A DNA stretch of 45,125 nucleotides from Candidatus Zixiibacteriota bacterium (GTDB lineage Bacteria; Zixibacteria; MSB-5A5; GN15; JACZUZ01), in the NCBI GenBank assembly GCA_024280775.1, contig JAJRPM010000016.1:1-45125 (forward strand), written 5' to 3'. The translations under genes were made by a program, and so were the position numbers. The notes under the pieces are model-generated. The model worked only from the letters and a program-made list of their open reading frames with translations, did not search any database and was not told where the DNA came from. Of the stretch, positions 1 to 45,125 are shown in pieces. Position 1 is the stretch's first letter. Each line of letters begins with the position of its first letter.

Positions 1-86
1 CGAAGATAGTGATCTTCGGGGATGAATGAATCCAATGAAGGCAAAAGCATCATCGAATTCTCGGAATAATTTCGTTTCGTTTGCAT
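1..86 (-). CDS. Transposase N-terminus, IS1182-like (partial, copy 1)
   Basis: Reading from ATG at 86 on the minus strand gives MQTKRNYSENSMMLLPSLDS and then FIPEDHYL before the contig ends. The pattern 'LP-SLD-xxIPEDHxxR' is the N-terminal signature of DDE transposases of the IS1182 and related IS5-like families (InsH N-terminal domain). Only 28 codons are visible, so the catalytic DDE residues cannot be checked. No clear ribosome binding site precedes the ATG. An identical start lies at 45039 on the plus strand. Confidence is good for 'transposase start' and moderate for the IS1182 family. Confidence 0.7.
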   Translation of the reverse strand, partial: MQTKRNYSENSMMLLPSLDSFIPEDHYL

Positions 87-139
87 AAAAGAATCTATTG
101 ATTCAATATCCAAAATACCAATACTTTATCAACAGGCCC
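1..139 (-). mobile_element. 5' end of an IS1182-like insertion sequence, copy 1 (runs off the contig)
   Basis: This stretch is a perfect reverse complement of 44986-45124. The shared 139 bp starts with GGGCCTGTTGATAAAG (minus strand, from 139) and leads into the start of a transposase reading frame that leaves the window. Both contig edges therefore lie inside copies of one multi-copy element, which explains why the assembly stops here. The sequence flanking position 139 is one half of a palindromic repeat whose intact form is seen at 626-643. The family assignment rests only on the first 28 residues of the transposase. Confidence 0.8.
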
Positions 140-204
140 CTGCGCGGGTATGACGTATTGTGGCGCTTGGCGTGATTCGACTCAAGGGATATTCTCCAAC
201 CTCA

Positions 205-324
205 GTAGGTCAAGTCCCCTTTTCGGGACTTGACATGTCACCCACAAGAAAACACTTTCGAATCGGAAGGCGAGCGACCAATATCAAGAAATAGTCAAGT
301 CCCTGAAAAGGGGACTTGACCTAC
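205..324. repeat. Composite inverted repeat, GTAGGTC...GACCTAC family (second copy 698-817)
   Basis: The left arm GTAGGTCAAGTCCCC... (205-234) is the reverse complement of the right arm ending GGGGACTTGACCTAC (294-324). Each arm is itself a hairpin (gtcaagtccc/gggacttgac). The same architecture, outer GTAGGTC/GACCTAC ends around two hairpin arms with a different inner sequence, recurs at 2460-2584, 7949-8042 and 44650-44768. This makes it a dispersed BIME-like family. Confidence 0.85.
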
Positions 325-571
325 GGATAAACGCAAAATCGGGAAATGGGTTCGTTCGGTATATATGGGTGTTGGTCTTGGAATGTTGTAGTGATTTTGT
401 AATCTTGGTGGCTCCTGAATGTTGTGTTTTGGCGCGTTCGTCTTCACATTAGTGGTGGTGTGAGGATTTTTGGTGTAGTTTTGTGGTGAAATTGATTTTT
501 GATCTTGGAAAGTAACTTGAATCAAGAGTATCGAAATCATAGAGAATTCGTCTTACGGAGCTCCACTGTCT

Positions 572-643
572 TTCCCGCGGAGGCGGGAATCTAGGCAACT
601 TTGTCATGCATCCAACTTGCCTGGGTACCCGCCTGCGCGGGTA
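572..643. repeat. Pair of 'cccgc-NNNN-gcggg' palindromes in inverted orientation
   Basis: The hairpin at 572-589 is TTCCCGC-ggag-GCGGGAA and the one at 626-643 is TACCCGC-ctgc-GCGGGTA. Each has a 7-bp stem and 4-nt loop, with a conserved tail on one side (ctaggcaac / ttgcctgg) and 'gtctt'/'aagac' on the other. The tails point toward each other, as in a BIME. Another intact copy is at 44855-44872. Half copies abut both IS ends (140-150 and 44975-44985). Confidence 0.85.
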
Positions 644-1067
644 AGACGTATCTTGGCGCTTGGCATGATTTGACCTGACAGATATATTCCAGCCTCAGTA
701 GGTCATGTCCCCTTCTCGGGACTTGACATGTTACCCTCGTGAAAACACTTTCGAATCGGAAGGCGAGCGACCAATATCAAGAAATAGTCAAGTCCCTGAA
801 AAGGGGACTTGACCTACGGATAAACGCAAAATCGGGAAATGGGTTCGTTCGGTATATATGGGTGTTGGGCTTGGAATGTTGTAGTGATTTTGTAATTTTG
901 GTGGCTCCTGAATGTTGTGTTTTGGCGCGTTCATCCTCACATTAGTAGTGGCATGGGGATTTTGGTGTAGTTTTGTAGTGAAATTGAGTTTCTGATTATG
1001 GAAAGTAACCCTAACAGAGGAAGTCGAAAAAACGTCTGGGCCACCCAGCCGTGCCGAAAAGGATGAT

Positions 1068-1568
1068 ATGAGATTTAGCGATAGGACCCAGAAGGCGCGA
1101 AGGAATCTATTCATAGCGACATTTGTATCATTTGCTGTTGGAGTATTTGATGCTAAGCTGAAATCCACTCCATACTTGGAGTTGACATTACCGGAAGAAC
1201 TTAATGTACTTGCGCTTGGTATGATTCCTGTACTCGTGTTCTTGGCATTTGATTACTGGGTACGCTTGAAGGAGGATAAAGAAGGTCACTACAAGTCCAA
1301 ACGGATAGATTCTAAGAACGACAACCTCAGGATATACGAAGCTACTCTTGCTTCAACTCCGTATAAGGAAGGCCATCGAAATGATGCGTTCGAACAGTTC
1401 AAGAAAATGGAGGAATCTTCTCAAGAGGATTACATATTTTCGCTAAAAAAACTACACAATGTACGAAGGCAATCACTCTGGAAGGACAGGAACATCCCGC
1501 TAATCTCAGCAATGATTGGGTTGAGTTCATTGTTATGGAGAGTAATTTATTCAACAGGATGGTTTTGA
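1068..1568 (+). CDS. Small membrane protein of unknown function
   Basis: A 166-residue protein that I do not recognise. A purine-rich site (AAAAGG, 1057-1062) lies 5 nt before the ATG, supporting this start. Hydrophobic stretches near residues 16-28, 46-60 and 146-160 suggest three short membrane segments. Between the second and third lies a charged, Lys/Glu-rich cytoplasm-like stretch (about 66-140). The gene lies between the repeat-rich contig edge and truA and points the same way as truA, with about 100 bp between them. It could be an accessory gene brought with the repeat region. No motif allows a functional call. Confidence 0.6.
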   Translation: MRFSDRTQKARRNLFIATFVSFAVGVFDAKLKSTPYLELTLPEELNVLALGMIPVLVFLAFDYWVRLKEDKEGHYKSKRIDSKNDNLRIYEATLASTPYKEGHRNDAFEQFKKMEESSQEDYIFSLKKLHNVRRQSLWKDRNIPLISAMIGLSSLLWRVIYSTGWF

Positions 1569-1669
1569 CAAAGGATAGCACGGTGGTGCGTGCATGTCCC
1601 GGCCTGCTTGCAACAGTCGCGTAACTTGCGCCCCTTGCGGTTTCCGTATTTTGATTTACTTTCCCACAC

Positions 1670-2443
1670 ATGCCGAACATCAAACTTACAATCGAATATG
1701 ATGGTAGCGCTTACTCTGGGTGGCAGAGGCAGGCGGATCGGGATACTGTGCAGGAGGAGATTGAGAGGGCGCTGGAGAGGGTTCTCAAGGTTTCGACTAC
1801 GCTCTATGGGGCGGGGCGCACTGACGCCGGGGTGCATGCGCTCGGGCAGGTGGCGAATTTTCATTGCGAGTCTACTGTTCCGCCGGAGAAATTTGCGCCG
1901 GCTTTGCAACAGCATCTCAGGCGAGATATACTGATTAAGAGCTCGCGAGAAGCCACTGAATCATTCCATTCGCGTTTTGATGCAATCGCCCGAAAATATA
2001 TCTACCGTCTGAGTCCAACCCGAAGCGCATTGGAGAATCTCCGTCGCTGGGAGGCGCCGAAGCATGCCGAGTTGTCGCTGGAGCGTCTCAATGAAGTAGC
2101 CGGGGTATTTCGCGGTGAGCGAGATTGCTCGGCGCTTTGTATTCCGGCCTCGGTTCCCGATAGCGCGATGTGTGACATTCGCGAATCCGTTTGGGTACAG
2201 GACAATGACGAATTCCAATTCACTATTATAGCTAATCGATTCCTGCACAGTATGGTGCGCGCAATTGTGGGTTTTTGCGTGAAATATGCCTCGGGACCTT
2301 CTCAAGGAAATGGGGGAGGCCGCTCTCCGTTGACTCTCAGGGACATTGAGGATATACTCAAAGCGGGAAAATGGACCAGCGACCATCTGATAGTCCCGCC
2401 ACAGGGGCTGTATTTGGACGAAGTCCGCTATCCTGAAGAGTAG
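1670..2443 (+). CDS. truA: tRNA pseudouridine(38-40) synthase TruA
   Basis: TruA isomerises uridines 38-40 in the anticodon arm of tRNAs to pseudouridine. The 257-residue length is normal for the family. The N-terminus has the TruA start pattern IKLTIEYDGSAYSGWQRQ, and the catalytic motif is GAGRTDAGVHALGQVANF (about residues 47-64), with the invariant Asp in RTDAGVH. A second family motif, FLHSMVRAIVGF, is near residues 191-202. No strong ribosome binding site precedes the ATG, which is common in this window. A 312-bp repeat-filled gap separates it from purB. Confidence 0.97.
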   Translation: MPNIKLTIEYDGSAYSGWQRQADRDTVQEEIERALERVLKVSTTLYGAGRTDAGVHALGQVANFHCESTVPPEKFAPALQQHLRRDILIKSSREATESFHSRFDAIARKYIYRLSPTRSALENLRRWEAPKHAELSLERLNEVAGVFRGERDCSALCIPASVPDSAMCDIRESVWVQDNDEFQFTIIANRFLHSMVRAIVGFCVKYASGPSQGNGGGRSPLTLRDIEDILKAGKWTSDHLIVPPQGLYLDEVRYPEE

Positions 2444-2459
2444 GTGGGTTCAAACCGTC

Positions 2460-2682
2460 GTAGGTCGGGTTCCGGAGTCCCTTTCAAGGGACGTAGAAAC
2501 CCGACATATTGGCGGTAGGAGGTAGCTTGAATTAGGTGAATGTCGGGTTTCTCCGCGTCTACGACGCTCCGGAACCCGACCTACGAAGTATGCGCTGGTG
2601 CGCTCATTCGGTAGTGGATGTTTGAATTGGGTGAGAATGTCGGGTTTCTCTCGCGCTGAAGCGCTTTCGGAACCCGACCTAC
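2460..2682. repeat. GTAGGTC...GACCTAC composite inverted repeat plus an extra half unit
   Basis: A complete element spans 2460-2584: left arm GTAGGTCGGGTTCCGGAGTC, right arm ending GGAACCCGACCTAC. A further right arm (gtcgggtttc...ggaacccgacctac) follows at 2639-2682. These repeats fill almost the whole truA-purB gap. Reading frames across it are by-products of the palindromes. The element is almost the same as 44650-44768 in its arms but differs in loops and centre. Confidence 0.88.
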
Positions 2683-2755
2683 GAGATGTGCTGATGCGGT
2701 TGGTAGGGCATCGGAATTGGGCAAAAACTATGGAAACGAAACAAGAGATTAGCAC

Positions 2756-4051
2756 GTGATAGAACGCTACACATTACCAGAGATGGGGCGCCTTTGGTCG
2801 CAGGAGGCGATGTATCAAGCCTGGCTGGAGGTCGAACTTGCGGCCTGCGAGGCGATGGCCAAAGACGGTATAGTCCCGGCCAAGGCGCTGAAAAATATCC
2901 GGCGCAAAGCGGGTTTTGAGGTCGATAGAATCAATGAAATCGAAGCGGTGACCAATCATGATGTTATCGCATTTTTGACCTCGGTTGCCGAAAAAGTCGG
3001 GCCTGATGCGCAGTATATCCACTATGGTATGACCTCCTCGGATGTGCTGGACACCGCGCTGGCTTTGCGTATGAAACGCGCGGCAAAAATAATAGATAAA
3101 CGTATAGTGACCGCGCTGAGTAAGCTCAGGTCATTGGTGAAACGTCATGCGCTGACTCCGGCGATTGGCCGCACGCACGGAGTGCTGGCCGAGCCGACTA
3201 CGGTGGGTTTGAAACTTGGGGTGTGGTATACAGAATTGAAACGCGCGCGGGTAAGGTTCCTCGCCGCAACTGAGGAAATCTCAGTGGGAGCTATTTCAGG
3301 CGCGGTAGGGAATTTTGCCAACTTGGATCCGAAAGTAGAGAAGTATGTCTGCAAAAAGCTCGGGTTGAAACCGGCGGAAGTTTCAACTCAGGTGATTCAA
3401 CGTGACAGGCACGCGGCTTTCATTTCGTCAATCGCTTTGCTTTTTAGCTCAATAGAAAAATTCGCCACTGAAGTGCGTAATTTGCAACGTTCAGAGATAG
3501 GTGAGATGCAGGAAGGTTTTGCCAAAGGTCAAAAAGGCTCCTCGGCGATGCCGCATAAGAAGAACCCGATTACTGCAGAGCGCCTGACCGGGATTGCGCG
3601 TCTGATGCGCGGCTATGCGGTCAGCTCATTGGAGAATGTAGCGTTGTGGCATGAACGTGACATCGCTCATAGCTCAGTTGAGAGAATAGTGATACCTGAT
3701 GCCACAATTCTGGCGGACTATGGACTCGCGAAATTCAATGACCTGCTGAGCGGGTTAGTGATTAACAAGAAGCAAATGCTCAAAAATATTTACTTCCGGG
3801 GTGGCATTGTTTTCTCACAGCGGCTTTTGCTCAAATTGACTTCAAAAATTGGCAGTCGTGAGGATGCTTATGTAATTGTCCAGAGAAATGCGATGAAGGC
3901 GCATGATAGTGACGGCTCATTTAGAGATTGCATCAGCGCCGATCCGGATGTGACTGCGCATGTTAGTTCCGCGGAAATCGAAGAGTTGTTTACACTGGAT
4001 TATTATTTGAAGAACGCCGGGAAAATTGTTGAACGAGTTCTAAAGAGCTAA
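2756..4051 (+). CDS. purB: Adenylosuccinate lyase
   Basis: PurB removes fumarate from SAICAR and from adenylosuccinate in purine synthesis. The product is 431 residues, the usual size. The fumarate lyase signature is present as GSSAMPHKKNP (about residues 262-272), and the upstream catalytic-site segments MTSSDVLDTALA (about 92-103) and GRTHGVLAEPTTVG (about 138-151) are intact. The start codon is GTG. Only 16 nt separate it from psd, so purB probably heads a run psd-pssA-purS-purQ, mixing purine and phospholipid genes. The upstream gap is filled by palindromic repeats, and no clear promoter is visible in it. Confidence 0.96.
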   Translation: MIERYTLPEMGRLWSQEAMYQAWLEVELAACEAMAKDGIVPAKALKNIRRKAGFEVDRINEIEAVTNHDVIAFLTSVAEKVGPDAQYIHYGMTSSDVLDTALALRMKRAAKIIDKRIVTALSKLRSLVKRHALTPAIGRTHGVLAEPTTVGLKLGVWYTELKRARVRFLAATEEISVGAISGAVGNFANLDPKVEKYVCKKLGLKPAEVSTQVIQRDRHAAFISSIALLFSSIEKFATEVRNLQRSEIGEMQEGFAKGQKGSSAMPHKKNPITAERLTGIARLMRGYAVSSLENVALWHERDIAHSSVERIVIPDATILADYGLAKFNDLLSGLVINKKQMLKNIYFRGGIVFSQRLLLKLTSKIGSREDAYVIVQRNAMKAHDSDGSFRDCISADPDVTAHVSSAEIEELFTLDYYLKNAGKIVERVLKS

Positions 4052-4067
4052 CCCTAGAGTTAATGCT

Positions 4068-4766
4068 ATGGAAAAAGACGGATTCCCATTTGTATGTGGC
4101 GCATTTGTCACTGCGCTGATTTGTTTGGCGGGGCAGTTTCTGCTTGACGCTAGTTGGCCGCTGATACCCGCTGGTATATTTTTTGTGCTGGGCGTGTTTT
4201 TTGTGTATTTCTTTCGCTCACCTGAGAGAGTTTCAGATGCCGATGCGAATGCAGTGATTTCGCCGGCTGACGGGACAGCGCTATATATTACAAAGCTGGA
4301 ATCCTATCCTGGGTTTGATACACCGGTTTGGAAAATTGCGATTTTTCTATCGGTTTTCAATGTGCATGTGAACTGGACGCCGATTGACGGTAAGGTGAAA
4401 TTCTCGAACTATTTCCCGGGGAAGTTTCATGCGGCTTTTGTGGACAAAGCCTCCGAGGAAAACGAGCGCACAGAAATTGGAATTGAATCGCCTAATGGTA
4501 TGGTGGTGTTCAAACAAATAGCCGGGTTGCTGGCGCGACGAATTGTGTGTCGTCTCAAGGGCGAGCAAGTGGTTGAGCGTGGTGAGAAATTTGGTATGAT
4601 AAAATTTAGTTCTCGGGTGGAGGTGTTTGTGCCGGAGAGCGCTGAGATATGTGTCAAACCTAAGGACAAAATCAAGGGTGGGCTTACTGTGTTGGCGAAT
4701 TTGGTTCCGGCAAATAAAGAGAATGCAAGCTCACTTACTGGAGCAAATGAAGAGGCCAGTTCATAG
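4068..4766 (+). CDS. psd: Phosphatidylserine decarboxylase (short type)
   Basis: This enzyme converts phosphatidylserine to phosphatidylethanolamine at the inner membrane. At 232 residues it is the short family type, with two N-terminal membrane segments (about 9-50) followed by FFRSPERV and SPADG motifs. The FNVHVNWTPIDGKV segment carries the conserved His. Maturation normally cuts between Gly and Ser in a 'GMIRFGSRV'-like motif and makes the pyruvoyl cofactor from that Ser. Here the motif reads GMIKFSSRVEVFVP, so the Gly is replaced by Ser (codon AGT, 4601-4610 region). The rest of the motif is intact. It precedes pssA by 22 nt, forming a two-step PE pathway. Confidence 0.93.
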   Translation: MEKDGFPFVCGAFVTALICLAGQFLLDASWPLIPAGIFFVLGVFFVYFFRSPERVSDADANAVISPADGTALYITKLESYPGFDTPVWKIAIFLSVFNVHVNWTPIDGKVKFSNYFPGKFHAAFVDKASEENERTEIGIESPNGMVVFKQIAGLLARRIVCRLKGEQVVERGEKFGMIKFSSRVEVFVPESAEICVKPKDKIKGGLTVLANLVPANKENASSLTGANEEASS

Positions 4767-4788
4767 AGGTATTCCCTGGCGATAGAGT

Positions 4789-5553
4789 ATGACCCAATCA
4801 GAATCACAAGACAACGAACCTAGACGTAAAGACTATCGCGGCTTTTTCCCGGGGATTTTTACCATGGGGAATCTGGTCTGCGGGTTTATTGCGATTATCT
4901 CAGTATCTCAGGGAGAGATTCTGGTCGGTTGCAATTTCATTTTGCTGGCGGCGTTTTTGGATATTCTTGACGGGAAAGTTGCGCGTCTGGCCGGGGCGCA
5001 TTCGGATTTTGGCGTAGAGCTGGATTCGTTGGCGGATTTCACTTCATTTGGAATAGCTCCGGCGTTTTTGGTGCATGCGGTGAAGCTGAAAGGCATGGGA
5101 GAGTCGGGTTGGATAATTGGCGTGGTTTTCATAATGGCCGCCAGTTATCGGCTGGCGCGTTATAATTTGCTGGCGCAGTCCGATGAGAAGAAGAACTTTT
5201 TGGGTTTGCCGGTTCCTGCGGCGGCTTTGGGGTTGGTTACCTATGTGATTTTTAGCTACGAAGTTTGGGGGGCGCTTGAATACACCGAGTATTTGGTGGG
5301 GATGGTAATTATTTTCTCAGCCTTGATGGTCTCGCAGGTGGAATATGACGTTTTTCCCGATAAGCCGACTCGTGAGGATTTACCGAAGATAGCCCTGCTG
5401 ATTGTTGCCCTCATTGGGGCGTTCTTCAATTACAAGCTTGTCTTGTTCCCGCTCCTTGGAATCTATATCTTATATGGGTTGTATCGGGAGGGCTACCGAC
5501 TCTATGACAAAGCGATGGGATTGGTAGGGCGCTCGAAGAATAATGGTTCGTAA
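4789..5553 (+). CDS. pssA: CDP-diacylglycerol--serine O-phosphatidyltransferase
   Basis: PssA makes phosphatidylserine from CDP-diacylglycerol and serine, supplying the substrate for the upstream psd product. The CDP-alcohol phosphotransferase signature D-x2-DG-x2-AR-x8-G-x3-D-x3-D is complete in the segment starting DILDGKVARLAG and ending ELDSLAD (about residues 62-85). Several hydrophobic helices follow, including a cluster near the C-terminus (about 190-235), as expected for an integral membrane enzyme. At 254 residues it is close to the B. subtilis-type subfamily. The 22-nt spacing from psd indicates cotranscription. Confidence 0.95.
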   Translation: MTQSESQDNEPRRKDYRGFFPGIFTMGNLVCGFIAIISVSQGEILVGCNFILLAAFLDILDGKVARLAGAHSDFGVELDSLADFTSFGIAPAFLVHAVKLKGMGESGWIIGVVFIMAASYRLARYNLLAQSDEKKNFLGLPVPAAALGLVTYVIFSYEVWGALEYTEYLVGMVIIFSALMVSQVEYDVFPDKPTREDLPKIALLIVALIGAFFNYKLVLFPLLGIYILYGLYREGYRLYDKAMGLVGRSKNNGS

Positions 5554-5593
5554 ACGTAATAGCTTCACAGACCAAGAGATAGACAGATAGACA

Positions 5594-5896
5594 ATGACCA
5601 ATACTAAAGAGACAGCGAAGACGGCCAATTCCAACTCCAATTCCAACAAGGCTGTCGTCTATGTGCGCTTTAAGGACGAAGTCCTTGACCCCGAAGGAGT
5701 AACAATCCAGAAATCATTGGCGGTGATGGGTTACGACAAGGCTCTTTCGGTGCGGGCGGGCAAATTCTATGAAATAGAACTAGCCGACAATAGCGCAGAA
5801 TCTGAGAAACAACTCAAAGAGTTAAGTGAGAAGGCGCTGGCCAATCCGGTCATCGAGAGATTTGAAATCCAATGGCCCGGCAAAGGCCAGTCCTGA
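5594..5896 (+). CDS. purS: Phosphoribosylformylglycinamidine synthase subunit PurS
   Basis: PurS is the small subunit that docks PurQ onto PurL in the three-part FGAM synthase. The core from residue 20 (VVYVRFKDEVLDPEGVTIQK) matches the family, with the typical 'K-x-x-V-x-D-P-x-G' pattern and an ending VIERFEIQ. The first 18 residues are a Thr/Asn/Ser/Lys-rich tail not usual for PurS. A start nearer residue 20 is not available as ATG, so the tail is probably real. It lies 19 nt before purQ. The PurL subunit gene is not in this window. Confidence 0.93.
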   Translation: MTNTKETAKTANSNSNSNKAVVYVRFKDEVLDPEGVTIQKSLAVMGYDKALSVRAGKFYEIELADNSAESEKQLKELSEKALANPVIERFEIQWPGKGQS

Positions 5897-5915
5897 GTAG
5901 CCCAAGGAGCTTCCA

Positions 5916-6647
5916 ATGCGTGTAGCGGTGATTACATTTCCGGGTTCCAATTCGGACCATGATTCCTATTCGGCGGTCAAATACTGCCTGCAGGAAGAAG
6001 TAGATTACATCTGGCATCAGGACACCGATCTTTCCGGTTATGACTGTGTAATTCTGCCTGGTGGGTTCAGCTATGGCGATTATTTGCGGAGTGGGGCAAT
6101 TGCTCGTTTTTCGCCGATTGTGTCGGCAGTGCAAAAGTTTGTGGCCGACGGCGGCTTTGCTTTGGGGATTTGCAATGGATTTCAGGTTTTGACGGAATCG
6201 GCAATTCTGCCCGGCGCTTTGATTCGCAACCGCTCAATAAAATTTCTTGGACAGTGGGCCTATTTGAGAGTGGAGAATAACACTACGCCATTTACTACTC
6301 GTTATCAGCGTCATCAGGTGATTCGTGTGCCGATAGCGCATGGCGAAGGTAATTTCTATGTGGCCGATGGGCAGCTTGCTGAGATTGAAGATAACAATCG
6401 AGTGGTGTTTCGCTATTGCGACAAAGAGGGCGTGGTCAATGATGCAACGAATCCCAACGGCTCTCGTAATTCAATAGCGGGGATAGTAAATGCCGGAGGC
6501 AATGTTTTGGGGATGATGCCTCATCCTGAGCGCGCCGCGGATGCTATTCTTGGTTCCGATGATGGCCTGTTGTTATTTGAATCGTTACGTGATTCGATTA
6601 ACAAGCGCGCCGGAGAGAAAACCAGCGGAACAGTGTCAGCGGCATAA
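5916..6647 (+). CDS. purQ: Phosphoribosylformylglycinamidine synthase subunit PurQ (glutaminase)
   Basis: PurQ is the class I glutamine amidotransferase subunit that feeds ammonia to PurL in step four of purine synthesis. The N-terminus has ITFPGSNSDHDS, the oxyanion-hole segment is LPGGFSYGDYLRSGAIA, the nucleophile is the Cys of LGICNGFQVL (about residue 87), and the His-Glu pair is in MMPHPERA (about 206-213). Length 243 is slightly above the common 225-230. 'aaggag' ends 8 nt before the ATG, one of the better ribosome binding sites in this window. The 3' neighbour starts 13 nt later. Confidence 0.96.
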   Translation: MRVAVITFPGSNSDHDSYSAVKYCLQEEVDYIWHQDTDLSGYDCVILPGGFSYGDYLRSGAIARFSPIVSAVQKFVADGGFALGICNGFQVLTESAILPGALIRNRSIKFLGQWAYLRVENNTTPFTTRYQRHQVIRVPIAHGEGNFYVADGQLAEIEDNNRVVFRYCDKEGVVNDATNPNGSRNSIAGIVNAGGNVLGMMPHPERAADAILGSDDGLLLFESLRDSINKRAGEKTSGTVSAA

Positions 6648-6660
6648 GTGGATTTAGGAA

Positions 6661-6936
6661 ATGAACGCACTCAAGACACGTGATCGGACTTTCATTATAT
6701 TCTCGCTAATCTTGGCGGCGATAGTCGGTGGATTAGTAGGGGACATAATTGGCCAGTTTTTACCTGATGGGCCGGCGAAGATTCTTTTTTCACGCGCATA
6801 CGTGATAGGCTGGGATACAACTACAATTGACCTGTGGGTGATTACCCTTTCGATTGGGGCGCAACTCAAAATTAACCTAATATCAGTCTTGACTATGTTG
6901 CTGGTAATAGTCTATTTCAAGTGGTGGTACCTGTAG
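6661..6936 (+). CDS. DUF4321-like small membrane protein
   Basis: A 91-residue protein with two hydrophobic helices (about 11-31 and 72-88). The layout of N-terminal helix with 'GGLVGDIIGQFLP', a middle segment ending 'IDLWVITLSIGAQLKINLISV', and a C-terminal helix matches the DUF4321 family of small bacterial membrane proteins. Their function is not known. It starts 13 nt after purQ and is followed by tatA. In many bacteria DUF4321-type genes lie near housekeeping membrane genes. No catalytic residues are evident, so the role is open. Confidence 0.75.
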   Translation: MNALKTRDRTFIIFSLILAAIVGGLVGDIIGQFLPDGPAKILFSRAYVIGWDTTTIDLWVITLSIGAQLKINLISVLTMLLVIVYFKWWYL

Positions 6937-7002
6937 AGTATCAGAGAAAGAATCTGACGATTGAATTAAGCCATTTACCTTTCTATGGCTGGAGGCGAGA
7001 TT

Positions 7003-7266
7003 ATGTTTGAGAAACCAATACTAGCGCTGGGGATGCCCGGTCTTCCGGAGATGTTACTAATTGCTTTGGTGATTCTATTGCTCTTTGGAGCCAAACGTCT
7101 GCCGGAATTGGCGCGCGGTTTGGGCAAAGGCATACGTGAGTTCCGTGGCGCAGTTAGTGAGACTTCCGACCAGCTGAAGCAGGCGATGGATGAACCTGCA
7201 AAGCCTGAGAGTCCCAAGACAGATGATTCAACCAAGTCTGATAATTCAAAACCCACTGACACCTAG
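7003..7266 (+). CDS. tatA: Sec-independent translocase subunit TatA/TatE
   Basis: TatA forms the pore-like component that moves folded twin-arginine substrates across the inner membrane. Residues about 6-20 contain the PGLPEMLLIALVILLLFGAK membrane helix ending in the conserved 'FG-x-KRLPELARGLGKG' amphipathic helix, followed by a charged, Pro/Lys/Asp/Ser-rich C-terminal tail. The reading frame opens at 6985, but GGAGG (6991-6995) lies 7 nt before ATG 7003, so I choose 7003. The result is 87 residues. tatC is not in this window. Confidence 0.93.
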   Translation: MFEKPILALGMPGLPEMLLIALVILLLFGAKRLPELARGLGKGIREFRGAVSETSDQLKQAMDEPAKPESPKTDDSTKSDNSKPTDT

Positions 7267-7322
7267 AGCGTTTCAGGCCTGTACCCGAAACTAACTATTA
7301 CCCTCATAATAGATTCCACACA

Positions 7323-7781
7323 ATGCCAGAGTTTACCAAAGAAAAAATAGCCGAGATTGCCACAGCGCTGGGGGCCAAGAAGGTCACCGAGGATTCTGAA
7401 AGTTTTCGCATTAGAGTCGGCGCTGAGGACAGCGATGAGAGAATGTCATTGGTTATTTATCCGCAAACCCTGCTAGGGAAAAAACGCGGAGCTTTGGTAG
7501 TGGCCTACACACATGGGGCTCATCTGCAATTGCACAATTGCTCGGCGTATGTAATCTCCGATGAACTGGGTGAAGTGACATTTGTCACCGAAAACGATGG
7601 TCAGCTATCCGGTTTGGTAGTTGAGCGCTCCGGTTTTTGCTCTCTCTATGCGACTCTCAATCGCGAACTAATCACCGGCGACTTCACCCAACTAGGCGTA
7701 GAAGCCATGCTCTCCGGCGTGGCGCTGTCACTGGCCGAGAGTGTCATCGATGATGACGCCAGCGCCGATTCTAGCGACTGA
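7323..7781 (+). CDS. Hypothetical protein, cytoplasmic, unknown
   Basis: A 152-residue protein with no signal peptide or membrane segment that I cannot assign. It starts with a Lys/Glu-rich helix and continues as alternating beta-like segments (RIRVGAEDSDERMSLVIYP, GALVVAYTHGAHLQLHNCS). It ends with an acidic tail (DDDASADSSD). Codon use and third-position GC are like the flanking housekeeping genes, supporting a real gene. It is the last gene of the plus-strand run starting at truA. An AT-rich hairpin (7817-7846) follows and may mark the transcript end. No visible ribosome binding site. Confidence 0.7.
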   Translation: MPEFTKEKIAEIATALGAKKVTEDSESFRIRVGAEDSDERMSLVIYPQTLLGKKRGALVVAYTHGAHLQLHNCSAYVISDELGEVTFVTENDGQLSGLVVERSGFCSLYATLNRELITGDFTQLGVEAMLSGVALSLAESVIDDDASADSSD

Positions 7782-8218
7782 GCTAGATAGCCCCACATAC
7801 ACCTTCCCCCAAGAGTGTTGATTTTTGTTGACAAATAAAAGTCAACAAGTGGTATTGCACATGTGTACAAAGGTGTGGTAGCAGAGGAATACTACTCAAA
7901 CTATGCCCAATCTGCCGGTTTACGCCAATAGTCCGGTAGGTCAGTTTCGTAGGTCGAATCCCTTGTGGATTCGACTTTTCTGTCTTGACACTCCTTTTGT
8001 CTTAGCGCACACATCCTCAAAACCGCAAGGGTTTTGAGCTACGACTGCGCTCCTAGTATGTTTGAGAAAAGAACAACGCAACGATTCAATAATAATTCTT
8101 GAAAATAAGATGTCGGGAGCACAAGGCTCCCAACCTACTCGGCTGGTCGAGTTGCAGTCATTATGCCGACGAGGAGGATGTCCCGCTTACAATAGATGCT
8201 ATGTAGGTATCACATGCC
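7782..8218. other. Gene-free, repeat-bearing stretch after the truA-tatA run
   Basis: It holds an imperfect AT-rich hairpin at 7817-7846 (gttgattttt/aaaagtcaac), which is not followed by a clean T-run. A complete GTAGGTC-type element lies at 7949-8042, with arms of different core sequence (gtcgaatcc/ggattcgac and tcaaaacc/ggttttga). A solitary half unit is at 8112-8138 (gtcgggagc...ctcccaacctac). No coding region is supported. Confidence 0.6.
7949..8042. repeat. GTAGGTC-type composite repeat, divergent arms
   Basis: The left arm is a hairpin starting GTAGGTCGAATCC and closing GGATTCGAC. The right arm is an unrelated hairpin, CTCAAAACC...GGTTTTGAGCTAC. Outer ends keep the GTAG/CTAC border, but the two arms do not match each other. 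This suggests that arms are exchanged as modules within the family. Confidence 0.7.
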
Positions 8219-8578
8219 TTATAATGGCAAGAGAAACCCACCTGGAAGGTGGGCCACCCGGCCATAAGCCAACATGCGCACAGCGGTAAGTTCTGCGACA
8301 CCTGGTATACTACAGAGTAACTCAACATTCTCTCGCAGAACCTTGTCACTCTGACACAGCTCTCTAATAGCAGTTTCAAGTGTGGCCAACTGATTCTCCA
8401 AAACTCGCTCAATCATTAATTGTGACTTACGCACCGGGTACCACACCGCTTGCGGTGTGAAAAGTAGCCCATGCAAGCTGTGACCGATGTCCGTTTTTTC
8501 TAAGTTATTCTCCCACAATGGGTCTTGACGGGATTGGAATTGGTTGCTATAATAGTGGGCTATGGTCTCTGGGCCCAT
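8219..8578 (-). pseudogene. Remnant of an IS110-family transposase (C-terminal part)
   Basis: The minus-strand frame contains ENQLATLETAIRELCQSD followed by LLCSIPGVAELTAVRMLAY (residues about 59-104). This matches the coiled-coil linker and the 'SIPGVGxxTAxxLLAE' start of the Transposase_20 domain of IS110/IS116 recombinases. The N-terminal DEDD catalytic domain is absent. After 'MLAYGRVAHL' the frame drifts into a 'ggtgggccaccc' palindrome and stops, so the conserved serine region is lost. The 5' limit is not defined, and the open frame overlaps the adjacent tRNA by 8 nt, which shows that the frame's beginning is fortuitous. This is a dead fragment. Confidence 0.65.
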
Positions 8579-8644
8579 AGCTCAGTTGGTTAGAGCAGCT
8601 GACTCATAATCAGCGGGTCCCAGGTTCGAGTCCTGGTGGGCCCA
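8571..8644 (+). tRNA. tRNA with CAT anticodon (Met elongator or Ile2)
   Basis: A 74-nt cloverleaf. Acceptor stem GGGCCCA/TGGGCCC, D-arm GCTC-AGTTGGTTA-GAGC, anticodon stem GCTGA/TCAGC with loop CTCATAA (anticodon 8605-8607), T-arm CCAGG-TTCGAGT-CCTGG, discriminator A, and no encoded CCA. CAT anticodon genes of this shape may be elongator Met or the Ile2 species whose C34 is changed to lysidine by TilS. The sequence alone does not settle this. An initiator is unlikely because the first acceptor pair is matched. Confidence 0.95.
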
Positions 8645-8787
8645 ATGATTTTGGGGTAGATTTTCGGATGGTTTTTGAAAGAAATCCGGGTTGCCAGTCG
8701 CCGAAAGGCGATGTCAGAGAGAGACTTATAGCGGAGATGCCGGATTAGGCTGGATGGTTTCAGCGGGGTTCCGGACTGCCGAATCAA

Positions 8788-8861
8788 GGGCAATTAGCTC
8801 AGTTGGTTAGAGCGTTCGGTTCACATCCGAGAGGTCACTGGTTCGAATCCAGTATTGCCCA
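8788..8861 (+). tRNA. tRNA-Val (CAC)
   Basis: A 74-nt cloverleaf. Acceptor GGGCAAT/ATTGCCC, D-arm GCTC...GAGC, anticodon stem TTCGG/CCGAG with loop TTCACAT (anticodon CAC), T-arm ACTGG-TTCGAAT-CCAGT, discriminator A, and no encoded CCA. It lies 143 nt after the CAT tRNA on the same strand. The intervening stretch has no gene. Confidence 0.95.
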
Positions 8862-9224
8862 ATTTGTTGAGGTCGTTATATTACGATTGTTGCGGCGGAT
8901 TTGTCGTCACAAGTTTGGATCTTTGAAACATCGAATCGGTTTAAGTAGCGGGCTCAAGGGAGTGTAGTAGCCCGCAGGAAACAGTTCAAGTAGCGGTTTT
9001 CTCAAAGTTTTCTCAAAGTAAGGTCTATCAAAAGCGAAGTTATCAATAGCAAAGAGTAGCAATAGAATTCCGATAGTAATTAGTAATGGCAATGAAACCA
9101 CAGAACGATAAGACCATCGAGCAGGTGGCAAGTTGAGAACCCCAATTCTCAAATACGGCGCAGCCCACCCGCTAGCTCAGGCGTTGCTTGAGTTCGAGAG
9201 GTCATACCCGAAGCAGTCCTTTGA

Positions 9225-9302
9225 GAAAGGATCATCTGGGAAAGGATCATCCGGGAAAGGATCGTCAGGGAAAAGATTGTCGGGAAAGAGATTGTCGGGA
9301 AC
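9225..9302. repeat. 15-bp tandem repeat (minisatellite), five units
   Basis: Five consecutive 15-bp units start from gaaaggatcatctgg (9225) and drift toward aaagagattgtcggg. The repeat lies in a gene-poor gap (8862-9518). A plus-strand frame across it (9133-9438) would encode repeated GSSGK units. It lacks a ribosome binding site and any recognisable domain, so I treat it as non-coding. A short minus-strand frame at 8907-9152 with one hydrophobic stretch uses a TTG start and is not supported either. Confidence 0.75.
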
Positions 9303-9387
9303 GAGAATCTCATTAGGGCTCACGGAAATTTGGCCCTATCTATCGGAAGGTTCATTGAGAACTCTTTTTCGAGCAGAAAACGCAAGT

Positions 9388-9436
9388 AAGGCGCGGACGC
9401 ACAGTGCAAAATGCACGGCGACTGCGCCTTTTGTTT
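9388..9436 (+). terminator. Possible Rho-independent terminator
   Basis: Outer stem AAGGCGC (9388-9394) pairs with GCGCCTT (9424-9430) and is followed by TTGTTT. An inner hairpin gtgca-aaa-tgcac lies inside (9404-9416). It is 83 nt upstream of the zinc-ribbon gene and is not directly downstream of a recognised gene. If active, it would end a transcript through the 8862-9387 stretch, possibly from the tRNAs or an unrecognised small RNA. Confidence 0.45.
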
Positions 9437-9518
9437 AGGTGTTGAATTTTGGGTTAATGTTTCAGAGCAATAGAACCATGATAGCAAATACGTACAGTAC
9501 AATGATAGAGGCAGATGC

Positions 9519-10268
9519 ATGAACCAAGTGAAAACCGGTGAGGTCCAGCCAATGCACCCGGATTTGGAATTGTTACTCCAGTTACAGCATATTGACTATG
9601 ACATTGGAGAGTTAGAGCGCTCGAAAGAGTATATGCCAGATATGATGAACTCGTTGCGAGGCGAGATTGAAGTATCGGGCAAAGCGATTGAAGAGGCCAG
9701 CGCGGAGTTGATGGATTTGACTACTAAGCAAAAGACTTGTGAGTTGGAGGTTTCCTCGTTGCAGGAAGACCTCAAGCGTTATCAGAGTCAGATGCTTTCA
9801 ATCAAAACCAACAAAGAATATGATGCGTTGGTTACGGAAATTGACACTATTAAGACTCGGGTTGCAGAGTGTGAGAATGATATTCTTGCCGCGGAGGAGC
9901 GTATTGAAGAGTTGAACAACTCTCAGGAAGCCCTTGCCAGTAACGCCAAAACAATTGCCGAGAACAATGGCAAGCAACTCGAAAAATTACAAGAGCGGAT
10001 TGACTCAGTTGGTGATAAGATTGCCAAATGTCAGCATGACAGACAACGAATAGTCACGCAAGTTGGTAAGCCTTCGCTTTCCATTTATGAACGAGTGCGT
10101 CGCGGTAAGGGAGCGTCAGTAGTTGTGGCTCTTAAGAAGCGGGCTTGCGGCGGATGTTTTAAGTCTGTCCCTCCGCAACGTTACTATGAAATCCGTAAGG
10201 GTGAAAAAGTTGTTTGTTGTGATAATTGTGGTCGCCTGCTGGTGCATGACCAGTCCAGTGAAGACTAG
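9519..10268 (+). CDS. Coiled-coil protein with C4 zinc ribbon (DUF164/CT398-like)
   Basis: A 249-residue cytoplasmic protein. Residues about 15-180 form a long coiled-coil hairpin rich in Glu, Lys and Leu. The C-terminus has a four-cysteine zinc ribbon, ACGGC (about 211-215) and VCCDNCGRLL (about 231-240). This layout matches the C4-type zinc-ribbon family (CT398/HP0958-like), whose members act as chaperone- or adaptor-like proteins in flagellar or secretion settings. The role in this organism is unknown. Two starts are possible: ATG 9519, after AGAGG at 7 nt, or ATG 9552, after GGTGAGG at 8 nt, where family similarity begins (MHPDLELLLQLQ). Confidence 0.88.
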   Translation: MNQVKTGEVQPMHPDLELLLQLQHIDYDIGELERSKEYMPDMMNSLRGEIEVSGKAIEEASAELMDLTTKQKTCELEVSSLQEDLKRYQSQMLSIKTNKEYDALVTEIDTIKTRVAECENDILAAEERIEELNNSQEALASNAKTIAENNGKQLEKLQERIDSVGDKIAKCQHDRQRIVTQVGKPSLSIYERVRRGKGASVVVALKKRACGGCFKSVPPQRYYEIRKGEKVVCCDNCGRLLVHDQSSED

Positions 10269-10303
10269 TATTTGAGTGAATTCGAGAGAAGAAGTAGGGT
10301 TTT

Positions 10304-11845
10304 ATGAGTAGAATGACTGACAGATTTGTGCGAGTAGCCGCGCTGGGCGCAGGTGAAGAAAAGAGCGCCGGTCGTGAGTCTGGCAATATGGATGCCGCGA
10401 CGGCTTTGACTTTTGATGATGTGCTTTTGGTTCCGGATTACTCAGAGGTTTTGCCGGCGGATATTGATGTTACCGCTACTTTTGCGCGCGATATTAAATT
10501 GAATATTCCCTTAGTCTCAGCGGCTATGGATACTGTCACCGAAGCGCGACTGGCAATTGCGCTGGCTCGTCAGGGCGGTATCGGGGTGATTCATAAGAAT
10601 ATGTCGCCGAATCATCAGGCCGAGGAAGTCGACAAGGTAAAACGCTCCGAATCCGGGATGATAGTCGACCCTATTACTCTTACGCAGGAAAAACTTATTT
10701 CAGAGGCGCTGGCGGTGATGAAGCGTTTTTCTGTATCGGGGATTCCTATTGTAGATGAGCAGGGAACCCTGGTCGGTATTCTGACCAATCGTGATTTGCG
10801 ATTTGTCAGAGACACGCACCGTCCTATTTCAGAGGTGATGACAACCAAGAATTTGGTTACCGCGCCGGCGGGAATTACGCTGGAAGAAGCTCAGGAGAAG
10901 TTACATCAGCATCGCATAGAAAAGTTATTGATTGTCGATGACAGCAATCATCTCAAAGGGATGATTACGGTCAAAGATATAATGAAGAAAATTCAATATC
11001 CGCAAGCGTGTAAAGATTCAAGAGGCAGGCTACGTGTCGCCGCCGCAGTAGGCGTTGGAGCCGACCTGGATGCGCGACTAAGCGCTTTGGCGCAACATGG
11101 AGTCGATGCTTTCATAGTGGATTCCTCGCATGGCCACAGCAAAGGTGTGCTTGATGGTGTTGAGAAAATCAGGCGTTTGTATCCTGAGATTGCGATTGTG
11201 GCTGGAAATGTAGCCACCGGGGAGGGCGCTCGGGCTTTAATCAGCGCTGGAGCTGATGCTGTCAAAGTTGGTATTGGGCCGGGTTCAATTTGCACTACTC
11301 GCGTGGTGACAGGTTGTGGTGTGCCGCAGGTTACCGCGGTGATGGAGGCCGCTGATGTTGCTGATAGTCTTGGGATACCGGTAATCGCCGATGGTGGGAT
11401 TCGTTATTCGGGAGATATTGTTAAGGCTTTGGCCGCCGGAGCCAGTTCGGTCATGGTCGGCTCGATTTTTGCCGGATGCGAGGAATCACCAGGTGAGACG
11501 GCTCTGTTTGAGGGACGGTCATTCAAGGTTTATCGCGGGATGGGTTCACAGGGCGCTATGCGTAGCGGCTCAGCTGAAAGATATTTCCAGCAAAGCTCTG
11601 ACGATATTTCAAAGTTTGTCCCTGAGGGAGTCGAAGGAATGGTACCTGTAAAGGGACCTCTGCTTGACTCGGTCTTTCAGTTGATTGGCGGGATACGATC
11701 AGGTATGGGCCTTTGCGGAGCGCCGAATATAGAGGCCCTGCGTGAAAATGCGCGATTTGTGTGTATAACCCATTCCGGTGTCGCTGAATCGCATCCACAT
11801 TCAATTACTATCTCCAAAGAACCGCCGAATTATCGCCGAATGTGA
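10304..11845 (+). CDS. guaB: Inosine-5'-monophosphate dehydrogenase
   Basis: GuaB oxidises IMP to XMP with NAD, the committed step to GMP. The (beta/alpha)8 barrel starts with [18 protein letters not shown] (about residues 34-51). A pair of CBS domains occupies about 120-235. The catalytic loop is [11 protein letters not shown], with the nucleophilic Cys at about residue 331, and the mobile flap is [16 protein letters not shown]. It ends [15 protein letters not shown]. The frame starts 28 residues before the usual GuaB N-terminus. An internal ATG at 10388 gives a normal-length protein, but neither start has a strong ribosome binding site. It follows the zinc-ribbon gene by 35 nt. Confidence 0.97.
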
Positions 11846-12263
11846 TAATTTGTGTCTGTTTCGCCAGTTAGTCTACTTGGCGATTAATCCAGTTAGTGGT
11901 ATCATATCCTCGTGGGTGGGGGCGGATTAGCTGTTACGCTTAGCCATTTTGCTTAGCCTTACGGCTATCTTACCGGATTGGCCGGTTGGGTCTGTTGTTT
12001 TCGTCTAGTTGTGGACGGCCAGAGACAGCGTCCTTCCTACCTATGCTCAAGTGAAGCCGGTGTTCCAGCTTTAGGTTTTAGCTAGTCCTGATGTCAATTT
12101 GTCTATAATATGATAGTCAGGTGGGCTGTTCCGAAGAGTGTTTTTTCGGTTGCGAGTCAGAATGATTTCGGCTATCTCGGCAGAGGAGTCGGCGGATTAT
12201 TCAGGCGGCCCGGTATCCAATTAGTAACTACAAGGGGTTGGTAAGAGAGAAAACGGAATTGAT
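11846..12263. other. Gene-free stretch between guaB and rnpB
   Basis: No coding frame is supported. A short dyad ggacg/cgtcc ending in 'ccttcctac' (about 12011-12041) resembles a half unit of the palindromic repeats. A TATAAT hexamer at 12104-12109 has no matching -35 and lies about 150 nt before the RNase P RNA, so I do not call it as the rnpB promoter. Confidence 0.5.
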
Positions 12264-12692
12264 GTGAGTGGAGAAGACGACCGCGCGAAAGGAAAGAGTG
12301 TTATCGAGTAATCGACAGCGCTTTAAGCCCATAGTGAGGAAAGTCCGAGCGCCACTGAATCAGGACGCCCGGTAACGCCGGGGCGGAGCAATTCGACGGA
12401 AAGCGCCGCAGAAAGTATACCGCCATTTGGGCTTTCGAGTTTGATGGTAAGGGTGAAAACGAGGTGTAAGAGACCCCGCCTGAGTTGGGTAACCGATTCT
12501 TGAGGCAAGCCCCGTCCGGCGCAAGATCAAATAGGGAGAGAGGGATGATTCAGCCCGCTAATATCTCCGGGTAGGTCGCGAAGAGCGCGTTGGCAACAGC
12601 GCGTCAAGATAAATGGTCGTCCGTTACACACAGCAGAGTAGCAATACAGCGTTGTTTGAAGCGAACAGAACTCGGCTTATTTTCCGCTCATT
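12264..12692 (+). ncRNA. rnpB: RNase P RNA, bacterial type A
   Basis: This is the catalytic RNA that trims 5' leaders from pre-tRNAs. The universal P4 5' strand and flank appear as GAGGAAAGTCCGAGC (about 12337-12351), and the matching 3' strand as AGATAAATGGTCGTC (about 12607-12621). 'GGTAACGCCGGG', 'AAGGGTGAAAACG', 'GCAAGATCAAATAGGGAGAG' and 'ACAGAACTCGGCTTAT' follow the E. coli-type order. P1 pairs GAGTGGA (12266-12272) with TCCGCTC near 12683-12689. Ends are set from P1 and are accurate to a few nucleotides. recJ follows on the same strand. Confidence 0.95.
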
Positions 12693-12734
12693 AGATTCGT
12701 TCGACAGATTTCTTTTTGTATTCGGTTTTTTATC

Positions 12735-12760
12735 GCTCACTATCTTTAGAGATAGTGAGC
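12735..12760. other. Perfect 11-bp hairpin between rnpB and recJ
   Basis: GCTCACTATCT (12735-12745) pairs perfectly with AGATAGTGAGC (12750-12760) around a TTAG loop. A T-run precedes the hairpin rather than following it, so it is not a classical terminator in either direction. It lies 97 nt before the likely recJ start and could be a transcript-end or processing element for rnpB or a leader structure of recJ. Confidence 0.55.
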
Positions 12761-12856
12761 CTGGCAGAAACCGACGGCCCATACACTTTATCTATTTGCA
12801 AAGACACAATTCCTGGTAAAGGTAGAATTGTTTGCAAAGGCACAAATGAGGCGGAT

Positions 12857-14608
12857 GTGAAAACAGCTACAGCAGTTCAAAACAGATGGATAGTCTCTGC
12901 GGTTCCAGCTGGCGATTTGGTTGAGAAGATTGCCGCAGAGAGTGGACTATCAAAGACTATTACCTCACTGTTGATTAGTCGTGGCGTTGACTCCGCTGAA
13001 GCGGTTAAGGATTTCCTACATCCTACGCTGGACCAACTTGAGGACCCTTTTACAATGAAAGGGATGCAGGCAGGTGTCGAAAGAGTCGGCGAGGCTCTGC
13101 GCGCCAATGAGAAGATTACGGTCTACGGCGATTATGATGTCGACGGAATCACCGCCACCTCCCTGCTCTATCTTGCGCTGAATCGCCTTGGCGCTCAGGT
13201 GTCATTTTACCTGCCTAACCGCCTGGTTGAGGGTTATGGGCTTTCACATCAGGGCATTGACAAAGCCGCCGAAGCTGGTTGCAAGTTGATTGTCACTGTT
13301 GATACGGGAATCACCGCTAACGAAGAAGTTGAATACGCCCGTAGCAAAGGCATAGAAGTGTTGATAACTGACCATCATGAAGCCGCTGGTGAATTGCCCA
13401 AGGCAGTTTCTATTGTCAATCCCAAGCAACCGGAGTGCAACTATGAAGGCGGTGAACTCTCTGGTGTGGGAGTTGCATTCAAGTTCGCCCAGGGGTTGTA
13501 TCAAAGTTTGGGGCAGGACGCTTCGGAATTGTATGAGCATCTTGACTTAGTGGCCCTTGGCACCTCAGCTGATATAGTGCCGCTGGTTAAAGAAAATCGC
13601 ATATTGACAAAATTCGGTATCAGGGAAATCACTCGCACCAATAAGCCGGGTTTGAAGTCACTGGAGTTCGTTTCGGGGTTGATTGGTAAAGAGCTAAATG
13701 CCAGTCACATTGTTTTTGTGTTGGCTCCTCGAATAAATGCCGTTGGTCGTCTGGGTGATGCTTCAATGGCGATTCGCTTGCTTACCACACGTGATGACCG
13801 AATTGCCTCGGAAATCGCTCATACCCTTGATGAGGAGAACCGTCGCCGCAAGGAAATCGACGGAGAGACATTGAATCAAGCGCTGGCGCAAATTGACGGC
13901 CAAATTGATGATGACGAGGACAGTGCGATTGTGCTGGCTTCGGAGGGATGGCATCAGGGTGTCATAGGAATTGTAGCTAGTCGTTTGGTGGAGCGTCATC
14001 ATGTGCCGACAATTATGATTGCCATTGACAAAGGCATAGGTCGCGGTTCGGCTCGTTCGATTCCGGGATTCCATTTGTGCGAGGCTCTAAAAGAGTGTGA
14101 AGACCTGCTGATGCGTTATGGCGGCCACAAGTACGCCGCGGGACTTTCTATTGCGCAGGAGAATATTCCTGAGTTTGTTGAGCGCTTCAAGGCCGTGTCA
14201 AAACGCAAGCTCAATAGCGAAGATTTGGCGCCTAAGACATTTATCGATATGGAAATAGAGTTGAGTGATATCAATGAAGATTTCCTGAACTCTCTGGAGG
14301 ATTTTGAACCATTTGGCCCTAAGAATCTCCGTCCGCTCTTTATCACTCGCAATTGTGATGTCTCACGTCAGCCTATGCTCGTCGGTCGCAATCATATTCG
14401 CATGAGAGTCAGCAAGGGCGGGGTGTCACATGATGTGATTGGATTTGGTCTCGGCCGTTTTGTTGAGCCGCTTAGAGCTAACAGCTCACCATTGGATATT
14501 GTCTATGTGGCTGAGTTCAATGTTTGGAATGGTGTCAAGCGCATTCAATTACAACTCAAGGATGTTCGCTATACCTCTGAATCTCTTGATTCGGGCTATG
14601 TGGCCTAA
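12857..14608 (+). CDS. recJ: Single-stranded-DNA-specific exonuclease RecJ
   Basis: RecJ is the 5'-3' ssDNA exonuclease of recombination and mismatch repair. DHH-domain motifs occur in order: VYGDYDVDGITATSLLYL, VTVDTGI, LITDHHEA, ALGTSADIVPL, APRINAVGRL. The DHHA1 part has EGWHQGVIGIVASRLVERH and RYGGHKYAAGLSI. The frame is open from 12716, but that stretch contains the 11-bp hairpin and has no family similarity. GTG at 12857, 5 nt after GAGG, gives a 583-residue protein starting just before NRWIVSAVPAGD, as in other RecJ proteins, so I choose it. meaB follows after 48 nt. Confidence 0.95.
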   Translation: MKTATAVQNRWIVSAVPAGDLVEKIAAESGLSKTITSLLISRGVDSAEAVKDFLHPTLDQLEDPFTMKGMQAGVERVGEALRANEKITVYGDYDVDGITATSLLYLALNRLGAQVSFYLPNRLVEGYGLSHQGIDKAAEAGCKLIVTVDTGITANEEVEYARSKGIEVLITDHHEAAGELPKAVSIVNPKQPECNYEGGELSGVGVAFKFAQGLYQSLGQDASELYEHLDLVALGTSADIVPLVKENRILTKFGIREITRTNKPGLKSLEFVSGLIGKELNASHIVFVLAPRINAVGRLGDASMAIRLLTTRDDRIASEIAHTLDEENRRRKEIDGETLNQALAQIDGQIDDDEDSAIVLASEGWHQGVIGIVASRLVERHHVPTIMIAIDKGIGRGSARSIPGFHLCEALKECEDLLMRYGGHKYAAGLSIAQENIPEFVERFKAVSKRKLNSEDLAPKTFIDMEIELSDINEDFLNSLEDFEPFGPKNLRPLFITRNCDVSRQPMLVGRNHIRMRVSKGGVSHDVIGFGLGRFVEPLRANSSPLDIVYVAEFNVWNGVKRIQLQLKDVRYTSESLDSGYVA

Positions 14609-14656
14609 AACCGGATTGATATCAGAGCGATATCGGCGCGGTAACGGAGTGATTAA

Positions 14657-15640
14657 GTGAGTTCCGGAACTCTACTACAGCGATTTGAGGCTGGCGATAT
14701 TCGAGCCCTTGCGCGGATAATCAGTTTCGTCGAAAACCAGGAAGACGGTTATCGCGAACTGCTTTCGCGTCTGTACCGCAAGCCGCGTCATGCGGTGCGC
14801 ATTGGTCTAACCGGCCCTCCCGGGGCGGGCAAATCTACCCTTGTCGATAGCGCCTCGCGCAAAATGCTCAAAGCGGGCAATGATGTCTGCGTAATCGCAG
14901 TAGATCCATCATCGCCATTTACCGGCGGCGCCTTGCTTGGTGATAGAGTTAGATTCAAAGAGGAAACTCAAGGCGGCAGGCACTTCTTTCGTTCGATGGC
15001 CAGCCGTGGTTCAAGCGGTGGATTATCGGGGGCCACTGATAATGTGGCTTTGGTTCTCGATAGTTTTGGTTTTGATTTTGTTTTGATTGAGACCGTCGGT
15101 GTCGGACAGGTTGAATTGGATATAGTGAATAACTGCGATTTGGTGGCCGTAGTTTTGGTGCCCGAATCCGGGGATGCGGTTCAGACGCTCAAGGCCGGGT
15201 TGACTGAGATTGCCGATATTTTTGTGGTCAACAAGGCGGATCGTTCGGGAGCAGATAGAATCGTGACTGATTTGACCTCGATGCTGATGTTGCGTAGTGG
15301 CCAGAAGACACATCCTACGGTCGCTAAGAACCCGAATATTCCGGTAATCTCTACAGATGCGGTTCATGAGACCAATCTGGATGAATTAGTAAACTATTTC
15401 GATTCATTGATAGCCGATCGCAAAGAAAGCGGCGAATTTGATGTTCGCAGGCGTAGGCAGGTGTTGCGCAAAGTTTCTCGTTTGCTCCAGCACAGATTTA
15501 TGACCGAAACGTTGCAAAGAAGCTCGTCGAAGGCCGAAATAGATCGCGCGGTGGATAGTATTCTAGCCGGAAAAGACGATCCCTACTCGACCGCCGATAG
15601 GCTTTTCTCCGAGACCAACCTAGCTCCACAGTCTTGCTAA
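14657..15640 (+). CDS. meaB: Methylmalonyl-CoA mutase chaperone GTPase MeaB
   Basis: MeaB is the G3E-type GTPase that gates cobalamin loading and protects methylmalonyl-CoA mutase. The P-loop is GLTGPPGAGKSTLVDS (about residues 52-67). It is followed by DPSSPFTGGALLGDRVRF, the ETVGVGQVELDI switch segment, and the NKAD base-specificity motif (about 194-197). The length of 327 is normal. The start is GTG, preceded by GGAG at about 7 nt. It is the first gene of the propionyl-CoA module and lies 123 nt before the mutase large subunit. The alternative name ArgK/LAO transport ATPase is an old misannotation of this family. Confidence 0.95.
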   Translation: MSSGTLLQRFEAGDIRALARIISFVENQEDGYRELLSRLYRKPRHAVRIGLTGPPGAGKSTLVDSASRKMLKAGNDVCVIAVDPSSPFTGGALLGDRVRFKEETQGGRHFFRSMASRGSSGGLSGATDNVALVLDSFGFDFVLIETVGVGQVELDIVNNCDLVAVVLVPESGDAVQTLKAGLTEIADIFVVNKADRSGADRIVTDLTSMLMLRSGQKTHPTVAKNPNIPVISTDAVHETNLDELVNYFDSLIADRKESGEFDVRRRRQVLRKVSRLLQHRFMTETLQRSSSKAEIDRAVDSILAGKDDPYSTADRLFSETNLAPQSC

Positions 15641-15763
15641 TCGCTCTAAATCCCCTATATTCAACGAGAAAGCGGTAATTCTGCGTTACCTCTCTGGAGC
15701 GCATGAATCGCTTCGGCTCCAATTAGTCGAATTAACCGGGGTCCAATAGGGGTTAGTAAATAT

Positions 15764-17428
15764 ATGTCCGAAAAGCAACTACAGGAAAAGAAGCTACAGG
15801 AAAAACAAGCGCCAAAGCCCAAATCCGCGCCGGAGGCTAAGGCCAAGAGATTCTGCACCATATCTGATGTCGAAATCAATCGGCTTTATACTGCCGATGA
15901 TATTGACCAGAGCAAGCTGGCGGAAAAACTGGGCGAGCCGGGCGAGCCGCCGTATACGCGCGGTATTCATCGTGATATGTATCGTTCGCGCGGCTGGACT
16001 ATGCGTCAGTTTGCCGGTATGGGTAATGCGCGCCAGACCAATGAGCGCTACCACTATTTGCTGGCTCAAAAAACCGGTGGTCTTTCAGTGGCTTTTGATT
16101 TGCCGACTTTGATGGGCTATGACTCTGACCATGCGAATTCGCTCGGTGAAGTGGGTAAGTGCGGAGTGGCGATTGACACTCTTGCGGATTTCGAGGTTCT
16201 CTTTGAGGGAATCGCGCTAGATGGTGTTTCTACTTCAATGACCATCAATTCTCCGGCGTCGATTTTGTTTGCGATGTATTTGGCGTTGGCTGAAAAGCAG
16301 GGAGTCGCTTGGGATAAACTGCGCGGCACTCTGCAAAATGATATTCTCAAAGAATACATAGCGCAAAAAGAATGGATATATCCGCCTCGTCCATCGGTGC
16401 GACTGATTACTGACTTGGTTGAGTTCTGTGTCAAAGAAGCGCCGCAGTGGCATCCGATTTCTATATCGGGATATCACATTCGCGAGGCCGGTTCTACCGC
16501 CGCGCAGGAATTGGCGTTTACACTTGCCGATGGGTTTTGCTACACCGAAGAGGCTATCAAGCGCGGCTTGGATGTTGATTCATTTGCGCCGCGGCTGTCA
16601 CACTTCTTCAATGCGCATTCGGATTTCTTTGAGGAGATAGCGAAATATCGCGCGGCGCGCAGGATATATTATAAAATAATGAAAGAGCGATTCGGCGCTA
16701 AGAGTGAAAAAAGTTTGAAGTTGAAGTTCCACACCCAAACTGCAGGTTGCAGTCTCACAGCTCAACAACCCGAGAACAACATAGTGCGCACCGCGATTCA
16801 AGGACTTTCGGCGGTGCTAGGTGGCACACAATCTCTGCATACAAATTCAATGGATGAAACTCTGGCGTTACCTAGTGACAAAGCGGCTTTGATAGCGCTT
16901 CGCACTCAGCAGGTGATAGCCGAGGAAACCGGTGTAACTAACACTGTTGATCCGCTGGGAGGTAGTTACTTCATCGAGGCTTTGACTGACAAAATTGAAG
17001 CTGAGGCAATGGCCTATCTTGATGAAATCGAAGAGCGCGGTGGGGTGATAGAGTGCGTTGAGGAAGGCTATTTCCAACGTGAGATTTCGCGAGCTTCTTC
17101 GCGCTATCAAGGTGAGGTCGAGTCCGGCGAGCGCAAGATTGTGGGTGTCAATGATTATGTAATCGAAGAAACCGGGCCGTCAATTCCGGTTCTGATAATC
17201 GACCGCGAAGTGGAAGAAGAACAAGTCAAGTTATTGCAGAAGGTTCGCGCAGAACGAGACAATGAGCGTATCAAATCGGCGCTAGCCGAGTTGCAGGCTT
17301 GCGCGCGTGGTGATGGCAATACAATGTATCCGATTCTTGATGCAGTGCGGGCCTATGCTTCAGTTGGCGAAATCTGCGATGCGTTGCGCGAGGTTTGGGG
17401 TGAGTACACTGAGCCGCCGGTTATTTAG
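15764..17428 (+). CDS. Methylmalonyl-CoA mutase, large (catalytic) subunit 1
   Basis: This is the TIM-barrel subunit that interconverts (R)-methylmalonyl-CoA and succinyl-CoA with adenosylcobalamin held by a separate small subunit. It has [20 protein letters not shown] (about residues 66-85), with the active-site Tyr of DMY; the substrate-binding Arg in PSVRLITDL; and the His of [23 protein letters not shown] and [13 protein letters not shown] complete the family pattern. Tyr and Arg at these sites fit methylmalonyl-CoA rather than isobutyryl-CoA specificity. There is no B12 domain. The first 30 residues are a Lys/Gln/Glu-rich repeat ([12 protein letters not shown]) not shared with the second copy. 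The B12 subunit follows 51 nt later. Confidence 0.94.
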
Positions 17429-17479
17429 CTATTTGAAGCTAACAAAGTTATTTGATGCGGCTGTTTTTGAAAGGGCAGT

Positions 17480-17929
17480 GTGGTAGAAAAAATGGCAGAA
17501 AAAGATACCTCAAATAAGAAAATCCGCGTGCTCTTGGCGAAGCCGGGACTCGATGGACATGATCGCGGCATCAAAGTTATTGCCACAGCGCTTCGTGATG
17601 CAGGGATGGAAGTGATTTACACTGGACTACGCCAGACACCTGAAACAATTGTCAATGCGGCGATTGAAGAGGACGTGGATGGTATCGGTGTTTCGATTCT
17701 CTCCGGCGCGCATATGACACTTTTCCCGGCGATACTTGCGCAACTGAAAAAGCAGGGTGTTGATGATATCGTACTCTTTGGCGGAGGGATTGTTCCCAAT
17801 GAAGACAAAGAGAAGCTGGAAAAAGCCGGAGTTAAGAAAGTTTTCACCCCCGGGGCTCCGATTGTGGAGATAATAGATTTTGTGCGTAACGAAGTCGGCC
17901 GCAATCGCGCTGACGAGAAAATTATGTAA
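17480..17929 (+). CDS. Methylmalonyl-CoA mutase, small (cobalamin-binding) subunit
   Basis: A B12-binding Rossmann domain of 149 residues. It has the base-off/His-on signature DGHDRG (in [20 protein letters not shown], about residues 16-35), with His as lower cobalt ligand, then SILSGAH and the GGGIVPNED loop near the nucleotide tail. It matches the C-terminal B12 domain of fused mutases, here as its own gene. GTG 17480 or ATG 17492 can both start it. AAGGG lies 4-5 nt before the GTG. It could serve both large subunits of this cluster, since no second B12 subunit is present. Confidence 0.94.
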
Positions 17930-18007
17930 TGCTCACATGTAAGAGTATGACGCGCTTTCTCTAAGTTTCCCGCAATCCTCTGCGAAAGTTCTAACCCAAT
18001 AACATTC

Positions 18008-18862
18008 ATGACATACGAATTCGGACAATTTAAGATATCGGCGATTGTGGAGCATCGGTTTTTCCTTGATGGAGGAACTATGTTCGGAGTGGTGCCGCGC
18101 AAAATTTGGGGGCGCATGCTTCCGGTGGATGATGAGAATTTTATTCCCATGTCTTGCACCTTGTATGTGGTTGAGGCAGACGGCAAGCGCTATTTGATAG
18201 ACACCGGTTTGGGTGATTGCTTGAACTCGATGGAAGAGAAGATCTACAGCGCCAGTAATGAAAGCTCCTTTGACGCTGAGTTTGAGCGCCTGGGAATATC
18301 AGCTGATGATATTGATGTTGTGTTGCTGACACATTTGCACACTGACCATTCAGGCGGGGCGATGCAAAGGAGTGGCGACGCCTATGTCCCAAGATTCAAA
18401 AATGCCACCTACTATGTGCAACGACGTGAACTAGAGGATGCGCTTGCTCCCGATGAGCGTAGCGAAGCGGCATACTCACACGAACGCACCAAGGCGCTGG
18501 CGGATTCAGGTCAGTTGCAATTGCTCGATGGGGACACTGAAATCGCCACTGGAGTCTTTGCGGTTGTCACAGGCGGACACACCGCGGCTCATCAGGGATT
18601 TGAGTTTATCTCTGAAGGCAAGAAAGTGGTCAACTATTGCGATGTCGTGCCTACCAGCAGTCATATCAAACTACCCTATGGCGCATCAGTTGATCTCTAT
18701 CCACTGCAGACGCTGGCTTTCAAGAAAACACATATTTTGCCATTGGTAGATTCCGATGTAGTGATGGCGTTGGCGCATGATCATGACAAAACCTTAGTGC
18801 GTTTCAGAAGTGACGGCAGAAAAATCATCGCTGATTCAGTGTTAGCGCCAACTACAGCCTAA
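18008..18862 (+). CDS. MBL-fold metallo-hydrolase
   Basis: A 284-residue metallo-beta-lactamase-fold enzyme. The metal motif is [10 protein letters not shown] (about residues 108-117), followed by the third-ligand region [12 protein letters not shown] (about 193-204), an Asp in [11 protein letters not shown] (about 216-226) and a late ALAHDHDKT. This two-metal arrangement resembles lactonase or thioesterase-like members, but the substrate cannot be read from sequence. It sits inside the propionyl-CoA module between the mutase small subunit and the carboxyltransferase, 34 nt before the latter. A role on an acyl-CoA or acyl-ester by-product is a guess from position only. Confidence 0.88.
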
Positions 18863-18896
18863 AGACTTTCACTACTCAATAGAGCAATCCAGAATA

Positions 18897-20447
18897 ATGT
18901 CACACAAAGAAAAACTGGACAGATTAGCCGAGGCGCGGACCAACTCCCAGCTGGGTGGCGGGCAAAAGCGCATTGACGCTCAACACGACCGAGGCAAATT
19001 GACTGCTCGTGAGCGAATAGAGTTACTGGTGGATGCCGGGACTTTCGAAGAATATGACGCGTTCGTGACGCATCGCTCTCGCGAGTTTGGTCTGGATTCA
19101 AACAGGCCACTAGGTGATGGAGTTGTTACTGGCTCAGCGCTAATCAATGGCCGACTGACATTTTTGTTTTCGCAAGACTTCACTGTCTTTGGCGGCTCAC
19201 TCGCTGAGGCTCACGCGCAGAAAATCTGCAAAGTTATGGACATGGCGGGCAAAGTTGGCGCTCCGTTAGTTGGAATAAATGACTCCGGCGGGGCAAGGAT
19301 TCAGGAAGGTGTGGTGTCACTAGGCGGGTATGCGGAGATATTCTTGCGCAATACCATGCTCTCAGGTGTAGTCCCGCAGATTTCATTGGTTATGGGGCCG
19401 TGCGCCGGTGGAGCCGTGTATAGTCCGGCGATTACCGACTTCACGTTGATGACGCGTAAAACGTCATTCATGTTTGTCACCGGACCGAACGTAGTCAAGA
19501 CTGTGACACATGAGGAGATTTCCTCCGAAGAGTTGGGTGGCGCTGATTCGCACGCTTCGGTTTCCGGTGTTGCAAGTCTGGCTTGTGATAATGAAGCAGA
19601 CACAATCGAAACAGCGAGAAAGTTGTTGAGCTTTTTGCCACAGAACAATGCTGATGATCCTCCGATTGTCGCCTGTGATGATGCATTTGACCGAGAGATT
19701 ACCGAGCTTGATTCGATTATCCCGGATAACCCTAATGCGCCTTACGATATCAAGGATGTCATAAAGCATGTGGTTGACTCCGCGGACTTTTTGGAAATCC
19801 AACCGGATTATGCAGGCAATATAGTAATTGGTTTTGGTCGACTTGGCGGCAAGACAGTTGGTGTGATTGCCAATCAGCCAATGGTTCTTGCCGGAGCGCT
19901 GGATATTGCCGCCTCGCTTAAGGCCGCACGGTTTGTGCGGTTTTGTGACGCTTTTGGTATTGGCTTGCTGACTTTTGAGGACGTGCCCGGGTTCCTGCCC
20001 GGTTCGCAACAGGAGCACGGCGGTATAATCAAGCACGGCGCTAAGTTATTGTATGCATATTGCGAGGCGACTGTGCCGAAGGTGACAGTAATCACGCGCA
20101 AGGCTTATGGCGGCGCTTATGATGTTATGAGCTCCAAGCATATTCGCGGCGATTTCAACTACGCCTGGCCTACCGCTGAAATCGCGGTGATGGGTCCCAA
20201 AGGCGCCGCGGAGATAATTTTCCGCAAGGAAATCGCGGCGGCCAAGGATCCTGAAAAGGCGCTGGAGGCGAAAACCGAAGAATACCGGGAGCAATTCGCG
20301 AATCCATACAAGGCCGCCGAACGTGGTTATATCGATGATATTATCAAACCTCGAGAGACTCGCGCCAGACTTATTCGCGCCTTCCAAACTCTTGAAAACA
20401 AAGTTGACACAAACCCTCCCAAGAAACACGGTAACATACCGCTGTAA
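18897..20447 (+). CDS. pccB: Acyl-CoA (propionyl-CoA) carboxylase, carboxyltransferase subunit
   Basis: This subunit transfers carboxyl from carboxybiotin to propionyl-CoA, giving (S)-methylmalonyl-CoA. At 516 residues it is the usual PccB/AccD5-like size. Crotonase-fold oxyanion segments are [20 protein letters not shown] and [17 protein letters not shown] in the N-domain. The C-domain has [40 protein letters not shown] and [16 protein letters not shown] neighbouring biotin carboxylase and a separate biotin carrier complete a three-gene carboxylase. The mutase genes around it make propionyl-CoA the likely substrate, although acetyl-CoA use cannot be excluded. Confidence 0.94.
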
Positions 20448-20478
20448 TTGATTCGGCTATTCCCAATAGTGACATGAT

Positions 20479-22128
20479 ATGAACGCGAAACGTAATACCT
20501 CCAAAGACACTGCAAAAGCAATAACCAAGGTTCTGATTGCGAATCGAGGTGAGATTGCGGTGCGGGTAATTCGTGGTTGTCGTGATTTGGGAATTGCTAC
20601 CGTTGCAGTGTTCTCTGACGCAGATAGAGACGCCTTGCATGTAAGACTGGCCGATGAAGCGCTCGCAATCGGTCCGTCGGTGGCAAGCGAGAGCTATCTC
20701 GTTGGCGATAAAATAATTGCTGCGGCGCAGCAAACAGGCGCTACGGCTATCCATCCGGGTTACGGATTTCTTGCGGAGAATGCGTCGTTCGCGCAGGCTT
20801 GCGCTGATGCAGGAATAATATTTATCGGGCCGCGACCTGAGACTATCACCGCTTTGGGTGACAAAATTCAGGCGCGCAAGATGGCGTTGGCCGCAGGTTT
20901 GCCAGTGGCTCCGGGAGTTGATGCGGCAGTCACTGATGTTGCGCTGATTCAAAAAGAAATGAAACGCATTGGTTATCCGGCTTTGATTAAGGCCGCCGCT
21001 GGCGGTGGCGGCAAAGGGATGCGTATTGTGCGCTCGGATTCTGAGTTGGCCGAGGCGATTGCCTCAGCGGGGCGTGAAGCCCAATCGGCGTTTGGTGATT
21101 CGCGAGTGTTTGTAGAAAAGTATCTCGAACGCCCGCGGCATATTGAAATACAGATTTTCGGTGATAGTCACGGAAATGTAGTGCATCTCTTTGAGCGCGA
21201 ATGCTCAATCCAACGTCGCCACCAAAAAGTATTCGAGGAGGCGCCGTCGAGTTTTGTCGATGATGATTTGCGGTCACGTATGGGTGAGGCGGCTGTGGCG
21301 ATTGGCCGGGAGTCTGGCTATGTGGGCGCCGGGACAGTTGAGTTCTTAGTTGACGCCGAAAAGAATTTCTACTTCCTGGAAGTGAACACGCGTCTGCAGG
21401 TGGAGCATCCAGTGACCGAGTTGGTGACAGGAAAGGATTTGGTCAAAGAGCAAATCCGGGTTGCTGAGGGTCATGCGCTATCTTTCAGTCAGAAGGATGT
21501 ATCTCTACAGGGCTGGGCGATTGAGGCTAGGATATACGCCGAAACACCAGAAGATAATTTTCTTCCCTCAACCGGAACACTGACAACTTATCAAGAGCCC
21601 TCAGGCCCCGGAGTTAGAGTTGATTCGGGAGTGCGCGCCGGAGCTGAGGTTAGCGTGTTTTATGATCCGCTATTGGCAAAGCTATGCGCTTATGGAGCCA
21701 CTCGCAACGAGGCTATTGAGCGCATGTTACGTGCGCTGGCGGAGTATCGGATAGCGGGTGTGAATTCGACAATAGAGTTCTCCAGTGTGATTATTGATAG
21801 TAAGGCATTTCGCAAAGGGGATATCTCCACCGCGTTCTTGACGGAACACTTCCCTGACAATCGTTATGTAAAAGACGATGCCATCGCAGAGGGAAATGAC
21901 AGACGCGAAGTTGCGGCCATCATTGCCGCTGTTGCTCAGTTCCGTCAAAACGAGAGAGCGCTTCCTGCATCAAATGAAGTTACAGGCCCTACAAAAGAAT
22001 CGACACGACTCAAAGGCGCTTTCAATGGCGCTTTCAATGGCGCTTCGAATGGCGCTTCGGTGATGGAGACTCAAAACGTCTCACATTGGAAACGTCGTGG
22101 GCGTTCATTGATGTTACGCAAGAAATAG
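20479..22128 (+). CDS. Biotin carboxylase subunit of the acyl-CoA carboxylase
   Basis: An ATP-grasp enzyme that carboxylates the biotin of the carrier protein. It has KVLIANRGEIAVRVIRGCRD at the N-terminus, the glycine-rich loop KAAAGGGGKGMRIV (about residues 172-185), HIEIQIFGDSHGNVVHLFER, ECSIQRRHQKV and the catalytic EVNTRLQVEHPVTE. The BC core ends near residue 450. A further tail of about 95 residues is low in complexity and includes GAFNGAFNGASNGAS, encoded by a 12-bp tandem repeat (ggcgctttcaat, about 22017-22064). The tail ends in a basic stretch and is not part of the usual fold. The carrier gene follows 21 nt later. Confidence 0.94.
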   Translation: MNAKRNTSKDTAKAITKVLIANRGEIAVRVIRGCRDLGIATVAVFSDADRDALHVRLADEALAIGPSVASESYLVGDKIIAAAQQTGATAIHPGYGFLAENASFAQACADAGIIFIGPRPETITALGDKIQARKMALAAGLPVAPGVDAAVTDVALIQKEMKRIGYPALIKAAAGGGGKGMRIVRSDSELAEAIASAGREAQSAFGDSRVFVEKYLERPRHIEIQIFGDSHGNVVHLFERECSIQRRHQKVFEEAPSSFVDDDLRSRMGEAAVAIGRESGYVGAGTVEFLVDAEKNFYFLEVNTRLQVEHPVTELVTGKDLVKEQIRVAEGHALSFSQKDVSLQGWAIEARIYAETPEDNFLPSTGTLTTYQEPSGPGVRVDSGVRAGAEVSVFYDPLLAKLCAYGATRNEAIERMLRALAEYRIAGVNSTIEFSSVIIDSKAFRKGDISTAFLTEHFPDNRYVKDDAIAEGNDRREVAAIIAAVAQFRQNERALPASNEVTGPTKESTRLKGAFNGAFNGASNGASVMETQNVSHWKRRGRSLMLRKK

Positions 22129-22149
22129 AACATTCTGATTGAGATTAGC

Positions 22150-22662
22150 ATGAAACAGCATTTACTAGCGCGTGTAGAAGATTCAGAGTACGACATAGTT
22201 GTGCGCCGTGCGGGCGATGACTATCTCGTGACTATTGACGGCTCCGAGAGACGAGTGTCACTAGGCGATAGCGCCAATGGTAGCTCGCATGCGCTAATTG
22301 ATAACAAATCATATCAAGTAGATCTGAAACAGCACAATGGCTCCTGGAGTGTTTACACCGCCGGAAAGAGTTACAACGTTACAGTTCAGAACTTTCAGCT
22401 TGCTCAATTGCGGAATCGTCTGGGAGTAAACCATAGCGCAACGAAGACCAAGAATCTCAAGGCTCCGATGCCGGGGCTGGTTTTGCAGGTTGCAGTTTCG
22501 GTGGGGGATAAAGTAAAAGCCGGGGATACGGTGGTTGTGCTTGAGGCTATGAAAATGGAAAACCCGATAAAGTCTGGCGGTGACGGAGTTGTCAGTAAGG
22601 TTCACGTTTCAGCGAAAGACTCTGTCGAAAAAGGCTCCCCGCTAATCGAGTTTGCCGACTGA
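22150..22662 (+). CDS. Biotin carboxyl carrier protein
   Basis: A 170-residue biotin acceptor. The C-terminal biotinyl domain has [20 protein letters not shown] and the biotinylation motif EAMKMENPI (the Lys at about residue 137), ending GSPLIEFAD. The N-terminal 85 residues form a beta-rich region ([30 protein letters not shown]), as in the BT-like domain of propionyl-CoA carboxylases, which ties the carrier to its partners. Together with the biotin carboxylase and carboxyltransferase genes just upstream it makes a complete acyl-CoA carboxylase. The second mutase large subunit follows 35 nt later. Confidence 0.94.
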
Positions 22663-22697
22663 GCGGGAGCGATTCTAGTGAAATCTCCGGAGTGTCA

Positions 22698-24290
22698 ATG
22701 ACGCGCAAGTCCGAACCCAATACTAAGACTACTTCAGGCATAGAAATGCCGCCAGTTGCAACTGGTAGTGATTTACCGCAGGGCAAAGAGTTTCAATCTT
22801 TGCCGGGGGAATTCCCCTATGTGCGCGGTGTGTATTCAGATATGTACCGTGGGCGAATGTGGACTATGCGTCAGTATGCAGGTTTCGGATCAGCGGCAGA
22901 GACCAATGAGCGCTTTCGGCGCTTGCTCGCTCAGGGACAAACCGGACTCTCGGTGGCTTTTGATTTGCCCACCCAAATTGGATATGATAGTGATCATGAA
23001 TTAGCGCGCGGCGAAGTAGGGCGCACAGGAGTTGCAATTGACTCTTTGGCGGATATGGAGATGCTTTTTGATGGAATCTCTCTAGCCGATGTGTCCACTT
23101 CAATGACTATTAACTCCACAGCAGCGATATTGCTGGCGATGTATGTCACAGTAGCGCGCAAGCAAGGTGTCTCTGATGAATCAATCTCCGGTACAGTTCA
23201 GAATGACATTCTAAAAGAATTCATTGCGCGCGGGACTTACATATATCCTCCCAAACAATCAATGCGTTTGGTTGCCGATATTTTGGCATTCTCACACAAA
23301 CGCCTGCCGCGTTACAATACCATTTCTATTTCTGGTTATCATATTCGTGAGGCCGGGGCTACTGCGGTGCAGGAAGTGGCGTTTACTTTGGCGAATGCGA
23401 TTGCCTATGTGCAATGTGCGCTTGACACTGGCTTAGAGATTGATCAATTCGCGCCGAGGTTGTCATTCTTTTTTGCGGCGCATAGCAATTTGTTTGAGGA
23501 AGTAGCCAAGTTTCGCGCGGCGCGTTTGCTTTGGGCAAAGATAATGCGCGATAGATTCGGTTCGCAATCAGAGAAGTCTCAGCGACTGCGTTTTCACACT
23601 CAAACTGGTGGTTCGACTCTGACTGCTCAACAACCGGAGAACAACATCGTGCGCACGACGGTACAGGCGCTCGCGGCAGTGATGGGTGGCACACAATCAT
23701 TGCATACCAATGCATTCGATGAGGCTCTCGGTTTGCCGACACCTCGCTCGGCGGAAATTGCATTGCGCACTCAGCAAATTATCGCCGAGGAATCCGGGGT
23801 GGCTTTCTCTGCTGATCCGCTTGGTGGGTCATATTTGGTAGAGAGTCTGACTCAGGATATTGTAAATCGCGCCGGGGAGCTTATCGAGAAGATAGATGAA
23901 GCAGGCGGCGCGATAGCCGCAATTGAGAATGGTTACTTTCGGAACGAAATATCTCGCTCGGCGTACCAATACCAGCTAGAGTTGGAGGCCCAAAAGCGAA
24001 TTGTGGTCGGTCAAAACAAATATGTGGACGAGCGCGAGTCAGATACCGAAATTATGAATGTAGACCCCGCATTGGAGAGCGCTCAATTGGAGCGTCTCGC
24101 CGAATTGCGCAAAACGCGGGATAATGCAAAAGTCAGTCAGGCGCTACAGAAACTAAAGGCTCTAGCCGGTGGTTCTGAGAATATCGTAGAATCGGTGATA
24201 GATGCAGTTTCAGTATATGCCACAGTAGGTGAAATCTCAGATGCTCTGCGGGAAGTATGGGGAGAGTATCGCGCCGGTGGTGACATATAG
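22698..24290 (+). CDS. Methylmalonyl-CoA mutase, large (catalytic) subunit 2
   Basis: A second B12-domain-less mutase large subunit of 530 residues, clearly paralogous to the one at 15764 but diverged throughout. It has [20 protein letters not shown] (about 38-57), SMRLVADIL with the substrate Arg, [11 protein letters not shown] with the catalytic His, [12 protein letters not shown] and [13 protein letters not shown]. All positions expected for methylmalonyl-CoA are kept in both copies. The frame opens at GTG 22692, but that codon overlaps GGAG (22689-22692), which is 5 nt before ATG 22698, so I choose 22698. Its partner small subunit must be shared or encoded elsewhere. Confidence 0.94.
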
Positions 24291-24331
24291 GGCAGAGAAG
24301 CCTCAGGTATATTAAACGGAGATACAGTAAT

Positions 24332-24913
24332 ATGATTAGCATAAGCGCCATAAGAGAGATAATCAGCAAAACCCCGAGAGTTTGGTTCAAGAATTGTGGG
24401 GTTGTTTTGTCTTTGGTGTTTTTAGCAAACGGCGCGGTGGCGTATGCGCAGGACGGCGCTGATACGGGTGTTGTTGATACACCAGTGCATGAGATGACAG
24501 CCGACGAGAAAGAAATCAACGCTGTATTGCAGGAAATATTCTGGCGCGCTAGAGCCAATGACAACAGCGTTTTTTACGAAAACGAATTCTCCTATCTTAG
24601 AAAAGAAATTACTTTGGACAAGTATGTAACCGGAATAAGGTTTAGAAGAATACCTAAGCCGAATTCTGATAGTGTTACGGTCTTGACGCTAGATAGCGCA
24701 GTGATTGCCGGGGATACCGCGCAGGCATATATGACCTTAACAGTGGATGGCGGGAAGGGTATTCCACCCCGATATATGCCTACGATGCAGTATTTGTTTC
24801 GCGAAAAAAGACGCTGGATAAAGCCGCTGTCGACCAATATTTTTGAAAATGATGCATTCTACGAGCGCATGGACGACTACGAAAGAGACGCAGAGAAAGA
24901 GTCCCGAGAGTAG
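24332..24913 (+). CDS. Secreted protein of unknown function
   Basis: A 193-residue protein that I do not recognise. It has a long basic N-region and a hydrophobic stretch (about residues 22-41), then AYAQ|DG, a plausible signal peptidase I site. The mature part has a helical start (MTADEKEINAVLQEIFWRAR), then beta-like segments (VTVLTLDSAVIAGDTAQAYM, KRRWIKPLSTNIFENDAFYE) and a charged C-terminal helix. GGAG lies 10 nt before ATG 24332. It sits between the second mutase subunit and the epimerase on the same strand, but a secreted protein is unlikely to share their metabolic task. Confidence 0.7.
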   Translation: MISISAIREIISKTPRVWFKNCGVVLSLVFLANGAVAYAQDGADTGVVDTPVHEMTADEKEINAVLQEIFWRARANDNSVFYENEFSYLRKEITLDKYVTGIRFRRIPKPNSDSVTVLTLDSAVIAGDTAQAYMTLTVDGGKGIPPRYMPTMQYLFREKRRWIKPLSTNIFENDAFYERMDDYERDAEKESRE

Positions 24914-24933
24914 GGGCCAGGACGTTGGAGTTT

Positions 24934-25359
24934 ATGTCTAGCTCAACTGCAAATGTCCTGTCGCATGTCGGGATTGCCACTAGTGACATAGATAAGTCAG
25001 TGGCGATCTATCGTCAGCTTTGCCCTGAGTTAAGAGTTACCGAGAAGATTGCCGTAGCCGAACAAGGTGTGATTGTTTGTTTCCTTGATTTTCCTGCCAA
25101 CAGCTCCCAGGGGAGAATTGAGCTCTTGCAACCATTGGATGACAATAGTTCAGTGGCAAAGTTCATCGCCAAGCGCGGCGAAGGGCTGCATCACGTCTGC
25201 TTTACTTGTGAGAATCTTACCGATAAGCTACAAGCTCTCTCGGAGGCAGGTTTTCAGTTGATTGACAAGACTCCAAGAATAGGCGCTCTCGGAAAGCCCA
25301 TTGCGTTTGTGCATCTCAAGTCAACCGGCGGAACCTTGATTGAGTTTGAGGAAGAGTAG
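24934..25359 (+). CDS. mce: Methylmalonyl-CoA epimerase
   Basis: A vicinal-oxygen-chelate (glyoxalase-fold) enzyme that converts (S)- to (R)-methylmalonyl-CoA, linking the carboxylase to the mutase. It has LSHVGIATSDIDKSVAIYRQ with the first metal His, GRIELLQPLDDNSSVAKFIA, RGEGLHHVCFTCENL with the next His, and ends STGGTLIEFEE with the metal Glu. It has 141 residues, the normal family size. A TTG at 24925 is also in frame. I prefer ATG 24934 because family similarity begins directly after it, though the GGAG is very close. Its stop is 2 nt from that of the converging repressor gene. Confidence 0.93.
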   Translation: MSSSTANVLSHVGIATSDIDKSVAIYRQLCPELRVTEKIAVAEQGVIVCFLDFPANSSQGRIELLQPLDDNSSVAKFIAKRGEGLHHVCFTCENLTDKLQALSEAGFQLIDKTPRIGALGKPIAFVHLKSTGGTLIEFEEE

Positions 25360-25361
25360 AG

Positions 25362-25697
25362 CTAGTTTTTCTTGTTGAGGGCGTTTTCGAGTTCTCCCGG
25401 GAACTCTTCCTGCAGAGTTTCAACCAGCATTTCAATCTGACTTCTCAAGAAAATATCTTTAGTGACAGTCGGGGCGAATGAGTTGGCGCGTCCCATTGAC
25501 GACCTCTCCAGATGCCCTTTTTCTACCAGTCTTGCCAGCACAGTTAGAACAGTAGTAGGCGCTAGTTTCTTTTTGAGGCGGAGTTGTAGACGTATTTCTT
25601 TGGCTGAAAGAGGACTGTTGAGCCAGAGTATCTCCATGATATCCGCCTCGAGTTGGCCGAAGAATCGACTTAGCTTATGGCCTTTCTTACGAAACAT
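25362..25697 (-). CDS. BlaI/MecI/CopY-type transcriptional repressor
   Basis: A winged-helix repressor of 111 residues. The DNA-binding part has FFGQLEADIMEILWLNSPLSAKEI followed by KKKLAPTTVLTVLARLVEKGHLERS, the BlaI helix-turn-helix and wing pattern. The C-terminal helix (RSQIEMLVETLQEEF) is the dimer region. No MecR/BlaR-type sensor protease gene is nearby. A TTG at 25733 would add 12 residues. ATG 25697 matches the family start better. It is the last gene of a minus-strand group of four and converges on the epimerase gene with only 2 nt between stops, leaving no room for a terminator. Confidence 0.9.
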   Translation of the reverse strand: MFRKKGHKLSRFFGQLEADIMEILWLNSPLSAKEIRLQLRLKKKLAPTTVLTVLARLVEKGHLERSSMGRANSFAPTVTKDIFLRSQIEMLVETLQEEFPGELENALNKKN

Positions 25698-25737
25698 GAT
25701 ATGGCGCGTCCTGGTAGAGAAACCAGCCTCCAAGAGG

Positions 25738-25893
25738 CTAGTCTTTTTTCTTCCCGGAGATTAGCATACGAACTCCGAAAATTATTAGTAGCCCCGGGAT
25801 GATATACTCCCCTAGTCGTAAGTCTAATACTCCGGCTTTATCAAGGAAGATCAGGATTCCTATTACAATTAGCGAAGCTCCCCAAAACATCAT
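25738..25893 (-). CDS. 51-residue membrane protein, LiaI/LiaF-like transmembrane unit
   Basis: A short gene reading MMFWGASLIVIGILIFLDKA, then GVLDLRLGEYIIPGLLIIFG and a basic end (SGKKKD). Two hydrophobic helices are joined by 'LDKAGVLDLRLGEYIIPG'. This spacing resembles the repeated helix pair of LiaI/LiaF-type (DUF5668) membrane regions, normally 'G-hhhhGhhhLLdnhg-hhphhhhPhhLIhhGh'. GGAGA lies 9 nt before the ATG (25893), supporting translation. It lies between the GAF gene (30 nt upstream) and the BlaI-type repressor (stop 40 nt before its ATG), so the three are probably cotranscribed. Its function is unknown. An envelope-stress role is only suggested by family and by the repressor. Confidence 0.75.
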   Translation of the reverse strand: MMFWGASLIVIGILIFLDKAGVLDLRLGEYIIPGLLIIFGVRMLISGKKKD

Positions 25894-25923
25894 TGCTTAA
25901 TTCTCCATAATATCTAAGCGCAT

Positions 25924-26409
25924 CTATTTGGCTTCCAGTGTCCTCAATGCCTCTACCACAATCCTCGCCACTTCAGCGAGAAACTCTGCATCATCTTCAC
26001 CAAAGGCGGAGATTCTGTCTGAGTCGATGTCAATTTCGCCAATGACTAATCCATCGTCAATTAGCGGCACGACAATCTCAGATTTGGTTTCAATAGAGCA
26101 GGCTAGGTAGCGCGAGTCTGCGTTGACATCGGCGACGATAACAGTCTCAGCGCTCTTGGCGGCGGCGCCACAGATTCCTTCGCCGATTTTTATTCGTGTG
26201 TGTGGTGTCAGTTTGCCAATGTAAGGCCCAACTTGCAAATGCTCTCCGTCAACCAGGTAGAAACCCGTCCAGGTGTAATACTCAAAAGAGTTGTCCAGAG
26301 TCTTAACGACTCTTTCCAAGAGATCTGTTCTTGAGGTCGCAGAAGACGCATGCTGTTGGATATCAGATAACGCCTTCTGATAGGTCGATTCTGTAGAGGC
26401 TTTGTTCAT
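25924..26409 (-). CDS. GAF-domain protein related to free-Met-R-sulfoxide reductase
   Basis: A single GAF domain of 161 residues. The pattern YTWTGFYLVDGEHLQVGPYI, GEGICGAAAKSAETVIVADV, YLACSIETKSEIVVPLIDDG and GEIDIDSDRISAFGEDD matches the fRMsr (MsrC) family, which reduces free methionine-R-sulfoxide. Two of the three conserved cysteines (GICG and LACS) are present. The family's earlier Cys, before 'RI', is replaced (TPHTRI), so activity or its disulfide relay may differ. The ATG is in the same frame as the upstream gene's stop (TGA-CCT-ATG), which implies coupled translation with the URO-D-like gene. Confidence 0.85.
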   Translation of the reverse strand: MNKASTESTYQKALSDIQQHASSATSRTDLLERVVKTLDNSFEYYTWTGFYLVDGEHLQVGPYIGKLTPHTRIKIGEGICGAAAKSAETVIVADVNADSRYLACSIETKSEIVVPLIDDGLVIGEIDIDSDRISAFGEDDAEFLAEVARIVVEALRTLEAK

Positions 26410-26412
26410 AGG

Positions 26413-27411
26413 TCAATATTTTAAGGATTTCACGGTATCTGCGAGTGCGCGCAGATTGTCCATTGGTGTTTCAGGTGGAATCGAGCAACCGGGGCCGAAA
26501 ATGAATCGTGAATCCCGGTGACGGTGATATATATCTCGAACTTTGAACTCGATTTCTTCCGGCGTTGCTTTCAACAACCAGCCGTTGTGGTCCAAACCGC
26601 CCATCGCGAGGTTATCATCTATGGCAGTTATGCCGTCAGCGAGCGAAAGATTGGTTGGATCGGACTCGTCCCAATTAGTGATTTTGGTGGGGTAGTCTGA
26701 TAGTTCGGCGAGATAATTGTCGCTGGCGCAAACGTGAAGGAGATTCAGAGCGTCACTACCTGTAGCTTCCAGAGGAATCAGGTCATACTTGCGTCCATAC
26801 TCTTGATATTGCTCGTAAGTCAAAAGTGTCTTAGACGCCCATTGAGTAGTAGCGTAGAACAGTCCGTCCGCGCCGGCGTTACGTAATTCGATTGCGTACA
26901 AGCGAAAAGTCTCTGCGATTCTTTCGATAGCGCCGATTACCCGGGACTTGTCTTCGGATAGATGCGCCAAGAGTGTTTGGTCGTCTTTAACCAAATCACC
27001 GGCGATTGAAAGAGGCGTAAACATAGTCATAAGCAAATGCAAATCTGATCCAATGCGTTTGCGGATCATTGTCACAGCCTTCAGTAATTCCGCAAGTACT
27101 GGAGCGCTGGGTTGCAGGACTTGAATTTTGTCCCAATCCGCAACTGTCTCCACCGCGAATTTAGTCTTCTTGTGTTTAGAGAACTCTGAATCTGACCATT
27201 CGAGAACATTGCCCCAGTCTTCCATGTGATAGCTTGCACGCGGATTTATTTTCATCAAATCCCAGTGGAACTTCTCCTGAAAACCACACATAGCATCAGA
27301 TAATCCCTGGGCTGTGGATTCCATGTGGTAGAAATGCCGCCAAACTGTTACTGCCGGCCTGTCAGGTGTTTCACCTTTGACTAATGCGTCAATTCGCTCT
27401 CTGGGTGTCAT
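26413..27411 (-). CDS. URO-D/MtaA-superfamily protein, probable corrinoid-linked methyltransferase
   Basis: A 332-residue member of the uroporphyrinogen decarboxylase superfamily. True HemE residues are not evident. It has the zinc-site pattern of MtaA/CmuA-like cobamide:thiol methyltransferases, HxC...C: LLHVCASDN (about residues 225-233) and FGPGCSIPPETP (about 306-317). Such enzymes move a methyl group between a corrinoid protein and a thiol. No corrinoid carrier protein of that type is next to it, although the B12-dependent mutase module is near on the other strand. It heads the minus-strand group GAF, mini-membrane protein and repressor. Substrate is unknown. Confidence 0.82.
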   Translation of the reverse strand: MTPRERIDALVKGETPDRPAVTVWRHFYHMESTAQGLSDAMCGFQEKFHWDLMKINPRASYHMEDWGNVLEWSDSEFSKHKKTKFAVETVADWDKIQVLQPSAPVLAELLKAVTMIRKRIGSDLHLLMTMFTPLSIAGDLVKDDQTLLAHLSEDKSRVIGAIERIAETFRLYAIELRNAGADGLFYATTQWASKTLLTYEQYQEYGRKYDLIPLEATGSDALNLLHVCASDNYLAELSDYPTKITNWDESDPTNLSLADGITAIDDNLAMGGLDHNGWLLKATPEEIEFKVRDIYHRHRDSRFIFGPGCSIPPETPMDNLRALADTVKSLKY

Positions 27412-27746
27412 TTATTTTCTCGCACATTTTATCTCGATTCTTAACGGTATTCGCAACGCTCACTATACAACTATAGAAAGAGCAAAGCGCCATTCTCCGC
27501 AGGAATATATGGGGAGGGCCCCACAGGAGCAACCAATTTACATCAGTACAGGCGGCGGTTTGGATACTGCTCTCAGAGAGTGGGTTTTGCCCCTCTCGGG
27601 AACTCCCCACTGGGCGCCAAAACAGTGAACAATGAGCCTCCGAGCTATTTGCCGCAGTGAGGTTTCGCCGATGTATCGAGTAACGCAGAGATTGAATTTC
27701 GATTGAACTACCTACGCCTGGTTTTCAGAGACATCAGAGGATACAA
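27412..27746. other. Divergent intergenic region, 335 bp
   Basis: This region separates the minus-strand methyltransferase-like gene from the plus-strand sigma-54 activator and must hold both promoters. A stem AGTGGG...CCCACT (about 27578-27611) with C-rich interior is present. I find no recognisable cobalamin riboswitch box and no clear -35/-10 pair. Frames crossing it are not supported. Confidence 0.45.
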
Positions 27747-29249
27747 ATGCCAACGTCACGCAAAAAGCCTAACGCACATTCCACGCAATCCGGATCGATT
27801 CTGATTGTTGATGACGAAGAGTCATTGCGGAGCGTTATGGAAATAATGCTGACCAAAGAGGGGCATTCTGTTACGACCCGAAGCTCTGGCAATGAAGCGC
27901 TTGAGGCTATGCGTGAGAAGGTCTTTGATTTGGTAGTTACTGACATGATGATGCCGAAAATGTCCGGTCTGGAGTTGCTGAGTAAGAGTAAAGAGATCAA
28001 TGGAGATCAGGAGTTCATTGTCATGACTGCCTTCGGCTCTATGGATAGCGCCATTGAGGCCATGAAACTCGGCGCCGCAGACTATATCACCAAGCCGTTC
28101 AATGTAGATCAGGTCAAGTTGGCCGTTGAGAAAGCGCTCGATAAACGCAGGCTGGTTAAAGAAAACACTAGTCTGCGTAAAGAGCTGGGTCGTGATGTGA
28201 CCTTCGAGAACATAATCGGCGCTTCCGACTCTCTCAAAAGAGTGATTGATTTAGCGAGAAAAGTTAGTGAATCGGATTCGACAGTGCTGATTCGGGGCGA
28301 ATCCGGTGTGGGCAAAGATTTACTGGCGCGCGCAATACACAATTCCAGTCCTAGAGTGAATGGAGCGTTTGTCACCTTGAATTGCGCCGCTATTCCTGAG
28401 AGTCTTTTGGAATCAGAGTTATTCGGGCACAAGAAAGGCTCATTCACCGGAGCGATACGTGACAAACAGGGACTCTTCCAAAGCGCCAGCGGCGGAACGA
28501 TGTTTCTCGATGAGATTGGAAATATCTCGCATGCGATGCAAGTGAAGCTACTTCGGGTGCTTCAGGATAAGATGGTGACTCCGGTGGGAGAAACTGCGCC
28601 TGTTAAAGTCGATGTGCGCTTGATAGCCGCTACCAATGCAAATCTTGAAGAGGATGTAAAAGCTGGGACATTTCGCGCGGATTTGTATTACCGTCTGAAT
28701 GTCATTCAGCTTGAGATTCCCAGTATGCGAGAACGTCCGGAGGATATCCTCTTGCTGGCAGACAAATTTGTCAAGCAATACAGCGAGCGCCTGCGTAAGC
28801 CACTGCGAAATTTCTCACCTGATGCGCGTGAGGTAATGTTGGCTTACAGTTGGCCGGGCAATGTGCGCGAGTTGGAAAACTCAATTGAGCGCGCAGTCTT
28901 GCTGTCCAAGAGTGACACTATCCTTCCCGAAGACCTTCCAGCTTGTTTGGTGGAAGCAAAAAGTGACGCCACTTTGAATCTTGCCAATAGTCAAATTGAT
29001 AGTGAGACGGGAAATTCTAATCGCAATGTGATAGGCGCTGGAGTTGACGAAAATAGCGAAACCCTCACACCGACGCTACAGTCAATCGAGAAAGCCTATA
29101 TCCACTACATAATGGCAGAGAACAATGGCAATAAATCACGCGCGGCCAAGGCCCTCGGGATAGATAGTTCGACATTGTATCGCAAGTTGGAGCGTTATGG
29201 CTGGAGCAAAAAAAAGAATCAAGCTCCTGAAAGCGCCGAATCTGACTAA
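27747..29249 (+). CDS. Sigma-54-dependent response regulator (NtrC/PilR type)
   Basis: A 500-residue three-domain activator. The receiver domain (about 11-130) has DDEE, the phospho-Asp in VVTDMMMPKMSG and the Lys of ITKPF. The AAA+ domain has Walker A GESGVGKDLL, the sigma-54 contact loop as GSFTGA (usual form GAFTGA), Walker B GGTMFLDEIG and an arginine finger region RADLYYRLNV. The C-terminal Fis-type helix-turn-helix is NKSRAAKALGIDSSTLYRKL. AGAGG precedes the ATG. Two pilin genes with sigma-54 promoters follow, so a PilR-like role is likely. No partner histidine kinase is in the window. Confidence 0.95.
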   Translation: MPTSRKKPNAHSTQSGSILIVDDEESLRSVMEIMLTKEGHSVTTRSSGNEALEAMREKVFDLVVTDMMMPKMSGLELLSKSKEINGDQEFIVMTAFGSMDSAIEAMKLGAADYITKPFNVDQVKLAVEKALDKRRLVKENTSLRKELGRDVTFENIIGASDSLKRVIDLARKVSESDSTVLIRGESGVGKDLLARAIHNSSPRVNGAFVTLNCAAIPESLLESELFGHKKGSFTGAIRDKQGLFQSASGGTMFLDEIGNISHAMQVKLLRVLQDKMVTPVGETAPVKVDVRLIAATNANLEEDVKAGTFRADLYYRLNVIQLEIPSMRERPEDILLLADKFVKQYSERLRKPLRNFSPDAREVMLAYSWPGNVRELENSIERAVLLSKSDTILPEDLPACLVEAKSDATLNLANSQIDSETGNSNRNVIGAGVDENSETLTPTLQSIEKAYIHYIMAENNGNKSRAAKALGIDSSTLYRKLERYGWSKKKNQAPESAESD

Positions 29250-29263
29250 GAAAAATACATAGG

Positions 29264-29302
29264 TATTGAACACGTTTGTTGAACAGTTTTGTTGAACAGT
29301 AG
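29264..29302. promoter_or_regulatory. Three 13-bp tandem units upstream of pilin 1 (possible activator sites)
   Basis: TATTGAACA, TGTTGAACA and TGTTGAACA begin at 29264, 29277 and 29290, exactly 13 bp apart. The core TGTTSAACA is a dyad. They lie 42-76 bp before the -24 element of the sigma-54 promoter at 29340, a usual distance for enhancer sites of NtrC-type activators, and directly after the activator gene. Binding is inferred. Confidence 0.55.
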
Positions 29303-29339
29303 AGCAATCACACAGGGGATTGAGCAGGGTGGCAAGAAT

Positions 29340-29355
29340 TGGAACAGGGATTGCA
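29340..29355 (+). promoter_or_regulatory. Sigma-54 (-24/-12) promoter of pilin 1
   Basis: TGGAAC-AGGGA-TTGCA keeps the GG and GC dinucleotides in the required 10-bp spacing and differs from the consensus TGGCAC-N5-TTGCA at one listed position. Predicted transcription start is about 29366, giving a 5' leader of about 40 nt to ATG 29405. It also argues against a longer pilin frame starting at 29339. Confidence 0.75.
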
Positions 29356-29404
29356 ATCTCTAAGAGAGCAGACAGCAAAGATTGCAAACCGGGAGAGTAT
29401 AGAT

Positions 29405-29863
29405 ATGAATGAACTCAAAGCAAGACCAGATGCGAGCCGTATTCAAAAAAGAGAAGATGGTTTCACGCTAATCGAGCTGATGGTTGTGGTGGTGATTATC
29501 GGGATACTTGCCTCATTGGCTATTCCGCGCTTCATGTCCGCCACTACTCGTGAAAAGCAGAACGAAGTGAAAATGACTCTCAAGCAACTGTATGTCAATA
29601 TGAGAGCGTATCGCCAAGAAAACAACGCGTATTGGGGTGATGGAATCACCGCCGATAGCGCTGCCGCCAATAGACAGAATTTTGCGCCTCTGACAGTAGA
29701 GATTATGCCGACAGCCAAATATCGATATACAATATCGGCTACGCAAAACTCTTTCGTGGTAACTGGAACTGCCGATGGTTTGGATGACGATCCGGCGCCT
29801 GATACCTGGACGATGGATAACAATGGCTTGCTGGTGATGGTCTCAGATGACTCTCAGTTATGA
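29405..29863 (+). CDS. Type IV pilin-like protein 1
   Basis: A 152-residue class III-signal protein. A 19-residue polar, basic leader ends at the prepilin peptidase site DG|FTLIELMVVVVIIGILASLA. Glu5 of the mature protein is present, and the single N-terminal hydrophobic helix is typical of type IV pilins and pseudopilins. The mature part is about 130 residues, small, with only beta-like segments (YRYTISATQNSFVVTGTA). GGGAG lies about 10 nt before ATG 29405. It is a paralogue of pilin 2 (30252): both share 'YRQEN', 'EIMP' and 'DGLDDD/TGLDDD' landmarks. No cysteine pair is seen. Confidence 0.93.
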   Translation: MNELKARPDASRIQKREDGFTLIELMVVVVIIGILASLAIPRFMSATTREKQNEVKMTLKQLYVNMRAYRQENNAYWGDGITADSAAANRQNFAPLTVEIMPTAKYRYTISATQNSFVVTGTADGLDDDPAPDTWTMDNNGLLVMVSDDSQL

Positions 29864-30063
29864 GGCGAAGTGTAGCGGGGCTTTCAGGGATTCTGCTATT
29901 GCAAAATGCAAGAGTTAAAGGCAAAACGCGGCGCTCGGATAGCTACGAAACTAGAAACCCATTTTCAGAATGGAACATTATCAGAAGTGATTCAGAATTA
30001 TTGGAGAAGTAAGTTACATAGAGCTAACAGATTAGAGAAGCGCGCACCATATCGCAATGAAAC
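29864..30063. other. Intergenic region upstream of the pilin 2 promoter
   Basis: Part of the 388-bp gap between the pilin genes. No reading frame is supported and no terminator is seen after pilin 1. The 13-bp TGTTGAACA repeat found upstream of pilin 1 does not recur here. Short direct motifs 'ttcagaat' occur at about 29969 and 29991 and could be sites of a different kind. Confidence 0.45.
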
Positions 30064-30079
30064 TGGCGCCTGACTTGCA
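30064..30079 (+). promoter_or_regulatory. Sigma-54 (-24/-12) promoter of pilin 2
   Basis: TGGCGC-CTGAC-TTGCA has GG and GC at the correct spacing and one mismatch to TGGCAC-N5-TTGCA. Predicted start is about 30090, leaving a long leader of about 160 nt before ATG 30252. Both pilin promoters continue as TTGCAAT. Confidence 0.75.
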
Positions 30080-30251
30080 ATGCAGGATAGACGTACACGA
30101 CAAAATCGAAAGCGCCAAAAGAATTAGAGTCGATTTTGCAGACCAAGTGGCCGAAGAGAATAACAGACGCAACAAAGAATCAGAGTAGAAATAAGAGAAA
30201 AGAAGAAGACACTAGAGTAAGCAGTTTTAACAAAACCCAAGGGAGAGACAA

Positions 30252-30683
30252 ATGAACACACGCACACTACGTAACAACAACAAAGGTTTCACACTCATCG
30301 AGTTGATGATTGTTGTGGTCATCATCGGTATCCTCGCCGCCCTCGCAATTCCGCGTTTCATGCAGGCGACAACCAAATCCAAGCAGTCAGAAGCCAAGCA
30401 GATTCTCAAGCAGATCTACACCATGGAGCGCACCTATCGTCAGGAAAACGGCACTTACTATGCTGGTGGCCCTGCTGATTCTTCAACCGGTACCGCTTTG
30501 GCGACACTAGGTGTTGAAATCATGCCGAGCGCTTTGTACTCATACACCATCACAGTCACCGCCGGTACAGCTTTCACCGCTACCGCAACTGCGACAGGTC
30601 TTGATGATGACGCTACCAATGATGTCTGGACAATTGACCAGAATGGTAATCTAATCAACACTACGAACGACGTTACTACCTAA
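30252..30683 (+). CDS. Type IV pilin-like protein 2 (major pilin candidate)
   Basis: A 143-residue prepilin. A short basic leader of 12 residues (MNTRTLRNNNKG) is followed by FTLIELMIVVVIIGILAALA, with the cleavage Gly, Phe1 and Glu5 in place. The mature domain is Ala/Thr-rich (TITVTAGTAFTATATATG) and ends without a cysteine-bounded D-loop. A strong GGGAGAGACAA precedes the ATG. Its own sigma-54 promoter, strong ribosome binding site, long leader and a perfect terminator make it the better candidate for the abundant pilin. Assembly genes (pilB, pilC, pilQ) are not in this window. Confidence 0.95.
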   Translation: MNTRTLRNNNKGFTLIELMIVVVIIGILAALAIPRFMQATTKSKQSEAKQILKQIYTMERTYRQENGTYYAGGPADSSTGTALATLGVEIMPSALYSYTITVTAGTAFTATATATGLDDDATNDVWTIDQNGNLINTTNDVTT

Positions 30684-30754
30684 GCAAGTTCGTAAGCTAA
30701 GTCTGAGCGGCCACAGGCCGAACCAGATAACAGGTCAGCTATGACCGGAGAAAA

Positions 30755-30783
30755 GCGCTCGCCGAATCGGCGGGCGCTTTTTT
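30755..30783 (+). terminator. Rho-independent terminator after pilin 2
   Basis: GCGCTCGCCG (30755-30764) pairs with CGGCGGGCGC (30768-30777) around AAT, with one G-T wobble, and is followed by TTTTTT. It is the clearest terminator in the window, 72 nt past the pilin 2 stop. Confidence 0.92.
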
Positions 30784-30917
30784 CGTCTTTGGGAATAGCT
30801 ACAGTGGATGGACTCCTGCAATCTGTCGATACTTTCTAGTAACGGACATAGACTAGTACCGAACCCAGATGCGAGCGTTTTAGCCCATATCCGGGATATG
30901 GAGCAAAAACTTACACC

Positions 30918-31553
30918 ATGACTGATAATAACCTCAATACGAGCCTTGAAACACCGTCTGATAGCGGCTTAGAGGCCAACGCTCAAACTCAGGTTGCCAG
31001 GCCTGATGCTTTGCGGGTGGAGGTTTATCGGGCCGATAGGCCGGCTCCACTGGATAATCGCCGAATGCAACTACGGGCGCGTCGTATTTGCGATGAGTAT
31101 CTTGAGGGAGCGGTTTTAACGCTTCCAAGAGTGGTAATTGAGGGCGCGTTTTGCGCAGGCGCCGGCAAGAGATTGATTTCTGATGAATCGGTAGGACTTG
31201 TGATTTGCCGAAATATCCATCGCAATTGTGCTGACTGGCAGGAGTTGTTTGCCGAATTTCGTCGCATTCTGGCGCCGGGAGGAATTCTATATTTGCACGC
31301 CGCCGATGCCAAGGCGGTTTTTGATCCGCATTATTCTCTGCCGTTTTTGAATCGCTTTCCAGATTGGATGGCGGAAATCTATTTGTCGATGACACTGCAT
31401 CACAACGCGCCCCTGTATGCTACTATTACCGCCGATGAAGTCCTCACCTGCGCGCAGGGCTTCGAGGCCCACAACTACAGCGCCGAGAACCTGCCAGATA
31501 CACCTCCGCCCTCACCGGGTAGCATCGAGTTCAGCCTAATAAAGCCGTTCTAA
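30918..31553 (+). CDS. Methyltransferase-like protein with degenerate cofactor site
   Basis: A 211-residue protein whose second half (VGLVICRNIHRNCADWQELF, then FRRILAPGGILYLHAADAKA) matches motifs II-III of class I SAM-dependent methyltransferases of the Methyltransf_11 type. The region that should hold the glycine-rich SAM loop (about residues 60-85) lacks a 'GxGxG'; it reads GAFCAGAGKRL. The first 35 residues are polar and probably disordered. It may be a non-catalytic or strongly diverged member. It lies alone between the pilin terminator and the FG-GAP gene. Confidence 0.6.
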   Translation: MTDNNLNTSLETPSDSGLEANAQTQVARPDALRVEVYRADRPAPLDNRRMQLRARRICDEYLEGAVLTLPRVVIEGAFCAGAGKRLISDESVGLVICRNIHRNCADWQELFAEFRRILAPGGILYLHAADAKAVFDPHYSLPFLNRFPDWMAEIYLSMTLHHNAPLYATITADEVLTCAQGFEAHNYSAENLPDTPPPSPGSIEFSLIKPF

Positions 31554-31617
31554 GCGCCAGCGAAAATTCTCATTTTCTCTTGTCGATTATCGCATTTGTC
31601 GTATCTTTACAAATGTG

Positions 31618-33177
31618 ATGAATCGATTTATTCTCATAACTACCCTTGGACTTTTCTCCCTTACTGGAATTGATATACCTGCTCAGTTGCCTGAGGTAAT
31701 CGGTGTCTTTCGGTCTGATACCTCAAATACGCTGTTTGGTAGTCAAATCGTAGCGCTGGGTGACCAAAACAATGATGGCTTTGATGACTTCATCATTTGG
31801 GATGGAAGACCTAATGCTTATCTGTACTATGGCGGTAATCCTCCCTTAGATGTTAGGAGACTTCAATTCAACACTGTCCTCAACAGAGTCTCTCCTATTG
31901 GCGATGTAAACGGTGATTCATACATCGACTTCGTTGTCAATGGCCGGAATCCAGCGCTCTGGCGCTTGAACCTCTACTACGGCGGCCCTAATGCTGACAC
32001 CGTCCGCGACTTGTGGTTTGGACAGGATACAATTCGCCCGACGGGTTTTGCGGTGAATGGCATGGACATCAACGCCAATGGCAATCCTGAAATCATCCTC
32101 AATAACCATTTGAACCAGACAATCTATTTTCTTGAACTCGGTTCTGACAGTGATTCTATACCTGACTTTGCATTGGAACCTCCGAATCTTGAGTCAAACG
32201 AGTATGGGCCTTTTGGTGAGGGAATCGCCGCTGGAGATTTCGATGGTGATGGTTTCGTTGATTTGGCGGTAAATCTGCGCTTCTCTCCCTCCGACTCTCT
32301 GGTTGGTCGTGTGCTTTTGTATTGGGGAGGCCCGCAGTTTGACACTATACCTGACTTGATTATTCCAAGAAGTTCAGTATTTGAAGAGAACTTTGACTTG
32401 TTCGGGCAAGTCTTGGAGAACCTTGGGGATGTCAACGGCGATGGATATGATGACTTATACATCGAATCGGGGAATTCATCGCAAGATACTGTCGGACTAA
32501 TATACTTTTGTGGGCCAAGCATTGACTCATTACCTGACGTTACAATCCCTGATCGAACTGGATTCGGAAAATCTGTAGGAGACCTCAATAACGACGGCTA
32601 CATGGATTTAATAACAAGCTATCCAATACAGTCTTCAAGCGCAGGTCGAATAAATATATATTTTGGCGGACCACAAATGGACAGCATTGCAGACATTCAA
32701 TTCAGAACTCCAGACATGCCAGAGTTCATGATTCTAATGGGAATGGATGCTACTGGAGTTGGCGATGTTAATAATGATGGTTTTGATGATTTTGCGGTAT
32801 CCGGAGTTGATCTCAATGGCAAAGGGGTCGTATACATTTTAGCAGGCTCGGACCTCTCAACTGATGTTGAGATAATTCACGACCCAGTATTGCCAGGGAC
32901 ATTCACTCTCAAGCAAAACTACCCGAATCCTTTCAATCCCGAAACGACAATCGAGTTCACACTTACAAGACGCGCCCATGCAACGCTCATCATCTACAAT
33001 ACGCTGGGCCAGAGAATCCGAACTCTAGCCGATGAGCCACTGAGCGCAGGCGCCTATCGTGTGATTTGGGATGGAAGCGACGATAAACACAAGCAAGTAG
33101 CTTCCGGTATGTACTACTATGAACTGAAAGTTGGCAATTCGTTTGCGCAATCAAAGAAGATGATTCTGTTGAAGTGA
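31618..33177 (+). CDS. Secreted FG-GAP repeat protein with type-A sorting domain
   Basis: A 519-residue exported protein. It has a signal peptide (NRFILITTLGLFSLTGI), then about seven FG-GAP repeats with calcium-binding loops such as GDQNNDGFDDF, GDVNGDSYIDF, GDFDGDGFVDL, GDVNGDGYDDL, GDLNNDGYMDL and GDVNNDGFDDF, an integrin-alpha-like beta-propeller. The C-terminal 90 residues begin LKQNYPNPFNPETTIEF and end SKKMILLK, the type-A sorting/FlgD-like Ig domain used for outer-surface delivery. ATG 31618 is chosen over an overlapping GTG at 31615. A surface or extracellular binding role is likely, with unknown ligand. Confidence 0.9.
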   Translation: MNRFILITTLGLFSLTGIDIPAQLPEVIGVFRSDTSNTLFGSQIVALGDQNNDGFDDFIIWDGRPNAYLYYGGNPPLDVRRLQFNTVLNRVSPIGDVNGDSYIDFVVNGRNPALWRLNLYYGGPNADTVRDLWFGQDTIRPTGFAVNGMDINANGNPEIILNNHLNQTIYFLELGSDSDSIPDFALEPPNLESNEYGPFGEGIAAGDFDGDGFVDLAVNLRFSPSDSLVGRVLLYWGGPQFDTIPDLIIPRSSVFEENFDLFGQVLENLGDVNGDGYDDLYIESGNSSQDTVGLIYFCGPSIDSLPDVTIPDRTGFGKSVGDLNNDGYMDLITSYPIQSSSAGRINIYFGGPQMDSIADIQFRTPDMPEFMILMGMDATGVGDVNNDGFDDFAVSGVDLNGKGVVYILAGSDLSTDVEIIHDPVLPGTFTLKQNYPNPFNPETTIEFTLTRRAHATLIIYNTLGQRIRTLADEPLSAGAYRVIWDGSDDKHKQVASGMYYYELKVGNSFAQSKKMILLK

Positions 33178-33191
33178 TTCTTGCAGGCCCC

Positions 33192-33219
33192 GAGATTGCC
33201 GCGCTTCGCTCGCAATGAC
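33192..33219. repeat. ATTGCGAGCG-type intergenic palindrome (also 34185-34212)
   Basis: GAGATTGCCGCGCTTCGCTC...GCAATGAC, 28 bp, is identical at 33192-33219 and 34185-34212. Reverse-oriented or variant copies lie at 40752-40778 and 43959-44063. The ends gattgcc/gcaat pair around a gcgcttcgc core. These copies lie only between genes. The same 'cattgcgagcgaagcgcggcaatc' type of repeat is widespread in unrelated bacteria. Confidence 0.88.
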
Positions 33220-33285
33220 AGATGGGCAATGAGTGTCAACAACTAGATCTCCCAGTCTATGCTTTGGACTGCCACAATGTGAACG

Positions 33286-34080
33286 TTACTTTTTCTTACG
33301 CAGAATTGAAATCATTCGCCAGGCTTTTTTGTGGTGCAGGTCAATTGCGGGATTCATGGCGCCGTATTGCGCTATCAGTTCAAATCGTCCGCTTGCAAGT
33401 ATTAGAGCCTGAAATTCTGTGCAAGTGTAACTGCGTTGTTTGGCGTGATCTACGAACTCGGTTTTTTGTCCTGCGGTTTCTGAACTGATTCGCACAGTCA
33501 CATCTGTGATTTGCGTCACCGCATCGAATGTGTCCGACTTGTCCCCCCACTGAGTCCGCACTGTTGTGCCGTTCTTTTCGATCTCCCATTCGGTCTTAGC
33601 GGTTTGCTCAAGGCCAAATACATCCTTGGGGTGGGTCATTTCGATGATATACAATCCATGATCATTTAGCGCATTTGCCACGCAGTCAAAGTGCTGATAC
33701 AGTGATTCATTGGTCAGGACGTAGCTCATCGAATCAATCATGAGTCCTGCGATATCAATGCGCTCTGCCAATTTGAAATCACACATATCCCCCTGAGAAT
33801 ACTCAAGCGCCACATCAGACTCTTTCGCGAGCTTTGTGCCGAAGTCAACCATTGCCTGCGATAGGTCTAACGCATGGGCCTCGATTCCGCGTTTTGACAT
33901 CTCCAAAGAATGACGCGCCGGTCCGGCCGCCAGCTCAAGCCAGCTTGATGCGTCTCGACCGATTAGTTTCTTGAATTGCGCGAGCATGAAATCACACTCA
34001 GCCGAATACTTCTTGAAACTGAAGGCAATGTCATATAGCTCCGCCTGTGAATAGAAGCTCTCATGTGCGCGTGAAGTCAT
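33286..34080 (-). CDS. Class I SAM-dependent methyltransferase
   Basis: A 264-residue methyltransferase. Motif I is WLELAAGPARHSLEMSKRG (about residues 47-65), with the acidic end of beta-2 in HALDLSQAMVDFG, motif II near EYSQGDMCDFKL and motif III at LNDHGLYIIEMTHP. The C-terminal half is an inserted beta-sheet domain (TVRTQWGDKSDTF, VTVRISSETAG) of the kind that binds the substrate. The substrate is not predictable. It is isolated, flanked on both sides by copies of the ATTGCGAGCG-type palindrome (33192 and 34185), and on the opposite strand to the FG-GAP gene. Confidence 0.88.
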   Translation of the reverse strand: MTSRAHESFYSQAELYDIAFSFKKYSAECDFMLAQFKKLIGRDASSWLELAAGPARHSLEMSKRGIEAHALDLSQAMVDFGTKLAKESDVALEYSQGDMCDFKLAERIDIAGLMIDSMSYVLTNESLYQHFDCVANALNDHGLYIIEMTHPKDVFGLEQTAKTEWEIEKNGTTVRTQWGDKSDTFDAVTQITDVTVRISSETAGQKTEFVDHAKQRSYTCTEFQALILASGRFELIAQYGAMNPAIDLHHKKAWRMISILRKKK

Positions 34081-34258
34081 TTCTTTGTTCTCGCTTTTCC
34101 GGCTAGAGATTGAACAACGAATAGCTGAGTTACATTATAAGGTAGAGATAGCTATTCTGCGGGTCAAGAAGAAGATAGTCGGGCGAGATTGCCGCGCTTC
34201 GCTCGCAATGACTGGTGAGCGGGACTGTTGTTGATGATGTGACGGTGTAGTAGAGCGG

Positions 34259-37171
34259 CTACTTAAGCAGGGTCATCTTGCGGGTTTCGGCGAAGGCGTC
34301 GGTTTTTAGGCGGTAGAAGTATATGCCGCTGGCTACTGAGGCGCCGTTGTTGTTTGCGCCATCCCAAAGAACCTGATGTTTACCGGCGGGGAATTCTCCC
34401 TGTGCCAATTCGCGGATTTCCTGCCCCAGTACATTGTAAATAGTCAGAGTCAGATTAGCCCGTTGCGGCAGGGTGAATGCGATATGTGTGGTAGGGTTGA
34501 ACGGATTCGGGAAGTTTTGCTCCAGCGCGAATTGATTCGGGAGAATCGCAGTATTGTCATCATCAACCGCAGTGGGAAAATGCACAAACCCTTGCACGTA
34601 GACATTCATACCCTCGCTACGAGCATCAGACCAGCCAACCCAGCTACGACCACCAACAGCCAAGGTACTCGGTGAGAACATCGCAGGCGCCGCGGCAAAT
34701 GAAAGCGGCTGATTACCACCTGCCGGTGTCATATCGGAGTTGAAGTTCTGAGTGTAGATACGTCTCTCAGGACCGCGTGAATCCACCCAGGCCATCAGAA
34801 TATTACCAAACTCATCAACCGAAATCGACGGCTCCGCCGGTGAGGCGTTGAGATTATCCGGTATTTCCATACTTGAACCGATTTTGGCTCCGCCATTGGT
34901 GAATGCTGTCAGGAATAGTGAAGCCCCGCCTGTGTTGCTGGCGCTACTCCACAGCAAGAACACTTTGCCGGAATTATCTACATCCAAATCATAATCGGTG
35001 ATTGCCGCGCCAGTTTGGTCGGCCACAAAAGAGAACGAACCCAAAAGCGCCCCGGTTGAGCCATAGCGGCGCATGTTAATCAGAGGCTTACCTACACCGG
35101 TTGTGTTTTTCCAGGCGACGACAAAGACATTACCGTTGTCGACTGTTACCGTAGGCTTCGAGTTTCCGCCGCCTTGTACATCATCTGAAACCTGAAATTC
35201 CGGGCCGGTCGGCGTTCTATTTGAATCCAGGAGGCGAATGAAAATCTGCGGAGAGCCATTGCGCATATCCAACCAGGCAACCAAGGCTGTGCCATTAGGA
35301 GCTAAGGCGACACTTGGAGTAGCTTTGGTGGCGCTCGATGCGCCGGGACTATCTCCGGAAATCAGAATCTCAGAAGATGCATGGGCGCCGCCGTAGCGCA
35401 AATATATCCGCGCAGAGGTTGTTCCGGAAATAAAGCGCTGGTCATTCCAAGCTACGACATATGAATCAGCGTTGGCCGAAATCGACGGCTCACTTTGAAT
35501 ACCGCCGGAGTTGTCTTCGTTTATCAAGAGATTTGCGCCGACTAGGGCGCCATCAAGAGTATTCTTCTGAATGTAAATATCTCCGGCGTCACGACGTAAG
35601 TCACGAAAGACAGTAATTACCGTTCGTGCGCCAATCACCGCAACTTCCGGTTGGTCGGAAACTGCTCCTAGCGCATCGTCATGCGCCAGAATTGGATTGG
35701 CCAACATAGGTGTCAAATTCGAATTTGCAATAGTGAGGCGAATGTCCCTGTCACCATTGGTAATCAATTCCCAAACTAATGCGTAATTACCTCCAACAGC
35801 GATAGCCGGCTTAACTGGTTGATTAAACAATTCACTGGCAAGGATTAGCGGCGTTCCAACCGGTGTTAATGAGGCGTCAAATCTTTGGGCCATTGCCTCC
35901 GAAGAAGCGCCATAGGCGCAGTAGGCCGCGGAAACTATTCCAACGGGACTAACGGCAAGGTCTATATCTAGATAACTCGTCAGAGTGTCTGTCGGGGTGA
36001 TAGCTCGGTTTGCGCCTACAAGTCCGATTCCCGCTTGCTTGCTGAAACGCTGAATGTAGACAGTCCATGAATCACGACTATCAGACCAACCCGCGACGAA
36101 CCCGCTTATATTAGAAAACACCAGTGAGGGCAAAAACTGGCCTTGTGTCTGCGCGTCTGCGTCTATGAGATTAAGTTCACTGCCGAGAGCTACTCCCAGT
36201 GAGTCAAAACGCCTCAGGAAAATATCAGCTACACCAGAGCGATAATCCTCCCAAACAACCCCAATTCCCCCGGTTTCATCAAATGCCAAATCCGGGGTCC
36301 AATGTGATACAGTTGCGCCGTCAGTGTTTACCGCACTCGTTGAGCTGGCAAGAGTTCCAGCGGGAGTGAAACGGCGCAAGGCTATTGTATTGCCATTTGA
36401 GTATGACTCATAGGCGATAGCAAATTCTCCATTTGTTCTTGCCGCTAAGGCAAAAGGCCCGGCGTAAACCGAGGCGCTACTGTCACTAGCTGAGAAATCC
36501 GGCAAGTCGATTGTCAGGTCGCTGTTGATTCGAGCGACCCGCACCTGTCCAGACGCTACATCGCGGTATCCCAAATAGAACTTGTTGGAAACAGTTGCTA
36601 CAATTTCCGGCTCAACTAAATCGAAACCATCAACGCGTCCGGCGATCATTACATTAGCCCCTACCGGAGAGCCTGCCGAGGTGTACTTCTGTAAGAATAT
36701 TTTTTTGCTGCCTTGACGTTCGTCCTCAAAGGCCACAATAATCGAGCCATCATTTAGCACACAGGTGGCAGGATTGCTTTGCCAAAAACGCCCCGGGGCG
36801 ACTGACTCAGACAAACGAGTGTCACTACCGAAACCAGCGCCTGAGAAGCTCACAGCCTGAAACTCGAGGCTACCGGACTCGATTACCTGATTGGCGTCAT
36901 AAGGCTTTGCCTGGGCGCCAGAGAGGTAGTAATCAATTCGTTTGCTATGTTCGATGACCCTATTGGCGATTGACGGCAAAGAGATCGAAGTGGACGAAGG
37001 AGAAATCTCCGATGCGGCCAGGTCACCGCAAACCGCCCAGAAAAGCATAATTGCCACCCACAGCGTCGCCAAAAGCGAAGTTGGGTTACTGCCCCATATT
37101 CTCTGCAATTGACGATTCACAGGAGAGTTGCCCTGCGGTTGTAGTATTGTCTGTAGTTGTTCGTCGCTCAT
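34259..37171 (-). CDS. Large secreted repeat protein with type-A sorting domain
   Basis: A 970-residue exported protein. A hydrophobic stretch (about residues 33-50, LLATLWVAIMLFWAVCG) follows an unusually long polar N-region. The body repeats a unit of roughly 50-60 residues, with the core 'hhhhWxDxRxGxxDIYhQRhdsxGxxxG' (for example VVWEDYRSGVADIFLRRFDS, VAWNDQRFISGTTSARIYLR and MAWVDSRGPERRIYTQNF). This is a beta-propeller-like arrangement of about a dozen blades. The C-terminal 90 residues, starting LEQNFPNPFNPTTHIAF and ending RKMTLLK, are the same type-A sorting domain as in the FG-GAP protein at 31618. Function is unknown; surface-exposed or extracellular binding is likely. Confidence 0.88.
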   Translation of the reverse strand: MSDEQLQTILQPQGNSPVNRQLQRIWGSNPTSLLATLWVAIMLFWAVCGDLAASEISPSSTSISLPSIANRVIEHSKRIDYYLSGAQAKPYDANQVIESGSLEFQAVSFSGAGFGSDTRLSESVAPGRFWQSNPATCVLNDGSIIVAFEDERQGSKKIFLQKYTSAGSPVGANVMIAGRVDGFDLVEPEIVATVSNKFYLGYRDVASGQVRVARINSDLTIDLPDFSASDSSASVYAGPFALAARTNGEFAIAYESYSNGNTIALRRFTPAGTLASSTSAVNTDGATVSHWTPDLAFDETGGIGVVWEDYRSGVADIFLRRFDSLGVALGSELNLIDADAQTQGQFLPSLVFSNISGFVAGWSDSRDSWTVYIQRFSKQAGIGLVGANRAITPTDTLTSYLDIDLAVSPVGIVSAAYCAYGASSEAMAQRFDASLTPVGTPLILASELFNQPVKPAIAVGGNYALVWELITNGDRDIRLTIANSNLTPMLANPILAHDDALGAVSDQPEVAVIGARTVITVFRDLRRDAGDIYIQKNTLDGALVGANLLINEDNSGGIQSEPSISANADSYVVAWNDQRFISGTTSARIYLRYGGAHASSEILISGDSPGASSATKATPSVALAPNGTALVAWLDMRNGSPQIFIRLLDSNRTPTGPEFQVSDDVQGGGNSKPTVTVDNGNVFVVAWKNTTGVGKPLINMRRYGSTGALLGSFSFVADQTGAAITDYDLDVDNSGKVFLLWSSASNTGGASLFLTAFTNGGAKIGSSMEIPDNLNASPAEPSISVDEFGNILMAWVDSRGPERRIYTQNFNSDMTPAGGNQPLSFAAAPAMFSPSTLAVGGRSWVGWSDARSEGMNVYVQGFVHFPTAVDDDNTAILPNQFALEQNFPNPFNPTTHIAFTLPQRANLTLTIYNVLGQEIRELAQGEFPAGKHQVLWDGANNNGASVASGIYFYRLKTDAFAETRKMTLLK

Positions 37172-37941
37172 CTATTATGCTCTAAACTAGAATCTCTTAT
37201 GCGTTCGAATGTGATTTCTTCGAGAGTCTTCTATCTAAGTTCTTCTGTTGCGCAAAGTCCATGCCATTTTGAGTGTAATTGTATTTCAGAGTTTTCTTAA
37301 TTTGAAATATTCGCTTTCCCTGAAATTCATGACTAACTAATTTGGGACTTCTTGCTACTCCTGTCGCAGGATGAAAGTAGTATTCAGTTGTCTTCTAGTG
37401 ACTTATGCTAAGCCCTGGAATCCCTCCGAAAACATGTGCTGTATTATGGTTGTTGAGAAATCTTCAAATTCACTTCGCTGTATTTCCTTTGAATTCTTGC
37501 GCCGCCAGCGGCTGACATCAATGCGCAATCATTGCGCAATGATTTGCGTACTTGCTATATCTCGCAACTTTGCCTGATAAGTAATTCCATCCAATTTAGT
37601 TCAATCCAATTATGGCGTGATGCGTTTCCATATAGGTGGTCCCAGTTGCTTGGCGGGAAATAAGAGCAAATGCCACTTAGTGGGACTCCTGAGACAAGAA
37701 AAATCAGCAATGAAAATTGCCTGCAATACAGGTTCTCAAGGGATTATTCGCCCGATGGAGAGTGAAGGTAAGTGACGACTTGAAGGCTACTTATGAGACT
37801 TTTCAATTGAACTGTAAACACCTGAATTGTTACAAACAGCGCAACCTCAGGCGCTACTTAAGGATAGCCCTGATAGCGGGATAAGTCAAGGTATTATTGG
37901 CCGTCAAAGGGATTGACAACACTTGGATTCGGGCAAAACCC
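37172..37941. other. 770-bp non-coding stretch with an 18-bp perfect palindrome
   Basis: No supported gene. A 68-codon frame at 37371-37577 lacks a ribosome binding site and any domain. It contains the promoter region of the large secreted protein; a CATAAT hexamer lies only about 6 nt before its ATG. The perfect palindrome AATCATTGCGCAATGATT is at 37527-37544, within a local direct repeat of tgcgcaat. I recognise no RNA family. Confidence 0.5.
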
Positions 37942-39333
37942 TTAGGATTCTATTGGCGCAGGAACGAGTTTTTGACTGAGCTTTTCGATTACGGCTCTCT
38001 CCTTGGCGATTTTGCCTTCGAGGTCAATAATCTCTAAGCCTTCGTGATAATGCACTGTGCGCATATCGGTAAGCTCATCAATCGCCCGCAAGGTGGCTTT
38101 CATGACATCCACCGAGCTTTGAATAATCTCAGAGCTTCTGTCAATTACTCCATTGGGGTCGGTGATTTCCCCGCGAGAAGCTTTGATTTGCAATAGTTGC
38201 ACATGACCCTGAATTGTAGCATTTGCGTTGTTGAGATAGTGATTGTAGGAGCCCGAAATTGCATGCAGTGATTTCAGGAAACTCTTCTCGGTTTTCTCGC
38301 GCACAATTTCGTCTTGCAATTCGCGGTTCTTTTTCAACAGGTCCTCAACTAACAGATACTGCGCGTATAAGGCGCGATTAGCGTCTTTGAGCATACTGTT
38401 CTTATCACCGACATCGATTTGCAAATAGGCCGCCTGTGTAATCAACTCCTCAGCCATCTTTTCTTCGATTCCAAAGAGCGATTCGTTTGATAGTGACAGC
38501 TTATCAATGAGTTCAGCGCGTAGCTCATGACGCTCCACTGCATCACCAGAGCGATCGAACATGCGATTGCGAGTCAGTGTGTTTGCCAGAGCTACACACA
38601 TATCCAAGGGACTAAGCGAGTCGTTCTCGGCTCGAAGATCGGCGCTGGCGATGTGATGGTTTCCGACTGCTTTGGCGATGCGCTCAGGGATGTTCCATTG
38701 TTTGAGAATGAACTCTCCGGCCCCGGCATGTGATGCGCCCCACTCTTCTGTTTCCAATGTGCAGAGTTTGCCACCCGCTTCTACTTCGTTGAAAATCTCT
38801 TGGTAGCGAACAGAAAACGAATTATCCAAAATCAACATTCCGATATCGTGCAACAAGCCGGCGATAAACGCCTCACCGGGATCAACTTTTGTAGCTGGCG
38901 CCGCATTTGGACTTGACATTACTTCGGCAAGTAATTTTGCGGCTACCGCCGTCTCAAGCGCATGCCTCCAGAAGCGCGGACGTGATAATTCGCCGCTGAG
39001 GGACTCAGTCAATGAATAAACAGAAGAGGCCAGGGCAAAGCTTAGGGCCGAACGAAAACCGATAAGTTGTGTGGCTTTGTTAATACTGCCCACGTCTCGG
39101 GACTGACCGAAAGCTGGACTGTTGGCGGCGCGTAGCATGCGAGCGGTAAGTCCCGGGTCGCGACGGATTACATCGGCTAGTTGATTGATAGAGGCATTGT
39201 CATCGCTCGAAAGCGAGATAATCTGCGCCAGTGTTTGTGGCAATGAGGAAAGCTCCGGATTCTCCGCTAGAATTCGCTCAAAGAGACCCTCCGGATTAGT
39301 CCGGGCATTAGTGTCGGATACGTGGTGGTCCAT
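37942..39333 (-). CDS. HDOD-domain signalling protein with a C-terminal DHp-like helix pair
   Basis: A 463-residue cytoplasmic protein. The HDOD domain (about residues 18-225) has SSLPQTLAQIISLSSDDN, NQLADVIRRDPGLTARML, KATQLIGFRSALSFALASSV and FIAGLLHDIGMLILDNSF. It still has an HD pair, plus HAGAGEFILKQWNIPERIA. A long coiled coil follows (about 305-350). The last 110 residues look like a histidine-kinase dimerisation helix pair, with an H-box-like NHYLNNANATIQGHVQLLQ, but no ATP-binding domain follows. It may act as a phosphotransfer or dimer scaffold. It lies 59 nt after the RNase H-like gene. Confidence 0.85.
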   Translation of the reverse strand: MDHHVSDTNARTNPEGLFERILAENPELSSLPQTLAQIISLSSDDNASINQLADVIRRDPGLTARMLRAANSPAFGQSRDVGSINKATQLIGFRSALSFALASSVYSLTESLSGELSRPRFWRHALETAVAAKLLAEVMSSPNAAPATKVDPGEAFIAGLLHDIGMLILDNSFSVRYQEIFNEVEAGGKLCTLETEEWGASHAGAGEFILKQWNIPERIAKAVGNHHIASADLRAENDSLSPLDMCVALANTLTRNRMFDRSGDAVERHELRAELIDKLSLSNESLFGIEEKMAEELITQAAYLQIDVGDKNSMLKDANRALYAQYLLVEDLLKKNRELQDEIVREKTEKSFLKSLHAISGSYNHYLNNANATIQGHVQLLQIKASRGEITDPNGVIDRSSEIIQSSVDVMKATLRAIDELTDMRTVHYHEGLEIIDLEGKIAKERAVIEKLSQKLVPAPIES

Positions 39334-39392
39334 ACTCGTATTATCGGCGAGTAAATTGTGAATCTTACCGGCGAGGTTACAATGAGGTTTAT

Positions 39393-40733
39393 TTAGGAGG
39401 ACGATTTAGCGGCTAAACGCCTTTGCAGGCGCTTGCGTCTCTTGTCCCAGTCATCAAGAGGTCGTGACTGTTTCAGCTTGAAACGCAAGCCGCTTTCAGT
39501 CAAACGCAGCGCCTGAGGATAGTCTTGGCAACGATGCTCAAACCATTTGGCCAGTTCTAATCTGGCTAGTTGCGATGGTCTTTGCATTTCCCGATGTTGG
39601 CTTTTGTCGGCTTCAAGTCGGCGCCATATTTCCACTGCTGAGTCAAATTCTCCGGCGCGTTTGAAAATCATCGAGCGTCGGAATTCGATTTCCGGATTAC
39701 CCAACGCGACAAACTCATGCTTGCGGTCTAAACCAATTTGTAGGGCTAGTTTACGTAATTCACTCTTGCGGCGTCTTTCACAAACCTGCATCAGAGAGAA
39801 AGCATCCAGTGGTGATGACAATGTCTCTCCGGCGCTTTCAAATGATTCTGATATCACTGACACTAGCGCCGCTAATGAGACAATATCCTGGCGATTGTGT
39901 TCAATCACTTCCTTAAGTTGGGCGGCCGCGTCATTGTGTATCCAATCAAGATACACCGACGGCACAAGGTATCCAGGGATGTCGTCATCGCGCGTATAGC
40001 CCAAGACATGCTCTTCAATATTTCCTAAAGAGCAATTACCCAGTCTCCGCTTGAAAAGAGAGCGGGAAGTGTGAAGCAAATCTATATGTTCATCAAACGG
40101 AACAGCGCGAGCAATTCTGTGAATGATGAGCCTGTCCTCAATCAACGGTTTGTCAAAGGACTTGCCATTGTAACTTACAAGTATTCTCTTGTCACTGAAC
40201 TCGGTAAAGACATTTTCAAGCATTGCCGCTTCATCAGCAAAATCAGGAATGATATACTGCCTGGTTTCAAAACCGCCAGCGACAAACATTCCAAACCCTA
40301 TCAAGAATGGCACTGCCCCTGCGCCAGAGAGTCCGGTGGTTTCAGTGTCAAAGAACAGACAGTTCGCCGGACTCAGTTTGGCGTTTTCATCTGTCTTGGA
40401 GAAATGCGAAAGTTGGTAGTTAGTATCGGCAAGTGTCCCAAATGCGATTTGTCCGTGAATGTAATCACTATCGTAGAATTGCTTCAAGAAAATGTACTCG
40501 CCAGCCTGAGAGCTGATAATCTTACCACCAAGCGCCTGTTGCAGTTTTTTCGCTTTCTTGGATATTGCGATTGGTGAAGAGCTACTTGCAGGCAAAGAGC
40601 GCGACGACTTAGTAGACTGCGAAGCGCTCGCAGGCGCTGCGCGACCTAGCTGTGATTGCATACGACGCAGACGATCCTTCACATTCGAAGAGGATTGTTT
40701 CACTGTTATGCTTGTATCTTTTTTGTTCATCAT
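39393..40733 (-). CDS. RNase H-like (DEDD) exonuclease, YprB type
   Basis: A 446-residue protein with a DEDD-type nuclease core: CLFFDTETTGLSGAGAVPFL (metal Asp and Glu), VSYNGKSFDKPLIEDRL (second Asp), and VIEHNRQDIVSLAALVSVI (late Asp). This is the RNase_H_2/YprB family, thought to degrade nucleic acids; the exact substrate is unknown. A basic Ser/Lys-rich N-terminus (about 1-65) and a helical, TPR-like Arg-rich C-terminal region (about 300-446) flank the core. A TTG at 40742 is in frame, but the ATG pair at 40733 and 40730 is the likelier start. Confidence 0.88.
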   Translation of the reverse strand: MMNKKDTSITVKQSSSNVKDRLRRMQSQLGRAAPASASQSTKSSRSLPASSSSPIAISKKAKKLQQALGGKIISSQAGEYIFLKQFYDSDYIHGQIAFGTLADTNYQLSHFSKTDENAKLSPANCLFFDTETTGLSGAGAVPFLIGFGMFVAGGFETRQYIIPDFADEAAMLENVFTEFSDKRILVSYNGKSFDKPLIEDRLIIHRIARAVPFDEHIDLLHTSRSLFKRRLGNCSLGNIEEHVLGYTRDDDIPGYLVPSVYLDWIHNDAAAQLKEVIEHNRQDIVSLAALVSVISESFESAGETLSSPLDAFSLMQVCERRRKSELRKLALQIGLDRKHEFVALGNPEIEFRRSMIFKRAGEFDSAVEIWRRLEADKSQHREMQRPSQLARLELAKWFEHRCQDYPQALRLTESGLRFKLKQSRPLDDWDKRRKRLQRRLAAKSSS

Positions 40734-40751
40734 GGAACTCAATAATAAGCA

Positions 40752-40778
40752 GTCATTGCGAGCGCCAGCGCGGCAATC
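40752..40778. repeat. ATTGCGAGCG-type palindrome, variant copy
   Basis: GTCATTGCGAGCGCCAGCGCGGCAATC lies in the 89-bp gap between the HEAT-repeat gene and the nuclease gene. It differs from the other copies in the centre (gcgccagcgc instead of gcgaagcgc). Confidence 0.82.
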
Positions 40779-40822
40779 CCCAACGAATCAATGTACGGTC
40801 TGAATACCTGGAAAACCGGAAG

Positions 40823-41869
40823 CTAATCCAGTGAGCTGATTCGCTCAACAGCGCTATCTATAGTCTGAATAACGTAACTGGAGGACTCTGTCAATCGCAA
40901 ATTTATCAAAATACCCCATTCGTCGTTCGGGGCGCATTCGCCAAGAGCCCGCACCGCCGAAGCGCGTCGCAATTCACGTTTGGAGCGCAATTGTTCGCCG
41001 AGCAGGCGCAGAATATAGGCTTGAGTAGTATCTTTTAGCTCATCGGGAAGAGCGGCCAAACTTGCTCCTATCTTGCCCAGAGTCTCACAGGCCAAATCCC
41101 CCGCATCGGAGTTATCGGAATTGATAAATGCACTGAGTTCAGAAACAACCTGGGAGATATTGTTTTGCTTGTTTTGCGCAGTACTTGAATCAGTAGCGAT
41201 TTTCTTTAGTGAAGCGACCGCATTGAGACGCGCTCCGTAGTAGTCATCATTGAGAGCCTGCATCAGATTGTTCGTGAGAGACAAATCAAGAAACTCACCG
41301 GCGGTCCATACCGCTGATTTCCGGGTTTGCCCCACCGAATCTGACATCAAGCGCGACACAACATTGAGCGCCTTATCAGTTGCAGAGCCAGCGAGAATCT
41401 TTCCCAGCCCGCGTAGAGCATACTCTCGCACCTGCCAGTTATCATTTTCGCACGCAACGATTAGATCGACAACTGCGTCACTAGCGGCAGGGCCGATATC
41501 ACCCAGCGCCCAGCAAATGCGCTTGAGTTGAATCGGCGCCTCCAATGTACGTAGCGCATCACGCAAAGCCGGAACTGCAGGGGCGCCGATTTTCTTTAGG
41601 ATACGAATCACCGTCAGTCGTTCGCGCGCATCAGGTGTCGTGAGTTTGCTAATCAAACGAGGAACAGCTTTGGCTCCAAGTTCTGCGAGTTTAGTTTTTG
41701 CCGGTTCAACTTGATTGCGGTACTTCAATTCACCTGAGCTAGCTACCACAAAAAGCGAGTCAACGAGTTGGTCTATGTTTGCTGTTTGTGAGTTTACACT
41801 AGCGCCAGTGACACTAGATAGCGCCAGCGATATCACAAATATCCACCGTCTGGTTTTACTACACATCAT
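40823..41869 (-). CDS. Secreted HEAT-repeat protein
   Basis: A 348-residue protein with a signal peptide (RRWIFVISLALSSVTGA, likely cleaved near residue 27) and about seven HEAT-like helical repeats. Examples are AKTKLAELGAKAVPRLISKL, RLTVIRILKKIGAPAVPALR, VREYALRGLGKILAG and RRASAVRALGECAPNDEW. HEAT arrays are protein-binding scaffolds. Its ATG overlaps the stop of the upstream DxxGxDxY-repeat gene by 4 nt (ATGA), with GAGGAAAA in that gene's end serving as ribosome binding site. The two are therefore translationally coupled, and both are exported. A physical partnership is a reasonable guess. Confidence 0.87.
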   Translation of the reverse strand: MMCSKTRRWIFVISLALSSVTGASVNSQTANIDQLVDSLFVVASSGELKYRNQVEPAKTKLAELGAKAVPRLISKLTTPDARERLTVIRILKKIGAPAVPALRDALRTLEAPIQLKRICWALGDIGPAASDAVVDLIVACENDNWQVREYALRGLGKILAGSATDKALNVVSRLMSDSVGQTRKSAVWTAGEFLDLSLTNNLMQALNDDYYGARLNAVASLKKIATDSSTAQNKQNNISQVVSELSAFINSDNSDAGDLACETLGKIGASLAALPDELKDTTQAYILRLLGEQLRSKRELRRASAVRALGECAPNDEWGILINLRLTESSSYVIQTIDSAVERISSLD

Positions 41870-43908
41870 CGGTTTTCCTCACTAACACTATCGAGAACAT
41901 TCTGCGGAACAAACCAAGTCTCCCACTCACAGTCGAAGCCGCCACCCCAAATACCTGCGGCCTGCCAGACGCTATTGTTTGCGCCGTATCCGTCATAGTC
42001 ATCGAGGCCGCCCAAATCCAACAGCAAACCAATCGAGCCAAATTCACGACGAGGGTTGCCGTAGCCATGTGTGTTTTTCGGATTCCCTATGTGATACCTG
42101 TCGTCTCCCGAAACATCAGAGAGCAAACCCACTCCATTGGCTGAACCAGCCGCTTGCGATAAATCCACCGCGAGATACACATCATTGCCGCGTCTGTCAT
42201 AGAGCGCTCCAAATGAATAGTCATGCCCGCAACCCTGCGAAACACCTTTACTGCGATATACATCATCGCCGTCATTGTCCACCAGGATTCCCAATGTCAT
42301 ATGTGTCCCGGCGCCCTGTGCGTATTGATAGGCCAAGTATTGGTCTGAGCCGCTCTTGTCGAACAGGAAACCGATGCCCCGCCAATAACTGGAACCTTGG
42401 GCGAAAATATCTCCCACATAGGTATCATTGCCCGAAAAATCCAACAGTCCCCCGATGCCCCCTGAGAGATGTGGCCGCAGTCCATAACCGAATCCCTGCG
42501 AAAGTGTCAGGTAGTGATTGTCATAGCGCAAATAGTCACTGTATTTGTTCCCTGCGATGTAATTGTCATTGCCATGTCTATCTATCAAAAGACCGGCGCC
42601 GACACTAAACCCCATGCCCTGCGATAGCAATGCCGCGCGATACATATCATGTCCGTCGCGGTCGAATAACACACCCAAACCAAAACCGCCAGCGCCCTCT
42701 GTGAATGTGTCACCTAAATAACTATCATCACCTTCGGTGTCATACAAAATCCCGACTCCGAAAAACCCTGAGCCGATTGAATAGTTCGACCCGCGGTAAA
42801 CGTCATCTCCGCCCAAGTCGATTAGCATACCGACTGAAAACATCCCCGAGCCAATAGTGTAAGCCGTTTCTCCATTGTAGATGTCATCACCAGATAGATC
42901 GATGATGATTGTCGGATGCGGTTTTGCCGGATTGTAACTGAGGTCATAGCGGTCATTACCGCCCAGATCTATTATTACCGAATATTCCCCGCGATGATAG
43001 TCATCACCGGGTCCACTGATTTTCCAGTCTTTGTATTTTCCCAAGTATGAATTAGCGCTGACTCGATCAGGAATTTCAACTTCCGATTTTAGCACGGACT
43101 TCATCGAAACACCACGTTTCCCCAGCGCCGTGACAAACATCTTTACCTGACGAAGTGTCTCAACAAAACTAGTGACACCTTCCTGAACCAGAAATTCCGA
43201 ACGAAATCTAACGCCGATATCGGCAAGTTTGACAGTTTGCCGACGTTCGGCCTGTTGGATTGAGTCTATTGAATAGATATTACGTTGATTGACATTCGCA
43301 TCTTCAAGCAAAATACCGGGCGTCACGTTCCTGATAAACTTGCGCTCTTTTGCGCTCAGTTTTGCCAGCGCCGAATCTGTTGCGGCGGGAAGTGTAGCAA
43401 ACACCAGCGGGTAAAGGGCAGTCAATAGCGCATTGAGATCATTGTTCTGATAGTACAAATTAACACCACTGAGCAATGACATCGGCGCCTCAGCAACAGC
43501 GGCATTTTGTACGCCGGAGCCACGGCGCAAATCTTTCCGCGCTCGGTTCAAAACCTGCTCAATCGTCTCAGCCTCAGCTTTCGACCAGTCATCGACATAG
43601 TCAACCAATTCAAGAGGATGGTGATTCAAATGCACAAATCTCTCCAACCCATACTTATCCGGAGGCATATAATCATCACGGAACCCAAAATCACTCCGAC
43701 GCAAATGTTGGTAGGAGAGCAATGTCTCAAATCCCTGCTTTTCTCTTTCCTGAATTTCGGTGATTGTTAAGACTGTCGAATCACTTGCCTGGGCATAAGT
43801 GGTCTGGGAGGGAAGTAAGGCGCATATGCAAGCGGCGCTCACTAGAATCAAGCGAAAACCAGCGCGGAGTATTTGAGAAGAGAGGGTGTCAGAATCTACT
43901 AACTTCAT
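41866..43908 (-). CDS. Secreted protein with twelve DxxGxDxY repeats, unknown function
   Basis: A 680-residue protein that I cannot assign to a named family. A signal peptide (residues about 1-40, ending TTYAQA) is followed by a largely helical domain (about 45-290). Residues 309-642 hold twelve copies of '[VI]GxLhDxxG[DN]DxY', for example GMLIDLGGDDVYRG, GVLFDRDGHDMYRA and GILVDNDGDDVYRS. The first Asp falls at 314, 337, 364, 390, 416, 443, 490, 517, 544, 571, 598 and 631, so the period is 26-27 residues with one 20-residue insertion. 'SQGxG' elements fill the second half of each unit. The 'GGxDxY' core recalls calcium-binding RTX loops, suggesting a metal-bound beta-solenoid (inference). 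The coupled HEAT gene follows. Confidence 0.85.
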   Translation of the reverse strand: MKLVDSDTLSSQILRAGFRLILVSAACICALLPSQTTYAQASDSTVLTITEIQEREKQGFETLLSYQHLRRSDFGFRDDYMPPDKYGLERFVHLNHHPLELVDYVDDWSKAEAETIEQVLNRARKDLRRGSGVQNAAVAEAPMSLLSGVNLYYQNNDLNALLTALYPLVFATLPAATDSALAKLSAKERKFIRNVTPGILLEDANVNQRNIYSIDSIQQAERRQTVKLADIGVRFRSEFLVQEGVTSFVETLRQVKMFVTALGKRGVSMKSVLKSEVEIPDRVSANSYLGKYKDWKISGPGDDYHRGEYSVIIDLGGNDRYDLSYNPAKPHPTIIIDLSGDDIYNGETAYTIGSGMFSVGMLIDLGGDDVYRGSNYSIGSGFFGVGILYDTEGDDSYLGDTFTEGAGGFGLGVLFDRDGHDMYRAALLSQGMGFSVGAGLLIDRHGNDNYIAGNKYSDYLRYDNHYLTLSQGFGYGLRPHLSGGIGGLLDFSGNDTYVGDIFAQGSSYWRGIGFLFDKSGSDQYLAYQYAQGAGTHMTLGILVDNDGDDVYRSKGVSQGCGHDYSFGALYDRRGNDVYLAVDLSQAAGSANGVGLLSDVSGDDRYHIGNPKNTHGYGNPRREFGSIGLLLDLGGLDDYDGYGANNSVWQAAGIWGGGFDCEWETWFVPQNVLDSVSEENR

Positions 43909-43958
43909 CTCGCCAAAATAGGGTAGCGAGATTCCATTAACAAGATTGAACAGCAGCA

Positions 43959-44063
43959 GTCATTGCGAGCGAAGCGCGGCAATCTCAAACGATTCGAGCT
44001 GCGGCTTCTTGCAACGAGATTGCCACGTCATCAGGCGCCTTGCGCCTGATTCCTCGCAATGAC
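43959..44063. repeat. Composite ATTGCGAGCG-type inverted repeat
   Basis: GTCATTGCGAGCGAAGCGCG... (43959-43986) and GAGATTGCCACG...CGCAATGAC (44016-44063) face each other, giving outer ends GTCATTGCG/CGCAATGAC and inner gcaatctc/gagattgc. The right unit carries a different inner hairpin (tcaggcgcc/ggcgcctga type). It lies between the lipoprotein and the DxxGxDxY gene and reaches close to the lipoprotein stop. Confidence 0.82.
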
Positions 44064-44087
44064 TTGGATAATAACCTAGTAGCGTGG

Positions 44088-44516
44088 CTAGTCGTCGCCC
44101 GATGTTGAGGCGCTCCGAAAATCATATTCATCCCAACCCCGCCAGCAGCCGCTATGGGATGTGGCGGTGTCACGGACGAAGCCAAGGCTTTCGATATTTG
44201 AATTGGGGGCCTGAAGTTCGACTATCAGTGATTTTTCGAGAAAGACTACCGCGCAAGGTGTTGTTTGCGGATACCAGGCGCGGTTCATCACAAACCCCGA
44301 GCTGATTATCTTTTTCAGCAAGGGTTCAGGGCTCTCGAGAAGAGCTCTGCTAGTTACTTCGTACAGCGTCGCGGAACTTCCCGACGGGATACTTGACCAG
44401 TTTACCAGAACTGGAGTCGGCAAAGCGGCCGGTTGAGCGCTTCTTGTTGGCTTATCAGAACAACCAATTAATACCAGCGCTAATGATGTGAGGATGATGT
44501 TTCTCAGGGCTTTCAT
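44088..44516 (-). CDS. Putative lipoprotein, unknown function
   Basis: A 142-residue protein. Its N-terminus is MKALRNIILTSLALVLIGC followed by SDKPT, a lipoprotein signal with lipobox LIGC (Cys at residue 19). The mature part has SWSSIPSG-like and 'LYEVTSRALLESPEPLLKKI' segments, two further Cys (in QTTPCAVVF and HSGCWRGW) and ends near GDD. The Asp after Cys+1 (sequence CSD) does not place it clearly at the inner membrane. GGGAGG lies 5 nt before ATG 44516. A longer in-frame extension to 44585 lacks such a site. It is upstream of, and on the same strand as, the DxxGxDxY and HEAT genes, with a 179-bp gap holding repeats. Confidence 0.8.
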   Translation of the reverse strand: MKALRNIILTSLALVLIGCSDKPTRSAQPAALPTPVLVNWSSIPSGSSATLYEVTSRALLESPEPLLKKIISSGFVMNRAWYPQTTPCAVVFLEKSLIVELQAPNSNIESLGFVRDTATSHSGCWRGWDEYDFRSASTSGDD

Positions 44517-44649
44517 GTTTGCCTCCCAATGTATGTTTGAAATTCGAGAGAGAATCGAACCAGGCGGATATTGGCAGGATAGCATAAGCAGGACTAGTGG
44601 TCAAGAGGTTTTTTTGAAGCGTTGATCTATGTCTGAGCGGTGAAATCTC

Positions 44650-44768
44650 GTAGGTCGGGTTCCGGAGTCACATTCATGTGACGCAGAAACCCGACAATAT
44701 GCTAGTTTCGATAATCAGTAGAAATGTCGGGTTTCTTCACGTCTGCGACGCTACGGAACCCGACCTAC
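44650..44768. repeat. GTAGGTC...GACCTAC composite inverted repeat
   Basis: The left arm GTAGGTCGGGTTCCGGAGTC and right arm ending CGGAACCCGACCTAC are nearly identical to the element at 2460-2584. The loops (cattcatg, gtctgcgac) and the 30-bp centre differ. No gene is seen from 44586 to 44985. Confidence 0.88.
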
Positions 44769-44854
44769 TAGACTAACGATTCATACAGAGCAATTCCACG
44801 ACAACATCACACGCCAAAATACCCAAGATTATCAGCTTCAATCGCCCCTCGTCT

Positions 44855-44872
44855 TGCCCGCGCAGGCGGGCA
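44855..44872. repeat. Intact 'cccgc-NNNN-gcggg' palindrome, with an IS-interrupted half copy at 44975-44985
   Basis: TGCCCGC-gcag-GCGGGCA is a 7-bp stem with a 4-nt loop, flanked by gtctt on the left and tccaggcaa on the right. At 44975-44985 the sequence cgcccgc-ctac, preceded by the tail ttgcctagg, is the left arm and loop of another copy. Its right arm is displaced by the IS starting at 44986. Confidence 0.85.
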
Positions 44873-44985
44873 TCCAGGCAAGCTGATTCCGCAGATAATC
44901 TTCTAGCAAAGTGTCCCGTCATCTTAACTCGTCAGTACACACATAGCAAGTTGCCATATAGTTAATTGCCTAGGCGCCCGCCTAC

Positions 44986-45124
44986 GGGCCTGTTGATAAA
45001 GTATTGGTATTTTGGATATTGAATCAATAGATTCTTTTATGCAAACGAAACGAAATTATTCCGAGAATTCGATGATGCTTTTGCCTTCATTGGATTCATT
45101 CATCCCCGAAGATCACTATCTTCG
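44986..45124 (+). mobile_element. 5' end of an IS1182-like insertion sequence, copy 2 (runs off the contig)
   Basis: Perfect reverse complement of 1-139. It begins GGGCCTGTTGATAAAG directly after the loop of a palindromic repeat. TTGATA (44993-44998) with a weak GATATT about 16 nt on could be the transposase promoter. Position 45125 (c) extends the reading frame by one base beyond what is seen at the other edge. Confidence 0.8.
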
Positions 45125-45125
45125 C
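45039..45125 (+). CDS. Transposase N-terminus, IS1182-like (partial, copy 2)
   Basis: ATG at 45039 opens 29 codons, the last being CGC, so the visible end reads SFIPEDHYLR. This matches the 'IPEDHLxR' N-terminal block of IS1182/IS5-like DDE transposases. It is identical to the copy at 86-1 as far as both can be read. The catalytic domain is outside the window, so activity cannot be judged. Confidence 0.72.
   Translation, partial: MQTKRNYSENSMMLLPSLDSFIPEDHYLR

Follow-up and report, generated by a model that had tools for sequence, protein, structure and literature searches.

IS1182-like elements of Zixibacteria: apparent insertion at the tips of small hairpins with duplication of the 4-nt loop

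The window analyzed here, a stretch of 45,125 nucleotides, represents an entire contig (C2) of a Candidatus Zixiibacteriota genome of 3.17 Mb in 17 contigs. The contig begins and finishes within one and the same IS1182-like element. The features found at its two ends are listed below with their coordinates and strand.

1..139, minus strand: left-end fragment of IS1182-like copy 1, truncated by the contig end; 100% identity with 44986-45124 and with the terminal sequences on C3, C6 and C16
124..139, minus strand: left terminal inverted repeat GGGCCTGTTGATAAAG of copy 1; its right-end counterpart GGGCTTGTTGAAGAAG lies on C8, C12, C17, C7 and C9
140..143, plus strand: 4-nt loop CTGC (GCAG when read in the IS sense), one of the two copies of the duplicated target; partner at the start of C17
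144..150, plus strand: hairpin arm gcgggta; opposite arm tacccgc at the start of C17
572..589, no strand: unoccupied intact hairpin ttcccgc-ggag-gcgggaa; cccgc-N4-gcggg core at 574-587
626..643, no strand: unoccupied intact hairpin tacccgc-ctgc-gcgggta; cccgc-N4-gcggg core at 628-641
44855..44872, no strand: unoccupied intact hairpin tgcccgc-gcag-gcgggca; cccgc-N4-gcggg core at 44857-44870
44975..44981, plus strand: hairpin arm cgcccgc; opposite arm gcgggcg at the end of C9
44982..44985, plus strand: 4-nt loop CTAC, one of the two copies of the duplicated target; partner at the end of C9
44986..45125, plus strand: left-end fragment of IS1182-like copy 2, truncated by the contig end
44986..45001, plus strand: left terminal inverted repeat GGGCCTGTTGATAAAG of copy 2, the same IS end as in copy 1
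45039..45125, plus strand: first part of the transposase reading frame, MQTKRNYSENSMMLLPSLDSFIPEDHYLR, truncated where the contig stops; its mirror copy occupies 1-86 of the minus strand

A preliminary description of this DNA had placed the IS beside the loop of an intergenic hairpin at both of its ends. The flanks that it quoted (CTGC and gcgggta at 140-150, cgcccgc and CTAC at 44975-44985) and its three intact palindromes were all present, and so was the opposite orientation of the two flanking palindromes relative to the IS, the repeat showing its "gtcat" side in one flank and its "gcctgg" side in the other. The position beside the loop was likewise borne out; however, the two flanks adjoin the same left end in two separate IS copies rather than opposite ends of a single IS, since the contig is broken within the element at both sides. 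All contig ends of the genome were read. The right IS end, GGGCTTGTTGAAGAAGTTCTATTTTC, was located at five of them (C7, C8, C9, C12, and C17) and, together with the three left ends on C3, C6, and C16, the element terminates eight contigs besides C2. The assembly most likely breaks at the IS because the body of the element is a collapsed repeat. The left IS copy interrupts the first part (140-520) of a tandem near-duplicate of about 350 bp; the second part lies at 638-990, and both start near a cccgc-N4-gcggg hairpin.

The element possesses terminal inverted repeats, GGGCCTGTTGATAAAG on the left and GGGCTTGTTGAAGAAG on the right, and the same ends were found in its relatives. Only 29 N-terminal residues of the transposase are assembled in the window; these resemble the IS1182 transposases of three relatives, L084, L082, and L081, which scored 383, 364, and 370 bits on the profile NF033551 (cut-off 270) and also matched PF05598 and PF13751; DDE_Tnp_1 and DDE_Tnp_1_6 domains are present in relatives. 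The profile matches are to IS1182, with no IS3 model among them, in agreement with the earlier guess of an IS1182-like element. The IS body was not found in the genome except for a defective relative of 313 residues on C13, which scored 265 bits, just below the cut-off. A search of the same genome with PF13751 gave no match because the IS body is unassembled, and genomes of the same family yielded no further transposase copy. The defective relative (L011, 422-1516 of C13 in genome G000) is a shortened IS1182-like copy of 1,095 bp flanked by AGAG and TGAA, with no duplication.

The far sides of the insertions could be read from the right IS ends on other contigs. The preliminary description had proposed looking there for a restored hairpin and a duplicated loop, and this was observed at the start of C17 (gcag-gcgggta) and the end of C9 (ctac-gcgggcg) for the two copies in the window. 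In total, the left flanks were tcgcccgc-GAAG (C3), gcgcccgc-CTAC (window right), tacccgc-GCAG (window left), attcccgc-CTTC (C16), and atacccgc-CTTC (C6); the right flanks, in the IS sense, were GAAG-gcgggcg (C12), CTAC-gcgggcg (C9), GCAG-gcgggta (C17), CTTC-gcgggaa (C7), and CTTC-gcgggta (C8). All five left flanks could be paired with a right flank with identical loops, complementary arms, and consistent orientation of the repeat, so that in five of five copies the two arms are retained and the loop occurs twice. Based on this pairing, we infer that C3-C12, C2-C9, C2-C17, C16-C7, and C6-C8 are joined via the IS. The pairings of C16 and C6 hang on one outer base of the arm, since both loops are CTTC. 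The loop-duplication rule would scaffold the draft genome by five predicted contig joins. Had all ten flanks been drawn randomly from the hairpin repeat, the loops would still form equal sets with a probability of only about 0.003. Only 20 intact CCCGC-N4-GCGGG sites exist in the 3.17 Mb, compared with eight for a reversed control pattern; by position alone, each insertion would have a chance of about 8e-6 of lying where it does. The position of the flanks at hairpin loops is therefore not due to chance. The possibility that the hairpin is a part of the element was ruled out: the arms vary between copies, pair mutually, and are found in intact IS-free copies. An orthologous empty site was not found in the sole genome of the same genus, where a 69% identity match covered part of one flank and left the junction unaligned.

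The same pattern was observed in miniature elements of about 110-200 bp, which share the IS ends and are embedded in contigs of this genome, so that both flanks can be read. Examples are L012 (tacccgc-GAAG...GAAG-gcgggta, with dots for the element), L015 (ttcccgc-GCAG...GCAG-gcgggaa), and L008 (GAAG/CTTC); L013 lies in an unrelated palindrome of this genome (cacgtc-CAAG...CAAG-ggacgtg). These four and many others are MITEs: they are short and noncoding, share their ends with the IS, and carry the same target duplication. Apart from their unusual target, they are ordinary non-autonomous partners. The hairpin-tip target and the duplicated 4-nt loop of the preliminary description thus recur in every IS copy of the genome and in many miniature relatives. 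Full-length copies of the transposase-encoding relatives, in other genomes, are inserted in the same way. L084 is flanked by gccccacag-CTTG...CTTG-ctgtggg. In L081, TAAA is duplicated within cccacc-CTAAAT-ggtggg, and in L082 (atcccgcc-aTGAA...TGACc-ggcgggat) one base of the loop differs.

The terminal pattern was detected in 81 of 129 genomes of the class. A set of 101 same-ended elements with both ends, IS and miniatures together, was compiled from this one class of Zixibacteria and includes the five IS copies described above. An exact direct repeat of 4 nt was found in 47 of the first 86 elements, compared with 3.1 in permutations, and no other length was comparably in excess. In the enlarged set the duplication was exact in 57 of 101 (permuted expectation about 3) and differed at one base in a further 18; about a quarter (26 of 101), with at most two of four bases identical, have no matching 4-nt repeat. 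Complementarity peaked (0.69) at the center of the duplication, compared with about 0.25-0.35 elsewhere; it was 0.60-0.85 over stem positions 1-7 and at background beyond, which corresponds to a stem of about 7 bp. At the sites with an exact duplication the distribution of pairing was bimodal: all seven positions were paired in 23 of 57 and six or seven in 30 of 57. When a slip of 1 nt was allowed, at least six of seven pairs were found in 33 of 57 (permuted mean 3.5, maximum 9). Five representative sites fold as DNA into the predicted hairpin. The stem is weak or absent in approximately 40% of duplication-bearing elements, and in G003, a genome of the same genus, most of the newly read 4-nt duplications lie in poor palindromes. 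Copies in non-palindromic sequence and far-side flanks that fail to restore the hairpin would count against the preliminary description, and such cases were encountered only in part. Because some copies lie in poor palindromes, lack the duplication, or are flanked by two different hairpins, the preference for the hairpin tip is strong yet not absolute.

In some elements without the 4-nt repeat the flanks are the arms of two different hairpins (L250, L243, L010) or come from the same side of the repeat (L238, L169, L237, L239), with loops that are reverse complements (GAAA/TTTC, CAAG/CTTG). Replacement of the hairpin in the manner of IS1272 was considered for the duplication-free elements, but recombination between copies in oppositely oriented hairpins, itself unproven, explains several of them more simply.

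The sequences show directly where exactly the element sits, that 4 nt are duplicated, that the hairpin is restored, that the stems vary and covary, and that many miniature non-autonomous copies have the same ends. We consider it probable that the IS1182-family transposase selects small hairpins (stem of about 7 bp, loop of 4 nt) and joins the two IS ends at the edges of the loop, at a spacing of 4 nt. The transposase would act at the palindrome, probably as an extruded cruciform or an exposed single-strand hairpin, and we infer that the protein recognizes the structure of this extruded hairpin. One IS end would be joined at each edge of the loop, and after repair the element would be bordered on either side by a copy of the 4-nt loop and a single hairpin arm. 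Recognition may be helped by a weak preference at the half-site (C at position 5, with a pyrimidine-C-rich outer stem).

An alternative is that duplex DNA is targeted, with a fixed 4-bp stagger at a dyad-symmetric preference (outer YYC...GRR) that intergenic palindromes happen to fit best, and that no hairpin is formed. The duplication is indeed constant at 4 bp, weakly palindromic sites are also duplicated, and a half-site preference, although weak, exists (C at position 5 in 77%). Half-site reading, however, predicts no covariation of the arms, whereas the inner stem covaries over GC, AT, CG, and TA pairs. Stem sequences are highly diverse (GC 16, AT 13, and CG 7 at position 2; CG 18, GC 11, and TA 5 at position 3), and covariation exceeds the consensus expectation. 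It was observed at 228 of 308 compared with 170.8 +/- 10.1 in within-genome permutations (p<=0.0002); since elements within one genome are not fully independent, a set of 16 de-duplicated sites was also tested and gave 68 of 112 compared with 35.8 +/- 4.7. Background sites matched to the consensus are far less palindromic than the targets: the inner stem was paired in eight of ten consensus-matching targets compared with 18 of 114 background sites (Fisher p 5e-5). Pairing therefore appears to be selected beyond the half-site sequence, though sites with poor stems are also used.

The third argument against a duplex cut comes from a sister clade. The protein search that returned the relatives also recovered elements of Bacillota, and one of Geobacter, with the ends CAGMCTGTMGA; by model these are also IS1182, and they group in a clade apart from the loop-duplicating elements. 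Among 39 of them examined, 16 are flanked by a direct repeat of 19-39 bp that is exact in nearly every case (L089, L091, L095, L097, L098, L104, L106, L107, L113, L116, L120, L124, L134, L140, L147, and L149). The repeat is a complete hairpin, foot to foot, and is different in each element; in L107, for example, acgcgccctg-ttt-cagggcgcgt is found on both sides. Four others (L135, L121, L102, and L148) have no long repeat and a different hairpin at each foot. The length of the duplication in this mainly Bacillota clade follows the length of the hairpin. Duplication of whole hairpins of varying length is unexplained by a fixed-length duplex cut, and would be hard to explain without structure recognition. 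Taken together, we regard duplex targeting as unlikely.

The reading of a single REP family by sequence, as IS621 or ISPpu9 do, was also considered. It agrees with the location of all five IS copies of this genome in one repeat family, yet elements with the same ends occupy unrelated palindromes in other genomes and, in this genome, cacgtc-CAAG-ggacgtg; the full IS of L084 lies in cccacag-CTTG-ctgtggg. This reading is very improbable and is already largely refuted by the variety of stems. Least credible of all is an artifact of contigs broken at repeats or of insertions that survive only in non-coding hairpins: the IS copies are visible only as contig ends and intergenic insertions are expected to survive better, but the loop and arm agree between right and left flanks, intact miniatures inside contigs (L012, L015, L008) show the same pattern, and survival does not explain the exact placement on the dyad center.

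Targeting of palindromes by the IS1182 family is already known. IS1272 and TnSha1 of staphylococci target hairpins without sequence specificity, the structure being preferred; both delete the hairpin, wholly or in part for IS1272, and neither makes a target duplication (PMC5678879, PMC4923244). A review cited in these papers is said there, without detail, to state that some IS1182 members target palindromes. The elements described here share with IS1272 and TnSha1 the transposase family and the use of inverted repeats of unrelated sequence as targets. They differ in that the hairpin is kept and its 4-nt loop duplicated; replacement of the IS1272 type was seen in none of the five IS copies of this genome. 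Compared with PMC5678879 and PMC4923244, the loop duplication is the new part. It would correspond to "pathway c", which Wan et al. (2017; PMC5678879) drew as a hypothetical branch of the IS1272 model.

Targeting of loop edges in Zixibacteria may be one form of a more general behavior. On balance, we favor the view that IS1182-family transposases are structure-directed DDE enzymes acting on extruded hairpins, with a clade-specific point of strand transfer: the loop edges in Zixibacteria (4-nt duplication), the hairpin feet in mainly Bacillota (19-39 bp), and the 3' feet or stem in IS1272 (hairpin lost). If so, all three branches of the 2017 IS1272 model exist in nature. Structure-directed choice of target by a DDE transposase has so far been argued from IS1272 alone, an element that destroys the site it uses. 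In the present elements the target is preserved on either side, so that about 100 natural insertions directly record the choice of the enzyme, and shape versus sequence becomes testable by covariation and by simple target mutants. These data suggest that the transposons described here recognize DNA shape as well as letters.

Other insertion sequences also use palindromic repeats. IS1397 and ISKpn1 (IS3 family) insert into intergenic palindromic repeats, the enterobacterial palindromic units (cited in PMC1525189); they have another transposase family and use one repeat family, whereas the Zixibacteria elements use many unrelated palindromes. IS621, ISPpu9, and ISPpu10 (IS110 family) have REP palindromes as insertion targets (PMC1525189). 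These encode a guide-RNA DEDD recombinase, lack conventional long terminal inverted repeats, and target one repeat family; unlike them, the elements described here have clear terminal inverted repeats, a 4-bp duplication, and, in relatives, a DDE (IS1182) transposase.

Palindromes of a second type were observed in the window at 44650-44772 and at 208-325, the latter with a near copy at 688-825; GTAG-like tags adjoin the hairpin. These palindromes (cgtaggtcgggtt...aacccgac and gtaggtcaagtcccc...gggacttgac) resemble the GTAG-tagged REP superfamily (PMC3733652). A second repeated element also breaks the assembly of this genome. One of its ends, CTTGTATCTTGG..., was found at the end of C1 (L063), the starts of C4 (L049) and C5 (L050), and the ends of C8 (L068) and C13 (L071), in each case directly after the 3' foot of a hairpin that ends in CGAC. 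The other end (GTAGATACCGTC... when read outward) was located at the starts of C1 (L047), C9 (L054), C10 (L055), C14 (L059), and C15 (L060), with no adjoining hairpin. The second element may be IS200/IS605- or RAYT-like, acting on GTAG-tagged REPs.
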